NCBI GenBank assembly: GCA_003389385.1
Contig: QQVM01000020.1
Span: 1 to 64,000 of the forward strand
DNA length: 64,000 nt
Reading direction: 5' to 3'
DNA from: Bacteroidota bacterium
GTDB lineage: Bacteria; Bacteroidota; Bacteroidia; AKYH767-A; 2013-40CM-41-45
This document shows, one piece after another, positions 1-64,000 of this stretch. A model generated the notes under the pieces. That model ran no database searches. It was given only the letters and a program-made list of their open reading frames with translations, and had not been told where the DNA came from. A program made the position numbers and the translations under genes. The number at the start of each line of letters is the position of its first letter. Position 1 is the stretch's first letter.

Positions 1-184
1 AATTCCATTAGCGGATAAAATTTACATGACCCGGGTTCATACAACTATACAGGGCGATACCTACTTTCCTGAGCTTAATCCTGAAGAATGGACAGTAACA
101 GAGTCTGAGTCTTTTTCAGCTGATGAAAAGAATGAGTTCGATTATTCTTTCATCACCATGGAAAGGGTAGCTAAGGAGCAATAA
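1..184 (+). CDS. folA: Dihydrofolate reductase, C-terminal part (5' end outside window)
   Basis: The first bases encode about 60 residues in frame 2 ending at TAA 182-184. The fragment matches the end of dihydrofolate reductase: ADKIYMT, then GDTYFPELNPEEW, then F-x-AD-x-x-N-x-x-DYSF-x-x-MER. The enzyme reduces dihydrofolate to tetrahydrofolate with NADPH in the cytoplasm. The start and active site lie before the window, so intactness cannot be judged. It converges on hppA, with a shared terminator between them. Confidence 0.88.
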   Translation, partial: IPLADKIYMTRVHTTIQGDTYFPELNPEEWTVTESESFSADEKNEFDYSFITMERVAKEQ

Positions 185-185
185 A

Positions 186-215
186 AAAAGTCCCCCTGAG
201 GACAGGAGGACTTTC
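186..215. terminator. Bidirectional terminator between folA and hppA
   Basis: AAAGTCC pairs with GGACTTT around a CCCTGAGGACAGG-like core, with an A-run on the left and T-rich sequence on the right. It lies between the convergent 3' ends of folA and hppA, so it can serve both. Confidence 0.75.
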
Positions 216-233
216 ATTTTCGTTTATCTGTTA

Positions 234-2765
234 TCAGGCTTTACTGCAGCATGATTTGCCTTTTAAGTTCGGGCAATTTGAAGGATCAGTGCAGTCTATT
301 CCTTTCTCAGCACAGGCTTTTTTGCATTCCTCTGAACAAGTCATGCTAATACCTTTGCAATCCATTCCTTTTTCTTTGCAGGCTTTCATGCAAGCTTCGT
401 CGCATCCTTTTGAACAGTCATGCGCAAGTTGGGTTCCCATTTCACTTATACATGCGTCTTTGTTCACTGAATGTTTTCCTCCGCTTGTGCTCACAATTGC
501 CGAAGATTCAATCTTTCCTTCTGCAAGCCAGCTGCTGAACACTGCGGTGTCAATCAGACAGTTTCCTGCTGCATCCATCTCACAGTTTATTCCTGTGTAT
601 TCTGCAAGAACTTCTTCGTGTCCTCCGCAGCATGCGGCATCTGCATGACCGTGTGCTCCGGCATTTTCTGAAATGTGAGGAGCTATGATGAGGGAAACAA
701 TTGACATGAGCTTGATCAGGATGTTCATCGATGGACCAGATGTGTCCTTGAAAGGATCACCTACTGTATCTCCTGTTACTGAAGCTTTGTGAGGATCGGA
801 GCCTTTGTAATATGTCTGCCCGTTAATTTCCGCTCCCTTTTCAAAACTCTTCTTTGCGTTATCCCATGCGCCTCCAGCGTTGTTCTGGAACATTCCCATA
901 AGTACGCCTGATACGGTTACACCTGCAAGAAGTCCTCCAAGAACCTCAGGACCGAAACTAAAGCCGATGATCACAGGCACTACGAGAGCAATCGCTCCGG
1001 GCGCAATCATTTCACGAATGGAAGCCTTGGTGGAAATTGCAACACACTTTTCATACTCCGGCTTTGCCTTATATTCCATGATGCCGGGAATTTCCCTGAA
1101 CTGCCTTCTTACTTCATTCACCATGTCCATGGCTGCGCGCCCTACAGCTGCAATCGCAAGAGATGAGAAGATCATCGGTATCATTCCGCCTATAAACAAA
1201 CCAGCAAGCACATCCGCTTTATAAATATCAATCTGATCAATACCAGCTACTCCTACAAATGCTGCAAATAGTGCAAGAGAAGTCAGTGCTGCAGATGCAA
1301 TGGCAAATCCTTTTCCTGTTGCCGCAGTGGTGTTTCCGACTGCGTCAAGGTTGTCGGTACGTCCTCTTACTTCTTTTGGAAGTCCACTCATCTCGGCAAT
1401 TCCTCCTGCGTTATCTGCGATAGGGCCGAATGCGTCAATGGCAAGCTGCATGGCCGTTGTGGCCATCATGCCCGCAGCTGCAATCGCTACTCCGTAAAGT
1501 CCTGCCAACTCATATGAGCCGTAAATTCCTGTAGCAAGTACAATGATCGGAAGTGCAGTAGATTCCATTCCAACTGAAAGTCCGCCGATGATATTAGTTG
1601 CATGCCCTGTGGATGATTGCCTGATGATTGAATTCACAGGTCGCTTACCCATTGCTGTATAGTATTCTGTGATTGCGCTCATCAAAGCTCCAACAACAAG
1701 ACCCAGCACAATCGCATAGAAAACGTTGATTCTCGTAAATTCAAATCCGCGTATTGACATAGTCTCCGGAAGCATGTAATTCACGAGGAAGAAAGATGCA
1801 ATTGCTGTGAAGATGATTGAAGACCAGTTTCCAAGGTTCAGAGCTTTTTGCACACTGCTGTTATCATCCTTGATTTTTACAAACCACATTCCCACAATTG
1901 AAAAGATCAGTCCTACACCCGCAATAACCATTGGAAGAAGAACTGGAGCAATGCCGCCAAAATTATCAGCAGAGACAATTTCACTTCCAAGTACCATGGT
2001 AGCAAGAATGGTCGCAACATAAGAGCCAAATAAGTCAGCTCCCATTCCTGCCACATCTCCTACATTATCTCCTACGTTATCGGCGATGGTGGCCGGATTT
2101 CTTACGTCATCTTCCGGAATACCTGCTTCTACTTTACCCACAAGGTCTGCGCCTACGTCTGCAGCCTTAGTATAAATACCTCCTCCAACACGAGCGAACA
2201 GGGCAATAGATTCTGCACCGAGTGAGAATCCTGCAAGAACTTCCAATGCTTTAATCATCATCACACCGTTCACATTTGATCCGGTTGAAACAACATAAGC
2301 TTGATAAAGAATTATAAATAATGAGCCCAGTCCAAGAACAGCAAGGCCTGCCACACCAAGTCCCATTACAGAACCACCTGCGAACGATACTCTAAGTGCT
2401 TGTTTCAGGCTGCCGCGTGCGGCTTGTGTAGTTCTCACGTTTGCTTTTGTGGCGATATTCATTCCGATATATCCGGCGACAGCAGAGAACACTGCTCCGA
2501 TAATAAACGATAAAGCTATAGCCGGACTTGATGTAGGAATAAGTGTCCCAGACCATGCAAGAAGTATTGATGCAATGATTACAAAGTAGCTGAGGATTTT
2601 CCATTCTGCTTTCAGAAAAGCCATTGCACCTTTTGCAATGTGTCCCGCGAGCTCAATCATGGTTGCGTCGCCCGAATCCTGCTTACTCACCCAGTTTGCT
2701 TTAACGAACATTACTACGAGACCAACTATACCTAGAATGGGTACTATAAATATGAAATTTTCCAT
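234..2765 (-). CDS. hppA: Membrane-bound ion-translocating pyrophosphatase with Cys-rich C-terminal tail
   Basis: This is a multi-spanning pump that hydrolyses pyrophosphate to move H+ (or Na+) across the inner membrane. The ATG at 2765 (MENFIFIVP) is chosen because the promoter lies at 2793-2823, so upstream starts would not be transcribed. Family motifs are clear: [39 protein letters not shown], and a late [28 protein letters not shown] has Ala where K+-independent enzymes have Lys, so K+ dependence is predicted. The usual TM6 glutamate (DLFE or SYAE forms) is absent and a Glu appears in TM5 (LGAESIALF), as I recall for some flavobacterial H+ pumps. After the last membrane segment there are roughly 140 extra residues with 17 cysteines. 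Termini of this family face the periplasm, so the tail is probably periplasmic. Confidence 0.95.
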
Positions 2766-2792
2766 ATAGAATTCTTGTTTTTTGAAGGGCTG

Positions 2793-2823
2793 CAAAGGTA
2801 ATCGAATGGCATAAAAAACCAAA
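2793..2823 (-). promoter_or_regulatory. hppA promoter (TTTG-N19-TACCTTTG)
   Basis: On the minus strand TTTG (2823-2820) is followed after exactly 19 bases by TACCTTTG (2800-2793), the Bacteroidota housekeeping consensus. The sequence continues GCAGCCCTT. The predicted start of transcription near 2786 leaves a leader of about 20 bases before the ATG at 2765. Confidence 0.8.
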
Positions 2824-2938
2824 TAAGAGGTCCTTAATTAATAGCTTGCCCTTTTCACTGCTTTACTTCTTGAAGTCTGCAGCTTGGATGAATTGTGAAT
2901 AAGTTTATCTCTTATTGTGAGTGAAGAGATTCTCAGAT

Positions 2939-2969
2939 TTTAATAAAGCCGGAAAAAAGGCTACCTTTG
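2939..2969 (+). promoter_or_regulatory. typA promoter (TACCTTTG)
   Basis: TACCTTTG at 2962-2969 continues GCAGCCCTT, which makes it identical over 16 bases to the hppA promoter on the other strand. The -33 position holds TTTA rather than TTTG. It lies about 45 bases before the typA ATG. Confidence 0.65.
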
Positions 2970-3014
2970 CAGCCCTTAAAACAGAGTGCCTGATTATCAG
3001 GCCATTTGAAAAGC

Positions 3015-4814
3015 ATGCAAATAAGAAATATTGCAATTATTGCACACGTAGACCATGGAAAGACCACTTTGGTGGATAAAATGCTTCACCAGGCAAAACT
3101 GTTCCGTGACAACCAGCACACAGATGAATTGATTCTTGATAATAATGATCTGGAACGCGAACGGGGAATCACCATCGTAGCCAAGAACGTGTCAATTCGA
3201 TATAAGGATGTCAAAATCAACATCATTGACACACCTGGTCACGCCGACTTCGGCGGTGAGGTTGAAAGAGTGCTGACCATGGCTGATGGTGTACTCATCC
3301 TTGTAGATGCTTTTGAAGGCCCAATGCCTCAAACTCGCTTTGTGACTCAAAAAGCTCTGAGTCTGGGATTAAAACCGATTGTGGTGATTAATAAAGTCGA
3401 TAAAGAGAATTGTCGCCCAGATGAAGTGCATGAACAGATTTTCGATTTGTTTTTCAACCTGAATGCGACAGAAGAACAGCTTGACTTCCCGACCTTATAT
3501 GGCTCCTCAAAGCATGGCTGGATGAGCACTGACTGGAATAAACCTACCAGTGACATCACTCCCTTGCTCGATGCTATCATCACGCATATTCCTCCGGCTC
3601 CATTGCATGAAGGAACAGCACAAATGTTGATTACTTCTCTCGATTACTCCAGTTTTGTAGGCAGGATCGCTATCGGCAGAGTTTTCAGAGGAGCGCTTCG
3701 TGAAAGCATGCCTGTTTCACTCGTGAAACGCGACGGTTCTGTTTTAAAATCTCGCGTGAAAGAGCTTCATAGTTTCGAAGGTCTTGGAAGAAGCAAGCAG
3801 GAACAAATAAAAGCTGGTGATATTTGCGCCATCGTTGGTCTTGAAAATTTCGAAATAGGAGATACTGTTGCCGACTTCGAAAATCCGGAAGCTTTGCCAA
3901 GTATTGATGTGGATGAGCCAACTATGTCAATGTTATTTACGATTAACAATTCTCCATTCTTCGGAAAGGAAGGTAAGTTTGTCACATCCAGGCATCTGCG
4001 TGATCGTCTTTTTAAAGAAACTGAAAAAAACCTGGCTCTCAAAGTTCAGGAAACATCTTCACCTGACTCTTATAATGTGTATGGCAGAGGAATCCTGCAC
4101 CTTTCAATTCTGATCGAAACCATGAGACGCGAGGGTTATGAGCTTCAGGTCGGACAACCCCAGGTGATTATTAAAGAAATTGACGGCCAGAAGTGCGAAC
4201 CAATAGAAATGCTCACCATCAATGTGCCTGAAGAATTTTCGGGCGCAGTCATCGACCAGGTTACCCAAAGAAAAGGTGAATTGCTGATCATGGAACCAAA
4301 AGGTGATGTGTTGCACATGGAATTCAGCATACCAGCGAGAGGAATTATTGGACTGAGAAACAATCTGTTGACTGCCACCCAGGGTGAAGCAATCATCGCT
4401 CACCGTTTCAAGGCTTATGAGCCCTGGAAAGGTGAAATACCAGGCAGAAATAATGGGGTTCTGATTTCCATGGATAAAGGAAAATCCACGGCATATTCCA
4501 TTGAAAAGCTCCAGGACAGAGGCAGATTCTTCATTGATCCTTCTGATGAAATTTATGCAGGTCAAATCATCGGGGAAGGAATCCGTCCGGGTGATATGAT
4601 TATTAATGTAACCAGGGCAAAACAGCTTACTAACATGCGCGCTTCAGGCAGCGACGAGAATGTGCGAATCACTCCCAAAGTGAATTTCTCACTCGAAGAA
4701 GCTATGGAATATATCGAATCAGACGAATATTTGGAAGTAACTCCAAAATCCTTGCGAATGCGTAAAATATTACTGGATGAAAATGAACGCAAACGCGCCT
4801 CAAAAAATTCATGA
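3015..4814 (+). CDS. typA: Ribosome-associated translational GTPase TypA/BipA
   Basis: The protein is about 600 residues, the usual length for TypA/BipA, an EF-G-like GTPase that acts on the ribosome during stress and assembly. Visible G motifs are AHVDHGKTTLVD (P-loop), RERGITI (switch I), DTPGHADFGGEVER (G3) and NKVDK (G4). The family signature GRGILHLSILIETMRREGYE and C-terminal GLRNNLLTATQGEAI are present. The ATG at 3015 is preferred over an in-frame TTG nine bases upstream because MQIRNIAIIAHVDHGK matches the family N-terminus. It is transcribed alone from the promoter just upstream. Confidence 0.96.
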   Translation: MQIRNIAIIAHVDHGKTTLVDKMLHQAKLFRDNQHTDELILDNNDLERERGITIVAKNVSIRYKDVKINIIDTPGHADFGGEVERVLTMADGVLILVDAFEGPMPQTRFVTQKALSLGLKPIVVINKVDKENCRPDEVHEQIFDLFFNLNATEEQLDFPTLYGSSKHGWMSTDWNKPTSDITPLLDAIITHIPPAPLHEGTAQMLITSLDYSSFVGRIAIGRVFRGALRESMPVSLVKRDGSVLKSRVKELHSFEGLGRSKQEQIKAGDICAIVGLENFEIGDTVADFENPEALPSIDVDEPTMSMLFTINNSPFFGKEGKFVTSRHLRDRLFKETEKNLALKVQETSSPDSYNVYGRGILHLSILIETMRREGYELQVGQPQVIIKEIDGQKCEPIEMLTINVPEEFSGAVIDQVTQRKGELLIMEPKGDVLHMEFSIPARGIIGLRNNLLTATQGEAIIAHRFKAYEPWKGEIPGRNNGVLISMDKGKSTAYSIEKLQDRGRFFIDPSDEIYAGQIIGEGIRPGDMIINVTRAKQLTNMRASGSDENVRITPKVNFSLEEAMEYIESDEYLEVTPKSLRMRKILLDENERKRASKNS

Positions 4815-4891
4815 AAAAAATAAGTTTTCTTAAGGGAAAATGTCATAATATTGCCAGCAAAATCACCTAAAACAACTTTTAAAACAGAAAA

Positions 4892-6628
4892 ATGAATAAG
4901 CTACACACACTATCATGTCTCCTGCTCTGTGTTGCACTTGCAGGTTGCAATGGTTTGGGTAAAATGGCCAAAAACTTCAGCCAGGTAAAACATGAAGTTA
5001 CTCCCAATCCTGTTGAATTGCACGGTGACAGTGTCGCCATTGCAGTGAAAGGCACTTACCCTCCGAAATATTTCGCTAAAAAAGTGGATGCAACAGTGAC
5101 TCCTTTCATGAAGTCATCCGGTGGTGAGCACAACTTTAAATCCATAACTGTAATTGGAGAAAAGTCTAAGTCTACGGGCACTAAGGTTAATTACAAAACC
5201 GGTGGAAGCTTTACTTACTCCGATAAGATTGCCTATTCACCTGATATGGCAGCTGCCGATGTAATGGTGAAAGCTACCGGCATGAAAGGCACAACAAGCA
5301 AGGAACTCGGTGCGATGAAAATCGCTGATGGTACAATAATCACACCGCTCTTGGTAAGAAATGATGAGAAAGTAATTATCGGTAAGGATAAATTCGAAAG
5401 AATCACCCCTGCCAATTACACCGGTAATATGTACTACCTGATCAATACTGCCAATGTAAATCCGAATTTTATCAATAAGAAATGCAACATCAACAATAAG
5501 CCTGAATTCAAGAAGCTTGATAGCGCATTGACAGCTTTAAACAAAGCTCCATACACTTTGAAAGGTATCAGCATCACCGGTTACGCATCTCCTGATGGAA
5601 CTGAAAAGCTGAATACTGATCTAGCCAACAACAGAAGTAAGAATTCTGCTAAGCACATGGCCGGACTGTTTAAGAAGATGAAGGTGAAAATGAGCCCGGA
5701 CAGTTCATTCTTTACTAAGAATACAGTAAACGAAGACTGGAACGGATTCCAGCAGTTGATGCAGGAAACCAACATGGCTCAGAAAGATATGATTCTCCGC
5801 ATAGTTGCTTCCAATTCTGATCCAGAAGCACGTGAAATGGAAATCAAAAAGATGGGTAAAGCTTATACAGAAATCGCTGAAGGTGTACTTCCTAAACTGC
5901 GTCGCTCCATCGTAACAATCAATGCAGATAAAGTTGGCCGCAGCGATGAGCAGATCTCTGCACTTGTAAAATCTTCGCCGGATTCACTGAGCGTGGAAGA
6001 AGTTCTTTATGCAGCTACTCTCACTTCAGATAACAATGAAAAACTCAGCATTTACCAAACTGCTCAGAGAATTTATCCTCAGGAGTGGAGAGCCGCAAAC
6101 AATGCAGGTATGGTGAAATTCATGATGGGTGATGTTGACGGTGCAATGACTGAATTCAACAAAGCGGATCAGTTGAGCGCGAACAATCCTATAGTGAAGA
6201 ATAATATGGGTGCATGTTACTCTCGCAAAGGTGACCGCAAGAACGCTGCTCTTATGTATGCTGCAGCTGCCGGAGCAGGTTCTGAAGTAAACCAGAATCA
6301 GGGTTTTCTTGATATCCGTAACGGTAATTATGCAATGGCTGTAAGTAACTACAGCGGCACGTCCAGCTTTAATGCTTCTCTTGCCAAGCTTCTTGCCGGA
6401 GACAAGGATGGCGCAATGTCAACTCTTGATGCTTCACCTGATAAAGATTCTGCAATGGGTAGTTACCTGAAAGCGGTGATCTCAGCTCGTAAAGGAGATT
6501 CATCCGGTGTAATCAGCAACCTCAATTCTGCTGTGTCAAAAGACAGCACACTGAAGTCAAAAGCCGCAGAAGATCGTGAATTCATTAAGTGGTTCAATGA
6601 CCCTTCTTTCAAAGCGGTGGTTCAATAA
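4892..6628 (+). CDS. Outer-membrane lipoprotein with OmpA-like and TPR regions
   Basis: The N-terminus is a lipoprotein signal with the lipobox LAGC at residues 16-19, so the mature protein should be lipidated at Cys19. A middle segment (ISITGYASPDGTEKLN..LANNRSKN) resembles an OmpA-type peptidoglycan-binding fold, although it lacks a full OmpA C-domain motif set. The C-terminal third carries TPR-like helices (NNAGMVKFMMGDVDGAMTEFNKA, NNMGACYSRKGDRKNAALMY). Bacteroidota have a family of large OmpA/TPR lipoproteins of this build with cell-envelope roles; the exact job is unknown. It ends just before a strong bidirectional terminator. Confidence 0.75.
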   Translation: MNKLHTLSCLLLCVALAGCNGLGKMAKNFSQVKHEVTPNPVELHGDSVAIAVKGTYPPKYFAKKVDATVTPFMKSSGGEHNFKSITVIGEKSKSTGTKVNYKTGGSFTYSDKIAYSPDMAAADVMVKATGMKGTTSKELGAMKIADGTIITPLLVRNDEKVIIGKDKFERITPANYTGNMYYLINTANVNPNFINKKCNINNKPEFKKLDSALTALNKAPYTLKGISITGYASPDGTEKLNTDLANNRSKNSAKHMAGLFKKMKVKMSPDSSFFTKNTVNEDWNGFQQLMQETNMAQKDMILRIVASNSDPEAREMEIKKMGKAYTEIAEGVLPKLRRSIVTINADKVGRSDEQISALVKSSPDSLSVEEVLYAATLTSDNNEKLSIYQTAQRIYPQEWRAANNAGMVKFMMGDVDGAMTEFNKADQLSANNPIVKNNMGACYSRKGDRKNAALMYAAAAGAGSEVNQNQGFLDIRNGNYAMAVSNYSGTSSFNASLAKLLAGDKDGAMSTLDASPDKDSAMGSYLKAVISARKGDSSGVISNLNSAVSKDSTLKSKAAEDREFIKWFNDPSFKAVVQ

Positions 6629-6642
6629 AACCACGCAAATAC

Positions 6643-6676
6643 AAAAAATCCCGGGCCGAAACCCGGGATTTTTTTT
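6643..6676. terminator. Strong bidirectional terminator
   Basis: AAAAAATCCCGGG and CCCGGGATTTTTTTT form a near-perfect stem around a short CCGAAA loop. It separates the lipoprotein gene on the plus strand from the small minus-strand gene. Confidence 0.85.
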
Positions 6677-6700
6677 GTCCTCTATAATTTGAGCTTGGGC

Positions 6701-6973
6701 TTATAAATCTTCCGAATCTCCATTATTGATAACATCCATTCTGCATTCATAAGAACCGGAATTGACTTGAGGGATTTCTGAGAAAAGCCTGTTGCGCAAA
6801 AGTTGAATTTGCCTGATTGAACTTTGATCTGTTTCCTGATGGTATTTACTCTCTGGAAGTTCCTGGTAAAACTCATCAGGATGCTTTCCTGATTGTTCAG
6901 CTATGTCCTCCATCCGTTCAAATAAATTTATCAGCCTGGAAAACTCTGGGTGTTTTTCGATAATGAGTTTCAT
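6701..6973 (-). CDS. Small hypothetical protein (90 aa)
   Basis: I do not recognise this protein. It begins MKLIIEKHPEFSRLINLF and is acidic, with no signal peptide or membrane segment. Codon use looks like the neighbouring genes, and its 3' end abuts the bidirectional terminator, both of which favour a real gene. A 64-residue frame overlapping it on the same strand is probably a shadow. Confidence 0.5.
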   Translation of the reverse strand: MKLIIEKHPEFSRLINLFERMEDIAEQSGKHPDEFYQELPESKYHQETDQSSIRQIQLLRNRLFSEIPQVNSGSYECRMDVINNGDSEDL

Positions 6974-7124
6974 GTGTAAAATCGAGAATCGCTGGCAAGT
7001 AATGAAAAAGAGAAGCTCAAGTCAATATTTCAATGGAATTCGAAATCATTTTGGACTAAAAATGAGCAAAAATCACTAGTGAGTCTGTAATCTGTTTGTA
7101 ATCAACGAGATAATTTACGCCAGC

Positions 7125-7781
7125 TCATTGTTGCGTAAAAGCATATTGAATGATGTTGGCACCCATTTGCAAGGCTTTTTCTCTTGTTGCGGCGGAATTT
7201 CGGTGAATCTCAGGATCTTCCCATCCGTCGCCTAAATCACATTCATAAGTATAAAAACAAACCAGTCGGCCTTCGTGTATTAAACCGAAACCTTGAGGGG
7301 CTTTGTTGTCATGCTCATGGATCTTCGGAAGTCCTTTGTTGAAACTGAACTTCTGGTTGTAAATAGGATGGGAGAATGGTAGCTCAACAAAGTCCAGCTC
7401 AGGAAAAACTTTTTTCATCTGCGGACGCACGTAAGGGTCTAATCCGTAATTGTCATCAATGTGGAGAAAGCCTCCACCGGCAAGGTATTTTCTGAGGTTT
7501 TCTGATTCCTGGTTGTTGAGTACCCAGTTGCCATGACCAGTCATGTGAATGAAAGGATAATTGAAAATGTCAGGACTGCTGACTTCCACAATCGCCTGTT
7601 CGGGATGAATATTGGTTTTTAATTTGTCATTGCAAAAGCGAATGAGATTTGGCAATGAAGTTTCCAGGTTAGCATACCAGTCACCACCTCCATTGTATTT
7701 CAACACTGCTATTTTGAATGAAGGTTCAGACGCAAAAACTTTGCAGCCCATCAATAATGCAACTAAGAATAGTTTTTTCAT
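7125..7781 (-). CDS. Secreted DUF4159 family protein
   Basis: The start MKKLFLVALLMGCKVFASEP is a signal peptide, so the protein is exported. The body matches DUF4159: KYNGGGDWYAN near the start, HMTGHGNW, then NLRKYLAGGGFLHIDDNYG and LPFSHPIYN. The fold is thought to be related to class I glutamine amidotransferase-like proteins such as ThuA, but no catalytic role is established. It is followed 21 bases downstream of the rsmE stop, so the two may be co-transcribed with rsmE first. Confidence 0.85.
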   Translation of the reverse strand: MKKLFLVALLMGCKVFASEPSFKIAVLKYNGGGDWYANLETSLPNLIRFCNDKLKTNIHPEQAIVEVSSPDIFNYPFIHMTGHGNWVLNNQESENLRKYLAGGGFLHIDDNYGLDPYVRPQMKKVFPELDFVELPFSHPIYNQKFSFNKGLPKIHEHDNKAPQGFGLIHEGRLVCFYTYECDLGDGWEDPEIHRNSAATREKALQMGANIIQYAFTQQ

Positions 7782-7802
7782 TCCGCTAAAATAATGATTG
7801 TA

Positions 7803-8498
7803 TCAAAGGTTCAGGTTGAGAATGCTCGCAACACTAAGCAAGGCCGCAGTTTCAGTGCGAAGCCGGCTTGGTCCAAGTGAAACCGGAAAGAAACCGTGCC
7901 TTCCTGCCTGCATAATTTCATCCTTATTGAAATCTCCTTCTGGTCCGATCAGAATAACTGTGTCTTCACCCTTCAGGTATCTTTTAATCAGCAGTTCCTC
8001 AGCATCCATGCTGCAAATATAACGTTGCTTTTCCCTGCATGATTGTATGAAGGTGTTAAAGTCCTGGCATTCGCTTATCTCAGGCTTGTATGCACTCATG
8101 CTTTGTTTGAGTGCAGATATTGCAATTTTTTCCAGTCGTGCAGTTTTCATCTCCTTTCTTTCTGAATGACTGCAGATAATGAGGCTGATGCGGTCCACCC
8201 CGATTTCAGTTGCTTTTTCTACAAACCATTCAAGACGATCTGTGTTTTTTGTAGGTGCAATGGCTATGTGAAGTGAATACGGATGCTTATGAATACCGGG
8301 GATTTTATCTCCTCTATTAAGCACGCATGTTTTAATATCATCTATGGCAATCTCTGCCACATGCATATTGCCTTTTCCGTCAGTAACCAGCACGCGGTCT
8401 CCCTTTTTATACCTGAGTACCTTGATCAAATGTTTTGATTCTTCAGAAGACAGTTCGATTTCACTTCGTACCGATGCTTCCACGTAAAAAAGTTCCAT
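7803..8498 (-). CDS. rsmE: 16S rRNA m3U1498 methyltransferase RsmE
   Basis: RsmE methylates N3 of U1498 in 16S rRNA using S-adenosylmethionine and folds as a SPOUT (knotted) methyltransferase. The N-terminal PUA-like part contains ESKHLIKVLRYKKGD. The C-terminal SPOUT signature is ILIGPEGDFNKDE followed by LGPSRLRTETAALLSV. The chosen start MELFYV fits the family; an ATG five codons upstream (8513) is also possible. Length is normal. Confidence 0.93.
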   Translation of the reverse strand: MELFYVEASVRSEIELSSEESKHLIKVLRYKKGDRVLVTDGKGNMHVAEIAIDDIKTCVLNRGDKIPGIHKHPYSLHIAIAPTKNTDRLEWFVEKATEIGVDRISLIICSHSERKEMKTARLEKIAISALKQSMSAYKPEISECQDFNTFIQSCREKQRYICSMDAEELLIKRYLKGEDTVILIGPEGDFNKDEIMQAGRHGFFPVSLGPSRLRTETAALLSVASILNLNL

Positions 8499-8538
8499 GT
8501 TTTGAAACTTCATTTCTTATTTCATTTGGTATAAAAAT

Positions 8539-8572
8539 AAAAAAACCTTCATCAGGTCGATGAAGGTTTTTT
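8539..8572 (-). terminator. pckA terminator
   Basis: AAAAAACCTTCATC and GATGAAGGTTTTTT form a 14-base inverted repeat around AGGTC. It sits immediately after the pckA stop on the minus strand and ahead of rsmE. Confidence 0.85.
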
Positions 8573-8589
8573 ATAAATGCTGTTTGAAC

Positions 8590-10206
8590 TTATGCGTTTA
8601 CTGCCAACTTGGGTTTTGCATTCAGGATTTCTTCGGTAGCGTACTCCGCGTATTGGGCAAAATTCTTTACGAATGAAGCTGCCAAAGTATTCGCTTTGGT
8701 ATCAAATTCGTTTTTATCAGCCCATGTATTTCTTGGATTGAGAATTTCTGTAGGAACTCCAGGACAGGTTTTGGGCATTGACAAACCAAACACAGGCATG
8801 GTTTCATATTCAACCTTGTCAAGTTCACCATTGAGAGCTGCTGTAATCATGGCTCTGGTGAATGATAGTTTCATTCTGGAACCTACACCATATGAGCCAC
8901 CTGACCATCCGGTATTTACAAGCCAGACATTCACTTTGTTCTTCCTCAGTTTATCTCCGAGTAGCTCTGCATATTTTGTTGGGTGTAATGGGAGGAAAGC
9001 TTTTCCGAAGCATGCGGAAAAAGTTGTGGTGGGTTCAGTAATTCCAACTTCAGTTCCTGCGACCTTTGCCGTGTAACCTGAGATGAAATGATACATTGCC
9101 TGACCTGGATTTAATTTGGATATAGGAGGCAGTACTCCGAACGCGTCACATGTAAGGAAGAAAATATTTTTCGGTGGAGCGGCCATGGACTTCTCCAACG
9201 CATTATCAATGTGGAAAATCGGGTAAGCTGCTCTTGTATTTTCAGTCTTGCTGATGTTATCATAATCCACTGAAGTGGAGCCGTCAAAAAACTCAACATT
9301 TTCAACAAGGGATCCAAACTTAATGGCATTGAAAATCTGTGGTTCTTTTTCTTTGGAGAGATTGACACATTTGGCATAACATCCGCCTTCGAAATTAAAT
9401 ACAGATTCATCCGACCAGCCGTGCTCATCATCTCCGATCAGTCCGCGATTTGGATCCGCAGAAAGGGTAGTTTTTCCTGTACCGGAAAGACCGAAAAAGA
9501 TTGCCGTATCTCCTGCCTTGCCCTGATTTGCGGAGCAATGCATGGACAATACATTTTTATCGTGTGGAAGTACATAATTCAACACAGAGAAAATTCCCTT
9601 CTTGATTTCGCCTGTATAAGCCGTGCCTCCAATGAGAATGATTCTTTTTGTGAAATTCAGAATAGCAAAGTTGCTTTGCCTTGTTCCGTCAACATGAGGA
9701 TCTGCTAGGAATCCCGGGGCTGCCAGGATTGTCCAGTCAGAATGCACAGTCTTGAGTATTTCCTCATGACTTGGACGCAAAAAGAGATTGTAGGCGAATA
9801 AATTTTGCCATGGAGATTCAGTAACCACTCGAATGTTCAGGCGATGCTTCGGATCAGCACAGGCATAAGCGTCACGAACATAAATCGTCCTGCCCTGTAG
9901 ATAGGAGCATACGCGTTGGTACAAACGATCAAACTTTTCAGGGTCGAATTTGATGTTGATGTCTCCCCACCAAACTGATTTTTCTGTGACATCATCACAT
10001 ACAATGTATTTGTCCTTAGGAGACCGGCCGGTGAATTTTCCGGTATCAACTGCGAGCGCTCCGGTATCAGTGAGAACTCCTTCTCCGCGGATGATGGATT
10101 CCTCAACCAGTTCGGAAGGAGTCAAATTCCAGTAAGCATCCAGTACGTTTTTGAGGCCTAAATCTGCAACGCTGGCCTCCTTGGCTTTAAAACCGAATTC
10201 GTTCAT
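8590..10206 (-). CDS. pckA: Phosphoenolpyruvate carboxykinase (ATP)
   Basis: PckA converts oxaloacetate plus ATP to phosphoenolpyruvate, CO2 and ADP, the entry to gluconeogenesis, in the cytoplasm. The ATP-type enzyme is shown by the P-loop GLSGTGKTTLSADPNR followed by LIGDDEHGWS, the TGRSPKDKY substrate loop near residue 60, and the C-terminal RMKLSFTRAMI. The 538-residue length is normal. It has its own promoter and terminator, so it is probably monocistronic. Confidence 0.97.
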   Translation of the reverse strand: MNEFGFKAKEASVADLGLKNVLDAYWNLTPSELVEESIIRGEGVLTDTGALAVDTGKFTGRSPKDKYIVCDDVTEKSVWWGDINIKFDPEKFDRLYQRVCSYLQGRTIYVRDAYACADPKHRLNIRVVTESPWQNLFAYNLFLRPSHEEILKTVHSDWTILAAPGFLADPHVDGTRQSNFAILNFTKRIILIGGTAYTGEIKKGIFSVLNYVLPHDKNVLSMHCSANQGKAGDTAIFFGLSGTGKTTLSADPNRGLIGDDEHGWSDESVFNFEGGCYAKCVNLSKEKEPQIFNAIKFGSLVENVEFFDGSTSVDYDNISKTENTRAAYPIFHIDNALEKSMAAPPKNIFFLTCDAFGVLPPISKLNPGQAMYHFISGYTAKVAGTEVGITEPTTTFSACFGKAFLPLHPTKYAELLGDKLRKNKVNVWLVNTGWSGGSYGVGSRMKLSFTRAMITAALNGELDKVEYETMPVFGLSMPKTCPGVPTEILNPRNTWADKNEFDTKANTLAASFVKNFAQYAEYATEEILNAKPKLAVNA

Positions 10207-10238
10207 GACGGGTGTTTTTCAATAGCGAAATTGAAGCG

Positions 10239-10270
10239 CAAAGTAAGGTAAAAATTATCAGAATGCCCAA
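10239..10270 (-). promoter_or_regulatory. pckA promoter
   Basis: On the minus strand TTG (10270-10268) and TTACTTTG (10246-10239) are separated by 21 bases, a slightly loose match to the Bacteroidota consensus. It lies about 33 bases ahead of the pckA ATG. Confidence 0.5.
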
Positions 10271-10272
10271 TT

Positions 10273-10749
10273 TTAAAGCTTTCTCCTCCTTTGACAAAGC
10301 TGATTTTCATAGACATTTACCGATTTCGCGTTTTTCAAAACTTCCCTGATGAATTGAATAAATTCAGCCTGATTTTCATCCTCAAGCTCAGATAAACTGA
10401 AACAATAATCCATCTCGCCTTCCCTTCCCCACGGATTCTTTTGATAATCAATCGTTTTGTTTTTTCTTCTGGCAAACTCTCCGATGCTGTCCTCCATGGC
10501 AATCATTGACTTATAATCAGATCCGGATGCCACTGAAAAAAAAGAAACCACCAGCCTCACAGTATCTCCCATTAAATTCTTGTCATCCTCGTCGATTTCT
10601 TTTGTTGAAAGTTCTTTTGCTGTGTCCTTAAAAATTTCCTTGTTTTCATTTACCTGGACTGATGTGTTTGCATTGTTCTTAGATGTTTTGCAGGAATACC
10701 CGACGATACACATGATTATCAAAATCAAAGGCAATTTTTTGAGTTTCAT
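10273..10749 (-). CDS. Hypothetical lipoprotein (158 aa)
   Basis: The N-terminus LKKLPLILIIMCIVGYSCK looks like a lipoprotein signal with the modified Cys at about residue 20. The mature part is charged, with an acidic linker (KEIDEDDKN) and a compact region VVSFFSVASGSDY..NPWGREGEMDYC. I do not recognise a named domain. It lies 24 bases downstream of the DUF423 gene and is probably in its transcript. Confidence 0.7.
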   Translation of the reverse strand: MKLKKLPLILIIMCIVGYSCKTSKNNANTSVQVNENKEIFKDTAKELSTKEIDEDDKNLMGDTVRLVVSFFSVASGSDYKSMIAMEDSIGEFARRKNKTIDYQKNPWGREGEMDYCFSLSELEDENQAEFIQFIREVLKNAKSVNVYENQLCQRRRKL

Positions 10750-10773
10750 AATTGGGTGGTTTGATTGTTCAAA

Positions 10774-11169
10774 TTAGTTTTTTAATGCTGATATGGCAAG
10801 CATAAGCCATCCTGCTACAAAAAGAATGCCTCCTAAGGGAGTTATCGGTCCGAGAACTTTTTTCCAGCTTTCAATATTTAATATTTCCCTGCATGAAAGC
10901 AGGTACAGTGAACCGGAAAATAAAATGATCCCGGCTATGAAGAATAATCCGACACCCATAGTCTGCGAAGAAGAAAGCTTTCCGACTAATAGTGCAGTCA
11001 TTAATATCGCAAGACTATGATAAAACTGGTATCTGACTCCTGTCTCAAAAACCTGAAGCATGTCCGGATTAAGTTTTGTTTTCAACGCATGGGCGCCGAA
11101 AGCCCCAAGGATCACAGACAGGGTTCCGCTAATTGCCCCTGCTGCTAAAAGAAATTTTTGAATGTTCAT
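10774..11169 (-). CDS. DUF423 family small membrane protein
   Basis: The protein has about 131 residues and four predicted membrane helices. MNIQKFLLAAGAISG, then LGAFGAHALK, and the late ITPLGGILFVAGWLMLAI match DUF423 (E. coli YgdD family), whose function is unknown. The ATG at 11169 is preferred to a TTG seven codons upstream because it aligns with the family start. Confidence 0.88.
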   Translation of the reverse strand: MNIQKFLLAAGAISGTLSVILGAFGAHALKTKLNPDMLQVFETGVRYQFYHSLAILMTALLVGKLSSSQTMGVGLFFIAGIILFSGSLYLLSCREILNIESWKKVLGPITPLGGILFVAGWLMLAISALKN

Positions 11170-11356
11170 GTAATGCTTATGTTTTCTCAAAGATATGAAT
11201 CAATTTGCTGATTCATCATCATCATTTTATCCTCTCATCCCATGCAGATTTCCTGCACCTGAAGTTTACCACATAATTCTCAGGTTAAGTGAATATTTAC
11301 CTGAACAATTTTGCACCTAAATACTCTTGAGTTAATTTAGCACGAATTACAAACAC

Positions 11357-12679
11357 ATGAGAAAAATATTACTTGTCGGAGCCGGCAGATCTTCTTACAG
11401 TTTGATTCGATATTTACTCGCACATTCTCGCCAGGAAGAGTGGAGACTAACAGTTGCTGATGTATCACTCGAAGCAGCAATGGAAAAAATCGCCGGCCAT
11501 CCCTCCGGTGATGCCATTGTGCTTGATGTGAATGATTACAGTGCCAGAACTTCCGCAGTTGCAAATGCGGATCTTGTGATTTCAATGCTGCCTGCTCATA
11601 TGCACGTTGCTCTCGCGAAAGATTGTGTAGAAGCCGGAAAACATTTGCTCACTGCATCTTATGTTTCAGATGAAATGTCAAAATTGGATCAGGATGCTTC
11701 GGCTGCAGGCGTATTGCTCCTGAATGAAATGGGACTTGATCCGGGCATTGACCACATGAGTGCGATGAAAATTATTGACAACCTTAAGGACAGAGATGCA
11801 GAAATATTATCGTTTAAATCTTACACAGGAGGATTGGTGGCTCCCGAATCTGATGACAATCCCTGGTCATACAAGTTTTCATGGAACCCACGCAACGTAA
11901 TTCTGGCAGGGCAAGGCACTGCGAAATACGTGAAGAACGGAACATACAGATACATCCCATACCACAGATTGTTTGCAGAAGCGGAAACAATTGCCGTGAA
12001 TGGCTTTGGTGAGTTTGACGCTTATGCGAACCGCGATTCATTGTCGTACAGAAAAATATACGGTCTTGAAAACATTCCCACTATGCTGCGTGGTACATTG
12101 AGACATGCCGGATTTTGCAAGGCATGGGATGTCTTTGTTCAGCTTGGACTCACAGATGATTCTTACAAAATTGAAAATTCTGAGAACCTGACATACAGGG
12201 ATCTGTTTTCCGCATTTCTTCCTGAACTGAAACACGGCAAAGGTTTGCGTGAGAACCTGGCAGCTTTTCTCCGTTGTGACCAGAACTCGGAGATCATAGA
12301 TAAAATTGAATGGACCGGAATTTTCGGAGATGTAAAACCGGGATTGAAGGACGCCAGCCCGGCAATGATGCTTCAGTATTTGTTGGAACAGAAATGGGTG
12401 CTTAAGCAGGAGGACAAGGACATGATTGTGATGTATCATCACTTTCTTTACAAAGAAAAAGGCACTCACACGCTTAGTTCTACCTTGCTTGTGAAAGGAG
12501 AAGATTCTGTTGACACCGCAATGGCTAAGACTGTCGGACTGCCTCTTGCAATCGGAGCAAAACTTTTACTTAACGGTACTATTAAGCGAAGAGGAGTTGC
12601 AATACCGGTAGAGAAAGAAATTTATTTACCGGTGCTTAAGGAGCTTGAAGAAAACGGCATTTGCTTTGAAGAATCCTGA
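11357..12679 (+). CDS. Saccharopine dehydrogenase-like oxidoreductase
   Basis: The protein begins with a Rossmann nucleotide site (KILLVGAGRSS) and contains the family segments SMLPAHMHVALAKDCVEAGKH, NEMGLDPGIDHMSAMK and a C-terminal dimerisation and substrate domain. It resembles glutamate-forming (LYS9-type) saccharopine dehydrogenase, which links saccharopine with aminoadipate semialdehyde and glutamate in lysine metabolism. No partner lysine-catabolic gene is nearby, so the substrate is inferred only from the family. Its last 58 bases overlap the end of the opposing methyltransferase gene. Confidence 0.88.
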   Translation: MRKILLVGAGRSSYSLIRYLLAHSRQEEWRLTVADVSLEAAMEKIAGHPSGDAIVLDVNDYSARTSAVANADLVISMLPAHMHVALAKDCVEAGKHLLTASYVSDEMSKLDQDASAAGVLLLNEMGLDPGIDHMSAMKIIDNLKDRDAEILSFKSYTGGLVAPESDDNPWSYKFSWNPRNVILAGQGTAKYVKNGTYRYIPYHRLFAEAETIAVNGFGEFDAYANRDSLSYRKIYGLENIPTMLRGTLRHAGFCKAWDVFVQLGLTDDSYKIENSENLTYRDLFSAFLPELKHGKGLRENLAAFLRCDQNSEIIDKIEWTGIFGDVKPGLKDASPAMMLQYLLEQKWVLKQEDKDMIVMYHHFLYKEKGTHTLSSTLLVKGEDSVDTAMAKTVGLPLAIGAKLLLNGTIKRRGVAIPVEKEIYLPVLKELEENGICFEES

Positions 12680-13401
12680 TCGGGATTTTGCTTCAATCCT
12701 ATGTAGTACTCCCTGGTGAGTTCTATGTACTCATCAGTGTAATTCCCGTTCATGTCGTTAGTAATCAGACTTTCTTCCCTTATTACGCTCAGGTCATAGC
12801 TGAATACCATGATAACCCTTTTTTCAGGCCGGTCAGGTTTGGTTTTAATCTTCACAATCCGGTTGCAGAAGAGCCCGCGTTTTTGGGCCAGCTCCATGAA
12901 CTCAATGCCTTCTCTGGAAGGCAGTATCAGACAAAAGATTCCGGATGGAACTAAAAGCCTTTTCACACCTTCAACTATTTCCTTAAAAGATAACAGATCA
13001 TTGTGTCTGGCATTTAGTCTTGACTCTCCATTTGGTTTGGATGCATGATGAAAATAAGGAGGATTGCTTACAATGAGATCATAACGTTCAGGAGATTTTT
13101 CAGAGTACTCCTGAAAACTTTGGTGAATGATATGCAAACGCTCAAACCATGGTGAAATCCTGAAGTTTTCCTTAGCCTGTAAATACGCGCATTCATCAAT
13201 ATCAATCGCATCTATCTCTGCTTGCGTTTTCTGAGCCAGCATCAGTGCAATGATTCCGCTCCCAGTGCCGATATCCAGTATCCTGTTGGCTCTGGCTGGA
13301 TTCAGCCAGGAACCTAACAATACGGCATCGGTGCCGCCTTTCTTCGCACATTTATCCTGGTGAACAGTGAATTGTTTGAACCGGAATGATTCTTCATTCA
13401 T
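12622..13401 (-). CDS. trmN6: tRNA1(Val) A37 N6-methyltransferase (TrmN6/YfiC family)
   Basis: This is a class I SAM-dependent methyltransferase. RFKQFTVHQDKCAKKGGTDAVLLGSW is the YfiC-type N-terminus, ILDIGTGSGIIALMLA is the SAM site and SNPPYFHH is the NPPY adenine-N6 catalytic motif. The family modifies A37 of tRNA1(Val). It is slightly longer than usual, with a Ser-rich C-terminal tail that overlaps the 3' end of the saccharopine dehydrogenase gene on the other strand. Confidence 0.9.
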   Translation of the reverse strand: MNEESFRFKQFTVHQDKCAKKGGTDAVLLGSWLNPARANRILDIGTGSGIIALMLAQKTQAEIDAIDIDECAYLQAKENFRISPWFERLHIIHQSFQEYSEKSPERYDLIVSNPPYFHHASKPNGESRLNARHNDLLSFKEIVEGVKRLLVPSGIFCLILPSREGIEFMELAQKRGLFCNRIVKIKTKPDRPEKRVIMVFSYDLSVIREESLITNDMNGNYTDEYIELTREYYIGLKQNPDQDSSKQMPFSSSSLSTGK

Positions 13402-13457
13402 AAATCGTATTTACAAGATAAAAATATAAAAGACTCGTTTACACAAGTATAATAAAA

Positions 13458-13994
13458 TTATTGCAGATAAATGTCCAGCAGTCCGGGGGGAAGTTCCATC
13501 AATATACTTTTTTCATCTTCATTCAGCTCTTCAATGAATTCTTCTGTCAGTGGTATCAATACCTCCTTGCCTCCAACCTTGCAAAGTCCGATATAATGCA
13601 TTGGATATTCCTGCACTTCTTCTATAATCCCAATCTCTCCAAAGCTCTTATCAAAAACAGTAAATCCTGCCAGGTCTTCCCATTTCAAGCTTTCTGAACT
13701 CGATTTCTTGGCGTTGCTTTCAAAGTAGATTTTATTTCCGGTAAATTTTTTCGCCTCTGTTTCATCATCAATGCTTTCAAGTTTGATGATAATGTTTCCT
13801 CCTCTTTGTGCAACTTTCTGAATTAAATAAGGTACCGGCAAGCCTTCCCGTTCAATGAAAATATAATCAGCTTCAGCCACATCAGGTACAGTCTCACTTT
13901 CCTCATCCAAGGCAAGCACCATCTCACCATTGAAGCCATATGCCTTCGCGATGAATCCGGATTCCAGAAGTAACTCTTTTCTTAATTCAATCAT
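13458..13994 (-). CDS. rimM: 16S rRNA processing protein RimM
   Basis: RimM assists maturation of the 30S head and binds S19. ESGFIAKAYGFNGEMVLAL is the N-terminal RimM motif, and the PRC-barrel half carries LAGFTVFDKSFGEIG and VLIPLTEEFIEELNEDE. Length is usual (about 175). It follows rpsP, as in most bacteria, but a terminator-like hairpin lies between them and trmD and rplS are absent from this site. Confidence 0.93.
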   Translation of the reverse strand: MIELRKELLLESGFIAKAYGFNGEMVLALDEESETVPDVAEADYIFIEREGLPVPYLIQKVAQRGGNIIIKLESIDDETEAKKFTGNKIYFESNAKKSSSESLKWEDLAGFTVFDKSFGEIGIIEEVQEYPMHYIGLCKVGGKEVLIPLTEEFIEELNEDEKSILMELPPGLLDIYLQ

Positions 13995-14008
13995 GGTTCT
14001 AAAATAAA

Positions 14009-14037
14009 AAATCCGCTCCAGTTTACCGGAGCGGATT
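14009..14037 (-). terminator. Terminator or attenuator between rpsP and rimM
   Basis: AATCCGCTCC and GGAGCGGATT pair around a short loop, and the minus-strand product then reads TTTTTTATTTT, a good intrinsic terminator. It ends only about 15 bases before the rimM ATG, so rimM should be expressed through readthrough. Confidence 0.75.
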
Positions 14038-14056
14038 AAATTTGAATTCTTGCAAA

Positions 14057-14596
14057 TCAGGATTCAGAAGAAGCTTCCTCTGATCCTGCTTCATTTTCAA
14101 CTGCCGGTGTTTCCGGAGCCACTTCTTCAGCAGGAGGCGGAGTGTTCTTTACTCTGATTGCTTCCATTTTGGCTTCTTTTTTCTTTGTCTCTTCAGCAAT
14201 TCTGTTTTCCATTGCCTTGAGATTTTCCTTGCCAACCCGGCTGCGCTTCTCATCGATCTTCGTACTCTTGGCTTCTGACCATTCTTTGAATTTGGCTTCA
14301 GCCTGCTCCTGAGTGAGTGCGCCTTTTTTTACGCCGTTCAAGAGGTGATTGTGATAAAGTACTCCTTTGTAAGAAAGAATTGCACGACAAGTGTCTGTAG
14401 GCTGTGCACCTTTGTGCAGCCAAGACAAGGCCTTGTCATGATTGATTTGAATGGTTGCGGGTACTGTGTTGGGGTTGTAGTTACCGATTACCTCGATATA
14501 CTTACCATCCCTCGGAGCACGACTATCCGCCACCACAATGTGGTAATAAGCATTGTGCTTTTTACCATGACGCGCTAATCTGATTTTTACTGGCAT
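14057..14596 (-). CDS. rpsP: 30S ribosomal protein S16 with C-terminal extension
   Basis: The first 80 residues are S16 (MPVKIRLARHGKKHNAYYHIV, then DGKYIEVIGNYNP), a primary 16S-binding protein needed for 30S assembly. The protein is about twice the length of E. coli S16. The extra part is a Lys/Glu-rich helix followed by an acidic Pro/Ala/Glu tail (APETPAVENEAGSEEASSES), a feature I associate with Bacteroidota S16. Confidence 0.96.
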   Translation of the reverse strand: MPVKIRLARHGKKHNAYYHIVVADSRAPRDGKYIEVIGNYNPNTVPATIQINHDKALSWLHKGAQPTDTCRAILSYKGVLYHNHLLNGVKKGALTQEQAEAKFKEWSEAKSTKIDEKRSRVGKENLKAMENRIAEETKKKEAKMEAIRVKNTPPPAEEVAPETPAVENEAGSEEASSES

Positions 14597-14946
14597 CTTT
14601 TAATTTTTTGATGGTTTGTGATTCCCTTGCCATCTGTCCTGGATGACCAAACATTCTCCCATGTCCGTTTAAAAGGGACGCAAAGATGCGATTTAATCAT
14701 GTCATGAGCAAGTATTTCCGCTTTTTTTCGGATTTTTCTCCTGAATATCATCAGATAAATCATGTCATGTCATTTTTGCCTGATCGACATAATTTTCACT
14801 CTTTTGGCGTTAAACACAGCGTCTCGTGAATAAATTTTACTGTAGCTAATAAACGAATAGCGCCGACTTAGCGCTGTTTTGCGTATTTTTGAGAAAACTC
14901 AACTGACAGCGCTTCATAAGATGAACGCGTTTTTTTTGAAATTTCA
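14597..14946. other. 350-base intergenic region with divergent promoters
   Basis: This gap between rpsP and pcrA holds the rpsP promoter at 14681-14711 (minus) and a candidate pcrA -7 element TATTTTTG at 14884-14891 (plus). A small inverted repeat AGCGC (14859-14863) and GCGCT (14871-14875) lies just upstream of that element. I see no frame with coding character and no recognisable RNA gene. Confidence 0.6.
14681..14711 (-). promoter_or_regulatory. rpsP promoter
   Basis: On the minus strand TTG (14711-14709), 20 bases, then CATCTTTG (14688-14681) followed by CGTCCC. It shares the TTTGCnnCCC extension of the other strong promoters in the window. It leaves a leader of about 80 bases before rpsP. 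Confidence 0.6.
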
Positions 14947-17265
14947 ATGAATCCCAACTATCTGGACGAACTCAATAAGGAACAAAGGGAAGCAGTGCTG
15001 CATTCCGATGGTCCGGTGATGATTATCGCCGGCGCAGGATCAGGCAAGACCCGGGTTTTGACATACAGAATAGCTCATCTGCTGAAACAGGGAGTTGATG
15101 CGTTTCAAATTCTTGCTCTGACTTTCACCAATAAGGCAGCAAAGGAAATGCGGGAGAGGATCGAGAAAATCACCGGAGGGGAAGCAAGAAACCTCTGGAT
15201 GGGCACATTTCATGCGGTCTTCGCTAAGATCCTCCGAATAGAAGCCCAGCGCCTCGGCTATCCTTCCAACTTCACAATTTATGATACTGATGATGCCAAG
15301 AGCATCATGAGGGACTTGCTAAGGGAGCAGGGTCTGGATGATAAAATCTATAAGCCGGATGTAATCCTGAACAGAATTTCCGCTGCTAAAAACAATCTGT
15401 ATTCATGGCAGGACTATCAGAACAACCTGAATTTTGTGGCGGATGACAATTCGTCCGGCAGACCTAAAACCGGCTTGTTGTATGAGCTGTATGTTAAAAA
15501 ATGTTTCAAGGCATCCGGAATGGATTTCGATGACTTGCTTTTTAACATGTACATACTGCTCACGAAGTTTCCTGATGCTTTGCATAAGTATCAGCATAAG
15601 TTCAAGTACATACTGGTGGATGAGTTTCAGGACACCAACTACGCTCAGTACATGGTTCTTAAAAAACTTGCAGCCGCCTATGAAAATATTTGTATCGTCG
15701 GTGATGACGCACAGTCCATCTATGCTTTCCGCGGCGCAAACATTCAGAACATTCTGAATTTTCAGAACGACTATCCTGACCTGAATGTATTTAAGCTCGA
15801 ACAGAATTACAGATCAACGAATAGTATTGTACAGGCTGCCAATTCAATCATAGAAAAAAATACCAAGCAGCTGAAGAAAGTGGTTTGGACTGCAAATGAT
15901 CTTGGTGATAAGATCACCCTCATGAAAGCCCTGAGCGATAACGAAGAGGGCGTTATGGTGGCCAATGCTATATTCGAGATGAAGGTGAACAGGCAGTGGA
16001 GGAACAAGGACTTCGCCATCCTGTACAGAACAAATGCCCAATCACGATCAATGGAAGAGGCTCTGAGGAAACTCAACATTCCTTACCGAATTTACGGTGG
16101 ACTTTCATTTTACAAGAGGAAGGAAATCAAGGACCTTCTTGCTTATTTCAGGCTTGTCATCAATCACAATGACGAGGAAGCTCTGAAAAGAATTATCAAT
16201 GTGCCCGCCAGAGGAATTGGAAAAACTACTATTGAGAAGCTGACTGTAACCGCTTCCGAGCTTGACTGCAACATTTGGCAACTGATAGACAATCCTGCTC
16301 AAAATCCATGCGGATTCAATAGCGGAACTCTCGCCAGGCTGATTGATTTCGCTACTATGATCAAAAGCTTTTCCGTTAAGCTTAAAAACACAAACGCCTT
16401 TGATCTCGCCAGTTCCATCTCGACTTCTTCAGGGCTCGTTCGTGAGCTTTATGATGACAAAACTCCTGAAGGACTCAGCAGGTATGAAAACGTGCAGGAG
16501 CTACTGAGCGGTATTAAGGAATTTGTTGACGGTGGATCAGGCATTACTCCAGAAGGCGATGAAACTCATTATGACCATGATCCGGAACTGAAAACTCTCG
16601 AGCAATACATGCAGGACATTTCTCTGCTTACTGATGCAGATGAAAACGACAAGGAAAACGATGATCAGGTTTCTCTCATGACTTTGCATGCGGCAAAAGG
16701 ACTTGAGTTTCCCGCAGTCTTTCTCGTCGGACTTGAGGAAAATTTATTCCCTTCCCAAAGATCAATGGATTCCAGAGAAGATCTGGAGGAAGAAAGAAGG
16801 TTGTTCTATGTAGGAGTGACCCGCGCAGAAAAATGCCTTACTATTTCTTATGCCACATCCCGGTATAAATGGGGGAACCTCATCATTTGCGAGCCAAGCA
16901 GATTCATAGAAGAAATTGATCCTGCTTTTATTTTCGAGGCATTTCCATCCAGAAGACAAATATCCCCACCGGTTGCTGACATGCCGGAACGCTGGGGTTC
17001 TCACGCTCTGAAATCAGCTGATACCCTGAATGAAAAACTTCGACAGGGTAAGCTTAAAAAACTTGGATCTACTTCTCCTGCAAATTCAGAAGCCACCAGC
17101 CTGAATCTTCAGTCCGGAATGCAGGTTGAACATGAACGTTTCGGCCTAGGAAAAGTATTGCAGGTTGAAGGAGATGCGGGTGATACCCGCGCAACTATCT
17201 TCTTCCAGGGTTTTGGAAACAAGCAATTGCTCCTAAAATATGCCCGATTAAAGGTTCTTGGCTGA
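14947..17265 (+). CDS. pcrA: UvrD/PcrA-type ATP-dependent DNA helicase
   Basis: This SF1 3'-5' helicase acts in nucleotide excision repair, removal of RecA filaments and replication restart. Motif I is IAGAGSGKTRVLTYRI near residue 28, motif II VDEFQDTNYAQY, motif III VGDDAQSIYAFRGA, motif IV-like LEQNYRS, motif V LMTLHAAKGLEFPAVFL and motif VI RRLFYVGVTRAEK. The C-terminus (VEHERFGLGKVLQVEG) is the PcrA RNA-polymerase-binding Tudor-like tail. Length of 772 is normal. Confidence 0.95.
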   Translation: MNPNYLDELNKEQREAVLHSDGPVMIIAGAGSGKTRVLTYRIAHLLKQGVDAFQILALTFTNKAAKEMRERIEKITGGEARNLWMGTFHAVFAKILRIEAQRLGYPSNFTIYDTDDAKSIMRDLLREQGLDDKIYKPDVILNRISAAKNNLYSWQDYQNNLNFVADDNSSGRPKTGLLYELYVKKCFKASGMDFDDLLFNMYILLTKFPDALHKYQHKFKYILVDEFQDTNYAQYMVLKKLAAAYENICIVGDDAQSIYAFRGANIQNILNFQNDYPDLNVFKLEQNYRSTNSIVQAANSIIEKNTKQLKKVVWTANDLGDKITLMKALSDNEEGVMVANAIFEMKVNRQWRNKDFAILYRTNAQSRSMEEALRKLNIPYRIYGGLSFYKRKEIKDLLAYFRLVINHNDEEALKRIINVPARGIGKTTIEKLTVTASELDCNIWQLIDNPAQNPCGFNSGTLARLIDFATMIKSFSVKLKNTNAFDLASSISTSSGLVRELYDDKTPEGLSRYENVQELLSGIKEFVDGGSGITPEGDETHYDHDPELKTLEQYMQDISLLTDADENDKENDDQVSLMTLHAAKGLEFPAVFLVGLEENLFPSQRSMDSREDLEEERRLFYVGVTRAEKCLTISYATSRYKWGNLIICEPSRFIEEIDPAFIFEAFPSRRQISPPVADMPERWGSHALKSADTLNEKLRQGKLKKLGSTSPANSEATSLNLQSGMQVEHERFGLGKVLQVEGDAGDTRATIFFQGFGNKQLLLKYARLKVLG

Positions 17266-17287
17266 TTGGATTGATTTCCTACCTTTG
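17258..17287 (+). promoter_or_regulatory. Promoter for the DUF4290 gene (TTG-N19-TACCTTTG)
   Basis: TTG at 17258-17260, exactly 19 bases, then TACCTTTG at 17280-17287 match the Bacteroidota consensus. The -33 part lies inside the last codons of pcrA. It probably drives DUF4290 and perhaps the desaturase. Confidence 0.75.
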
Positions 17288-17341
17288 TCTTTCATCCCGA
17301 TAAATGTTTTATAGACTGATTCGGGAATTGACTTGACCCTC

Positions 17342-18067
17342 ATGAACGTCAAGTTCGCATTTCAAACATTACAGATGAAAAAAGATCAAAAGAAAAGCGG
17401 TTCCGTTTCTCAAGCCCGCAAACATGTTTCCCTTGAAAATATTGAGTACAACACTCAAAGGACTCGCATGTTTTTTTCTGAATATGGCAGAAACATCCAA
17501 AGAATGGTGGACAAAGCGCTACTGATTGAAGACAGGGAAAAAAGAAACAAAGCAGCTCAAAACATAGTGAATGTGATGAGTTACCTGAATCCTCAGGTAA
17601 GGGAACTGGAAAACTACAAGCATAAACTTTGGGACCATCTTTTCATGCTGTCAGATTATAAGCTTGACGTGGATTCTCCATATCCAAAACCTGAGAAGGA
17701 ATCATTCACATCCAAGCCAAAGAGAATCTCTTATCCATCAAGCCGGATTAAATACAAGTACTATGGAAAAGTGATGGAGGATATGATTGGGAAAATTTCA
17801 AAACTCGATGAGGGAAAATCGAAAGAACAAATTTCTCAAAACCTGGCTAACTTCATGAAGATGTCCTACCTGACCTGGAACAAGGACACAGTAGATGATA
17901 CAACCATCCTTAGTCACTTGAAAGAATTGAGTGATGATCAGTTGAAGCTCCATGAGTCTGCCAGGCTTAATCATACCGCAGAGATTCTTGCAATGAATAA
18001 GGAGAAACTAGCTCGTGAAAATGCGGCAAGAAAGAAAGTGAACAAGAGAAAAGTCAGAAAAAAATAA
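17342..18067 (+). CDS. DUF4290 family protein
   Basis: The segment IEYNTQRTRMFFSEYGRNIQRMVDKAL, then IEDREKRNKAAQ and NYKHKLWDHLFMLSDYKLDVD, is characteristic of DUF4290, a Bacteroidota-specific family with no known function that is usually found beside murA. The C-terminus is a basic, helical tail (ARENAARKKVNKRKVRKK) that could bind nucleic acid. ATG 17342 is given; ATG 17375 (MKKDQKKSG) fits the family start equally well. The desaturase gene sits between it and murA here. Confidence 0.85.
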   Translation: MNVKFAFQTLQMKKDQKKSGSVSQARKHVSLENIEYNTQRTRMFFSEYGRNIQRMVDKALLIEDREKRNKAAQNIVNVMSYLNPQVRELENYKHKLWDHLFMLSDYKLDVDSPYPKPEKESFTSKPKRISYPSSRIKYKYYGKVMEDMIGKISKLDEGKSKEQISQNLANFMKMSYLTWNKDTVDDTTILSHLKELSDDQLKLHESARLNHTAEILAMNKEKLARENAARKKVNKRKVRKK

Positions 18068-18129
18068 GTGACGTTTATTTTTTTAATCAATAACCAAGGA
18101 ATAATCTTTCAAACTGCGGATTACTAAAT

Positions 18130-19095
18130 ATGTATAGAGCGGATTTTACTTATTCCAGCGAACCTGAACCACATAAGCAAAGAACAAAGCAAATCCTCAG
18201 AGAGCATCCTGATGTAAGAGAGCTTATTGGAAAAAATCCCTACACACTCTTTTCAATTATTTTCTGTGTTGCCTCCATGATTCTGCTATCATGGCTGCTG
18301 AAAGACTCACCCTGGTGGATGGTTTTCCTTGCTTCTTATTTTATCGGCGCATTCTTCAATCACGCATTGTTTGTCCTGATTCATGAATGTTCACATAACC
18401 TTCTCTTCAAGGGCAAAACTGGAAATTATCTCGCCTCAATTCTGGCTAATCTTCCTCACACATTGCCTAGCGCGATTTCATTTGCGCGATATCACCTGAT
18501 GCATCATTCATATCAGGGAAATCACAGGAAAGATGCTGACCTCCCTGAGTTTTGGGAAGCAAAGGTTTTCGGATACAATTTTTTCAGCAAGGCTCTTTGG
18601 CTATTGCTCTTTCCGATATTTCAGGTGATCAGGATAACCAGAGTGAAAGACGTAAAAGTGTTTGATGGCTGGATCATTTTTAACTGGCTGGTACAACTCG
18701 CCTTCAACGTCGCAATCTGGTATTTCTTCGGACCTAAGGCATTTTTCTTTTTGCTGCTGAGCTTCTTTTTTTCTGTTGGACTGCATCCGCTTGGAGCAAG
18801 ATGGATTCAGGAGCATTATCTTACTCTCGATGATAATCAGGAAACATACAGTTACTATGGCGGACTCAACAAACTGGCTTTTAATGTAGGATATCACAAT
18901 GAACATCATGACTTTCCGTCGGTACCTTGGAACAAGCTTCCTGAAGTCCGAAAAAAAGCACCTTCCTTTTATGAATCTCTGAAATATCATCAGTCCTGGA
19001 CTCGGCTTTTTTTCAGATTTCTTTTTGATCCTTCCATCACCCTTTTTAACCGTGTTCTTCGCGACGAAAAAGAAACGTCAAGTCCGAAATCCTGA
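18130..19095 (+). CDS. DEGS-like sphingolipid delta4-desaturase (membrane fatty-acid desaturase)
   Basis: This is a membrane di-iron desaturase. The three His boxes are HECSH (85-89), HLMHH (122-126) and HNEHH (256-260). The N-terminus (DFTYSSEPEPHKQRTKQIL.. then HPDVRELIGKNPYT) resembles the Lipid_DES segment specific to eukaryotic dihydroceramide delta4-desaturases. The C-terminal stretch GLHPLGARWIQEHY, ETYSYYGGLNKLAFNVGYH and HHDFPSVPWNKLP also follows the DEGS pattern. Length (321) and box positions nearly match human DEGS1 as I recall it (323 aa). Predicted reaction: a trans-4 double bond in the long-chain base of dihydroceramide, with an electron donor not found here. Four or more membrane helices are visible. 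A general acyl-lipid desaturase role cannot be excluded. Confidence 0.85.
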   Translation: MYRADFTYSSEPEPHKQRTKQILREHPDVRELIGKNPYTLFSIIFCVASMILLSWLLKDSPWWMVFLASYFIGAFFNHALFVLIHECSHNLLFKGKTGNYLASILANLPHTLPSAISFARYHLMHHSYQGNHRKDADLPEFWEAKVFGYNFFSKALWLLLFPIFQVIRITRVKDVKVFDGWIIFNWLVQLAFNVAIWYFFGPKAFFFLLLSFFFSVGLHPLGARWIQEHYLTLDDNQETYSYYGGLNKLAFNVGYHNEHHDFPSVPWNKLPEVRKKAPSFYESLKYHQSWTRLFFRFLFDPSITLFNRVLRDEKETSSPKS

Positions 19096-19206
19096 GAGGG
19101 ATCACATAGACCTTTCGTTTGATTTTGTTCAAAACTTTCAGCGGATAAATTCTGGTGCTGCATTGTATGCTTTTATTTCGTGATGTCATTAAATACATTT
19201 GTTTCT

Positions 19207-20520
19207 ATGGGAAACAGTTTTGAAGTAACAGGAGGCCTGGAGCTTAGAGGTGAATTGGTGCCGCAGGGTGCGAAAAATGAAGCCTTGCAAATCATTTGCG
19301 CAACTCTTCTCACTGAAGAGAAGGTGATCATTCGCAATATTCCGGATATAAGGGATGTAAACAAACTCATTGAGTTATTGCAGGTACTTGGAGTTGAAGT
19401 GGAACAACTTGGGGTGCTGAAAGGCGAGTTCTCTTTCCGCGCTAAGAATATCAATCTGGGTTTTCTGAAAACTCCTGAATTCAGGAAGATGTCGGCAGCA
19501 TTACGTGGTTCAATCATGATCGTTGGTCCGCTGCTCGCAAGATTTGGAAAGGCGAGTATTCCCAAACCGGGCGGAGACAAAATCGGGAGACGACGACTGG
19601 ATACTCATTTCATAGGATTTCAAAATCTAGGCGCACGTTTTGTGTACGATGAACATACCAGCTTTTACAGCGTAGAATGTGATAAACTGAAAGGAGCTTA
19701 CATGCTTCTTGATGAAGCTTCGGTTACTGGTACGGCAAATATCATCATGGCTGCTGTTCTGGCCGAAGGCACTACCACAATCTACAACGCAGCCTGTGAG
19801 CCTTATATCCAGCAGCTTTGCAAAATGCTCAACAGGATGGGTGCGAAGATTTCTGGAATTTCATCAAACCTCCTCACTATCGAAGGGGTCGGTTCGCTCA
19901 GAGGGACAGAGCACAAACTACTTCCTGACATGATTGAAATCGGTTCTTTCATCGGACTTGCTGCGATGACAAAATCGGAAATAACAATCAAAGAAGTGGG
20001 CTATGAACACCTCGGAATTATACCTGACGTCTTTCGGCGCATGGGTATCCGAATGGAACTAAAGGGTGATGACCTGTTCATTCCGCGTCAGGAGAATTAT
20101 GAAATCGATACTTATATAGACGGTTCAATCATGACCGTGGCAGACGCTATCTGGCCAGGCTTCACACCCGACTTGCTGAGTGTAATCCTTGTAACAGCAA
20201 CCCAGGCCAATGGAACAGTGCTCATTCACCAGAAAATGTTTGAAAGCAGGCTCTTCTTTGTCGATAAGCTGATTGATATGGGTGCTCAGATAATTCTCTG
20301 CGATCCACACAGGGCCACCGTTATTGGCCTTAACCGTAAGGTGCCTCTGAGAGCCATTCAAATGACTTCTCCGGACATTCGTGCGGGTGTAGCCCTGCTC
20401 ATTGCTGCAATGTCTGCAAAAGGAAAAAGTGTCATTCATAACATAGAGCAGATTGACAGAGGATATCAGCGTATCGATGAACGACTTAATGCCATTGGCG
20501 CAGGAATTGTCAGAGTCTAA
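19207..20520 (+). CDS. murA: UDP-N-acetylglucosamine 1-carboxyvinyltransferase MurA (Asp-type)
   Basis: MurA transfers enolpyruvate from PEP to UDP-GlcNAc, the first committed step of peptidoglycan synthesis. The motifs PQGAKNEALQIICATLL near the start, RKMSAALRGSIMIVGPLLAR, and late TSPDIRAGVALLIAA are standard. The catalytic loop reads KPGGDKIGRRRLDTH, with Asp (codon 19576-19578) at the position of E. coli Cys115. This predicts intrinsic fosfomycin insensitivity. ATG 19207 (MGNSFEVTGG) fits the family; an ATG at 19183 would add eight residues. Confidence 0.95.
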   Translation: MGNSFEVTGGLELRGELVPQGAKNEALQIICATLLTEEKVIIRNIPDIRDVNKLIELLQVLGVEVEQLGVLKGEFSFRAKNINLGFLKTPEFRKMSAALRGSIMIVGPLLARFGKASIPKPGGDKIGRRRLDTHFIGFQNLGARFVYDEHTSFYSVECDKLKGAYMLLDEASVTGTANIIMAAVLAEGTTTIYNAACEPYIQQLCKMLNRMGAKISGISSNLLTIEGVGSLRGTEHKLLPDMIEIGSFIGLAAMTKSEITIKEVGYEHLGIIPDVFRRMGIRMELKGDDLFIPRQENYEIDTYIDGSIMTVADAIWPGFTPDLLSVILVTATQANGTVLIHQKMFESRLFFVDKLIDMGAQIILCDPHRATVIGLNRKVPLRAIQMTSPDIRAGVALLIAAMSAKGKSVIHNIEQIDRGYQRIDERLNAIGAGIVRV

Positions 20521-20564
20521 ACAATTGAATGTTAATGGTGTTGTTTTCTTAAGGAACATTCAGC

Positions 20565-20572
20565 TAAATTTG
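20565..20572 (+). promoter_or_regulatory. Promoter -7 element of the thioredoxin-like gene
   Basis: TAAATTTG followed by CAGTCTG matches the TAnnTTTG consensus. A TTG at 20541-20543 lies 21 bases upstream, slightly far. Confidence 0.5.
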
Positions 20573-20579
20573 CAGTCTG

Positions 20580-20602
20580 AATTGGCAGGGTAATTGCCAA
20601 TT
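20580..20602 (+). promoter_or_regulatory. 5'-UTR hairpin before the thioredoxin-like gene
   Basis: AATTGGCA (20580-20587) and TGCCAATT (20595-20602) form a perfect 8-base stem with a 7-base loop. It begins near the predicted transcription start and ends 25 bases before the ATG. It could stabilise the message or be an operator palindrome. Confidence 0.45.
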
Positions 20603-20627
20603 GTGGCCCCTAAAACCATTAAAAATT

Positions 20628-21173
20628 ATGAAAAAAGCAATTAATCTTCTGTTTGGAGGAACTTTCCTGGTTCTGATTTCAACAATGGTAAGTCCTTCAG
20701 CAGCTCAGGCTTCAAATCCAGTACAAGGAATAGAAATCGGAAATGTTGCACCTGAATTGAATTTACCTGATCCAAACGGAAAAATGATAGCCCTTTCCTC
20801 ACTGAGAGGTAAAATAGTACTTCTTGATTTTTGGGCAGCCTGGTGTGGACCATGCCGGCATGAAAACCCACATGTGGTGAAAGCTTATAATAAATACAAA
20901 GACGCAAAATATTCAAAAGCGAAAGGATTCACTGTTTACGGAGTTTCTTTGGACAAATCCAAAGAATCCTGGATAAATGCGATCAAGCAGGACGGCCTAA
21001 CCTGGCCATATAATGTAAGTGACCTCAAATGGTGGTATTCTGATGCTGCAAAAGTCTATGGCGTACAGGGGATTCCGGCGAATTGGCTAATCGACGAAAA
21101 AGGAATAATTATCGGCCGCAACCTCAGAGGACCTGCTCTTGAGCAAGCTTTGGAAAAACTTGTAGTCAACTGA
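20628..21173 (+). CDS. TlpA/ResA-like exported thioredoxin-fold protein
   Basis: After a signal peptide (KKAINLLFGGTFLVLISTM, ending around SAAQA) comes a thioredoxin domain of the AhpC-TSA/TlpA type with the active site WAAWCGPCRHENP. The later GIPANWLIDEKGIIIGRN holds the cis-Pro region. It probably reduces or exchanges disulfides in periplasmic proteins. ATG 20628 is used because the upstream in-frame TTG lies inside the leader hairpin. No cytochrome-maturation gene is adjacent, so the partner is unknown. Confidence 0.88.
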   Translation: MKKAINLLFGGTFLVLISTMVSPSAAQASNPVQGIEIGNVAPELNLPDPNGKMIALSSLRGKIVLLDFWAAWCGPCRHENPHVVKAYNKYKDAKYSKAKGFTVYGVSLDKSKESWINAIKQDGLTWPYNVSDLKWWYSDAAKVYGVQGIPANWLIDEKGIIIGRNLRGPALEQALEKLVVN

Positions 21174-21194
21174 ACTGAACTATAATCGATATTG

Positions 21195-21229
21195 CGAAAA
21201 ACAGAAGACATTACTTCTGTTTTTTCGTT
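21195..21229 (+). terminator. Terminator after the thioredoxin-like gene
   Basis: CGAAAAACAGAAG pairs with CTTCTGTTTTTTCG around ACATTA. It lies about 20 bases after the stop and isolates this gene from grpE. Confidence 0.8.
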
Positions 21230-21307
21230 TTATCGGGTGACAATTTGGCTATTTTCTCAAATTTGGCAAAAAGATTGGGCTAGGGTTTTAACATATTTGA
21301 ATAAAAA

Positions 21308-21883
21308 ATGAAAGAAAAGGACATGAAGCAGAAGAATGATGATTCATCATTGGTTGATGATAACACAGATTTGAAAAATAACGGAAATCCTCCTACAGAA
21401 GCGGCACTGCCTGATGCTGAGTCACAGGAAGCTGATCCTATCGCAAAACTGGAAGTGGAGCTTTCAGAATACAAGGACAAGTACCTTAGGCTGTATTCAG
21501 AATTTGACAATTATAAAAAAAGAGTTGCCAGGGACAGGGAGGATCAAAGAAGATTTATTACTGCGGATGTTTTCCGTCTTTTTCTTCCTTTAATTGATGA
21601 CATGGAAAGGGCACAAAAATCATTTGAAGGAGTAAGCGAAATAGAGCCATTGCGTGAAGGAATGAATCTGGTGTTTCAGAAACTCAGAAAACTGACAGAG
21701 TCAGGCGGACTGAAGGAAATGGATGTACTTGGACAAACTTTCGATCCGGACCTGCATGATGCAATTTCAAATGCTCCTGCTCCATCCGATGATTTGAAAG
21801 GAAAAGTCATAGACGTGATTGAAAAGGGATACATTCTGAATGACCGGGTGATCCGTCATGCAAAAGTTATTGTCGGAAACTGA
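21308..21883 (+). CDS. grpE: Nucleotide exchange factor GrpE
   Basis: GrpE releases ADP from DnaK. An acidic, disordered N-terminus (about 60 residues) precedes the long dimerisation helix (AKLEVELSEYKDKYLRLYSEFDNYKKR) and the C-terminal beta-wing with GLKEMDVLGQTFDPDLHDAI and GYILNDRVIRHAKVIV. It is followed 49 bases later by dnaJ, the usual Bacteroidota pairing. dnaK is not in the window. Confidence 0.95.
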   Translation: MKEKDMKQKNDDSSLVDDNTDLKNNGNPPTEAALPDAESQEADPIAKLEVELSEYKDKYLRLYSEFDNYKKRVARDREDQRRFITADVFRLFLPLIDDMERAQKSFEGVSEIEPLREGMNLVFQKLRKLTESGGLKEMDVLGQTFDPDLHDAISNAPAPSDDLKGKVIDVIEKGYILNDRVIRHAKVIVGN

Positions 21884-21932
21884 TGTCAATGTTTCAAATC
21901 ACTCTCATTAAACAGGACGCAGAAAATAAATC

Positions 21933-23078
21933 ATGACGAAAAGAGATTACTATGAAGTATTGGGCGTGAATAAGAATGCCGCTGATACTGAAATTAAAAA
22001 AGCATACAGGCAGATGGCACTCAAGTATCATCCGGATAAAAATCCCGGTGATAAGGAAGCGGAAGAAAAGTTCAAAGAAGCTGCTGAGGCATATGAAGTG
22101 CTTAGCAATGCAGAAAAAAGGCAAAGGTATAATCAGTTTGGGCACAGAGGTGTAGGTGGAAACGGATTCGGAAGCGGTGGAATGAATATGGAAGACATCT
22201 TCTCTCATTTTGGAGATATCTTCGGAGAAGGAAGCCCCTTTGAAAGTTTCTTCGGAGGTGCGAGCCGCGGAGGCAGGAAAGTGAACAGAGGAACTAACCT
22301 GCGAATTAAAGTCAAACTGACTCTTGAAGAAATAGCTTCCGGTGTTGAGAAGAAACTAAAAGTCAGCAAACAAGTGAAGTGCTCTTCATGCCAGGGAAGC
22401 GGAGCAGAGGGCGGAGGGGCATATCACAGGTGCAACACTTGCGCAGGGACAGGACAAGTTCACAGAGTGACAAATACCTTTATCGGACAAATGCGTACAA
22501 GTGCTGCTTGTCCTACCTGTCACGGCGAGGGTCAGGTCATTGAAAACAAATGCAAGAAATGTCACGGTTCCGGAGTTGAAAGAGGAGAAGAGATTATTTC
22601 TGTGAATATACCTGCCGGCGTTGGCGAAGGAATGCAACTCACAGTGAGCGGCAAAGGGAATGCAGGAGAACGAGGCGGTATTCCTGGTGATTTGTTCATT
22701 CTTATTGAAGAAGAAAAACATCCTCATTTGCAACGTGACGGTAATCATCTGTTGTATGATCTGTATATCAATTTTGCAGACGCCGCTCTGGGAACCAACG
22801 TGGAAATCCCGACAATTGACGGTAAAGCAAAAATAAAAATTGATGCAGGCACACAGGGTGGTAAAGTACTGCGCTTAAAAGGGAAAGGCCTGCCATCAGT
22901 GCAGAGTTACGGTAAGGGAGATTTGCTGGTTAATATCAATGTTTGGACACCCCAACATTTGTCGGCTGATGAAAAAAAGTTATTGGATAAACTCAGAACT
23001 TCTCCCAATTTTCAGCCAAACCCGGGTAAAGGTGAGAAAAGCTTTTATGACAAGATGAGAGAATTCTTTCACAGCTGA
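21933..23078 (+). CDS. dnaJ: Chaperone DnaJ
   Basis: DnaJ (type I Hsp40) delivers substrates to DnaK and stimulates its ATPase. The J-domain has YHPDKNP (HPD near residue 34), followed by a Gly/Phe-rich linker ([11 protein letters not shown]). Four zinc-binding repeats are intact: [24 protein letters not shown] and CKKCHGSG. The C-terminal substrate-binding domain is complete. It ends at a strong terminator. Confidence 0.97.
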
Positions 23079-23088
23079 AAACTGAAAA

Positions 23089-23121
23089 AAATAACCCCGA
23101 TTAATCCCGGGGTTTTTTATT
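23089..23121 (+). terminator. dnaJ terminator
   Basis: AATAACCCCG and CGGGGTTTTTTATTTTT form a GC stem with a T-run about 10 bases after the dnaJ stop. Confidence 0.85.
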
Positions 23122-23136
23122 TTTGGGGCAAATACT

Positions 23137-24084
23137 ATGGACATTCTGGATATTAATGAAGTCTCCAAGTCATACGCAAATCACCTTGCGCTTGACATGG
23201 TGAGTATACGGATCCCTGAGGGAAGCGTGTTCGGTTTGCTTGGTCCCAACGGCGCAGGAAAGACTTCACTCATCAGGATCATTACCCAAATCACTGCACC
23301 TGATTCAGGTACTATATTATTCAGAGGAAAACCCTTGATGCGTGAGCATGTAAACCGCATGGGTTATCTGCCGGAAGAAAGAGGACTTTACAAGAAAATG
23401 GAAGTAGGCGAGCAGGCTCTTTATCTTGCCCGCCTGAAAGGACTTTCCAGGTCTGATGCCATGACCAAACTTAAATATTGGTTCGAAAAGTTTGAAATAC
23501 AGGCTTGGTGGAATAAGAAAGTGGAAGAGCTTTCTAAAGGTATGGCTCAAAAGGTACAGTTTGTCAGTACCATCCTCCATGACCCGGAATTCCTTATTCT
23601 CGATGAACCCTTTACAGGATTCGATCCTATAAATGCCGAACTTATCAAGCAGGAACTGCTTGAGTTAAAAAAGAATGGAACTACTATCGTGTTGTCCACA
23701 CACAGGATGGAAAGTGTGGAGGAGTTATGCAGTCATATTTCCCTGATTAATCATGCAAAATTGATTCTTGAAGGTCCGGTGAAGGATTTGAGAAAACAAT
23801 ATAAAAGCAATGAGTTTGAAGTGCTCTACTCAGGAAACAGAATATCATTTACACATGCATTGTGGACAGGATTTGAACTCCTTGATTTGCATGAAGACGG
23901 TGAGCATAATGTTGCAAGAGTGAAATTGCTGGGTAGTAATACAACTAATGATCTGTTACATGTCCTGCTCCCGGAAGTGAAAGTGCTGGGCCTTAGGGAA
24001 ATTGTTCCGGACATGAACGATATATTCATTAAAACCGTGAATGACTCGCAAAATCTGAAGGAACAGATTCAGCCTGTCAGTTAA
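23137..24084 (+). CDS. ABC transporter ATP-binding protein (NatA-like)
   Basis: This is a single nucleotide-binding domain: Walker A GPNGAGKTSLIR near residue 36, Q-loop region EERGLYKKM, signature LSKGMAQKVQF, Walker B FLILDEPFTGFDP, and switch His in STHRMESVEE. The C-terminal domain (about 90 residues) is the DUF4162-type extension of NatA exporters. It powers the membrane subunit encoded immediately downstream. The substrate is unknown; NatAB exports Na+, but family assignment alone does not fix that. Confidence 0.92.
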   Translation: MDILDINEVSKSYANHLALDMVSIRIPEGSVFGLLGPNGAGKTSLIRIITQITAPDSGTILFRGKPLMREHVNRMGYLPEERGLYKKMEVGEQALYLARLKGLSRSDAMTKLKYWFEKFEIQAWWNKKVEELSKGMAQKVQFVSTILHDPEFLILDEPFTGFDPINAELIKQELLELKKNGTTIVLSTHRMESVEELCSHISLINHAKLILEGPVKDLRKQYKSNEFEVLYSGNRISFTHALWTGFELLDLHEDGEHNVARVKLLGSNTTNDLLHVLLPEVKVLGLREIVPDMNDIFIKTVNDSQNLKEQIQPVS

Positions 24085-24096
24085 GTGCAGAAGAAT

Positions 24097-25431
24097 ATGG
24101 ATAAAGTATTCCTAGTCATTCAAAGAGAGTATCTGACAAGAGTCAGGAAAAAATCTTTCCTGATCATGACAATATTAGGCCCATTGCTGATGGGAGCAGT
24201 GTTTCTTTCTGTCCTTCTTCTGGATAAAGTAGATACGGAAGAGAAGAGAATAGCTGTTATTGACGAGACAAAAATTTTTTGCGACAAGTTCAAAGACAAC
24301 GAAAGGATAAAATTTACCTGTATTGACGGAGATCTGAGCTCCGCACGAAAGTCCGGAAAAGAGAAAGAATATTTCGGCATTTTATATATCCCTGCCACGA
24401 ACAAGTTGTCCTTGCTTGAAAAAGCCGTAGTGCTGTATTCTGAATCACAGCCCGGTTTCGAACTGGTTTCCAAAATCAAGTTTACAATTGAAAAAGAAAT
24501 TAATACACAGAAATATCTTGAAGCGGGAATCGATGAAGCTGAGCTCGCAAAAATCCGCACCGACGTTGAAATCAGGACGCGTGATATGGAGGATAAGGAA
24601 ACAAGTACCCCGCTTACATCCGGCCTCGGATTTGCGGGAGGTTTGCTGATTTATCTTTTTATTTTCATCTATGGTGCCATGGTCATGAGAGGTGTGATGG
24701 AAGAGAAAACGAACAGGATTGTGGAAGTGATTATCTCATCCGTAAAACCTTTTCAGCTGATGATGGGCAAAATCATAGGTGTGGCGCTGGTTGGGCTGAC
24801 TCAATTCATGCTCTGGGTTGTCCTTACAACAATGATTTACGCAGGTGTGAGCTCATATGTTTTTAAAGGCAAATCTGACTCAGAAAAGGTTGAAAGTATG
24901 ATGCAGATGAATTCCAGCATGAGTGACAAGCTTAACCCTGGAGCTTCCGGCAATGACGCTGTAATGACGAATAAATTCGATAAACTGAGTACTATGATTG
25001 ACTCTGTGAATTTCCCGCTCATCATTGGCATGTTTGTCTTCTTCTTTCTTGGTGGTTATCTTCTTTACAGTGCCTTATTTGCTGCCGTCGGCGCTGCCGT
25101 TGATTCAGAAACCGACACACAGCAATTCATGTTTCCGATTACGATTCCATTGATAATCGCATATGTGGCTTCGGTATCTGTCATGAATAATCCGCAGGGA
25201 AATGTCGCATTCTGGTTTTCAGTCATTCCGTTCACCTCCCCGATTGTAATGATGGTGAGAATTCCTTTTGGAGTTCCTGTCTGGCACATTGTCTTATCAA
25301 TGGTATTTCTTGTAGGTGGTTTCATTTTTACCACTTGGCTGGCGTCAAAAATTTATCGTACAGGAATACTCATGTACGGTAAAAAAGTGAGTTACCGTGA
25401 GCTTTGGAAATGGCTCCGTTACCGAAACTGA
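24097..25431 (+). CDS. ABC-2 type exporter permease (NatB-like)
   Basis: One N-terminal membrane helix (SFLIMTILGPLLMGAVFLSVLL), a large extracytoplasmic loop and about five further helices with the ABC-2 motif VMRGVMEEKTNRIVEVIISSVKPFQLMMGKIIG are visible. It partners the preceding ATPase. ATG 24097 gives MDKVFLVIQREYLTRVRKKS, the family start; a GTG directly abutting the previous stop codon is the alternative. Confidence 0.9.
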   Translation: MDKVFLVIQREYLTRVRKKSFLIMTILGPLLMGAVFLSVLLLDKVDTEEKRIAVIDETKIFCDKFKDNERIKFTCIDGDLSSARKSGKEKEYFGILYIPATNKLSLLEKAVVLYSESQPGFELVSKIKFTIEKEINTQKYLEAGIDEAELAKIRTDVEIRTRDMEDKETSTPLTSGLGFAGGLLIYLFIFIYGAMVMRGVMEEKTNRIVEVIISSVKPFQLMMGKIIGVALVGLTQFMLWVVLTTMIYAGVSSYVFKGKSDSEKVESMMQMNSSMSDKLNPGASGNDAVMTNKFDKLSTMIDSVNFPLIIGMFVFFFLGGYLLYSALFAAVGAAVDSETDTQQFMFPITIPLIIAYVASVSVMNNPQGNVAFWFSVIPFTSPIVMMVRIPFGVPVWHIVLSMVFLVGGFIFTTWLASKIYRTGILMYGKKVSYRELWKWLRYRN

Positions 25432-25539
25432 TCGCATTAAGGAGATTCTTAAATTAAAGCCGGTTCTGATTATTTTCTTGTGTTTCGGTCAATTTGCTTT
25501 ATATTTAAGCAGCTTTATATCTGTAGAAGAAATTATTAA

Positions 25540-26493
25540 ATGAGAAATCGCAGAATCGCAGTTTTAGATCTGGGCACCAATACATTTCATCTGCTGATCG
25601 CAGATTTAAAACCTGACTCCACCCTGGAAAAAGTTTTTAAATCGAAAAAAGTGGTGAAGCTGGGCGAAGGTGCCATCAATAGAAATCTCATTGCAGAAAC
25701 ACCTTTTCAGAGAGGACTCAATGCGATTGAACATTATGCCGGAATCATCAAAGAGCATCGTACTGATGAAGTATACGCTTTCGCGACTTCAGCGGTCAGG
25801 AGCGCACAAAACGGATCTGATTTCGTCGAGGAAGTAAAAAAGAGGACAGGAATCGAAATAAGAGTTATCAGCGGTGAGGAAGAAGCAAGACTGATTTCAT
25901 TGGGTGTGCACCAGTGTGTGGAATTCAAGGACAAAGCATCACTCATAATGGACATAGGAGGGGGTAGTACCGAATTTATCATTGTAAGCAACAATGGCAT
26001 ACATGCCAAACACAGTTTTAATATTGGCGCTGCCAGGCTGCTGGAGAAGTTCAAGCCTTCGGATCCGATAACTGAGGAAGAAATTGCCAGTATTCATAAA
26101 TTTCTTTCCAATGAAGTGGCCCCACTTGATGATTCAATCAAAAAGTATCCGGTATCTGAACTGATAGGTTCATCCGGTTCATTTGACACCTTTGCCGAAA
26201 TGATTGGTTACAGATTCTATGGAAAGAATATAATCAAAAATGTGAATCACTATAAATTTGAAATTAGAGAATACAAAAAGCTTCATGAGCTGATTCTTAA
26301 AAGCACATTCAACCAAAGATTGAAAATGAAAGGCCTTATCAGGATGCGTGTTGACATGATCGTCTTGGCTTCCGTTTGCACAATGTTTGTTTTGAGGCGG
26401 TATAAAATAAATGAGCTCCATCTGTCAAAATATGCACTCAAAGAAGGAGCACTCTGGGAAATCATACAAGAACAAACTCAGATTCAATTCTGA
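25540..26493 (+). CDS. ppx: Ppx/GppA family phosphatase (exopolyphosphatase)
   Basis: The ASKHA-fold signatures AVLDLGTNTFHLLIAD at the N-terminus, TSAVRSAQNGSDF, ISGEEEARLIS and MDIGGGSTEFI define the Ppx/GppA family, which removes terminal phosphate from polyphosphate or pppGpp. At 317 residues it is the short form with only the ASKHA core and no HD domain, which favours Ppx1-like polyphosphatase activity. The next gene's ATG lies 16 bases after its stop, suggesting coupling. Confidence 0.92.
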   Translation: MRNRRIAVLDLGTNTFHLLIADLKPDSTLEKVFKSKKVVKLGEGAINRNLIAETPFQRGLNAIEHYAGIIKEHRTDEVYAFATSAVRSAQNGSDFVEEVKKRTGIEIRVISGEEEARLISLGVHQCVEFKDKASLIMDIGGGSTEFIIVSNNGIHAKHSFNIGAARLLEKFKPSDPITEEEIASIHKFLSNEVAPLDDSIKKYPVSELIGSSGSFDTFAEMIGYRFYGKNIIKNVNHYKFEIREYKKLHELILKSTFNQRLKMKGLIRMRVDMIVLASVCTMFVLRRYKINELHLSKYALKEGALWEIIQEQTQIQF

Positions 26494-26509
26494 TTTGAAC
26501 AATATATTT

Positions 26510-27670
26510 ATGGCTAAAATTCTTATTATAGATGATGAGAAGCCCATACGAAATACACTGAGGGATATTCTTGAATACGAGAAATTCGAAGTGCATGAAG
26601 CGGCTGATGGAAGTGAAGGACTGAGAATTGCTTCAGAGCTAAAGCCCGATCTGGTATTGTGCGATATAAAGATGGCAAGAATGGACGGGATGGAAGTGCT
26701 GTCAAAACTGCAGGAAATGGATGCTGACATTCCGGTTGTGATGATTTCCGGTCATGGTAATATTGAGACTGCAGTTGATTCGATTCGCAAAGGTGCATTT
26801 GATTATATCTCAAAGCCTCCTGATCTCAACAGGCTTTTAGTTACAGTCAGGAATGCGCTCGATCGTTCATCCCTGATTACGGAAACCAAGACACTGAAAA
26901 AGAAGGTTTACAAGACACGCAAAATGATTGGCGAATCAGAAGCGATGAAAAAGATCAGGGAGATGATTGACAAGGTTGCTCCAGCCGATGCCCGGGTGCT
27001 GATCACCGGAGGGAATGGGACCGGAAAAGAACTTGTAGCCCGATGGATTCATGAAAAAAGCAAGCGCTCATCTTCGCCTTTGGTGGAAGTAAATTGCGCA
27101 GCCATCCCTTCTGAACTCATCGAAAGTGAATTGTTTGGTCATGAGAAAGGCTCTTTTACTTCTGCAATCAAGCAAAGAATAGGAAAATTTGAACTTGCAA
27201 AGGACGGTACTCTTTTTCTTGATGAGATCGGAGACATGAGTCTTTCGGCTCAGGCTAAAGTGCTGCGCGCTTTGCAGGAAAACAAAATCACAAGAGTGGG
27301 GGGCGAAAAGGAAATAAGTGTAAGCCCAAGAGTGATTGCGGCCACCAACAAAGATTTAAAATCTGAAATTGAAAAAGGAAATTTTAGAGAAGACTTATAT
27401 CACCGTCTGAGTGTTATAGTGCTTCAGGTTCCCGCACTGAATGAAAGGCCAGATGATATTCCTCTTCTGGCAAATTATTTTCTTGAGGAAATTGCCGAAG
27501 ATTACGGCTCGGCCGTGAAAGAAATTACACCGGATGCAATGCGCATGCTGAAAGGGATGGACTGGACTGGAAATGTCAGGGAACTCAGAAATGTGGTCGA
27601 GCGCCTTGTAATTCTCAGCGATAAAAAAATTACTGATAAAGACGTGAAAGCTTACGCAACGAAATACTGA
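26510..27670 (+). CDS. NtrC-like response regulator lacking the DNA-binding domain
   Basis: The receiver domain (1-120) has DDE at 8-10, phosphoacceptor Asp52 and Lys102. The AAA+ domain (about 138-370) has Walker A GGNGTGKE, Walker B LFLDEI and Arg-finger region FREDLYHRL. The sigma54-contact loop reads GSFTSA (214-219) instead of GAFTGA. The protein stops at residue 386, right after the AAA+ lid, with no Fis-type HTH. It could activate RpoN from solution or act without DNA. Earlier in-frame starts would lie inside ppx. No histidine kinase is adjacent. Confidence 0.9.
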   Translation: MAKILIIDDEKPIRNTLRDILEYEKFEVHEAADGSEGLRIASELKPDLVLCDIKMARMDGMEVLSKLQEMDADIPVVMISGHGNIETAVDSIRKGAFDYISKPPDLNRLLVTVRNALDRSSLITETKTLKKKVYKTRKMIGESEAMKKIREMIDKVAPADARVLITGGNGTGKELVARWIHEKSKRSSSPLVEVNCAAIPSELIESELFGHEKGSFTSAIKQRIGKFELAKDGTLFLDEIGDMSLSAQAKVLRALQENKITRVGGEKEISVSPRVIAATNKDLKSEIEKGNFREDLYHRLSVIVLQVPALNERPDDIPLLANYFLEEIAEDYGSAVKEITPDAMRMLKGMDWTGNVRELRNVVERLVILSDKKITDKDVKAYATKY

Positions 27671-27678
27671 ATTTAGCT

Positions 27679-28587
27679 ATGAAAGGCAAAGTGAAAATAT
27701 TAAGAAAGTACAATCAGCGGTATAAAAATTTCAGCTTCTCTGAGCTCATGACCAAAGCCGACGAGGAATATCTGGAAACAATTATGGAGATGGATGAAAA
27801 GGGGAATTTACTCTCTGAGTCCAAATTTGATCCGGAAGGAGAGTTGGAGGAGAAAAACTCATACATATACGATGCAGATGGTCGCCTATTGGAACATGTC
27901 TTGCTTTTCGCTCTTGAGGATGTGACTGAGAAGCGAGTGCTCAAAAGAAATGAAAAGGGTATGCTGCTTGAAGAAACCAAATATTACGGTGATGACAGCG
28001 GTGAAAGATCCGAGTATGCTTACAATGAAAAGGATGAAGTGGTCGAAATAAAAAATTACGATGAAGACGGCGAGTATGTCTGGTCAGAGTATTTTTCTTA
28101 CGACTCTGATGGAAGCCTGACAGAGAAAGTTAAGAAAGACCGAGAAGGTCAGATTCAGGAACATGTGAAGTTTGTATTGACTGACCCTAAGTCTGTCATC
28201 GAAGAACATGACCTGAAACCCGATGGCAGCCTGAATGTGAAAACTGTCATGGAGTTTAATGAGAAAGGAAAGGAGATCGTTTCAAAACAGTACACGGCAG
28301 ATGGAAAGCTGATTGCAGCAGTGCTCACTGAGTACGATGAAAATGGAAATGTCTCCGAAAAGAAATACCGCGACTTTTACAGCAAGACTCTTCGTTTTAC
28401 TTATGATGAGAATAACAATATGACCAGCCAGGAACTTTTTGACGGTACCGGTCTTTTACTCAGGAAAAATGTATATGAATATGATGACAACGGAAATATG
28501 TTAACAGAGCAAAATTTTGAACTGGATGCAGCAAGAGGCGGGAAAGATAAACATCATGGTGCAAGATTTGAGTATGAGTATTTCTGA
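27679..28587 (+). CDS. Cytoplasmic YD/RHS-like repeat protein
   Basis: The protein is built almost wholly of degenerate repeats of about 20 residues with Y-D-x-D/N-G cores (IYDADGRLLEH, SYDSDGSLTEK, EYDENGNVSEK, TYDENNNMTSQ, EYDDNGNMLTE). It is very acidic and has no signal peptide, so it should stay in the cytoplasm as a beta-solenoid or shell-like structure. It begins 8 bases after the regulator's stop codon, so the two are likely co-translated. Function is unknown. Confidence 0.75.
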   Translation: MKGKVKILRKYNQRYKNFSFSELMTKADEEYLETIMEMDEKGNLLSESKFDPEGELEEKNSYIYDADGRLLEHVLLFALEDVTEKRVLKRNEKGMLLEETKYYGDDSGERSEYAYNEKDEVVEIKNYDEDGEYVWSEYFSYDSDGSLTEKVKKDREGQIQEHVKFVLTDPKSVIEEHDLKPDGSLNVKTVMEFNEKGKEIVSKQYTADGKLIAAVLTEYDENGNVSEKKYRDFYSKTLRFTYDENNNMTSQELFDGTGLLLRKNVYEYDDNGNMLTEQNFELDAARGGKDKHHGARFEYEYF

Positions 28588-28722
28588 GTTTATCCGTTTA
28601 TGCCGGTGCTATTTTAAAATAGTGTTTTGCCATTTCATCCAGATATGCTCCTTTGACTTTCCCTTGATTAGTTTTCTTATATTGTATCTTACTAAGTTTC
28701 CTGTAATTTGTAATCAGAGGTA

Positions 28723-29760
28723 ATGAGGTTGATTGCACATATCATTCTGGCAATGTTGATTGCTCTTCCACACATCACTTTTTCACAAAGCAGAATACTT
28801 CATTATACAGAAACTTCCGGTTATGATCATCAGACCAGAGCAGTTTCCTATGACATGTTTGTTCGCTTAGGCAATGACTTGGGCTTTACTGTTGTAAATG
28901 ACAGTACAGGGTTGGAGTTTAATGATTTTCAGAATTTAATGCTGTACGATGTAATTGTATTTTCAAACACCTCCGGTGATCAAATTTTAGATGCAGCACA
29001 GCGATTAAATTTTGAGAGCTACATACAGCAGGGAGGCAATTTCATCGGTATACATTCTGCAAGTGATACCTACCGTCATTCAAGCGCCAACGGAAGCAAT
29101 ACCGGTGCATGGGATTGGTATGCAGAAATGATTGGCGCCAGCGTCAGACAAAATCCGAATCATGTGAGTGGTACTCCATTCTATAATATTCATCATGTTG
29201 TTTCACATCCGATTTTAAATGGCATTCCAGATCCATGGTTTAAAGCTGAAGAATATTATTATTGGGAAGGTGGTTATTATGATTCTTCAAATATTGTGCT
29301 TTTAAAAGTCGAACAGACACTGGGACCAAATATGCAGGTGAACAGTTATGATTCCTCACGTGCTGTCTGCTGGTACAGATTGATTCCAGGGGCTGGCAGA
29401 GTGTTTTATACAAGCCTGGGGCATTCTACTCTGAATTTCACTTCTGACTCGTTATTTTACTTGCTCATCAAAAATGCATTATTATGGGCAGGTGCTACAA
29501 ATGGCATTGCTGAACACAATGAATTTAATAAGCCGATTCTTTTCCCTAATCCCTGTAAAGATTATTTTCAACTGTACAATGTTCTTTCTGCCGGAGTTTC
29601 CTGCATTCAGATTTTCGATTTAAAAGGCCGGGAAATGATGAAAGTGTATCGGGCTGGCAATATGAATAGAGTGGGTGTCCATGACCTTCACCCGGGGGCT
29701 TACATCTTGATGCTTGAAGAGGATGATAGAAAGTCTTATTTCAGGTTCATGAAAAAGTGA
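28723..29760 (+). CDS. Secreted ThuA-like protein with type IX secretion sorting domain
   Basis: A signal peptide (to about residue 22) is followed by a ThuA-like amidotransferase-fold domain: ILHYTETSGYDHQTR, VIVFSNTSGDQI, YIQQGGNFIGIHSASDTY and GAGRVFYTSLGHS. The last 80 residues form a T9SS type A sorting domain: LFPNPCKDYFQLY, IQIFDLKGREMMKVY, DLHPGAYILMLE. The cargo is therefore expected to be secreted or surface-attached by the Por machinery. ThuA domains are often linked to sugar metabolism, but the substrate is not predictable here. Confidence 0.88.
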   Translation: MRLIAHIILAMLIALPHITFSQSRILHYTETSGYDHQTRAVSYDMFVRLGNDLGFTVVNDSTGLEFNDFQNLMLYDVIVFSNTSGDQILDAAQRLNFESYIQQGGNFIGIHSASDTYRHSSANGSNTGAWDWYAEMIGASVRQNPNHVSGTPFYNIHHVVSHPILNGIPDPWFKAEEYYYWEGGYYDSSNIVLLKVEQTLGPNMQVNSYDSSRAVCWYRLIPGAGRVFYTSLGHSTLNFTSDSLFYLLIKNALLWAGATNGIAEHNEFNKPILFPNPCKDYFQLYNVLSAGVSCIQIFDLKGREMMKVYRAGNMNRVGVHDLHPGAYILMLEEDDRKSYFRFMKK

Positions 29761-29816
29761 AGGATACTGCATCGATCAAACAGGCCTCAAAACTCTTTCC
29801 CATTCATAAAGTAACA

Positions 29817-32426
29817 TCAAAGATTCTCCACAATCTGTTTTCCTTTTTCCAAAGCAGCTTTCAATCCGGATGGATTCTTTCCTCCGGCAGTGGCATAAAA
29901 GTCCTGGCCACCTCCGCCGCCCTGTATTTCTTTACTCAGCTCGCGAATGATCTGAATAGCATTTAGCTTCTTGTCCTGAACAAGCTTTTCAGAAATAATC
30001 AGCGATAGATGAGCTTTCCCGTCCAGTTCAGCGCCGGCTAAAAAATACAGGTTATCGTACTGTTTCTTGAGGTCAAAGGAAAGATTCTTGATGGAGTCTG
30101 CTGTTGGCAAATCGAGTTTAGAAATGATAATTCTTACACCATTAACTTCGGTAGCCTGTTTTTGAAGTTCAGCTTTCAATCTTGCAGCTTTTTCATTAAC
30201 CATTTCCTCAACATCATTTTGAAGTTTTTGATTTTCATCTAACAGACTGCGAACTTTTTGGATCAGGTCTTTCGGGCTTTTTAATAATTCGTTGAGTTCG
30301 CGAAGTCGGACCTCAAGATCTTTGAAGTAGTCTTCAGCTTTATCAGCAGTGATCGCTTCAATTCTCCTTACACCTGCCGCTACTGCTGACTCGCTGATTA
30401 TTTTAAACATTCCTATCTCACCGGTGGCTTTCACATGGGTCCCTCCGCAAAGTTCTCTGCTGTATTCAGGATCAAAGGTTATCACCCTGACATATTCTCC
30501 ATACTTTTCTCCGAAAAGTGCAGTGGCTCCCATCTCCATTGCTTCCTTCACCGGAACGCTTCTTCTTTCATCAAGAGGGATATTGATTCTGATTTTCTCA
30601 TTGACCATTTTTTCAATGGCATTGATTTCATCATCGCTCAGCTTGGCAAAATGTGAAAAATCGAATCGGGTCAGATCTTCATTTACGAGCGATCCTTTCT
30701 GGTTCACATGCTCGCCCAACACTCTTTTAAGTGCTGAATGCATGAGGTGGGTCGCAGAATGATTTTTCCTGATCAGGTTTCTTCTTTTGCTGTCAATCTG
30801 TGCCGTGAAAGTAGCAGATGGGTCTGAAGGTAATTTATCGCATAGGTGTATAATGAGATTGTTTTCTTTCTGGGTATCGGTGATTTTTATTTTTTCTGCA
30901 CCTGCAATCAGAAAGCCGGTGTCACCTACTTGTCCTCCGCTTTCCGCATAGAAGGGAGTTCTGTTAAGCACGAGCTGGAATTGTTCCTTGCTTTTGCTTT
31001 TGACTTTTCTGTAACGGAGAATTTCAGCTTCACATTCATCAATGTCATATCCGACAAAGTCTGTGCTTTCGCCATGACTGACCTGAATCCAGTCATCCGT
31101 ATCTACGGCAGAAGCGGCTCTTGAGCGTTCTTTTTGCTGTGCAAGACAACGGTTGAATCCTTCCATGTCCACTTCCAGATTTTTTTCCCGTGCCATCAGC
31201 TGAGTGAGGTCAATCGGGAAACCGAAAGTGTCATATAGTTCAAATGCGAACTCGCCTACAATGTTTTTATTCCCTGCTTCTTCAAATTTTCTGATTCCGG
31301 TTTCAAGTGTGCGCAAGAAAGCGCTTTCTTCTTCGCGAACCACACGCTGTACAAAATCCTGTTGAGCATTCAGCTCAGGGAAAACATTTTTGAACTGCTC
31401 TGAAAGAATTGGTATGAGCTGATTCAGGAAAGGATCTTTCAGATTTAAAAATGTGAACGCATAGCGAACAGCTCTTCTGAGTATTCGTCGTATAACATAG
31501 CCTGCCTTGTTATTGGAAGGCAACTGTCCGTCTGCGATTGCAAACGCAATTGCCCTGATGTGATCTGACATCACACGCATGGCAACATCAGTCTTCTCTT
31601 CTTCTCCGTATTTAATTCCCGATCTCACCGCAATAAACTGAATGAGTGGCTGGAAAACATCAGTATCGTAATTGGAAGTTTTACCCTGCAAGGCCATGCA
31701 AAGCCTTTCAAAGCCCATTCCTGTGTCCACATGTTTCGCAGGAAGAGGTTCCAGACTTCCGTCAGCTTTGCGATTGAATTCCATGAAAACGTTATTCCAG
31801 ATTTCAATAACCTGAGGATGATTTGCATTCACCAGATCTTTTCCATCCTTCATTTTGCGCTCAGAATCTGAACGCAGATCCACATGGATTTCAGAACAAG
31901 GTCCGCAAGGACCTGTATCGCCCATCTCCCAAAAATTATCCTTCTTATTTCCTTTCAGTATTCTAGATTCATCAATATGTGATTTCCAAAAAGAATAGCT
32001 TTCGTTATCAAATGCCAGCTTCTCTTTCGGGTCGCCTTCAAAAACTGTGACATAAAGACGATCCTTTGGTATTTGATAAACCGCTGTGAGCAATTCCCAG
32101 CTCCATTCAATTGCTTCCTTTTTAAAATAATCTCCGAATGACCAGTTGCCCAACATTTCAAACATTGTGTGATGATATGTATCCAGTCCCACTTCCTCGA
32201 GATCATTATGCTTTCCTGACACACGAAGGCATTTCTGGGTATTAGCAATCCGCTTGTACCTGACTGGACTGTTGCCGAGAAATAAATCCTTGAACTGATT
32301 CATTCCAGCATTTGTGAACATTAGCGTTGGATCATTTTTAATGACCATCGGGGCCGATGGTACTATTTGATGTTCTTTGCTTCTGAAAAAATCCAAAAAA
32401 GCCTTTCTTATTTCTGAAGAAGTCAT
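29817..32426 (-). CDS. alaS: Alanyl-tRNA synthetase
   Basis: AlaS charges tRNA-Ala. The class II catalytic domain at the N-terminus includes FTNAGMNQFKDLFLG and WEMGDTGPCGPCSEIHVD. The editing domain has the zinc motifs HSATHLMHSAL and CGGTHV. The C-terminal oligomerisation part ends GGGGGQDFYATAGGKNP. The length of 869 is standard. Its promoter overlaps that of the divergent M23 gene. Confidence 0.97.
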   Translation of the reverse strand: MTSSEIRKAFLDFFRSKEHQIVPSAPMVIKNDPTLMFTNAGMNQFKDLFLGNSPVRYKRIANTQKCLRVSGKHNDLEEVGLDTYHHTMFEMLGNWSFGDYFKKEAIEWSWELLTAVYQIPKDRLYVTVFEGDPKEKLAFDNESYSFWKSHIDESRILKGNKKDNFWEMGDTGPCGPCSEIHVDLRSDSERKMKDGKDLVNANHPQVIEIWNNVFMEFNRKADGSLEPLPAKHVDTGMGFERLCMALQGKTSNYDTDVFQPLIQFIAVRSGIKYGEEEKTDVAMRVMSDHIRAIAFAIADGQLPSNNKAGYVIRRILRRAVRYAFTFLNLKDPFLNQLIPILSEQFKNVFPELNAQQDFVQRVVREEESAFLRTLETGIRKFEEAGNKNIVGEFAFELYDTFGFPIDLTQLMAREKNLEVDMEGFNRCLAQQKERSRAASAVDTDDWIQVSHGESTDFVGYDIDECEAEILRYRKVKSKSKEQFQLVLNRTPFYAESGGQVGDTGFLIAGAEKIKITDTQKENNLIIHLCDKLPSDPSATFTAQIDSKRRNLIRKNHSATHLMHSALKRVLGEHVNQKGSLVNEDLTRFDFSHFAKLSDDEINAIEKMVNEKIRINIPLDERRSVPVKEAMEMGATALFGEKYGEYVRVITFDPEYSRELCGGTHVKATGEIGMFKIISESAVAAGVRRIEAITADKAEDYFKDLEVRLRELNELLKSPKDLIQKVRSLLDENQKLQNDVEEMVNEKAARLKAELQKQATEVNGVRIIISKLDLPTADSIKNLSFDLKKQYDNLYFLAGAELDGKAHLSLIISEKLVQDKKLNAIQIIRELSKEIQGGGGGQDFYATAGGKNPSGLKAALEKGKQIVENL

Positions 32427-32477
32427 GAGTCTGGGTTGCTGAATTTACCGCTGAGGTGTATATTTGCTCCGGTTATT

Positions 32478-32494
32478 TGAATTTGCGAAGATAA
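32478..32494. promoter_or_regulatory. Overlapping divergent promoters of alaS and the M23 gene
   Basis: On the minus strand TATCTTCG (32494-32487) followed by CAAATTC is a good -7 element for alaS. On the plus strand TGAATTTG (32478-32485) followed by CGAAG is a weaker element for the peptidase gene. The elements lie end to end, so transcription in the two directions may interfere. Confidence 0.45.
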
Positions 32495-32515
32495 TCAGGA
32501 AAGCCGCATAAATCC

Positions 32516-33487
32516 ATGCCGAAAGTAAAATATCATTTCAATACCAGCACACTAAAATACGAGCGCGTAGTTGTGAGCTGGAAGAGGCGTCTTTCGAGGT
32601 TCCTCGGCTGGTTTGCCACTGCAGTGGTTTTTGGAGTGCTTACCATGCTCATTGCATACAATTTTTTCGACTCTCCTAAGGAGAAACGTCTTAAAAGACA
32701 GCTGGAAGAAGTTACTTATCAGTTTGAATTACTCAAACAAAGAGCGGAACAGGTCGAAGTGGTTCTGGCAGATATACAGGAAAGAGACAACACCATCTAT
32801 CGTGTAATTTTTGAAGCAGAGCCGATTCCCTCATCCATTCGCGAAGCTGGTTACGGTGGCATTGATCACTACAAGTCATTGCGGGATGTACATAATTCCG
32901 AGATTGTTGTTGACATGACAAAGCGAATTGATAAACTTTCCAAACAGCTTTATATACAGTCAAAATCCTATGACGAAGTTTGGGACCTTGTGAAGAATAA
33001 GGCCAATATGCTTTCGTCCATTCCAGCCATCCAGCCTGTTGCAAACAAAGACATGAAGCGTGTAGCTTGAGGTTACGGCATGAGAATGCATCCGATTTAC
33101 AAAACTGTGAAGATGCATACGGGCATGGATTTTACTGCCCCTGTAGGTACCGAAGTGTATGCCACAGGAAACGGAACTGTGTCGAAGATTGAGTTTAACG
33201 GCAGAGGATACGGGCATAATGTCATCATCTCACACGGGTATGGATATGAAACCCTTTACGGGCACCTCAGCAAGATGACCGTAAAGCCCGGACAGAAAGT
33301 TAAGCGCGGAGATGTGATAGGATTTGTCGGCAACTCTGGAACTTCAACCGGTCCTCATCTGCACTATGAAGTGAGAAAAGGCGGAACCCCTGTGAATCCT
33401 GTCAACTATTACTTCAATGATCTCACACCTGAAGAGTACGAGATTATGCTTGAAATATCTTCAAGAGCAGGTCAGTCCTTTGACTGA
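32516..33487 (+). pseudogene. M23 family peptidoglycan endopeptidase interrupted by in-frame TGA
   Basis: One continuous reading frame is split by TGA at 33068-33070. The first part (184 aa) has a cytoplasmic start, one membrane helix (residues about 30-50) and a coiled coil, ending NKDMKRVA. The second part, in the same frame, continues GYGMRMHPIYK and holds the whole M23 site: HTGMD and PHLHYE zinc ligands. In relatives this joint reads A-S-G-[FY]-G, so TGA replaces a Ser codon (TCA needs one change). A restart at ATG 33080 would give 135 residues without a membrane anchor. A true nonsense mutation, a base-call error or readthrough are all possible. An alternative genetic code is unlikely, as other genes stop at TGA. 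Confidence 0.8.
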
Positions 33488-33604
33488 TTAATATCAGTTG
33501 CCGGAATTATTCACAATCAGGATTGAAAATTAAATCATCATCACTGCATTTTGTAAGCAGAAATAACTAAATTCGTCTGTTCACTTTTATAATATTGTCA
33601 CATC

Positions 33605-34057
33605 ATGCCTTACAAGGAAAAAGAAATTGAAAAATTGTATTACACCATTGGAGAGGTTGCTCAAATGTTTAGTGTCAACACTTCTCACATCCGTTTTTGG
33701 TCGAAAGAATTTGATGTGATAAAACCGGCTACCAATAAAAAAGGTAACAGGCTTTATACCATGAGTGATATAGATAATTTCAAAAAAATCTATCATCTCG
33801 TAAAGGAAAAAGGATTTACCCTGAAAGGTGCGAAAGCTGAGTTGAAAGAAAGCCGCCTCAAAGACCGGGAGGTTTCATTTGAAAGTTCTTCCTTCCGTGA
33901 TGGCGATCTTCAGGATAATCCAATTGAAATTCCTTTTCCATCTGCCCGTGAAGAATTCAATGATGATTTTGTCGGCAACATTGCCGTGATGAATTCACTG
34001 GGAAAAATGAAATCATCTCTCTTAGAGCTTCAAAAGGAGCTTTCTAAGCTCGACTAG
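33605..34057 (+). CDS. MerR family transcriptional regulator
   Basis: The winged-helix MerR DNA-binding domain is clear: YYTIGEVAQMFSVNTSHIRFWSKEFD, then TNKKGNRLYTMSDIDNFKKI and VKEKGFTLKGAKAEL. The C-terminal 60 residues have no recognisable ligand-binding domain and no cysteine cluster, so it is not a metal-responsive type. Bacteroidota often carry this regulator beside the M23 gene, as here. Targets are unknown. Confidence 0.88.
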   Translation: MPYKEKEIEKLYYTIGEVAQMFSVNTSHIRFWSKEFDVIKPATNKKGNRLYTMSDIDNFKKIYHLVKEKGFTLKGAKAELKESRLKDREVSFESSSFRDGDLQDNPIEIPFPSAREEFNDDFVGNIAVMNSLGKMKSSLLELQKELSKLD

Positions 34058-34073
34058 AATTAAAGAATATCGA

Positions 34074-34100
34074 AGCCGCCATACAGGTGGCTTTTTTTAT
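34074..34100 (+). terminator. Terminator after the MerR gene
   Basis: AAGCCGCC pairs with GGTGGCTT around ATACA and is followed by a T-run, 15 bases after the stop. Confidence 0.7.
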
Positions 34101-34214
34101 GCCTTGGCCGATTATTGGCCTGATTGAGGTTATTACTTTGTACTCTCTTGTCTGATTCAAATAGATTTATCAATTTCGGCATTCTTCCGAAATGCCGGTT
34201 CAACCATCATTGTT

Positions 34215-36377
34215 ATGTATAAAATTAAGACAACTTTCCTGGCCCTGCTCATATCGATTTCTTCCGATGCCACTGAAGGAATGTGGCTTCCAAATCTGCT
34301 CCGGCAGTATAATGAAAGCGACATGAAAAAAATGGGAATGAAAATTTCCGCTGATGACATTTACAATGTAAATAAGAACAGACTTAAAGATGCTGTCGTT
34401 CACTTCGGCGGAGGATGTACCGGTGAAATTGTTTCAGCCGAGGGCTTATTACTTACAAACCATCACTGCGGATATTCGCAGATTCAAGCGCTAAGCACTA
34501 TCGAAAAAAACTATCTGGAAAATGGTTATTGGGCTTCAAATCCGTCTGAAGAACTTCCATGTGAAGGGCTGACCGCAAGTTTCATTATTGAAATAAAGGA
34601 TTTCTCTCAAGTCATGCTTTCCCTGTCTGCGGGAATTCCTGAAGACAAGCTTAGCGATAAGATAAAGCAATTGTCTGACAGCATTGAAAAAGCAAATGTT
34701 TCCGGAACTCATTACAAAGGAAGTCTGAGATCTTTTTATCATGGAAATCAGTATTTTCTTTTTATCACTGAAGTATTTCGGGATGTTCGCCTTGTTGGTG
34801 CTCCACCAAGTTCTATAGGTAACTTCGGCGGTGATACTGATAACTGGATGTGGCCGAGACATACCGGCGACTTTGCTTACTTCAGGATTTATTCAGGAAA
34901 AGATAACAAGCCTGCGGATTACAGTAAAGACAATGTGCCTTTCAAGCCAAGAAAGCATTTTGTGATCAATGCAGGCGGAGTAAAGGAAGGAGATTTTACA
35001 ATGGTTTTTGGATTCCCAGGACGTACTCAGTCTTACATTCACTCTTCAGCGCTTGAAACTATTTATACCCAGTCTAATCCTGACAGGATTAGAATTCGTG
35101 CAGAGCGTTTGGGTGTCTGGCAGCAGAGAATGGAACAAAATGATGTTATAGAACTGAAATACTCCAGCAAGTACAAGTCACTCACCAATCATTACAAAAA
35201 ATGGAAAGGAGAAAATCTTGGAATGAAAAAGTTTAATGCTCTTGCAATGAAAGTGAAAGAGGAAAATGCTTTTCGCGCATGGACAAATGCTGATCCTGGA
35301 AGAAAATCCCGGTATGACGGAATTCTGGAAGAACTGGCAGATGTGCAAATGCAGCTAAGGCCATATATCCGTTACATGGATTATTATACTGAGGCTTTGA
35401 CAGGTGTCGAGATTTATGGAATTGCAAGCAGACTGAAAAATCTTGTCGATCATATTTCACGTGACAGTGTTGACGCTAATGAAACGGACAGGCTGCTAAA
35501 AAAAACCAAGTCTGATCTGGAAGCATTTTTCAAGAATTATGATGCTGAGACTGACAGGTTGCTTGCTCAGGTTATGATTAAACTTGTTGTTGCCGAGCTG
35601 CCCGATTCGGTGCTGCCGGCGCAGATTTCTGACAAAAAAGCTATGGGTCCGGAAGCTGTTTTGTCTTATATAAATTCAATTTATGATCGGTCATTTCTTA
35701 CGTCGAAGGATTCGCTCATGACTTATCTCGAGTCAATTGGAGCAGGTAAATTAGACTCTCTTAAAAATGATCCTGCTTGGAAATATTTTGATGAGGTTCA
35801 AAAGAAGATGAGGAGTACGCTTAGTGCTGAGATGTCCAGACTCAATGCGCGCAACTTTGCATTGCAAAAGAAATACATGAGCGGATTGATGGAAATGGCA
35901 ACTGAAAAAAATAAGTCTCTTTATCCAGACGCAAATTCAACTTTGAGAGTTTCATACGGAAAAGTGGAAGGTTTTGAACCAAGAGACGGAATTGCTTACA
36001 GATATTATACTACTCTCGACGGTGTGATTGAGAAGGCTGATCCTTCATCGGATGAATTCAAAATACCTGAAAAGCTTTACAGACTTTATGCCAGTCGAGA
36101 TTTTGGCAGGTTTAATACAGGAGGTAAAGTTAATGTGGCCTTCCTTGCTTCGAACCACACTACAGGAGGAAATTCTGGCAGTCCTGTGATCAATGGGCGT
36201 GGTCAACTGGTAGGAATAAATTTCGACAGGATGTGGGAAGGGGTGATGAGTGACCTCTATTACACACCGGAAAACAGCAGAAATATTTCAGTTGATATTC
36301 GGTATGTTTTGTTTATCACAGAAAAGCTCGGTGATGCATCATGGCTCATTCAGGAAATGGATATAGTCACCAAGTAG
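34215..36377 (+). CDS. S46 dipeptidyl-peptidase, DPP11-like (Asp/Glu-specific)
   Basis: This periplasmic serine exopeptidase releases dipeptides from the N-terminus of oligopeptides. A signal peptide ends near SSDA, and the mature start TEGMWLPNLL is typical of S46. Catalytic residues are His84 in TNHHCGY, an Asp in WPRHTGDF (about 219) and Ser654 in GGNSGSPV. The specificity position is Arg (about 672, NFDRMWEG), as in P. gingivalis DPP11, which cleaves after acidic P1 residues; DPP7 has Gly there. Length of 720 is standard. It ends 3 bases before the convergent hldD gene. Confidence 0.93.
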   Translation: MYKIKTTFLALLISISSDATEGMWLPNLLRQYNESDMKKMGMKISADDIYNVNKNRLKDAVVHFGGGCTGEIVSAEGLLLTNHHCGYSQIQALSTIEKNYLENGYWASNPSEELPCEGLTASFIIEIKDFSQVMLSLSAGIPEDKLSDKIKQLSDSIEKANVSGTHYKGSLRSFYHGNQYFLFITEVFRDVRLVGAPPSSIGNFGGDTDNWMWPRHTGDFAYFRIYSGKDNKPADYSKDNVPFKPRKHFVINAGGVKEGDFTMVFGFPGRTQSYIHSSALETIYTQSNPDRIRIRAERLGVWQQRMEQNDVIELKYSSKYKSLTNHYKKWKGENLGMKKFNALAMKVKEENAFRAWTNADPGRKSRYDGILEELADVQMQLRPYIRYMDYYTEALTGVEIYGIASRLKNLVDHISRDSVDANETDRLLKKTKSDLEAFFKNYDAETDRLLAQVMIKLVVAELPDSVLPAQISDKKAMGPEAVLSYINSIYDRSFLTSKDSLMTYLESIGAGKLDSLKNDPAWKYFDEVQKKMRSTLSAEMSRLNARNFALQKKYMSGLMEMATEKNKSLYPDANSTLRVSYGKVEGFEPRDGIAYRYYTTLDGVIEKADPSSDEFKIPEKLYRLYASRDFGRFNTGGKVNVAFLASNHTTGGNSGSPVINGRGQLVGINFDRMWEGVMSDLYYTPENSRNISVDIRYVLFITEKLGDASWLIQEMDIVTK

Positions 36378-36380
36378 GAA

Positions 36381-37346
36381 TTACCAGATTTTGTTATTTG
36401 TGAGATAATTTCCAACGTAATCTGAAATGCCTTCTTCAAGTGTGTGAAATTTTTCCTTGTACCCAATTGAAAAAAGCTTGCTCATGTCAGCTTCAGTGAA
36501 GTATTGATATTTGTCACGAATATCTTCCGGTGTGTCGATGAATTCAATTTCAGGTTTTCTCTGCATACTTTTAAAAGTGTTTTCAGCAAGATCCCGAAAT
36601 GTGCGCGCTTTGCCTGAACCGAGATTGTAAATCCCGGAATTTTTCCTGTGATGCATCAGAAACATGCATACGCTGGTAACATCCTTTACATAAACGAAAT
36701 CACGTAGCTGACCGCCATCTGCATATTCTTTTTTATGAGACCGGAAAAGTTTCATTTTACCGCTGGCTTTGATCTGGTTAAATGCATGGAAAACTACCGA
36801 AGCCATTCTTCCTTTATGATATTCGTTAGGGCCGTATACATTGAAGAATTTGAGTCCGGCCCAGAAGCCAGGTTGTTTATGCTGTGCAAGAGCCCATTTG
36901 TCGAATTCGTTTTTTGAATCTCCGTAAGGATTAAGAGGCTTCAGCCTTTCAATCAGGTCGTGATCGTCTTTGTATCCGTTCTCACCTCCGCCGTATGTTG
37001 CCGCAGAAGAAGCATAAACTAACGGTATTCCGAATTCAGCACAAATATTCCAAACATCTTTAGAATAGTTCAGGTTTAATTCGTCAAAGATGTCTCTGTT
37101 GAATTCTGTAGTGTCGGTCCGCGCTCCGAGATGAAAAACAAACTGAACGAAACGGTGATTATCTCTTAGCCAATAGTGAAATTCCTTTCTTTCAACTTTG
37201 CGACTGTATTTTTTACCTGAAAAGTTTTTTTCCTTTTTGGCATTGCTGAAATCGTCGACAATTACAACATCGTTATATCCCTCTTCATTCAGCCTTGCCA
37301 AAAGACAGCTTCCTATAAATCCTGCAGCACCTGTAACGATTATCAT
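36381..37346 (-). CDS. hldD: ADP-L-glycero-D-manno-heptose-6-epimerase
   Basis: This short-chain dehydrogenase-fold epimerase makes ADP-L-glycero-D-manno-heptose for the LPS core. The NADP site is IIVTGAAGFIGSCLLARL. HLGARTDTTEFN, VYASSAATYGGGENGYKDD and KFFNVYGPNEYHKGRMASVV are diagnostic of HldD (RfaD). Its presence implies a heptose-containing lipopolysaccharide. No other heptose gene is nearby. Confidence 0.95.
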   Translation of the reverse strand: MIIVTGAAGFIGSCLLARLNEEGYNDVVIVDDFSNAKKEKNFSGKKYSRKVERKEFHYWLRDNHRFVQFVFHLGARTDTTEFNRDIFDELNLNYSKDVWNICAEFGIPLVYASSAATYGGGENGYKDDHDLIERLKPLNPYGDSKNEFDKWALAQHKQPGFWAGLKFFNVYGPNEYHKGRMASVVFHAFNQIKASGKMKLFRSHKKEYADGGQLRDFVYVKDVTSVCMFLMHHRKNSGIYNLGSGKARTFRDLAENTFKSMQRKPEIEFIDTPEDIRDKYQYFTEADMSKLFSIGYKEKFHTLEEGISDYVGNYLTNNKIW

Positions 37347-37382
37347 GAATATTTAATTTCTTGTTTTATAAAAATGAGAGGG

Positions 37383-37390
37383 CAAATTTA
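37383..37390 (-). promoter_or_regulatory. hldD promoter -7 element
   Basis: On the minus strand TAAATTTG followed by CCCTC fits TAnnTTTG, about 37 bases before the ATG. No good TTTG is seen at -33. Confidence 0.4.
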
Positions 37391-37406
37391 TTAAATAATA
37401 AGTGTA

Positions 37407-38249
37407 TCACACGAAGAGATTTATACCTAATGGAGGAAACATTCCTGCATCGGCCGCTTTTTCCAGCATCGCTTTTACTGCTGCCTTTCCATCTTCTCCT
37501 AAATCCAGAGAATGTTGGTTGACATATAACTCAATATGTTTTTTAATCACATCTTCCTGCATTTCCTGGGCGTGATTTCGAACGAAATCCATCGACTGTC
37601 CCGGATTGGAAAATGAAAATTCCAGACTTTTCCGGATGAGGTTTTCTATCTTCATTTTAGTTTGAATGTCAAACGATCTTCTTACAGCAATGCCTCCAAG
37701 AGGAATAGGCAGCGAATATTTTTTTTCCCATAATTCTCCGAGGTCCGCAATTTTCACAAGGCCTTTTTGCTGGTATGTGAAGCGGTTTTCATGGATAATC
37801 ACTCCTGCGTCTGTTACCTCATTCAGTACTGCATCTTCTATTTGTGAGAATAACATATCTCGTTTTACAGAAATCTCCGGAAAAAAATGTGAAAACAAAA
37901 AGTTTGCAGTGGTGTTCAGGCCGGGTACAGCCACGCTCTTAATTTCTGAAGAGGGGTTTGTAAAAATTTTTTTACTGATGAAGAGAGGTCCTACACCTTT
38001 CCCGAGTGCAGCGCCAGAATTCAGTAACTGATATTCTTTTGATACAATGCCCATTGTGAAAATGCTCAGCTTGCAAATGTCAAATTCATTTTGAATTGCG
38101 CCTTTGTTCAGATGTTCGACATCTTTAAATACGCATTCAAATTGTAAGCCCTGAGTATCGATTTTGCCATTTATGAGAGCATCGAAGATGAATGTGTCAT
38201 TCGGACAGGGAGAAATTGCGAGCTTGAATTTTTTCGGGCTAGCTGACAT
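37407..38249 (-). CDS. mqnD: 1,4-dihydroxy-6-naphthoate synthase
   Basis: MqnD acts on the cyclic dehypoxanthine futalosine to give 1,4-dihydroxy-6-naphthoate in the futalosine route to menaquinone. The protein has the periplasmic-binding-protein fold and the motif LAISPCPNDTFIFDAL near the start, then FDICKLSIF and GKGVGPLFIS. ATG 38249 is chosen because it lies 2 bases after the mqnB stop codon and matches the family start; upstream in-frame starts lie inside mqnB. Confidence 0.93.
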   Translation of the reverse strand: MSASPKKFKLAISPCPNDTFIFDALINGKIDTQGLQFECVFKDVEHLNKGAIQNEFDICKLSIFTMGIVSKEYQLLNSGAALGKGVGPLFISKKIFTNPSSEIKSVAVPGLNTTANFLFSHFFPEISVKRDMLFSQIEDAVLNEVTDAGVIIHENRFTYQQKGLVKIADLGELWEKKYSLPIPLGGIAVRRSFDIQTKMKIENLIRKSLEFSFSNPGQSMDFVRNHAQEMQEDVIKKHIELYVNQHSLDLGEDGKAAVKAMLEKAADAGMFPPLGINLFV

Positions 38250-38251
38250 AT

Positions 38252-38869
38252 TCAGATTTTTTCCAGAACGATTGATAACTCCTGCTTGAGGTTTTGAAGA
38301 GCAAGCGGAATATTCCATGCATCACGATTACGTTTTTCCACGTAATTGGAAATAGATCTTATTTGAATGCATGGAATTTTTTCGACTCCGCAAACAAAAA
38401 AGAAAGCTGCTCCTTCCATAGTTTCGATGTCCGGTTTAAATCTTTTTATAACAGTCTCAATGCTCTTTTCATTTCCATGAATCGTATTGACTGTAATGCT
38501 TCGTACTTTACGGTAAGGAAATGGATCTTTCGGAAGATGCTCGTCAAGATTGATGAATGTATCTGTTCCTGAAAGCCCGATTTCTTTCAGGCTGAGAAAA
38601 CGATCATCGTCTTCTGCTCCAAGTTCCGAAAAAATGTCTTCTGTAACACGCACAACCTCTCCGATTTGAATGGATCGTGTGAATGCTCCGGCAAGTCCGG
38701 TATTGACAGCAAGATCATAATGCTTCTCGGATAACCTTTTTGTCAAAGCATGGGTCGTGGCAACCATCCCAACTCCGGAAACCAGGTAATCCATATTGTG
38801 TTTTCTGAACCAGATTTCTCGCAAAGGGGACACTTCCTCTTCTGTCGCTGCACAAACAAGAATGTCCAT
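38252..38869 (-). CDS. mqnB: Futalosine hydrolase
   Basis: MqnB removes the base from futalosine to give dehypoxanthine futalosine. It belongs to the MTA/SAH nucleosidase fold: MDILVCAATEEEVSPL at the start, VSGVGMVATTHALTKRL, NTGLAGAF and IETMEGAAFFFVC (active-site Glu region). It is translationally coupled to mqnD. The pair shows that menaquinone is made through futalosine rather than the Men pathway. Confidence 0.94.
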   Translation of the reverse strand: MDILVCAATEEEVSPLREIWFRKHNMDYLVSGVGMVATTHALTKRLSEKHYDLAVNTGLAGAFTRSIQIGEVVRVTEDIFSELGAEDDDRFLSLKEIGLSGTDTFINLDEHLPKDPFPYRKVRSITVNTIHGNEKSIETVIKRFKPDIETMEGAAFFFVCGVEKIPCIQIRSISNYVEKRNRDAWNIPLALQNLKQELSIVLEKI

Positions 38870-38912
38870 TTCGTAAAGATATGGATAGAATGATAAATCC
38901 CTTAATTTCTGT

Positions 38913-38920
38913 TATCTTTG
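38913..38920 (+). promoter_or_regulatory. Promoter -7 element of the PTPS-folE operon
   Basis: TATCTTTG followed by CGAAG matches the consensus, 20 bases before the PTPS ATG. No clear -33 TTTG was found. Confidence 0.5.
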
Positions 38921-38939
38921 CGAAGTTTATTAAAATTCA

Positions 38940-39356
38940 ATGGTTTACATTACCCGAAAAGAAAGTTTCAGTGCTGCACACCGGCTCTCAAGACCTGACT
39001 GGTCTGAAGAGAAAAACCGCGAGGTCTTTGGAAAATGCTCAAACCCGAACTGGCACGGTCATAACTATGTGCTCTGGGTTACGGTAAAAGGTAATGTCAG
39101 TTCTGAAACAGGATTTGTCGCAAACCTTTCTGATGTGAGCAATGTTATAAAGCAATATATCATTGACAAGGTTGATCACAAAAATCTGGATCTTGATGTA
39201 GATTTCATGAAAGGAAAAAAAAGTTCCACAGAAGTTTTTGCAGTTGAAATCTGGAATCAGATTGAAGAACCTCTCAGAAAACTTGGATGCAATCTTCATT
39301 GTGTGAAAATTCAGGAAACTGAAAAAAATATTGTTGAATACTTCGGAAAAAACTGA
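38940..39356 (+). CDS. 6-pyruvoyl-tetrahydropterin synthase / QueD family (C-x5-HGH type)
   Basis: The enzyme acts on dihydroneopterin triphosphate. Zinc ligands are His14, His39 and His41, and the catalytic Cys33 lies in GKCSNPNWHGHNY. The C-x5-HGH spacing, TGFVANLSDVSN, DHKNLDLDVDF and ETEKNIVEYFG resemble animal PTPS more than E. coli QueD, which has C-x3-HGH. Either tetrahydrobiopterin-type or queuosine precursors may be the product; no sepiapterin reductase, queC or queE is in the window. folE follows after 6 bases, supplying the substrate. Confidence 0.88.
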   Translation: MVYITRKESFSAAHRLSRPDWSEEKNREVFGKCSNPNWHGHNYVLWVTVKGNVSSETGFVANLSDVSNVIKQYIIDKVDHKNLDLDVDFMKGKKSSTEVFAVEIWNQIEEPLRKLGCNLHCVKIQETEKNIVEYFGKN

Positions 39357-39362
39357 TCAGAT

Positions 39363-39998
39363 ATGAGTATTGATCCGCATATGCTTGAAGAAAATGAGAT
39401 GGACGGTTACGCCAAGATTGACAAGTATAATCCTCGGCTGATACAGGATATTTCCAGTCATTACTCCGCACTTATTAGTGATATCGGTGAGGATAAGGGC
39501 AGAGAAGGCTTGAAGAAGACTCCGGAACGTGCTGCCAAGGCAATTCAGTTTTTAACCCACGGCTATGATTTAGACCCTTCCGCGATATTAAAGTCGGCAC
39601 TCTTTCATGATGATTACCGTCAAATGGTCATTGTAAAGGATATCGAGATTTACTCGATGTGCGAACATCATCTCTTGCCTTTTTTCGGTAAGGCGCATGT
39701 TGCGTATATACCTGACGGATGTATAGTTGGTCTGAGTAAAATCCCGAGAGTGGTGGATGCTTTTGCGCGCAGGCTCCAGGTTCAGGAAAGGCTGACCACT
39801 GAAATCCGCGACTGCATTCAGGATGCATTGAAGCCACTGGGTGTGGCTGTTGTCATTGAAGCCAGGCATCTGTGTATGTTAATGAGAGGAATACAGAAGC
39901 AGAACTCAGTAGCAACTACTTCCGCATTCACAGGTGAATTCGAAAACGAAAAGACCAGATCTGAATTTATAAGACTTATTTCTGCCAATCTTTCATGA
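39363..39998 (+). CDS. folE: GTP cyclohydrolase I
   Basis: FolE converts GTP to dihydroneopterin triphosphate and formate. The zinc site [18 protein letters not shown] and [17 protein letters not shown] is complete, along with [23 protein letters not shown]. Length of 211 fits. It is in one transcript with the PTPS-like gene, so pterin flow toward both folate and that enzyme is expected. Confidence 0.96.
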
Positions 39999-40109
39999 AC
40001 TGTCATGTGGCAGGATTCTTGTTAATCCTCTGCCAAAATTTCTGGGTGATTCCCTGATGAAATTCAAAGGGATGGGAATCAATGCAAGAAAACTAACGTA
40101 CTAAATCAC

Positions 40110-40117
40110 TAACTTTG
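40110..40117 (+). promoter_or_regulatory. Promoter -7 element of the BI-1 family gene
   Basis: TAACTTTG followed by CATTC matches the consensus 25 bases before the ATG. The -33 element is not evident. Confidence 0.5.
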
Positions 40118-40141
40118 CATTCAAAATAAATTCATTATAAA

Positions 40142-40882
40142 ATGGACAATCAGAATAACTGGAATTTTAATTCGCTCAATCAGCCCGGACTGGCCCAGAC
40201 GGCCAGCACGACCCGTACTTTCCTATCTAATGTGTTTTCCTGGATGGGAATTGCTCTTGGTATTTCGGCGGTAACTGCTTATGTATTTGGAAACAATGCC
40301 TCATACATGAGTTACCTGATCAACATGGAAAGCGGTGGAATGTCAGCACTTGGCTACATCGTCATGTTTGCACCTCTGGGAATGGTGCTTCTCATGGGAA
40401 TGGGTTTTAATAAACTCAGCATGAGCGCTCTCACCGGTGTTTTCCTTCTTTACTCAGTTGTCATGGGAGTCAGCCTGAGCTTTATTTTTCTTGCTTACAC
40501 TCAAAGTGCCATCTTCCAGGTATTCTTTATCAGCGCAGCAATGTTTGGCGGAATGGCCTTGGTAGGGTACACCACAAAAACAGACCTGACAAAACTTGGC
40601 AGTTTACTAATGATGGCTCTATTCGGAATCATCATTGCAGCAATTGTAAACATGTTTATGAAGAGTTCTGGTCTGAGCTATGCCATCAGCTTTATTTCAG
40701 TGATCGTTTTCACAGGACTTACAGCTTATGATGTTCAAAAGCTGAAGAACATGAGCGCAACTGTTGAGCCCGGAACCGAGGCAACAGCGAAACTCAGCAT
40801 CATGGGAGCACTCACGCTTTATCTTGATTTCATCAACCTGTTCCTTGCTTTACTTCGACTGTTTGGAGGAAGAAGAGATTAA
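40142..40882 (+). CDS. Bax inhibitor-1/YccA family membrane protein
   Basis: Seven hydrophobic helices are visible. The family signatures are the N-terminal TRTFLSNVFSWMGIALGISAVTAY, the central FFISAAMFGGMALVGYTTKTDL and the C-terminal FTGLTAYDVQKLK, then LSIMGALTLYLDFINLFLALLRLFG. Bacterial members are inner-membrane proteins linked to FtsH (YccA) or calcium leak (YetJ). No functional partner is adjacent, and it has its own promoter and terminator. Confidence 0.93.
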   Translation: MDNQNNWNFNSLNQPGLAQTASTTRTFLSNVFSWMGIALGISAVTAYVFGNNASYMSYLINMESGGMSALGYIVMFAPLGMVLLMGMGFNKLSMSALTGVFLLYSVVMGVSLSFIFLAYTQSAIFQVFFISAAMFGGMALVGYTTKTDLTKLGSLLMMALFGIIIAAIVNMFMKSSGLSYAISFISVIVFTGLTAYDVQKLKNMSATVEPGTEATAKLSIMGALTLYLDFINLFLALLRLFGGRRD

Positions 40883-40902
40883 TAATTGAATAGCTCATCA
40901 AA

Positions 40903-40927
40903 TAAGCCCGGTACATCCGGGCTTTTT
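40903..40927 (+). terminator. Terminator after the BI-1 gene
   Basis: AAGCCCGG and CCGGGCTT pair around TACAT and are followed by TTTATTT. Confidence 0.85.
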
Positions 40928-41036
40928 ATTTGCAATAAATAAAAGCATTAACTCAAAAAAATTTGTTGATGTGAATTAGCACATCATGATTATCTTGCCG
41001 ACTGAATTAAATTTATTAAATTACGTAAGAAATAAA

Positions 41037-41930
41037 ATGCCTATGAAAAACGCTTACATTTTCCCCGGACAGGGATCGCAGTTTACAGGTATGGGAAAGG
41101 AATTGTATGATGGCAGTACGGAAGCTGCGCGCTATTTTGAAACTGCCAATCAAATTCTTGGATTCAGGATTACAGATGTAATGTTCAACGGTACAGACGA
41201 GGAACTCAAGCAAACAAAAGTTACTCAGCCATCGATTTTCATTCATTCGGTAATTGCAGCGATTATGATGGGTGATAATTTTAAACCTGATATGGTTGCA
41301 GGTCATTCACTCGGAGAATTTTCTGCGTTGGTTGCTGCCGGAGCTATGTCTTATGAAGACGGTTTGAAATTAGTGAAGGTTCGGGCCTTTGCTATGCAAA
41401 AAGCCTGCGAGATTGAGAAGTCTTCCATGGCTGCAATACTGAATCTGGATGATCAGCTTGTTGAAGATATTTGCAAAGAGGTTAGTTCGGCAGGAAACGT
41501 TGTAGTGCCCGCAAACTATAACTGCCCGGGCCAACTTGTGATTTCAGGATCAGTTCAGGGTGTGAACGAAGCATGTGAAAAGATGAAAATGGCAGGAGCG
41601 AAGAGAGCATTGGTGTTGCCGGTAGGAGGGGCTTTTCACTCCCCATTTATGGAGCCAGCCAGGCAGGAGCTGGCAGACGCGATTGAAAAAACCGAATTCA
41701 GAAAACCGCTTTGTCCGGTATATCAAAACGTAAATGCCATTCCACAAACTGATCCGGCAGAAATAAAAGTCAATCTTGTAAAACAACTGACAGCACCTGT
41801 AAGATGGACTCAGACAATACAGAATATGGTGTCTGACGGAGCACAGAAATTTTTTGAAGTCGGTCCTGGCAAAGTGCTTCAAGGACTTGTGAAAAAAATC
41901 AACAAGGACATGGAAGCCATGTCAGCCTGA
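41037..41930 (+). CDS. fabD: Malonyl-CoA:ACP transacylase
   Basis: FabD loads malonyl groups onto acyl carrier protein for fatty-acid synthesis. The oxyanion motif YIFPGQGSQFTGMGKEL lies at the start, the nucleophile in VAGHSLGEFSALVAAGA, and the His in GGAFHSPFMEPA. The ATG at 41037 is used; a second ATG two codons on fits equally, and earlier frames start in the leader. Confidence 0.95.
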   Translation: MPMKNAYIFPGQGSQFTGMGKELYDGSTEAARYFETANQILGFRITDVMFNGTDEELKQTKVTQPSIFIHSVIAAIMMGDNFKPDMVAGHSLGEFSALVAAGAMSYEDGLKLVKVRAFAMQKACEIEKSSMAAILNLDDQLVEDICKEVSSAGNVVVPANYNCPGQLVISGSVQGVNEACEKMKMAGAKRALVLPVGGAFHSPFMEPARQELADAIEKTEFRKPLCPVYQNVNAIPQTDPAEIKVNLVKQLTAPVRWTQTIQNMVSDGAQKFFEVGPGKVLQGLVKKINKDMEAMSA

Positions 41931-41950
41931 TTTGAATTTATTTTTCTGGT

Positions 41951-43489
41951 ATGGCAATAATCAATTCCATTCTCAGTTGGTTCATGAAGAAGCGAATCCA
42001 TCAGATTGAGCTCTTCATAAAATACCCTCATGAGGTTCAACTTGACTGGTTCAACCGTCTTATAGATCACGCCAAGTCTACAGAATGGGGAAAGACATAC
42101 GATTACAAAAGTATCAGCCGTCCTGAAGAGTTCAGGCAACGAGTTCCGGTGAGAACTTATGAGAATTTCCAGCCTTATATTGAAAGGCTGATGAAAGGAG
42201 AACAAAACGTGCTGTGGCCTTCAGACATCAAATGGTTTGCCAAATCATCGGGAACTACAGCAGGTAAAAGCAAATTCATTCCTGTGAGTACTGAAGCAAT
42301 GGAGGAGTGTCATTACAAAGGAGGAAAAGATTTATTATCTCTATACTGTAACAACAATCCTGAAACCCAGATTTTCACAGGTAAAGGGCTCATCATGGGC
42401 GGAAGCCATCAGGTGAATGATATATCGTCGGAATCATTTTACGGTGACATATCAGCAATACTCATGCAGAATCTACCGTTTTGGGTGCAGATGATCCGGA
42501 CACCGGAGTTGTCAATTGCTCTCATGGATCATTGGGAAGATAAAATTGAAAAAATGGTCGAATCCACAGTCAGAGAAAATGTCACAAGCATCAGCGGCGT
42601 GCCGACCTGGACTGTAGTTCTTGCCAAGCGAATTCTTGAAGTTACCGGGAAAAGCAATCTGTTGGAGGTGTGGCCCAATCTTGAGCTATTCATTCACGGA
42701 GCCGTAAGTTTTACACCGTACAGGGAGCAATTTCAGAAACTGATACCATCTGCTGAATTTAATTATCTGGAAACCTATAATGCCTCGGAAGGATTTTTTG
42801 GAATCCAGGATCAGTCTAACAGCGAGGAAATGCTGCTTATGCTTGATTACGGTGTGTATTACGAGTTTGTGCCAATGGATGAACTGGGTAAAGATTTTCC
42901 CGAAACAGTTCCGCTTGAAGATGTCCAGCTAAATAAAAATTACGCACTGGTGATTACTACCAATGCCGGTTTGTGGAGATACCTGATTGGCGACACAATT
43001 CGTTTCACTAGTTTGAATCCTTACAGGATACGTATTACAGGAAGAACCAAGTTGTACATTAATGCATTTGGCGAAGAAGTTATTATCGAGAACACCGATC
43101 AGGCTGTAAAGATTGCCTGCGATAAAACCAATTCGCTTGTACGGGATTATACAGTAGCACCGGTTTACTTTACAGAAGGAGAGAACGGTGCCCATGAATG
43201 GATAGTTGAATTTGAAAAAGCTCCGGTGAGCATCGAATATTTTACCGAAATTCTCGACAACGCTTTAAAATCTCTGAACTCAGATTATGAAGCAAAACGT
43301 TACAAGGACATGGCACTTCGCTTGCCTGTAATGCGGATTGTTCCTCAGGGAACCTTTTACAACTGGTTAAAAAGCAAAGGGAAACTAGGAGGGCAGCATA
43401 AAGTCCCAAGACTCAGTAACAGCCGAGAAATCATAGATGAAATACATTCAATTCTGCAGTCCGGAAATAAAGTAAAAGACTCCCTGTAA
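41951..43489 (+). CDS. GH3-family acyl-adenylating protein
   Basis: This is a bacterial relative of plant GH3 enzymes, which activate carboxylates as adenylates and join them to amino acids. SSGTTAGKSKFIPVS is the ATP-binding motif, YLETYNASEGFFGIQD the acyl-AMP motif, and LWRYLIGDTIRF the third family signature. The C-terminal domain is complete (512 residues). It starts 20 bases after fabD. The substrates of bacterial GH3 proteins are unknown to me. Confidence 0.9.
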   Translation: MAIINSILSWFMKKRIHQIELFIKYPHEVQLDWFNRLIDHAKSTEWGKTYDYKSISRPEEFRQRVPVRTYENFQPYIERLMKGEQNVLWPSDIKWFAKSSGTTAGKSKFIPVSTEAMEECHYKGGKDLLSLYCNNNPETQIFTGKGLIMGGSHQVNDISSESFYGDISAILMQNLPFWVQMIRTPELSIALMDHWEDKIEKMVESTVRENVTSISGVPTWTVVLAKRILEVTGKSNLLEVWPNLELFIHGAVSFTPYREQFQKLIPSAEFNYLETYNASEGFFGIQDQSNSEEMLLMLDYGVYYEFVPMDELGKDFPETVPLEDVQLNKNYALVITTNAGLWRYLIGDTIRFTSLNPYRIRITGRTKLYINAFGEEVIIENTDQAVKIACDKTNSLVRDYTVAPVYFTEGENGAHEWIVEFEKAPVSIEYFTEILDNALKSLNSDYEAKRYKDMALRLPVMRIVPQGTFYNWLKSKGKLGGQHKVPRLSNSREIIDEIHSILQSGNKVKDSL

Positions 43490-44274
43490 TGAGATACCTT
43501 TTAGTTTTTATTTGTTTTTTCTGTTCATCGTTCAGCAACTCTGAGTACCGGTTTATTCATTCGATCCCTTTTACAGGAGTGAAAAGTTTTACTACTGATA
43601 ATCTTGGATTATCATATGTTGTGGCAGGTAATCAGCTGCTTCAGTTTGATAGTCAGGGAAAGCCTCTTGCTTTTTTTAGTGAAAGCGGTTTAGGTGAATT
43701 GAGAAGCGTGGATGCAGGTAATCCATTAAAGATCTTGTTGTTTTATCCTGACTTCGCAAGAATCATCATTCTCAATTCAAAACTTTCTGTACAGGCGACT
43801 GTCAATTTAAGAGAAGCCGGGATAGAACAGCCAGTACTTGCATGTAATTCTCTCAATGAGGGATATTGGTTTTACGACAGGCAGGATTACCAGTTGAAGA
43901 AAATGGACCTGAATCTCAGAATCAGTTTTCGAAGTCAGGATTTACTATCACTCACAGGGAAAAACTTACAACCGAATTTTATCATTGAGTCAGGTTCGTA
44001 TGTATATATGAATAATCCCGAGGAGGGCATCATGATGTTTGACCGATTCGGGAATTACTATAAGACTGTTCCTGTTACCGGCTTGACAGATTTTCAGGTC
44101 AGAGAAAATGAAATCCTATTTGTCAGGGATAATAAATTTAAAAGTATTAATATCCGCAGTGGATTGGAGAATGTAATACAAATTCCTGAACATGAAACAT
44201 TGCTTCAAGCGAGAATTGAACAACATCAACTTTATTTATTAACAAGCGACAGTTTGAAGTTTTATTCTTTTTAG
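43489..44274 (+). CDS. Secreted hypothetical protein, possible beta-propeller
   Basis: A signal peptide (LLVFICFFCSSFSNS) precedes about 240 residues of repeated beta-strand character (LGLSYVVAGNQLLQFDSQGK, YWFYDRQDYQLKKMDLN, IMMFDRFGNYYKTV), which suggests a propeller-like fold. Its ATG overlaps the GH3 stop codon (TAATG), so translation is coupled. No enzymatic motif is visible. Confidence 0.7.
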   Translation: MRYLLVFICFFCSSFSNSEYRFIHSIPFTGVKSFTTDNLGLSYVVAGNQLLQFDSQGKPLAFFSESGLGELRSVDAGNPLKILLFYPDFARIIILNSKLSVQATVNLREAGIEQPVLACNSLNEGYWFYDRQDYQLKKMDLNLRISFRSQDLLSLTGKNLQPNFIIESGSYVYMNNPEEGIMMFDRFGNYYKTVPVTGLTDFQVRENEILFVRDNKFKSINIRSGLENVIQIPEHETLLQARIEQHQLYLLTSDSLKFYSF

Positions 44275-44320
44275 ATTCGCACTTTATCAGTTTAACTATT
44301 TAACAGCGAAAAACACAAAT

Positions 44321-45061
44321 ATGGCATCCAAGTCTCAAGTAAAAAAAGCAAGTGTAAAGTCTGCGCCTGCCAAATCAGGCTCAGCTAAAATAGTCAGCGC
44401 AAAATCCATTGAGAAATATTCTCCTACCAGGAAGCAACTGACGCCATTGCACATAGCTGTTGCAGGAAATATTGGTGCAGGAAAAACTACGCTTACTACG
44501 CTTCTTGCAAAAAACATGAAATGGGAACCGCATTTTGAAGACGTGGATGACAATCCTTACCTGAATGATTTTTATGAAGACATGCAGCGCTGGTCATTCA
44601 ATCTTCAGATCTACTTTTTAAATTCCAGATTTGATCAGATAACCAGAATCAGACAGAGCGGCAAGACAATCATACAGGACAGAACTATTTATGAAGACGC
44701 TCACATCTTCGCGCCAAACCTTCACTCTATGGGTCTGATGACAACGCGTGATTTCAATAATTATCAGCAGTTGTTCAGCCTTATGAGCAAGTTTGTTTCT
44801 CCACCTGACCTCTTGATTTATCTTCGGGGTTCAGTTCCAACTCTGGTGAATCAGATTGCAAAGAGAGGAAGAGATTATGAAAATTCAATCAGAATAGATT
44901 ACCTGAAGAGACTTAATGAGAGGTATGAAGCATGGATTTCTACCTATGAGCTTGGCAAACTTCTGGTAATTGATATAGATGATTTAAATTTTGCCGATAA
45001 CCAGGAGGACCTAGGCCGTATCATTGACAGGATCAATGCTGAAATAAACGGACTATTCTAA
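44321..45061 (+). CDS. Deoxynucleoside kinase with basic N-terminal tail
   Basis: The enzyme phosphorylates deoxynucleosides for salvage. The P-loop is AVAGNIGAGKTTLTTLLAKNM, followed by DRTIYEDAHIFA (the ERS/DR catalytic motif region) and the lid RGRDYENSIRIDYLKRLNERY. It lacks an obvious marker that would separate deoxyadenosine from deoxyguanosine kinase. About 45 N-terminal residues are Lys/Ser/Ala-rich (KKASVKSAPAKSGSAK) and resemble histone-like tails, which is not usual for the family. Confidence 0.9.
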   Translation: MASKSQVKKASVKSAPAKSGSAKIVSAKSIEKYSPTRKQLTPLHIAVAGNIGAGKTTLTTLLAKNMKWEPHFEDVDDNPYLNDFYEDMQRWSFNLQIYFLNSRFDQITRIRQSGKTIIQDRTIYEDAHIFAPNLHSMGLMTTRDFNNYQQLFSLMSKFVSPPDLLIYLRGSVPTLVNQIAKRGRDYENSIRIDYLKRLNERYEAWISTYELGKLLVIDIDDLNFADNQEDLGRIIDRINAEINGLF

Positions 45062-45079
45062 TCTGGATATAATATCTAA

Positions 45080-45108
45080 AAAAAACCGGATCAAGTCCGG
45101 TTTTTTTT
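45080..45108. terminator. Bidirectional terminator
   Basis: AAAAAACCGGA and TCCGGTTTTTTTT form a short GC stem flanked by A and T runs, between the convergent kinase and DUF4476 genes. Confidence 0.85.
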
Positions 45109-45119
45109 GTTTCTGATTT

Positions 45120-45815
45120 TTAGCCCTGCATCATTACAAACCTGTTGAGCTCCTTCACACTCGAATCAAACACGAATGCACTATAAGTAATGTGGAAATT
45201 ATTCTTGTCGACGGTATGCTCGTATGATTTTTTCGCAATGTCGAGTCGTGTGGATTCAAAGTCAAATTGCTCCATCAATTCTTTAACCTGAAGAGAAGTC
45301 AGATAATTATTGCGGATCCAGTTTTCGGCCAATTCCAATCGACTGCTTTCAAAGGACTGCTCTTGCAAAACAGACAGAATGTTGTAGAAGTCTTCATCAT
45401 CCGGAACCTCCATTCCGTAATAGGGGTGATGATACACAGGACGTGGAATAATCGGAGACGGATAGGGAACAGGAGCTGCAATCGGTCTGATGCTTTCTAC
45501 ACGGAACCCGTGTTTTCCTGAAAATCTGGCTTCAGTGTGAGAAGCAGGATGAATGTCAACGTATGAATCAAAAACAAGACGCGAGTGATGATGATAGGCC
45601 CCGGAATGTTCTTTATAAATTCTTATGTGATGTCTTCCCGGAATCAATTGATTAACATAAACTGATTTACCATGTGTGTTTAATCGATAACCGTTTAATT
45701 GGACCGAATAATTGTGATGGCTGAAACGAACGATGAAACTTGAATAAGCCGGATGCGCGAATGATTCTATTGCAAAGAGCAATGCAATGACAGTGGCGGT
45801 GATGAAATTTTTCAT
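45120..45815 (-). CDS. Secreted DUF4476 protein
   Basis: A signal peptide (MKNFITATVIALLFAIESFA) is followed by a beta-rich, His-rich middle domain and a proline-rich linker (APVPYPSPIIPRPVYHHP). The C-terminal 90 residues are DUF4476: FESSRLELAENWIRNNYLTS, LMEQFDFESTRLDIAKKSYE and YSAFVFDSSVKELNRF. The family is specific to Bacteroidota and has no assigned function. It is likely periplasmic or outer-surface. Confidence 0.85.
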   Translation of the reverse strand: MKNFITATVIALLFAIESFAHPAYSSFIVRFSHHNYSVQLNGYRLNTHGKSVYVNQLIPGRHHIRIYKEHSGAYHHHSRLVFDSYVDIHPASHTEARFSGKHGFRVESIRPIAAPVPYPSPIIPRPVYHHPYYGMEVPDDEDFYNILSVLQEQSFESSRLELAENWIRNNYLTSLQVKELMEQFDFESTRLDIAKKSYEHTVDKNNFHITYSAFVFDSSVKELNRFVMMQG

Positions 45816-45928
45816 GATGAGGAAGTTTATTCATCGCCTGACAACAGCTGTGCCACAAATTTCAACCTGAACTCAGTCCGATTCAATCAATTGTACTTAT
45901 TCATGCGATCTTCACGAGGGATATATTT

Positions 45929-46843
45929 TTATTTAAATTTATTTACCAGGCCGAGAGCATGATTCAGCAGCAGCCATGCTTCTTCCACTTCATTTTTATC
46001 AAGTAAAGCCTTGGCAAGCTCTTCAAATTTTCGGGACAAAACTTCAGGATTGCTTCCGAAGCGGGCGCTTAGTTCTTTCACATAAGCTTTGCCCGCGAAT
46101 TCAGATAATTGAGCCTTGCTTGGATATTGCTTTATATTTCCCAATTGACCAAGATTGTTTCCAGTTAAAACTTTGCTGAGACGGATTTGATCAGGAAGTT
46201 CATCTACGCCTATGCCCAATTCAGCAAGTGGTTTTTTTACAGAAAAGATTGCAGGTCCAGAAGCGCGGCAGTACAAATTGCCTCCCATTCGTGCAACAAG
46301 ATCCAACTTGTCTGCATCCATATGCCCGTTTTCATCAAGAACATCTTCACTCACATGCATGAGTAGCACTTCACAAATGATTAGGTTGGCAGCTCCCCCC
46401 AATTGGCCCATTTCTTTTACTTCCAGCACCTTGCATTCCATTTGAACAGGAGATTCCTTCACACGGAATGGCTTGATGATTTCTGAAGGGATCGGAGTCA
46501 GTCCGCTTTTGACAAACTCATTCACACCTTTTGGATATTCTGTACTGGAGAGAGACATCTGCTGAACGATTGAATAGTTTACAGCATTGATCACTACTTC
46601 ACCGGTTTCATGGATGTTCTCGAGTGTATGTTTCAGTGTATTGTCCCGCACTCTTCTTGCTGGCGAAAAAACGAGGATCGGAGGTTTGCTGCCAAAAGCA
46701 TTGAAAAAGCTGAATGGAGCCAGGTTGGGCCTGCCTTCCTTATCAACTGTACTGGCAAAAGCAATCGGACGAGGCGCTACGGCATTGAGAAGGTGGGCGT
46801 GAAATTCCGATGTTTTGATTTGCCCTGGAACAATCTTGATCAT
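45929..46843 (-). CDS. Flavin reductase-like FMN-binding protein
   Basis: The N-terminal 200 residues are a flavin reductase-like split-barrel: NAVAPRPIAFASTVDKEGRPNLAPFSFFNAF, FSPARRVRDNTLKHT and EVVINAVNYSIVQQMSLSS. The FMN-binding segment is intact, and relatives reduce flavins or act as flavoredoxins. The last 100 residues are helical and lack a known domain. It is monocistronic from its own promoter. Confidence 0.88.
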   Translation of the reverse strand: MIKIVPGQIKTSEFHAHLLNAVAPRPIAFASTVDKEGRPNLAPFSFFNAFGSKPPILVFSPARRVRDNTLKHTLENIHETGEVVINAVNYSIVQQMSLSSTEYPKGVNEFVKSGLTPIPSEIIKPFRVKESPVQMECKVLEVKEMGQLGGAANLIICEVLLMHVSEDVLDENGHMDADKLDLVARMGGNLYCRASGPAIFSVKKPLAELGIGVDELPDQIRLSKVLTGNNLGQLGNIKQYPSKAQLSEFAGKAYVKELSARFGSNPEVLSRKFEELAKALLDKNEVEEAWLLLNHALGLVNKFK

Positions 46844-46861
46844 GATTCATGGATTACGTTT

Positions 46862-46869
46862 CAAAGGTA
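46862..46869 (-). promoter_or_regulatory. Promoter -7 element of the flavin reductase gene
   Basis: On the minus strand TACCTTTG followed by AAACG lies about 19 bases before the ATG. No -33 TTTG is seen at the usual distance. Confidence 0.5.
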
Positions 46870-46907
46870 AAAAACCTGCATGTTTTACCCTCACAGGAAA
46901 CCCATGT

Positions 46908-46938
46908 TTTGCAGGACCTGAAATTTATACTACCTTCG
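46908..46938 (+). promoter_or_regulatory. tRNA-Leu promoter (TTTG-N19-TACCTTCG)
   Basis: TTTG at 46908-46911, 19 bases, then TACCTTCG at 46931-46938 followed by CGTCCC. The spacing is perfect and the tRNA begins 12 bases after the -7 element. Confidence 0.75.
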
Positions 46939-46950
46939 CGTCCCGTTTCT

Positions 46951-47032
46951 GCGCATGTGGCGTAATTGGCAGCCGCGCCAGACTTAGGATCTGGTGCCGA
47001 AAGGCGTGGGGGTTCGAGTCCCTCCATGCGCA
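46951..47032 (+). tRNA. tRNA-Leu (anticodon TAG)
   Basis: GCGCATG (46951-46957) pairs with CATGCGC (47025-47031) as the acceptor stem, with discriminator A at 47032. The anticodon arm CCAGA-CTTAGGA-TCTGG places TAG in the loop, reading CUN codons. A long variable arm (TGCCGAAAGGCG) marks a class II tRNA, and GGTTCGAGTCC forms the T arm. CCA is not encoded. Confidence 0.96.
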
Positions 47033-47073
47033 CTTAATTCGGATTCATAAAAGAAATCCGCATTTTCATTGAA

Positions 47074-48447
47074 ATGATGAATATTACCAAAGAACAAGTA
47101 GATGCGCTTCACGCGGTTGTTAAAATCGAGGTTCAGCCTTCTGATTACCAGCCCAGAGTGAATGAAGTGATCAAAAGCTACCAAAAAACTGCGAATGTCC
47201 CAGGATTTCGTCCCGGTAAAGTTCCTGCAGGAATCATCAAGAAGATGTATGGCAAAGCTGTACTGGTAGAGGAGTTGAACAAGCTTTTATCCGAATCTCT
47301 GGGGAAGTACATTTATGATAACAAGCTCGAAGTGATTGGAAGTCCGCTTCCGAAGAAATCGGAAAAAGAACAAGTATTTGAAGACGGGGCCGGCTTTGAA
47401 TTTTCTTATGAATTGGGAATCGCGCCTTCCTTTGAATTAAGAATGCCTGATAGCAAAATCCCTTATTATGTCCTGAAAGTGGATGATAAGATGGTGGATG
47501 ATGACATTACTGACATACGCAGACGTTACGGTAAATTCTCCAACCCTGAAGTTTCTGAGGCCAGTCACATTCTTTATGGTGAATTCACTGAGCTGAATGA
47601 TGACGGCGAAGTGAAAGAAGGAGGAAATCGTACAACTACTTCACTTGCCATCGAAATGATCCGCAATGAAGATTTCAGAAAACCTTTCATCGGTCTTAAA
47701 AAGGGAGACACAGTCCGTTTCAACCCGTTGAAATCACTTCCAAGTGAAGCTGAAGTGGCAGCTATGCTTAGAACCGGAAAAGATTCTCCTGCATTGAGTG
47801 CCGATTATATTTTCACTGTCACTACAATTAATCAGATTGATAAAGCTGAGTTGAATCAGGAATTGTTTGATAAGCTTTACGGAGAAGGCGCAGTAACAAC
47901 TGAAGAGGAATTCAGAAATAAAGTTCGTGAAAGTATCGCTCAGTATTTCGTGAAAGAAAGCGACCGCAAACTCAAGAAAGATTTACGAAATGTACTGCTC
48001 GAGGGCAATGAAATTCCTCTGCCAGATGACTTTCTTAAGAGGATGTTGAAAGCTAATCAGGAAAAAGAGAAGGCAGAGCACGAATTCGATCATGAGTATT
48101 ATCACCTTGCTGAAGATTTGCGTTGGAGCCTTATCCAGAATAAAGTCGCATCCAGCAATGACATTATCATCAGTGAGGAAGAAGTAAAAGCACTCAGCGT
48201 ACAGGTTATTCGCCAGCAGTTTGCACAGTATGGCTATTATGAAATGGAACAGGACAAGCTGGATGAAATGTCAGTGCGCTATCTGAATGAAGAAGGCAAT
48301 TACGACAGGTTGGAAAGAACATTAAGAGAAAACAAAGTGTTTGAGCATCTCAGGCAACAAATTCAACTCGACAATATTGAATTGTCATATACAGATTTTG
48401 TAGACAAACTTCGTGAGAAGACCAATCATGAACTGGAACATCATTGA
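47074..48447 (+). CDS. tig: Trigger factor (ribosome-associated chaperone)
   Basis: The ribosome-binding N-domain has the signature NVPGFRPGKVPAGIIKKMYGK near residue 40, matching GFRxGKxP. The central region, normally a PPIase domain, is divergent (ILYGEFTELNDDGEVKEGG), and the C-terminal chaperone arms are long and acidic. Length of 457 is usual. Two adjacent ATGs (47074 and 47077) can start it. It heads the tig-clpP-clpX region, but terminators follow each gene. Confidence 0.93.
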   Translation: MMNITKEQVDALHAVVKIEVQPSDYQPRVNEVIKSYQKTANVPGFRPGKVPAGIIKKMYGKAVLVEELNKLLSESLGKYIYDNKLEVIGSPLPKKSEKEQVFEDGAGFEFSYELGIAPSFELRMPDSKIPYYVLKVDDKMVDDDITDIRRRYGKFSNPEVSEASHILYGEFTELNDDGEVKEGGNRTTTSLAIEMIRNEDFRKPFIGLKKGDTVRFNPLKSLPSEAEVAAMLRTGKDSPALSADYIFTVTTINQIDKAELNQELFDKLYGEGAVTTEEEFRNKVRESIAQYFVKESDRKLKKDLRNVLLEGNEIPLPDDFLKRMLKANQEKEKAEHEFDHEYYHLAEDLRWSLIQNKVASSNDIIISEEEVKALSVQVIRQQFAQYGYYEMEQDKLDEMSVRYLNEEGNYDRLERTLRENKVFEHLRQQIQLDNIELSYTDFVDKLREKTNHELEHH

Positions 48448-48467
48448 TCGGATCTACATACAGATCA

Positions 48468-48497
48468 AGGGGGAATGCGAAGCATTCCCTTTTTTTT
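48468..48497 (+). terminator. tig terminator
   Basis: GGGAATGC (48471-48478) and GCATTCCC (48482-48489) form an 8-base stem with a GAA loop and a following T-run. Confidence 0.88.
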
Positions 48498-48654
48498 ATC
48501 TTACGGAACAGGTATAAGTGTGGAAGATTGATGTTGAAAACTATTTTGAAGCTGCACGGCGAAAGCAGCAATCACTTTTAATTTTGGCTTGACAAATAAA
48601 AGGAACTGCAGAACATTAACTGCGGACACCGGATTCACTTATAAATAATCAACA

Positions 48655-49332
48655 ATGAATTATTCAGAAGAGTTTAGAAAATACGCGATCAAGCACCGCG
48701 GGATCAGCAGTATGACTGTTGACAGTTTCACCAGTGCTGTGAGGTCAGATTACATTTCACCTACCATCATCGAAGAACGACAGTTGAACATTGCAACCAT
48801 GGATGTATTTTCGAGACTTATGATGGACCGGATTATATTCCTGGGTGTGGGTATCAACGACTACGTTTCAAACATCATTCAGGCACAGCTTCTTTTTCTT
48901 GAATCAGTGGATGCAAAAAAAGACATACAGATTTACATGAACAGTCCGGGCGGGTCGGTATATGCTGGTCTAGGAATCTATGACACCATGCAGTTTGTTC
49001 AGCCAAGCATTGCCACTATTTGCACAGGCATGGCTGCATCCATGGCTGCGGTGTTGATGACGGCAGGAGCAAAAGGAAAGAGAGCTGCATTGCCGCATGC
49101 AAGAATCATGATTCATCAGCCAATGGGAGGTGCAGAAGGCCAGGCATCGGATATTGAAATCACTGCAAGGGAAATCCAAAAGCTTAAGAAGGAGCTTTAT
49201 GAAATCATTGCAAGTCATTCAGGTCAGGAATATGACAGGGTTTGGAAGGATTCAGACAGGGATTACTGGATGACTGCCACTGAAGCCAAAGAATACGGAA
49301 TGATCGACGAAGTACTTACCAGAAAGAAGTAA
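48655..49332 (+). CDS. clpP: ATP-dependent Clp protease proteolytic subunit
   Basis: ClpP forms the proteolytic barrel used by ClpX. The nucleophile is Ser in CTGMAASMAAVLM, the His in LPHARIMIHQP, and NSPGGSVYAGLGIYDTM precedes them. The N-terminal 30 residues before SPTIIEERQLNI are longer than in E. coli mature ClpP and may be a propeptide. clpX lies downstream after a terminator-like hairpin. Confidence 0.96.
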   Translation: MNYSEEFRKYAIKHRGISSMTVDSFTSAVRSDYISPTIIEERQLNIATMDVFSRLMMDRIIFLGVGINDYVSNIIQAQLLFLESVDAKKDIQIYMNSPGGSVYAGLGIYDTMQFVQPSIATICTGMAASMAAVLMTAGAKGKRAALPHARIMIHQPMGGAEGQASDIEITAREIQKLKKELYEIIASHSGQEYDRVWKDSDRDYWMTATEAKEYGMIDEVLTRKK

Positions 49333-49352
49333 ATAAACCAGCAAAGTCGAAA

Positions 49353-49389
49353 AGGCAGAATTGTTCAAACGAATGATTCTGCTTTTTTT
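49353..49389 (+). terminator. clpP terminator
   Basis: GGCAGAATTGTTC and GAATGATTCTGC pair (with one internal mismatch) around AAAC, followed by a T-run. It implies clpX has its own promoter or relies on readthrough. Confidence 0.75.
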
Positions 49390-49523
49390 TATTCTAGTGT
49401 TTTGCATTTTATTACACTTGTAAATGTGTGAAATTGTGATGATTTAAGGCATTCAGGCCGGATTGATTATGTTGAGAGAACTATTTTATTTAGCTTGCGT
49501 TAAATTTTTCGCCATATCATAGT

Positions 49524-50768
49524 ATGAAAAATCAGAAAGAAATCAAGTGTTCATTTTGCGGGAGAGACAAGAGTGAAACCTATGTATTAATTGCAGGCAT
49601 TACCGGCCATATATGCGACCAGTGTATTCAGCAGGCACAGAATATTCTCAGCGATGAAATGAATAATAAGGTGAAGAGCACCATCAATTCTCACCTTACC
49701 TTGTTAAAGCCAATTGAAATCAAGAAGTTTTTAGATCAATATGTCATTGGACAGGATGAAGCCAAAAAGGTTCTGGCGGTAGCAGTTTACAATCATTATA
49801 AAAGAATATCATCCAAAATTAAAAAGCAGGATGAAGTAGAGATAGAGAAGTCAAACATCATTCTCGTTGGAGAAACAGGAACGGGTAAAACCCTGCTGGC
49901 CCGTACCATTGCAAAGATGCTGAATGTGCCTTTTTGCATTGCTGATGCCACGGTGCTCACCGAGGCAGGATATGTTGGCGAAGATGTAGAAAGTATTTTG
50001 ACGAGGTTGTTGCAGGCGGCAGATTATGATGTTGCTTCTGCAGAAAGAGGCATAGTATACATTGATGAGATAGATAAAATAGCCAGGAAAAGTGATAATC
50101 CGTCTATAACAAGAGATGTGAGCGGTGAAGGCGTTCAGCAGGCATTGTTGAAACTGCTTGAAGGTTCAGTAGTGAACGTGCCTCCTCAGGGAGGGCGCAA
50201 GCATCCTGAGCAGAAGATGATATCCATGGACACACAGAACATCCTGTTCATTTGTGGCGGAGCTTTCGACGGAATTGAGAAAAAAATTGCGAAAAGACTC
50301 CAGGCGAATGCCCTTGGATTCAAAGCCAGCAAGGAGCATGAGCAATTTGATAAATCAAACTACCTGCAGTACATCAGTCCGATGGATCTCAAGTCTTTTG
50401 GTATAATTCCTGAACTGATCGGGCGTTTACCGGTCATCACCCATTTGGATCCGCTTGACAAGGTTGTTCTCAGGTCAATTCTGACAGAGCCAAAGAATGC
50501 CCTTATCAAGCAATATGAAAAGTTATTCCTGTTTGAGGGAATCAGTCTTCAGATTGATAAAAGCGTATTGGAATTTATTGTGGAAAAGGCGCATGAATTC
50601 AAGTTGGGTGCCCGCGGTTTGAGGTCAATTTGCGAGGCAATACTTTTGGATGCCATGTTTGAATTGCCTTCTGCTGGAAAAGGGGCAACCAAAGAATTCC
50701 ACGTGACACTCAGCTATGCCAAGGAAAAATTCGAGAAATCGAATGTGAATAAATTGAAAGTCGCTTAA
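49524..50768 (+). CDS. clpX: ATP-dependent Clp protease ATPase subunit ClpX
   Basis: ClpX unfolds substrates and feeds them to ClpP. The N-terminal zinc-binding domain is complete (CSFCGRDK, then CDQCIQQ). Walker A is [17 protein letters not shown], pore loop region [12 protein letters not shown], Walker [12 protein letters not shown], and sensor 2 [14 protein letters not shown]. The IGF-like ClpP-binding loop region lies around [14 protein letters not shown]. Length of 414 is usual. Confidence 0.97.
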
Positions 50769-50803
50769 TCAGCAATTTTCTATCAAATTTAGCATTGCAT
50801 GGC

Positions 50804-50841
50804 CATCCTGTACTGAAAGAGTGCAGGATGTTTCATTTTTA
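50804..50841 (+). terminator. clpX terminator
   Basis: CATCCTGTACT and AGTGCAGGATG pair around a GAAAG loop with a T-rich tail, 36 bases after the clpX stop. Confidence 0.75.
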
Positions 50842-50952
50842 ACCAAAATTGAGGTTTTGACCATGTAAGTGTTACCTGACTAACAAACCTCCTTTATTAT
50901 TCTTTTCCAGGATCTTGAGACTGCAGAAAAAGCTGAAAATGTTGGAAAAAAA

Positions 50953-50961
50953 TTATCCACA
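50953..50961 (+). promoter_or_regulatory. Candidate DnaA box upstream of rpsL
   Basis: TTATCCACA is a perfect match to the DnaA box consensus and ends 3 bases before the -33 TTTG of the str promoter. It is single, so it is not an origin. A chance match is possible in a window of this size. Confidence 0.35.
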
Positions 50962-50964
50962 TAG

Positions 50965-50995
50965 TTTGGTAAATAAAAAAGAAGGCCTACCTTTG
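50965..50995 (+). promoter_or_regulatory. str operon promoter (TTTG-N19-TACCTTTG)
   Basis: TTTG at 50965-50968, exactly 19 bases, then TACCTTTG at 50988-50995 followed by CATTCCC. It is a textbook Bacteroidota promoter about 65 bases before rpsL and probably drives much of the ribosomal cluster downstream. Confidence 0.85.
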
Positions 50996-51060
50996 CATTC
51001 CCAAAAAATGGGCAAAAACGCGTAAGCGACTGATTTATAACCAGAAAGAATAATAATCGA

Positions 51061-51450
51061 ATGCCAACAATTCAGCAGTTAGTTCGCAAGGGGCGCACGA
51101 AACTTATCGATAAGAGTAAGTCTCCGGCCTTGACTTCATGTCCTCAGAGACGCGGTGTTTGCACCCGTGTGTACACTACCACGCCAAAGAAGCCAAATTC
51201 AGCTATGCGTAAAGTGGCTCGTGTGCGTCTTACAAACAAATTTGAAGTCACTGCATACATTCCGGGAGAAGGGCACAACCTGCAGGAGCACTCGATTGTG
51301 ATGATTCGCGGAGGAAGGGTTAAAGATCTTCCTGGGGTTCGTTATCACATCATTCGCGGTACACTTGACACTGCAGGTGTTGAGGGTCGCAAACAGCAAA
51401 GAAGTAAGTACGGCGCGAAGCGTCCAAAAGAAGGCGGAGCCAAGAAATAA
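51061..51450 (+). CDS. rpsL: 30S ribosomal protein S12
   Basis: S12 sits at the decoding centre. [19 protein letters not shown] holds Lys43 and [13 protein letters not shown] holds Lys88, both wild-type at the positions where streptomycin resistance arises, so sensitivity is predicted from this gene. Length of 129 is normal. It opens the str cluster, with rpsG 46 bases on. Confidence 0.97.
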
Positions 51451-51496
51451 TATATAAAGTAACAAGACTTAATTACCCATCAAGGATCATTGAATC

Positions 51497-51964
51497 ATGC
51501 GTAAGACCAAACCAAAGAAAAGAATACTTCTTCCAGACCCAAAGTTTAACGACACTCTGGTTACACGTTTCGTGAATAACCTCATGTACGGAGGCAAGAA
51601 GAGCCTGGCTTACGGAATCTTCTATGATGCGATTACAAGGGTAGAGGAAAAGACAAAGGAGCCGGGACTGGATGTGTGGAAGAAGGCAATGACGAATGTA
51701 ATGCCGACAGTTGAGGTGAAGAGCCGTCGTGTGGGTGGAGCAACATTCCAGATTCCGAGTGAAATCCGTCCTGACAGGAAAGTTGCCCTTACAATTGGCT
51801 GGCTGATTTCATATGCTCGCAAGCGCAATGAAAAGTCGATGGCTGAAAAGCTGGCTGGTGAAATCATCGCTGCATCCAAAGGTGAGGGTGCTGCAGTGAA
51901 GAAGAAGGAAGATACGCACAGAATGGCAGAGGCTAACAAGGCATTCTCGCACTTCAGAGCATAA
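51497..51964 (+). CDS. rpsG: 30S ribosomal protein S7
   Basis: S7 nucleates assembly of the 30S head and contacts the E site. [17 protein letters not shown] at the start and [19 protein letters not shown] in the middle are standard, as is the C-terminal [14 protein letters not shown]. Length of 155 fits. A 220-base structured gap separates it from fusA. Confidence 0.97.
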
Positions 51965-52037
51965 TTGATTCCTGAATAGTAAAGAGTAATTCCGGGGTTT
52001 GCCCCACATAAAATAAACAAGTAGTTCTTTCTTTACC

Positions 52038-52138
52038 GGATAACCAAAGACTTGCCGAGAACTGGCAAGATTCAACTGGATAACTGAGTCGGCCCTCCGG
52101 GCGGTAATACCTAAGCAGATTCAAAGTGTCCGGTTATC
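52038..52138 (+). promoter_or_regulatory. Structured intercistronic RNA between rpsG and fusA
   Basis: The gap 51965-52184 contains nested pairings. GATAACC (52039-52045) can pair with GGTTATC (52132-52138) and encloses CTTGCC/GGCAAG (52051-52056 with 52064-52069) and GCCC/GGGC (52092-52095 with 52099-52102). A further hairpin GGGG-TTTG-CCCC lies upstream at 51994-52005. None has a T-run, so regulation of translation or RNA processing is more likely than termination. I know no named family for it. Confidence 0.5.
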
Positions 52139-52184
52139 ACGCAAAAGAAATAACTATCGTTATGATTAACGGATAAATAATCAG

Positions 52185-54314
52185 ATGAGCAAAGAATTAA
52201 AATATACGAGAAACATTGGTATTTCCGCTCACATTGACGCAGGAAAAACCACGACTACTGAACGTATTCTTTACTATACCGGTAAAGTACACAAGATCGG
52301 AGAGGTGCATGAAGGCGCTGCTACCATGGACTGGATGGCCCAGGAGCAGGAAAGAGGTATCACCATTACTTCTGCTGCAACCACGACTTACTGGAACTAT
52401 AACAACGATCAATACAAGATTAACATCATCGATACGCCTGGTCACGTTGACTTCACAGTAGAAGTTGAGCGTTCCCTCCGTGTACTCGATGGCGCTGTTG
52501 CTCTTTTCTGTGCAGTGGGTGGTGTTGAGCCGCAGTCTGAGACAGTATGGCGCCAGATGAACAAATACAATGTTCCCCGTATCGGTTTCGTCAATAAGAT
52601 GGACCGTGCCGGAGCAAATTTCCTGAACGTAGTACAGCAGGTAAAGGAGCGCCTTTCAGGCAATCCTGTTCCTCTGCAGCTCCCTATCGGCGCTGAAGAC
52701 CTCTTCAAAGGAGTGGTTGACCTTATTACAAACAAAGCCATAATCTGGCATGAAGAAACAAAAGGAGCAACATTTGATGTAGTTCCAATTCCCATCGACA
52801 TGCAGGCTGATGTGAATCATTGGAGAGCCAATCTGGTGGAAGCTGTCGCTGAATTTGACGACCACCTGATGGAGAAATTCTTCGAAAATCCTGATTCAAT
52901 TACTGAGGAAGAACTACGCAATGCAATCAGAATGGCTACAAATGCCATGAAGATTACCCCGCTTCTTTGCGGTTCAGCTTTCAAGAACAAGGGTGTGCAG
53001 GTTATGCTGGATGCAGTAATCCAATATTTGCCTTCACCGATAGATGTTCCTGCTGTAATGGGAATCAATCCTGAAACAGATAAGGAAGAAGAAAGAAAGC
53101 CAGATCCCAAAGATAAATTTGCAGCCCTCGCTTTCAAGATCATGACTGATCCTTTTGTAGGTCGTCTTGCATTCTTCCGTGTATATTCGGGTAAGCTGGA
53201 TGCAGGATCCTATGTATTGAATGCACGCACGAATAAGAACGAGCGTATTTCAAGGATCATTCGAATGCACGCGAACAAGCAGAATCCGATCGACTTCATT
53301 GAAGCTGGTGATATCGGTGCTGCAGTTGGTTTTAAAGAAATCAGAACCGGTGATACACTGTGTGATCCGAATAATCCTATCGTACTCGAATCTATGTCAT
53401 TCCCGGTTCCTGTAATCGGACTAGCAATTGAGCCTAAGACTCAGGCTGACGTAGACAAACTCGGAATGGCTCTTGGCAAACTTGCTGAAGAGGATCCTAC
53501 TTTCCGTGTGAACACGGATGAGGAAACGGGCCAGACCGTGATCTCAGGAATGGGTGAGCTTCACCTGGAGATTATTGTGGACAGGTTAAAGAGGGAATTT
53601 AAGGTTGAGTGTAATCAGGGTGCACCACAGGTTGCTTACAAAGAAGCGCTGGTTGGCACTGCCACTCACCGTGAAGTATATAAGAAGCAGACAGGTGGTC
53701 GCGGTAAATTTGCCGATATCCAGTTTGAACTTTCACCGGCTGATAAGGATTGGCTTGAAAAAGGTCATACCGGACTTCAGTTTGTCAATGAAATCACAGG
53801 TGGTGCAATTCCAAGAGAATTCATCCCTGCAGTACAAAAAGGTTTTGATCAGAGTATGTCAACAGGTGTTCTTGCAGGATATCCGATTGACAGCATGAAG
53901 ATTCGCCTGTTTGACGGATCATTCCACGCGGTTGACTCCGACGCGCTTTCATTTGAAATTTGCGCAAAGATCGGTTTCCGCGAGTCTGCAGGAAAAGCTA
54001 AGCCAGTGTTGATGGAGCCAATCATGAAGGTTGAAGTAGTAACTCCAGACCTTTACATGGGAGACGTTATGGGTGACCTTAACAAGCGTCGCGGACAACT
54101 TGAAGGTATGGACACACGTGCCGGTGCACAGGTAATCAGGGCAAAAGTTCCACTGTCTGAAATGTTCGGATATGTAACAGCTCTTCGTACCATCACTTCA
54201 GGACGCGCTTCTTCCACTATGGAGTTCTCTCACTATGCTGAGTGTCCGAAAAGCCTTGCCGAGGAAGTAATCGCGAAGGTGAAAGGCAAAGCAAAAGCAG
54301 AAAACGTAAACTAA
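52185..54314 (+). CDS. fusA: Elongation factor G
   Basis: EF-G drives translocation on the ribosome. G motifs are [12 protein letters not shown] (G1), [12 protein letters not shown] (G2), [21 protein letters not shown] (G3) and [11 protein letters not shown] (G4). Domain IV has the tip segment [12 protein letters not shown], and the C-terminus ends with [14 protein letters not shown]. Length of 709 is usual. No tuf gene follows, unlike in Proteobacteria. Confidence 0.98.
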
Positions 54315-54361
54315 TTACCAGTATCAGGATTATTCAATATCACAAATAAACGTTCTTTCAA

Positions 54362-54670
54362 ATGTCACAGCGAATCCGCATCAAATTGAAATCTTACGAT
54401 CACAATCTCGTTGACAAGTCAGCAGAGAAAATTGTGAAGACGGTGAAAATCACAGGCGCAGTAGTGAATGGTCCCATTCCACTGCCAACCGACAAAAAAA
54501 TCTTTACCGTATTGCGTTCACCACACGTGAACAAGAAAGCGCGTGAGCAGTTTCAGTTGTGTGCATACAAGCGACTTCTCGACATATACAATTCATCGGC
54601 CAAGACAGTTGATGCACTGATGAAACTGGAATTGCCGAGCGGTGTTGAAGTTGAAATTAAAGCAAGTTAA
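54362..54670 (+). CDS. rpsJ: 30S ribosomal protein S10
   Basis: S10 is a 30S head protein and in E. coli also the NusE antitermination factor. [17 protein letters not shown] and [28 protein letters not shown] are characteristic. Length of 102 is normal. It starts 47 bases after fusA with no promoter or terminator seen between, so the str and S10 sets are probably one transcript. Confidence 0.97.
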
Positions 54671-54699
54671 TAAACAAGAATAAAAAAATAATGGCGAAT

Positions 54700-54718
54700 G
54701 TCTGAATTCCGTTCAGAC
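54700..54718 (+). promoter_or_regulatory. Hairpin in the rplC leader
   Basis: GTCTGAA and TTCAGAC form a perfect 7-base stem with loop TTCCG, 25 bases before the rplC ATG. There is no T-run. It may control L3 translation or processing. Confidence 0.45.
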
Positions 54719-54742
54719 CGCTGGCCTAAACAAACAGAAACA

Positions 54743-55360
54743 ATGTCTGGAATTATCGGAAAGAAAATCGGAATGACCAGTGTCTTTGGAGCAGACGGAA
54801 AATACATACCCTGCACCATAGTACAAGCCGGTCCCTGTGTTGTCACTCAGGTTAAGACAAAAGACACAGATGGTTATGAGGCTGTACAGCTTTCTTTCGG
54901 CGAACGTAAAGAAAAGCATACAAGCAGCGCGATGGCCGGCCACTTCAAGAAATCGGGCGCAAGTCCGAAAAGAAAAGTGGTTGAGTTTCGCCACTTCCCT
55001 GAGCTTCCTGCACTCGGGAGCGAAATCAAAGTTGACCTCTTTGCGGAGGGTGATTTTGTGGACGTTATCGGCACAAGCAAGGGTAAGGGTTTCCAGGGTG
55101 TTGTACGCCGTCATCACTTCAGCGGTGTTGGTATGCAGACACACGGACAGCACAACCGTCTTCGCGCACCAGGATCACTGGGTGCTTCATCGGATCCTTC
55201 ACGAGTAATGAAGGGAATGAGAATGGGAGGACAGATGGGAGCTCGCCGCGCGAAAATTCAGAATCTTCAGATAGTTAAAGTTATGCCTGAGCAAAACGTG
55301 CTGATCATCAAAGGCGCAGTACCGGGTCATAATGGTTCATATGTAATTGTGGAGAAATAA
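54743..55360 (+). CDS. rplC: 50S ribosomal protein L3
   Basis: L3 binds 23S rRNA near the peptidyl transferase centre. [16 protein letters not shown] is the family start, so ATG 54743 is preferred to an ATG 45 bases upstream that lies within the leader hairpin. The central [15 protein letters not shown] and [20 protein letters not shown] are conserved and include the Gln site methylated in many bacteria. Confidence 0.96.
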
Positions 55361-55362
55361 AA

Positions 55363-55995
55363 ATGGAATTAGCGATCTTAAATACATCCGGTAAAGAAAC
55401 CGGCAAGAAGGTGAAGCTGAATGATGAGATCTTTGGCATAGAGCCAAATGATCACGCGATTTACCTTGATGTGAAGCAGTTTCTTGCCAATCAGAGACAG
55501 GGAACTCACAAATCAAAGGAGCGCGCAGAAATTGCCCGCACAACCAAGAAGCTGAAGCGTCAAAAGGGTACTGGCGGCGCAAGGGCAGGATCTATGAAAT
55601 CACCTCTCTTCGTAGGCGGTGGCCGCGTTTTCGGTCCTCGTCCGAGAGACTATTCATTCAAGCTGAACAAAAAGCTTAAGCACCTGGCATGCAAGTCAGC
55701 TTTGACTTACAAAGCAAAGGAGAAAGGCATCATGATGCTTGAATCATTCAAGATGGACAGCCCTAAGACAAAAGGTTATGTCGATATCCTGAAAAACTTA
55801 AGTCTGGCAGACCAGAAAGTTCTGATGGTGCTTCCTCAGCACGATTCAAACATCTATCTGTCATCAAGAAATATAGAGCGTAATAAAGTCACCACAGCAG
55901 CAGAGTTGAATACATACGACATTCTCAATGCACAAAACATTGTGTTTGTTGAAGGTTCAGTTCCGGTGCTTGAAAACAGATTTTTAGCAAAATGA
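55363..55995 (+). CDS. rplD: 50S ribosomal protein L4
   Basis: L4 lines the peptide exit tunnel. The extended loop is [22 protein letters not shown], then [16 protein letters not shown]. Length of 210 fits. It starts 2 bases after rplC and overlaps rplW by ATGA, so it is tightly coupled to both. In E. coli L4 represses the S10 operon; no equivalent leader is visible before rpsJ here. Confidence 0.96.
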
Positions 55996-56282
55996 GCATC
56001 TTAAAGAAACCAATCATCACTGAAAAGATGACCAAGGCCGGGGAAAAGCTGGGCCAGTACGGTTTTATTGTGGACAACAATGCCAACAAGATTCAGATCA
56101 AGAAGGCAGTTGAAGCAATGTATAATGTGACCGTAGAAAGCGTGAATACAATGAAGACCGCAGGCAAGAGAAAGGTGCGCGCAACCAAGACAAGCATGCA
56201 GGTTGGAAACACAGGCACTCACAAAAAGGCTGTAGTTACCCTGAAGAAGGGCGAGACTATTGACTTTTACAGTAACATATAA
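55992..56282 (+). CDS. rplW: 50S ribosomal protein L23
   Basis: L23 lies at the tunnel exit and docks trigger factor and [22 protein letters not shown] and [23 protein letters not shown] are the family motifs. It overlaps rplD by 4 bases. Length of 96 is normal. Confidence 0.96.
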
Positions 56283-56301
56283 AAATTAGGAGAGAAGAAT
56301 C

Positions 56302-57123
56302 ATGGCAGTAAAGAAACTTCGCCCGATGACTCCGAGCCAGAGACACACCATCTCTGACTCTTACGATGATATTACCACGAACCGCCCTGAAGCAAGCCTT
56401 CTTGTCCCAAGAAAGCGCAGCGGAGGACGTAACAGCGATGGTAAGATGACAATGCGTTACATCGGCGGTGGACACAAGAGAAAATACCGTTTGATTGACT
56501 TCAAACGTGACAAGCACGGAATTGAAGGAGTTGTAAAGACAGTTGAGTACGATCCTAACCGTACATCGAGAATTGCACTTGTTCATTACAAAGACGGAGA
56601 AAAGAGATATATCATTTGTCCGAACGGTTTAAAAGTTGGTCAGACTATCATGTCTGGTACAAGTGCAGTTCCTGAGATTGGAAATGCAATGTTCCTGAAA
56701 GACATTCCACTGGGTACTCTCATTCACAACATTGAAATGCGACCTGGTCAGGGTGCGGAGATCGCGCGCAGCGCGGGAACTTACGCTCAGCTTGCAGCAC
56801 GTGACGGAAAATATGCCGTGATCAAAATGCCTAGCGGAGAAACAAGAATGATTCTTACCACATGTCTTGCTACAATCGGAACAGTTTCCAATGCTGATCA
56901 CATACAGGAGAGACTCGGAAAAGCCGGTCGTTCACGCTGGATGGGCCGCAGGCCACGTGTAAGAGGAGTTGCCATGAATCCAGTTGATCACCCGATGGGC
57001 GGAGGAGAAGGACGCGCATCCGGAGGGCATCCTCGTTCACGCAAAGGATTGCTTGCTAAAGGTTACAAGACCCGCAAGAACAAGTCTAGCAACCGTTACA
57101 TCATTGAAAGACGTAAGAAATAA
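56302..57123 (+). CDS. rplB: 50S ribosomal protein L2
   Basis: L2 supports subunit joining and peptidyl transfer. [20 protein letters not shown] near residue 40 and the C-terminal [16 protein letters not shown] with the conserved His are intact. Length of 273 is standard. An AGGAGAG stretch 5' of the ATG is an unusually good Shine-Dalgarno match for this genome. Confidence 0.97.
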
Positions 57124-57176
57124 TCAGTTTAAACAATAAGGAAAGTTAATTTCCTCAAATAATAAAGAACAGAACA

Positions 57177-57452
57177 ATGGCTCGTTCACTTAAAAAAGGA
57201 CCTTACATAGCCCACCATCTTGAGAAGAAAGTTGCTCAGATGAGTGAAAGCAAAAAGAAGACAGTAATAAAGACCTGGGCTCGCGCATCAATGATAGCTC
57301 CGGAGTTCGTCGGATTAACTTTTGCTGTTCACAACGGAAACAAGTTCATACCTGTTTACGTGACTGAAAACATGGTTGGACACAAACTGGGAGAATTTGC
57401 TCCTACAAGGACATTCCGCGGGCACAGCGGAAGTAAGAATGTTAATGCCTGA
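57177..57452 (+). CDS. rpsS: 30S ribosomal protein S19
   Basis: S19 is in the 30S head and contacts S13. [42 protein letters not shown] and [18 protein letters not shown] are diagnostic. Length of 91 is normal. Confidence 0.97.
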
Positions 57453-57477
57453 TAAATCGTATCAATAGAAAAGTATC

Positions 57478-57924
57478 ATGGGAGTCAGAAAAAGAGAAGC
57501 TGCTGAAAAGCGCAAGGAAAATAAGAAGAACACTGCAGTCGCACGCCTTGTGAATGTACCGACATCACCTAGGAAAATGCGTGTGGTTGCCGACCTAGTT
57601 CGCGGCAAGGAAGTAATGCAGGCTATGAATATCCTGAAATACAATCCAAAAGCTCCGGCTGCCCGTCTGGAAAAACTTCTCCAGTCAGCAATCGTGAATT
57701 GGGAAGCAAAGAGCGGAGATAAGATCGACGAAGGAAAAGTATATGTAAAGAGCATCAACGTTGACAGTGCAAGAATGCTGAAGCGTCTTCGCCCGGCTCC
57801 GCAAGGTAGGGGATACAGAGTTCGCAAGCGTTCAAACCACGTCACAATTATCCTTGATGACATTGCAAACAGACCTTCGAAAGGTGAATCAAAGAAGTCA
57901 GAAGTAAAAGAATCAGCAGAGTAA
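57478..57924 (+). CDS. rplV: 50S ribosomal protein L22 with terminal extensions
   Basis: The L22 core has SPRKMRVVADLVRGKEVMQAM and KRLRPAPQGRGYRVRKRSNHVTI, the tunnel loop region. The protein is about 38 residues longer than E. coli L22, with a basic N-terminal stretch (RKREAAEKRKENKKN) and an acidic Ser/Glu/Lys tail after IILDDI. Confidence 0.95.
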   Translation: MGVRKREAAEKRKENKKNTAVARLVNVPTSPRKMRVVADLVRGKEVMQAMNILKYNPKAPAARLEKLLQSAIVNWEAKSGDKIDEGKVYVKSINVDSARMLKRLRPAPQGRGYRVRKRSNHVTIILDDIANRPSKGESKKSEVKESAE

Positions 57925-57971
57925 TAAAAAAATAAATCCTGATCCGGCAAAGCCGGGCTAATCAATAAAAA

Positions 57972-58736
57972 ATGGGACAAAAAACCAATCCAATAGGCAA
58001 CAGACTCGGCATCATACGTGGCTGGGATTCCAACTGGTACGGCGGCAGAAAATATGCTGACAAGCTGGTTGAGGATGAGAAGATCCGCAAGTACCTGAAC
58101 GTACGTCTTCAAAAGGGCGGCGTTGCAAAAATCGTGATCGAGCGCACTATGAAGCTTATCACTGTAACAATCCACACTGCCCGTCCGGGTATTGTAATTG
58201 GAAAAGGTGGGCAGGAAGTTGACAAGCTGAAGGAAGAGCTAAAGAAGCTTACAAAGAAGGATGTTCAGATTAACATCTTTGAAATAAAGAGACCGGAGCT
58301 GGATGCTCAGTTAGTTGCAGACGGAATAGCCAGGCAGATTGAGGCGAGGATTTCATTCCGTCGTGCGGCAAAGATGGCAATCGCTTCTACTATGAGAATG
58401 GGAGCAGAGGGAGTTCGTGTGATGACAGCCGGCAGGCTTGGAGGTGCAGAGATTGCTCGTACAGAGCAGTACAAAGACGGACGCATTCCACTGCACACAT
58501 TCCGTGCAGATATCGATTTTGCCATTGCGGAAGCACATACTTCCTATGGAATCATCGGCATCAAGGTGTGGATTTGCAAAGGAGAGGTTTATGGAAAGCG
58601 TGATTTGTCTCCGAATATCGGATCAAGCACCACTACAACAGCACCAAAGGGTCTGACACATACAGGAAGAGGAGATCGTGGAGATCGTGGAGACCGCGGG
58701 GGTCGCGGGGGACGCGGTAAGAGAAAAGAACAATAA
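57972..58736 (+). CDS. rpsC: 30S ribosomal protein S3 with GDR/GGR-repeat tail
   Basis: S3 lines the mRNA entry channel. The KH domain has [21 protein letters not shown], and [21 protein letters not shown] follows. [11 protein letters not shown] at the end leads into five 3-residue repeats [15 protein letters not shown], then GKRKEQ, encoded by a 9-base tandem repeat at 58671-58715. The tail is absent from E. coli S3 and should bind RNA nonspecifically. Confidence 0.96.
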
Positions 58737-58774
58737 GCACAAGGCATAGTATTAAACTATTATTTGAATAAACG

Positions 58775-59194
58775 ATGTTACAGCCAAAGAAGACGAAATT
58801 CAGAAAACAGCATAAAATGGTTCCAAAGGGGAATGCCACCCGCGGTCACGAGCTTTCATTCGGATCGTTCGGAATCAAATCGCTTGAGACAGGATGGCTT
58901 CCAAGCAAGCAGATCGAGGCAGCACGTGTTGCGGTAACCCGTTACATGAAGCGTGAAGGACAGATCTGGTGCAGGATATTTCCTGACAAGCCGATCACCC
59001 GCAAGCCTGCAGAGGTTCGAATGGGTAAGGGAAAAGGTAATCCGGAATTCTGGGTTGCTGTAGTGAAGCCCGGCACAGTCATCTTCGAAGCTGAAGGAGT
59101 TCCTGAAGCGACAGCAAGAGAAGCCCTTCGTCTGGCAGCACAGAAGTTATCTGTCAACACCAAGTTCATTATCCGCCGCGATTACGTCGGATAA
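58775..59194 (+). CDS. rplP: 50S ribosomal protein L16
   Basis: L16 helps position tRNA in the A site. [15 protein letters not shown], then [20 protein letters not shown] and [20 protein letters not shown] are conserved. The Arg hydroxylated in some bacteria lies in the MGKGKGNPE region neighbourhood. Length of 139 is normal. Confidence 0.97.
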
Positions 59195-59230
59195 TATTCA
59201 AGGTAAAACTGAAGAAAAATTAAGAGCATC

Positions 59231-59437
59231 ATGAAAAAAGAGGACATAAAAGAATTGACAACGGATGAACTGAAGCTTCGTCTTGCAGAAGAGAAGAATC
59301 TTTATGTGAAAATGAAGATGAACCATGCCGTGTCTCCTATAGAAAATCCTATGAAGATTCGTGCCACTCGCCGTGGTATTGCAATGCTTCACACGGAACT
59401 GACTAAGCGCGCGAAAGCGGATCAAAAGAACAAATAA
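59231..59437 (+). CDS. rpmC: 50S ribosomal protein L29
   Basis: L29 is a small two-helix protein at the tunnel exit. [20 protein letters not shown] and [20 protein letters not shown] match the family. Length of 68 is normal. rpsQ starts 17 bases later. Confidence 0.95.
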
Positions 59438-59454
59438 GCCAAGCGAAGAATCAA

Positions 59455-59727
59455 ATGGAAAATACAATAAATCAAAAGCGCGGACTGCGTAAAGAGCGTG
59501 TCGGAGTTGTGGTGAGCAACAAGATGAACAAGAGCATTGTTGTCTCTGTTGAGCGCAAGAAGAAGCACCCGATGTACGGCAAATTCATCAAGACGACCAA
59601 GACATTCATGGCTCATGATGAAAAGAACGAATGCCAGATCGGCGACTTGGTGAAAATCACCGAAACCCGTCCATTGAGCAAGAACAAGACCTGGCGTCTT
59701 ACAGAAATCCTGGAGAGGGTTAAGTAA
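59455..59727 (+). CDS. rpsQ: 30S ribosomal protein S17
   Basis: S17 is a primary 16S-binding OB-fold protein. [20 protein letters not shown] and [19 protein letters not shown], followed by [21 protein letters not shown], define it. The first ten residues ([10 protein letters not shown]) are a short extension. Confidence 0.96.
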
Positions 59728-59757
59728 TTTTTAATAAACGATTAATAAAGAACAGCG

Positions 59758-60126
59758 ATGATACAGCAAGAATCAAGATGCGTAGTGGCTGACAACAGCG
59801 GAGCCAAAGAAGTGCTTTGCATACGGGTGTTAGGCGGAACCAAGAAGCGTTATGCTTCAATCGGCGATAAAATTGTAGTAACGGTTAAGCATGCACTGCC
59901 AAGCGGTAATATTAAAAAAGGTACGGTATCAAAGGCAGTGGTGGTACGCACCAAAAAAGAAGTGAAGAGACAGGACGGTTCCTACATCCGTTTTGACGAC
60001 AATGCGGTCGTGTTGCTTAATGCACAGGATGAACTTCGTGGCACGCGTATTTTCGGGCCGGTTGCCCGTGAACTCCGTGAAAAGCAATTCATGAAAATTG
60101 TTTCTCTCGCACCAGAAGTTCTTTAA
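59758..60126 (+). CDS. rplN: 50S ribosomal protein L14
   Basis: L14 binds 23S rRNA at the subunit interface. [19 protein letters not shown] at the start and [23 protein letters not shown] near the end are diagnostic. Length of 122 is standard. Confidence 0.97.
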
Positions 60127-60152
60127 TCACAAATAGAAAAGATCCGATTACA

Positions 60153-60488
60153 ATGGAAAGAAAATATAACAAACAGCAAAAGCTCAACATCCGCAAGGGT
60201 GACATCGTGAAAGTGATTTCCGGTGATTCACGCGGCACACAGGGACGTGTCCTGGATGTTTTCCGCAAAGAACGCAGAGTTCTAGTGGAAGGTGTGAACA
60301 TGGTGAGCAAACACACGAAGCCGAATGCCAAGAATACACAGGGAGGCATTGTGAAGAAAGAGGCGCCGATCCACATTTCAAACGTGATGCTGGTTGACGG
60401 CAAAGGCAATGCGACCAGAATTGGCCGCAAGATGGAAGGCGATGAATTAGTCAGATATTCTAAAAAATCAGGGGAGGTAATCAAATAA
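60153..60488 (+). CDS. rplX: 50S ribosomal protein L24
   Basis: L24 is an early assembly protein with a KOW motif: [25 protein letters not shown]. The N-terminal [10 protein letters not shown] is a small basic extension. Its TAA shares one base with the rplE ATG (TAATG at 60486-60490), so translation is coupled. Confidence 0.96.
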
Positions 60489-61039
60489 TGTCTTACGTAC
60501 CTAGCTTAAAAGAAAAATACAGCAAGGAGATTACTCCGGCGCTCAGAAAGAAGTTTAATTACAAGAGCGGCATGCAAGTGCCGAAGCTGACCAAGATCTG
60601 CATTAATCAAGGTGTGGGTGATGCTGTAAGCGACAAGAAGCTGATTGAATATTCAATCAACGAGATTACAGCGATCACAGGCCAGAAGGCAGTGGCCACT
60701 AAGTCGAAGAAGGACATCTCCAACTTCAAGCTGAGGGTGAATGTTCCAATCGGTGTGCGTGTCACACTTCGAGACATCAAGATGTATGAGTTCCTTGAAA
60801 GGCTTATCTCAGTCGCTCTGCCACGTATCCGTGACTTTCGTGGAGTGAATCCAAAAGGATTTGACGGCAGAGGCAATTACACGCTCGGTGTAACTGAACA
60901 AATCATCTTTCCTGAAATCGACATCGACAAGGTGAACAAGATTACGGGAATGGATATCACCTTCGTAACTACAGCAAATACAGATGAGGAAGCAATGGAA
61001 CTGCTTCGTGAATTTGGAATCCCATTCCGCACTAACTAA
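60488..61039 (+). CDS. rplE: 50S ribosomal protein L5
   Basis: L5 binds 5S rRNA in the central protuberance. [38 protein letters not shown] and [20 protein letters not shown] are characteristic. Length of 183 fits, and the start overlaps rplX by one base. Confidence 0.97.
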
Positions 61040-61065
61040 AACCGAAAAAGAAAAATAAAGATATC

Positions 61066-61335
61066 ATGGCAAAAGAATCAATGAAAGCCAGGGAAGCTAA
61101 GAGGGCAAAGATGGCTGCTCGTTACGCTGCTAAACGTGAAGCATTAAAAACCTCCGGTGATTATGCTGCTCTCGACAAACTTCCGAAGAATGCATCTCCG
61201 GTACGCATGCATAACCGCTGCAAACTTACAGGTCGTCCACGCGGTTACATGAGAGTGTTCGGCATCTCCCGAGTACTTTTCAGAAAAATGGCTCTCGCAG
61301 GAAAAATCCCAGGTGTAACTAAAGCCAGCTGGTAA
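61066..61335 (+). CDS. rpsN: 30S ribosomal protein S14 (zinc-independent form)
   Basis: The protein has 89 residues and only one cysteine ([14 protein letters not shown]), so it is the long C-minus type that lacks the CxxC zinc pairs of the 61-residue form. The C-terminus [20 protein letters not shown] is standard for 30S head binding. Confidence 0.96.
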
Positions 61336-61371
61336 TTAAATAATCAAGGAAAAACGCAACATCATCATACA

Positions 61372-61767
61372 ATGACAGATCCAATTGCAGACTTCATTAC
61401 CCGTATCCGCAATGCCGTGAGAGCGAATCACCGCATTGTTCAGGTACCTGCTTCTAATCTGAAGAAGGACATGACAAAAATCCTGAAGGACAAAGGGTAT
61501 ATTCTCGACTATAAATTCGAGGAAGACAACAAACAAGGCAACATAAAAATTGCACTTAAATATCACCCGGTGACAAAAGCGCCGGCAATCCGCAACCTGA
61601 CAAGGATATCCAAGCCAGGTCTGAGAAAATACTCTGGCGTAGACACCATGCCAAGAGTGCTGAACGGTCTCGGTATCGCGATCCTTTCTACATCGAAAGG
61701 CGTGATGACAGACAAGGAAGCGCGTCAGGAGAAAGTTGGCGGAGAAGTGCTTTGTTATGTTTATTAA
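61372..61767 (+). CDS. rpsH: 30S ribosomal protein S8
   Basis: S8 binds the 16S central domain and in E. coli regulates the spc operon. [20 protein letters not shown] and the C-terminal [19 protein letters not shown] with GGEVLCYVY are conserved. Length of 131 is normal. Confidence 0.97.
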
Positions 61768-61787
61768 TAATCAGAAAGAAAAAGACA

Positions 61788-62342
61788 ATGTCACGTATTG
61801 GAAAATTACCTATAGAAATTCCTGCTAAGGTTGAAGTTAAAGTCGCAGGGAGTACCGTCCACGTAAAAGGACCAAAGGGAGAATTATCTCAAAAGCTCAA
61901 CGACGGCATCAGTATAAAAGTTGACGGAAGCACTCTTACAGTGGAGAGAGCAAGCGATGCAAAGCATCACCGTTCACAGCACGGTCTTTACCGCGCTCTG
62001 ATCAACAATATGATCGTGGGAGTTTCTCAGGGTTTCGTAAAACAACAGGAACTGATTGGTGTTGGTTACAAAGCAACTAACCAGGGTCAACTTCTTGACC
62101 TTGTACTCGGATACTCTCACCACTTTGTGTTTGAGATTCCGGCTGAAGTGAAAGTTAGCACCAAGCAGGAAAAAGGACAAGCACCGACCATCATTCTTGA
62201 AAGCGCGGACAAGCAATTGCTTGGAGCAGTAGCAGCCAAGATTCGCTCACTGCGTGCTCCAGAACCATACAAAGGAAAAGGTGTGAAGTTCAGTAATGAA
62301 GTATTAAGAAGAAAAGCCGGTAAATCGGTAGCTAAAAAATAA
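61788..62342 (+). CDS. rplF: 50S ribosomal protein L6
   Basis: L6 lies near the sarcin-ricin loop. MSRIGKLPIEIPAKVEV is the family start, so ATG 61788 is used rather than in-frame starts within rpsH. VGVGYKATNQGQLLDLVLGYSH-like and RAPEPYKGKGVKFSNEVLRRKAGK motifs are present (first: ELIGVGYKATNQGQLL). Confidence 0.96.
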   Translation: MSRIGKLPIEIPAKVEVKVAGSTVHVKGPKGELSQKLNDGISIKVDGSTLTVERASDAKHHRSQHGLYRALINNMIVGVSQGFVKQQELIGVGYKATNQGQLLDLVLGYSHHFVFEIPAEVKVSTKQEKGQAPTIILESADKQLLGAVAAKIRSLRAPEPYKGKGVKFSNEVLRRKAGKSVAKK

Positions 62343-62348
62343 TTAGTC

Positions 62349-62702
62349 ATGTTAAAGAAACAGCTCAGAAGAAATAGCATTCGCCAGCGTATTCGCAGGA
62401 AAATCAAAGGTACTCCGGAGATGCCGCGTCTGTCGGTTTTCAGGAGCAATAAGGAAATCTATGCCCAGCTGATAGATGACGTAACGGGAATCACTCTTGC
62501 AGCAGCCTCTTCCTCAGCCAAGGATATGGAATCGTTGAAAGGAAACAAGGTTGAGATCGCCAAGGCTGTAGGTAAGGCGATAGCCGGAAAAGCAAGCCAG
62601 AGCGGGATCAGCAAGGTGATATTTGACCGTGGAGGGTATTTGTATCATGGAAGGGTGAAAGCCCTTGCCGAAGGAGCTAGAGAAGGCGGATTACAATTCT
62701 AA
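62349..62702 (+). CDS. rplR: 50S ribosomal protein L18
   Basis: L18 binds 5S r[21 protein letters not shown] and [20 protein letters not shown] are the family motifs, and the basic N-terminus ([16 protein letters not shown]) contacts RNA. Length of 117 is normal, 6 bases after rplF. Confidence 0.97.
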
Positions 62703-62728
62703 CAAGCAAAAAAACTGATCAATACACT

Positions 62729-63247
62729 ATGTCAGCAGCAAACGTAAAAAGAGTTAAAACAAGCGAGATCGAACTGAAAGACCGCCTTGTTACTGTGAAC
62801 AGGGTTACCAAAGTAACCAAAGGAGGACGCGCATTCACTTTCGCCGCAATCGTTGTGGTTGGAGATGAAAAAGGAGTAGTTGGACACGGACTTGGCAAAG
62901 CAAAAGAGGTTACAGACGCGGTTCAGAAAGGAATTGATGACGCAAAGAAGAATCTGGTGAAAGTTCCGATCATCAAAGGAACTGTTCCTCATGAATCTTA
63001 TGGAAAGTTCGGTGGCGCACTTGTTTATCTGAAGCCAGCCGCACCAGGAACAGGAGTGATCGCAGGAGGTGCGATGCGTTCTGTGCTGGAGAGCGTAGGT
63101 ATTCACGATGTACTTGCAAAGTCAAAAGGCAGCTCAAATCCTCACAACGTAGTGAAGGCTACAATTGACGCCCTCATGCAAATGCGTGATCCGGCTACAG
63201 TAGCTCAACACCGCGGAATTAAGATGGAAAGAGTTTTCAATGGTTAA
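62729..63247 (+). CDS. rpsE: 30S ribosomal protein S5
   Basis: S5 acts in translational accuracy. [20 protein letters not shown] and [26 protein letters not shown] are the double-stranded RNA-binding region, and [19 protein letters not shown] follows. The spectinomycin loop ([10 protein letters not shown]) looks wild-type. Length of 172 fits. Confidence 0.97.
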
Positions 63248-63275
63248 TCGCTGAAAAGCAATAAAAAAGATTACA

Positions 63276-63455
63276 ATGGGAAAAGTGAAAATAACACTTG
63301 TAAAAAGCGGAATCGACAGGCCGATCAGCCAGAAGAGAACTTTGGTTGCGCTCGGACTTAGAAAGATGCAGCATTCTGTGGAAGTAGAAAACACTCCCCA
63401 GATAAAAGGAATGATTAATAAGGTGCAGCACCTTGTTGAAGTAAAAGAAATATAA
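63276..63455 (+). CDS. rpmD: 50S ribosomal protein L30
   Basis: This 59-residue protein lies between rpsE and rplO, the expected place for L30. It begins MGKVKITLVKSGIDRPISQK and continues RTLVALGLRKMQHSVEVEN, the L30 signature, ending LVEVKEI at TAA 63453-63455. It is one of the smallest genes in the cluster. Confidence 0.95.
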   Translation: MGKVKITLVKSGIDRPISQKRTLVALGLRKMQHSVEVENTPQIKGMINKVQHLVEVKEI

Positions 63456-63486
63456 ACAGAGGTAATTACTCCATAGGAATAATAAA

Positions 63487-63933
63487 ATGAATTTATCTAC
63501 ACTTAAACCAGCAAAAGGTTCAGTAAGGACAAACAAGCGCCTCGGCCGCGGTACCGGTTCAGGACGCGGTGGTACTTCCACTCGTGGACACAAGGGTGCA
63601 CAGTCGCGCTCAGGGTACAGCAGCAAACGCGGTTTTGAGGGCGGTCAGATGCCGCTTCAGCGCCGTGTTCCTAAGTTCGGATTTAAAAATCCGTTCCGTG
63701 TTGAATATCATGGAATAAACCTGGACACAATTCAGGCCCTTATTGAATCAAAAAAACTGAACAAGGTTGACCACGCAGTACTGGTTGAAAACGGACTTGC
63801 TTCCAAGCAGGACAAAGTAAAGATTCTGGGACGCGGAGAATTGAAATCGAAAGTTGATGTCAGCGCACATGCGTTTTCGGCAACAGCTAAATCTGCGATT
63901 GAAGCTCAGGGTGGCACAACAACCATAATCTAA
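63487..63933 (+). CDS. rplO: 50S ribosomal protein L15
   Basis: L15 is a late-assembly protein with a Gly/Arg-rich N-terminus: [20 protein letters not shown], then [20 protein letters not shown] and [17 protein letters not shown]. Length of 148 is standard. secY follows after 2 bases. Confidence 0.97.
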
Positions 63934-63935
63934 GT

Positions 63936-64000
63936 ATGAAAAACCTCATTCAGACAATAAAAAACATTTTCAAGATCGAGGATCTGAGAGTCCGTATTCT
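63936..64000 (+). CDS. secY: Protein translocase subunit SecY, 5' end (runs off window)
   Basis: Only about 21 residues are in the window: MKNLIQTIKNIFKIEDLR and onward. They match the amphipathic N-terminus of Bacteroidota SecY, and secY is the expected gene after rplO. SecY is the channel of the general secretion pathway. Confidence 0.85.
   Translation, partial: MKNLIQTIKNIFKIEDLRVRI

Follow-up and report, generated by a model that had tools for sequence, protein, structure and literature searches.

A DEGS-family desaturase in a Bacteroidota bacterium for which a sulfonolipid is a better supported product than a ceramide

Ceramide and dihydroceramide differ in animals by a single 4,5-double bond. 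The stretch of Bacteroidota DNA analysed here (64,000 nucleotides, "the window") encodes a membrane desaturase of the family that introduces this bond, which raises the question of the lipid on which such an enzyme would act in a bacterium. A sequence-only reading of the locus had proposed that the gene lets its host make true ceramides. The gene, its motifs and its two neighbours are as follows.

17333..18067, + strand: gene of a DUF4290 protein, upstream neighbour (PF14123, 234.9 bits)
18130..19095, + strand: Lipid_DES-type membrane desaturase, 321 amino acids, ATG start (PF08557 and PF00487)
18136..18243, + strand: Lipid_DES N-terminal motif, residues 3-38 (PF08557 match)
18382..18396, + strand: His box 1, HECSH, residues 85-89 (both His identical in 119/119 homologues)
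18493..18507, + strand: His box 2, HLMHH, residues 122-126 (three His identical in 119/119 homologues)
18895..18909, + strand: His box 3, HNEHH, residues 256-260 (three His identical in 119/119 homologues)
19180..20520, + strand: murA, downstream neighbour (TIGR01072, 440 bits; GTG start listed, ATG at 19183 also possible)

Pfam searches with the window protein gave a match to PF08557 (Lipid_DES) over residues 3-38, at 46.3 bits against a cut-off of 23 (E 2.8e-12), and to PF00487 (FA_desaturase) over residues 62-284, at 100.1 bits (E 2.4e-28). An approximate human DEGS1 sequence, good for a lead only, aligned with 316 residues of the protein (36% identity, 213 bits). The same query gave no significant alignment to the two other FA_desaturase-type proteins of the window genome (contigs C19 and C9); a separate DesA-like acyl desaturase is encoded on C19. 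The acyl desaturase model NF052548 scored very weakly on the window protein (22.7 bits against a cut-off of 500). Taken together, the Pfam result and the DEGS1 alignment favour the DEGS family over the acyl-lipid desaturases, bearing out the earlier assignment. As judged by sequence, it is a member of the sphingolipid delta4-desaturase (Lipid_DES/DEGS) family. It is the product of the sole Lipid_DES gene in the window genome (3.36 Mb, 24 contigs, completeness 100%, contamination 0.11), and a profile search of 14 control genomes found no Lipid_DES in any of them.

The three His boxes lie exactly at the residues given in the sequence-only reading. Among 119 homologues compared, none departs from the window protein at ten His residues in or near the boxes (85, 89, 122, 125, 126, 219, 229, 256, 259 and 260), and His-78 is kept in 117 of the 119. 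The AlphaFold2 model (mean pLDDT 88.9) has the membrane di-iron fold of AlkB and SCD1. In structural comparison the model matched two chains from FtsHi motor complexes of chloroplasts best, followed by AlkB (Z 15) and, more weakly, SCD1 (Z 7). Neither phmmer nor a profile search found a solved structure belonging to the family by sequence.

The family is an ordinary and widespread one in Bacteroidota. Relatives are encoded in 574 genome stretches in a scan of genome contigs; the best 80 of these are 59-75% identical to the window protein and nearly all are labelled Bacteroidota. Lipid_DES was found in 40 of 395 sampled Bacteroidota genomes. An overlapping ORF masked one relative (L263, genome G387), which tblastn confirmed at 51% identity. 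We note a 6.5 kb contig (L076, JAKEEU010000231.1) that bears the label candidate division KSB1 and encodes a desaturase at 60% identity; this is either a transfer or a misbinned contig. A 54-sequence tree groups the window protein with members of its own family of hosts (support 100/99) and separates the major host groups into clades of their own; the desaturase tree is largely vertical. Four sequences from another class (L086-L089; genomes G191, G089, G262 and G187, family f25) have higher Lipid_DES scores than the others (61-69 bits), are 43-49% identical to the approximate human DEGS1 sequence and are the nearest bacterial rows to it in the tree. They may offer a clue to where the eukaryotic enzyme arose.

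The PF14123 and TIGR01072 matches confirm that the gene sits between those of the DUF4290 protein and murA, a position from which insertion or transfer had been suggested. The order DUF4290-desaturase-murA-TlpA-grpE-dnaJ is common to the window genome, to a second genome of its genus (G395) and to three genomes of other genera in the same family (G399, G400 and G403). The conserved block thus spans four genera, and uvrD lies upstream wherever the contig extends far enough; in G397 and G398 the desaturase gene is sited elsewhere. Any insertion of the gene between DUF4290 and murA would therefore predate the split of the genera of G395, G399, G400 and G403. A recent isolated transfer or insertion was rejected on the distribution, the largely vertical tree and the shared gene order, and that part of the earlier suggestion is not supported. 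A phage or plasmid origin was likewise rejected: there were no matches in viral contigs (by protein or alignment), plasmids, phages (query L086) or PHROGs, and the viral contigs yielded no eukaryotic-like desaturase reference. The neighbourhoods do not point to a substrate. No link to lipid genes emerged from 80 named loci and another 26: the annotated recurrent or adjacent neighbours are unrelated to lipid-base synthesis, and none of the additional 26 has an alpha-oxoamine synthase near the desaturase.

The base-forming enzymes of the host are more informative. The window genome encodes four alpha-oxoamine synthases (AOS; TIGR01825). L083 scores 615 bits to 7U7H, 573 bits to 28eh (a solved cysteate-C-fatty acyltransferase) and 247 bits to the serine palmitoyltransferase (SPT) 3A2B; 7U7H is the published SulA of A. 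finegoldii (PMC9304779). L083 is thus of the SulA/CFAT type, with cysteate acyl-ACP transferase as its closest match. Of the others, L082 is a glycine C-acetyltransferase (Kbl, 681 bits), and L084 is of the BioF type and lies beside ORFs that read as BioB-, BioD- and BioA-like. The fourth (L085:1390-2658, + strand, contig C5) is divergent, being nearest to PRK07505 at 244 bits, below the cut-off of 342; on the SPT model it scores 146 bits against a cut-off of 640. The best score of any AOS of this genome on that model (NF047600, SerpalmtaseCFB) was 371 bits, for Kbl, and L083 scored 317 bits. The search for SPT genes proposed in the sequence-only reading therefore found no recognisable one in this 100% complete genome (NF047600, E<=1e-125), a result that the reading had itself named as counting against it. 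With no recognised SPT, with a SulA-type enzyme present and with the other AOS assigned otherwise or divergent, the proposal that the gene allows true ceramides is left without support.

The sulfonolipid (capnine/sulfobacin) pathway of Bacteroidota comprises cysteate synthase, SulA/CFAT and 3-ketocapnine reductase. The presence of a SulA-type enzyme and the absence of a recognised SPT lead us to expect that the host should make capnine-based sulfonolipids, as far as its gene content can tell. The cysteate synthase model TIGR03844 had no match in the window genome, though the Bacteroidota enzyme may fall outside its reach. The SulA-like gene is closely followed downstream by a START_2 (START-like) protein (L226:10767-11171, + strand, contig C7) and an LptF/LptG permease, a possible link to lipid handling.

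Co-occurrence of the desaturase with the two base-forming enzymes was counted in 98 genomes of the same class (read as Bacteroidia from the names of the nearest records), a sample uncorrected for relatedness. Desaturase-positive genomes make up 8/10 of those with both SulA and SPT, 7/81 of those with SulA only and 0/7 of those with SPT only. Each of the 15 desaturase genomes of this sample carries SulA; the 7 genomes in which SPT occurs without SulA are all desaturase-negative (Fisher p 0.0023, uncorrected for relatedness). Within the order (31 relatives, again uncorrected) the desaturase was found in 8 of 9 genomes with SPT or SPT-like genes against 5 of 22 without. These counts point in two directions: no desaturase of the class sample occurs without SulA, and SPT strongly raises the frequency of the desaturase. 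Since genomes with SPT are far richer in desaturase, dihydroceramide may be the usual substrate of the family. In other classes, 17 desaturase genomes have no SulA match and have an SPT-like AOS; two such AOS were tested and score 373-398 bits to the solved Sphingobacterium-type SPT. In these classes the SPT-like AOS was discarded as a marker, being near-universal (297/395 sampled genomes overall, E<=1e-125). Closer to the window genome, the same-family genomes G398, G400 and G403 (99-100% complete) have the desaturase and a SulA (82-90% identical) and no SPT. In the same-genus genome G395 (L178 and L217; 99% complete, 60 contigs) the desaturase is in the same context and neither SulA nor SPT was found; an assembly gap possibly accounts for the missing base-forming enzyme.

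The gene does not look like a relic in hosts with SulA only. The desaturases of every such host checked retain all of the ligand His residues, and the differences between the genes of the window genome (G000) and G400 fall at codon positions 1, 2 and 3 in the proportions 27, 15 and 58%. Substitutions mostly at third positions and the kept ligands point to a gene under constraint and not decaying, with a codon pattern as under purifying selection. On the simplest reading of the counts, enzymes of this family can accept either base, and a sulfonolipid is the remaining candidate in SulA-only hosts.

In the scheme we favour, the SulA-type enzyme would condense cysteate with acyl-ACP to give the long-chain base. 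Given that the base would be made in this way, capnine or N-acylcapnine is the likeliest substrate of the desaturase. The DEGS-family di-iron enzyme, supplied by a presumed electron donor, would then remove hydrogens at C4/C5 of the base, next to the C3 hydroxyl, this bond position being suggested by the family. The product would be a 4,5-unsaturated sulfonolipid, desaturation being preferred here to hydroxylation. Such a double bond is carried by the rosette-inducing factor RIF-2 and by the halocapnine of Salinibacter. An unsaturated sulfonolipid is thus the probable product, at chances that we put at about even, the substrate being inferred; it is better supported in the window organism than a ceramide, which is an unlikely product there. 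The broader proposition is more tentative and we hold it somewhat less than evenly likely: that an old Bacteroidota DEGS family serves both sphingolipids and sulfonolipids and is, in SulA-only lineages, the missing desaturase for unsaturated sulfonolipids.

The same enzyme could instead be a dihydroceramide delta4-desaturase as in animals, its substrate arriving by an unrecognised route such as the divergent AOS L085, a promiscuous SulA or scavenging. The identity of the family, the strong co-occurrence with SPT across class and order and the presence of L085 as an unassigned AOS all speak for this; it nevertheless seems unlikely, although the least so of the alternatives, as neither the complete window genome nor three relatives that keep the gene have a recognised SPT, L085 falls far short of the SPT cut-off and is nearest to PRK07505, and the SPT-only genomes of the class have no desaturase. 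The orphan position of the gene in its neighbourhoods, together with the apparent absence of either base-forming enzyme from G395, would also suit action on the acyl chain of another lipid (e.g. an N-acyl amino acid lipid or a 3-hydroxy fatty acid) and not on a long-chain base. That we regard as rather less likely again: the N-terminal Lipid_DES motif scores above its curated cut-off, and the genome already encodes a separate acyl desaturase, the DesA-like protein of C19, which shows no similarity to DEGS1.

A further alternative concerns the chemistry. Desaturases and hydroxylases of the membrane di-iron fold have His boxes in common, and animal DEGS2 is bifunctional. Hydroxylation at C4, or both activities as in DEGS2, would yield a 4-hydroxy base in place of the double bond, and the hydroxylase AlkB is among the closest solved folds to the predicted model. 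The approximate sequence of DEGS1, which is mainly a desaturase, aligns with the window protein over its full length, and we consider hydroxylation the least probable of these options.

Should the sulfonolipid reading hold, it would name a gene for the sulfonolipid desaturation step, for which we found no assigned gene. A search of open-licence papers, itself weak evidence of absence, found neither a bacterial dihydroceramide desaturase nor a sulfonolipid desaturase. A bacterial family spread over hosts with SPT-like enzymes only, with SulA only and with both would, in addition, be relevant to how the animal enzyme originated. Sulfonolipids themselves act as signals: in choanoflagellates, rosette development is set off by RIF-1 (PMC3463246), and immune effects in animals have been reported (PMC9304779, PMC11211663).

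The closest known systems are the DEGS1-type enzymes of animals, fungi and plants (PF08557 with PF00487), whose domain make-up, length, His boxes and HNEHHDFP run are the same in the window protein. Unlike these, the window protein is bacterial and its host has SulA and no recognised SPT, so the substrate is probably a sulfonolipid; nor is the eukaryotic electron chain of DEGS to be expected for it. The acyl-lipid or acyl-CoA desaturases (DesA, SCD1) and AlkB share the membrane di-iron fold and three His boxes with the window protein but are without the Lipid_DES motif. In the literature searched, no desaturase was found described for the sulfonolipid pathway of Bacteroidota. The host likewise has the SulA/CFAT of that pathway, whose genes lie dispersed over the genome, in line with a published account (PMC11211663).
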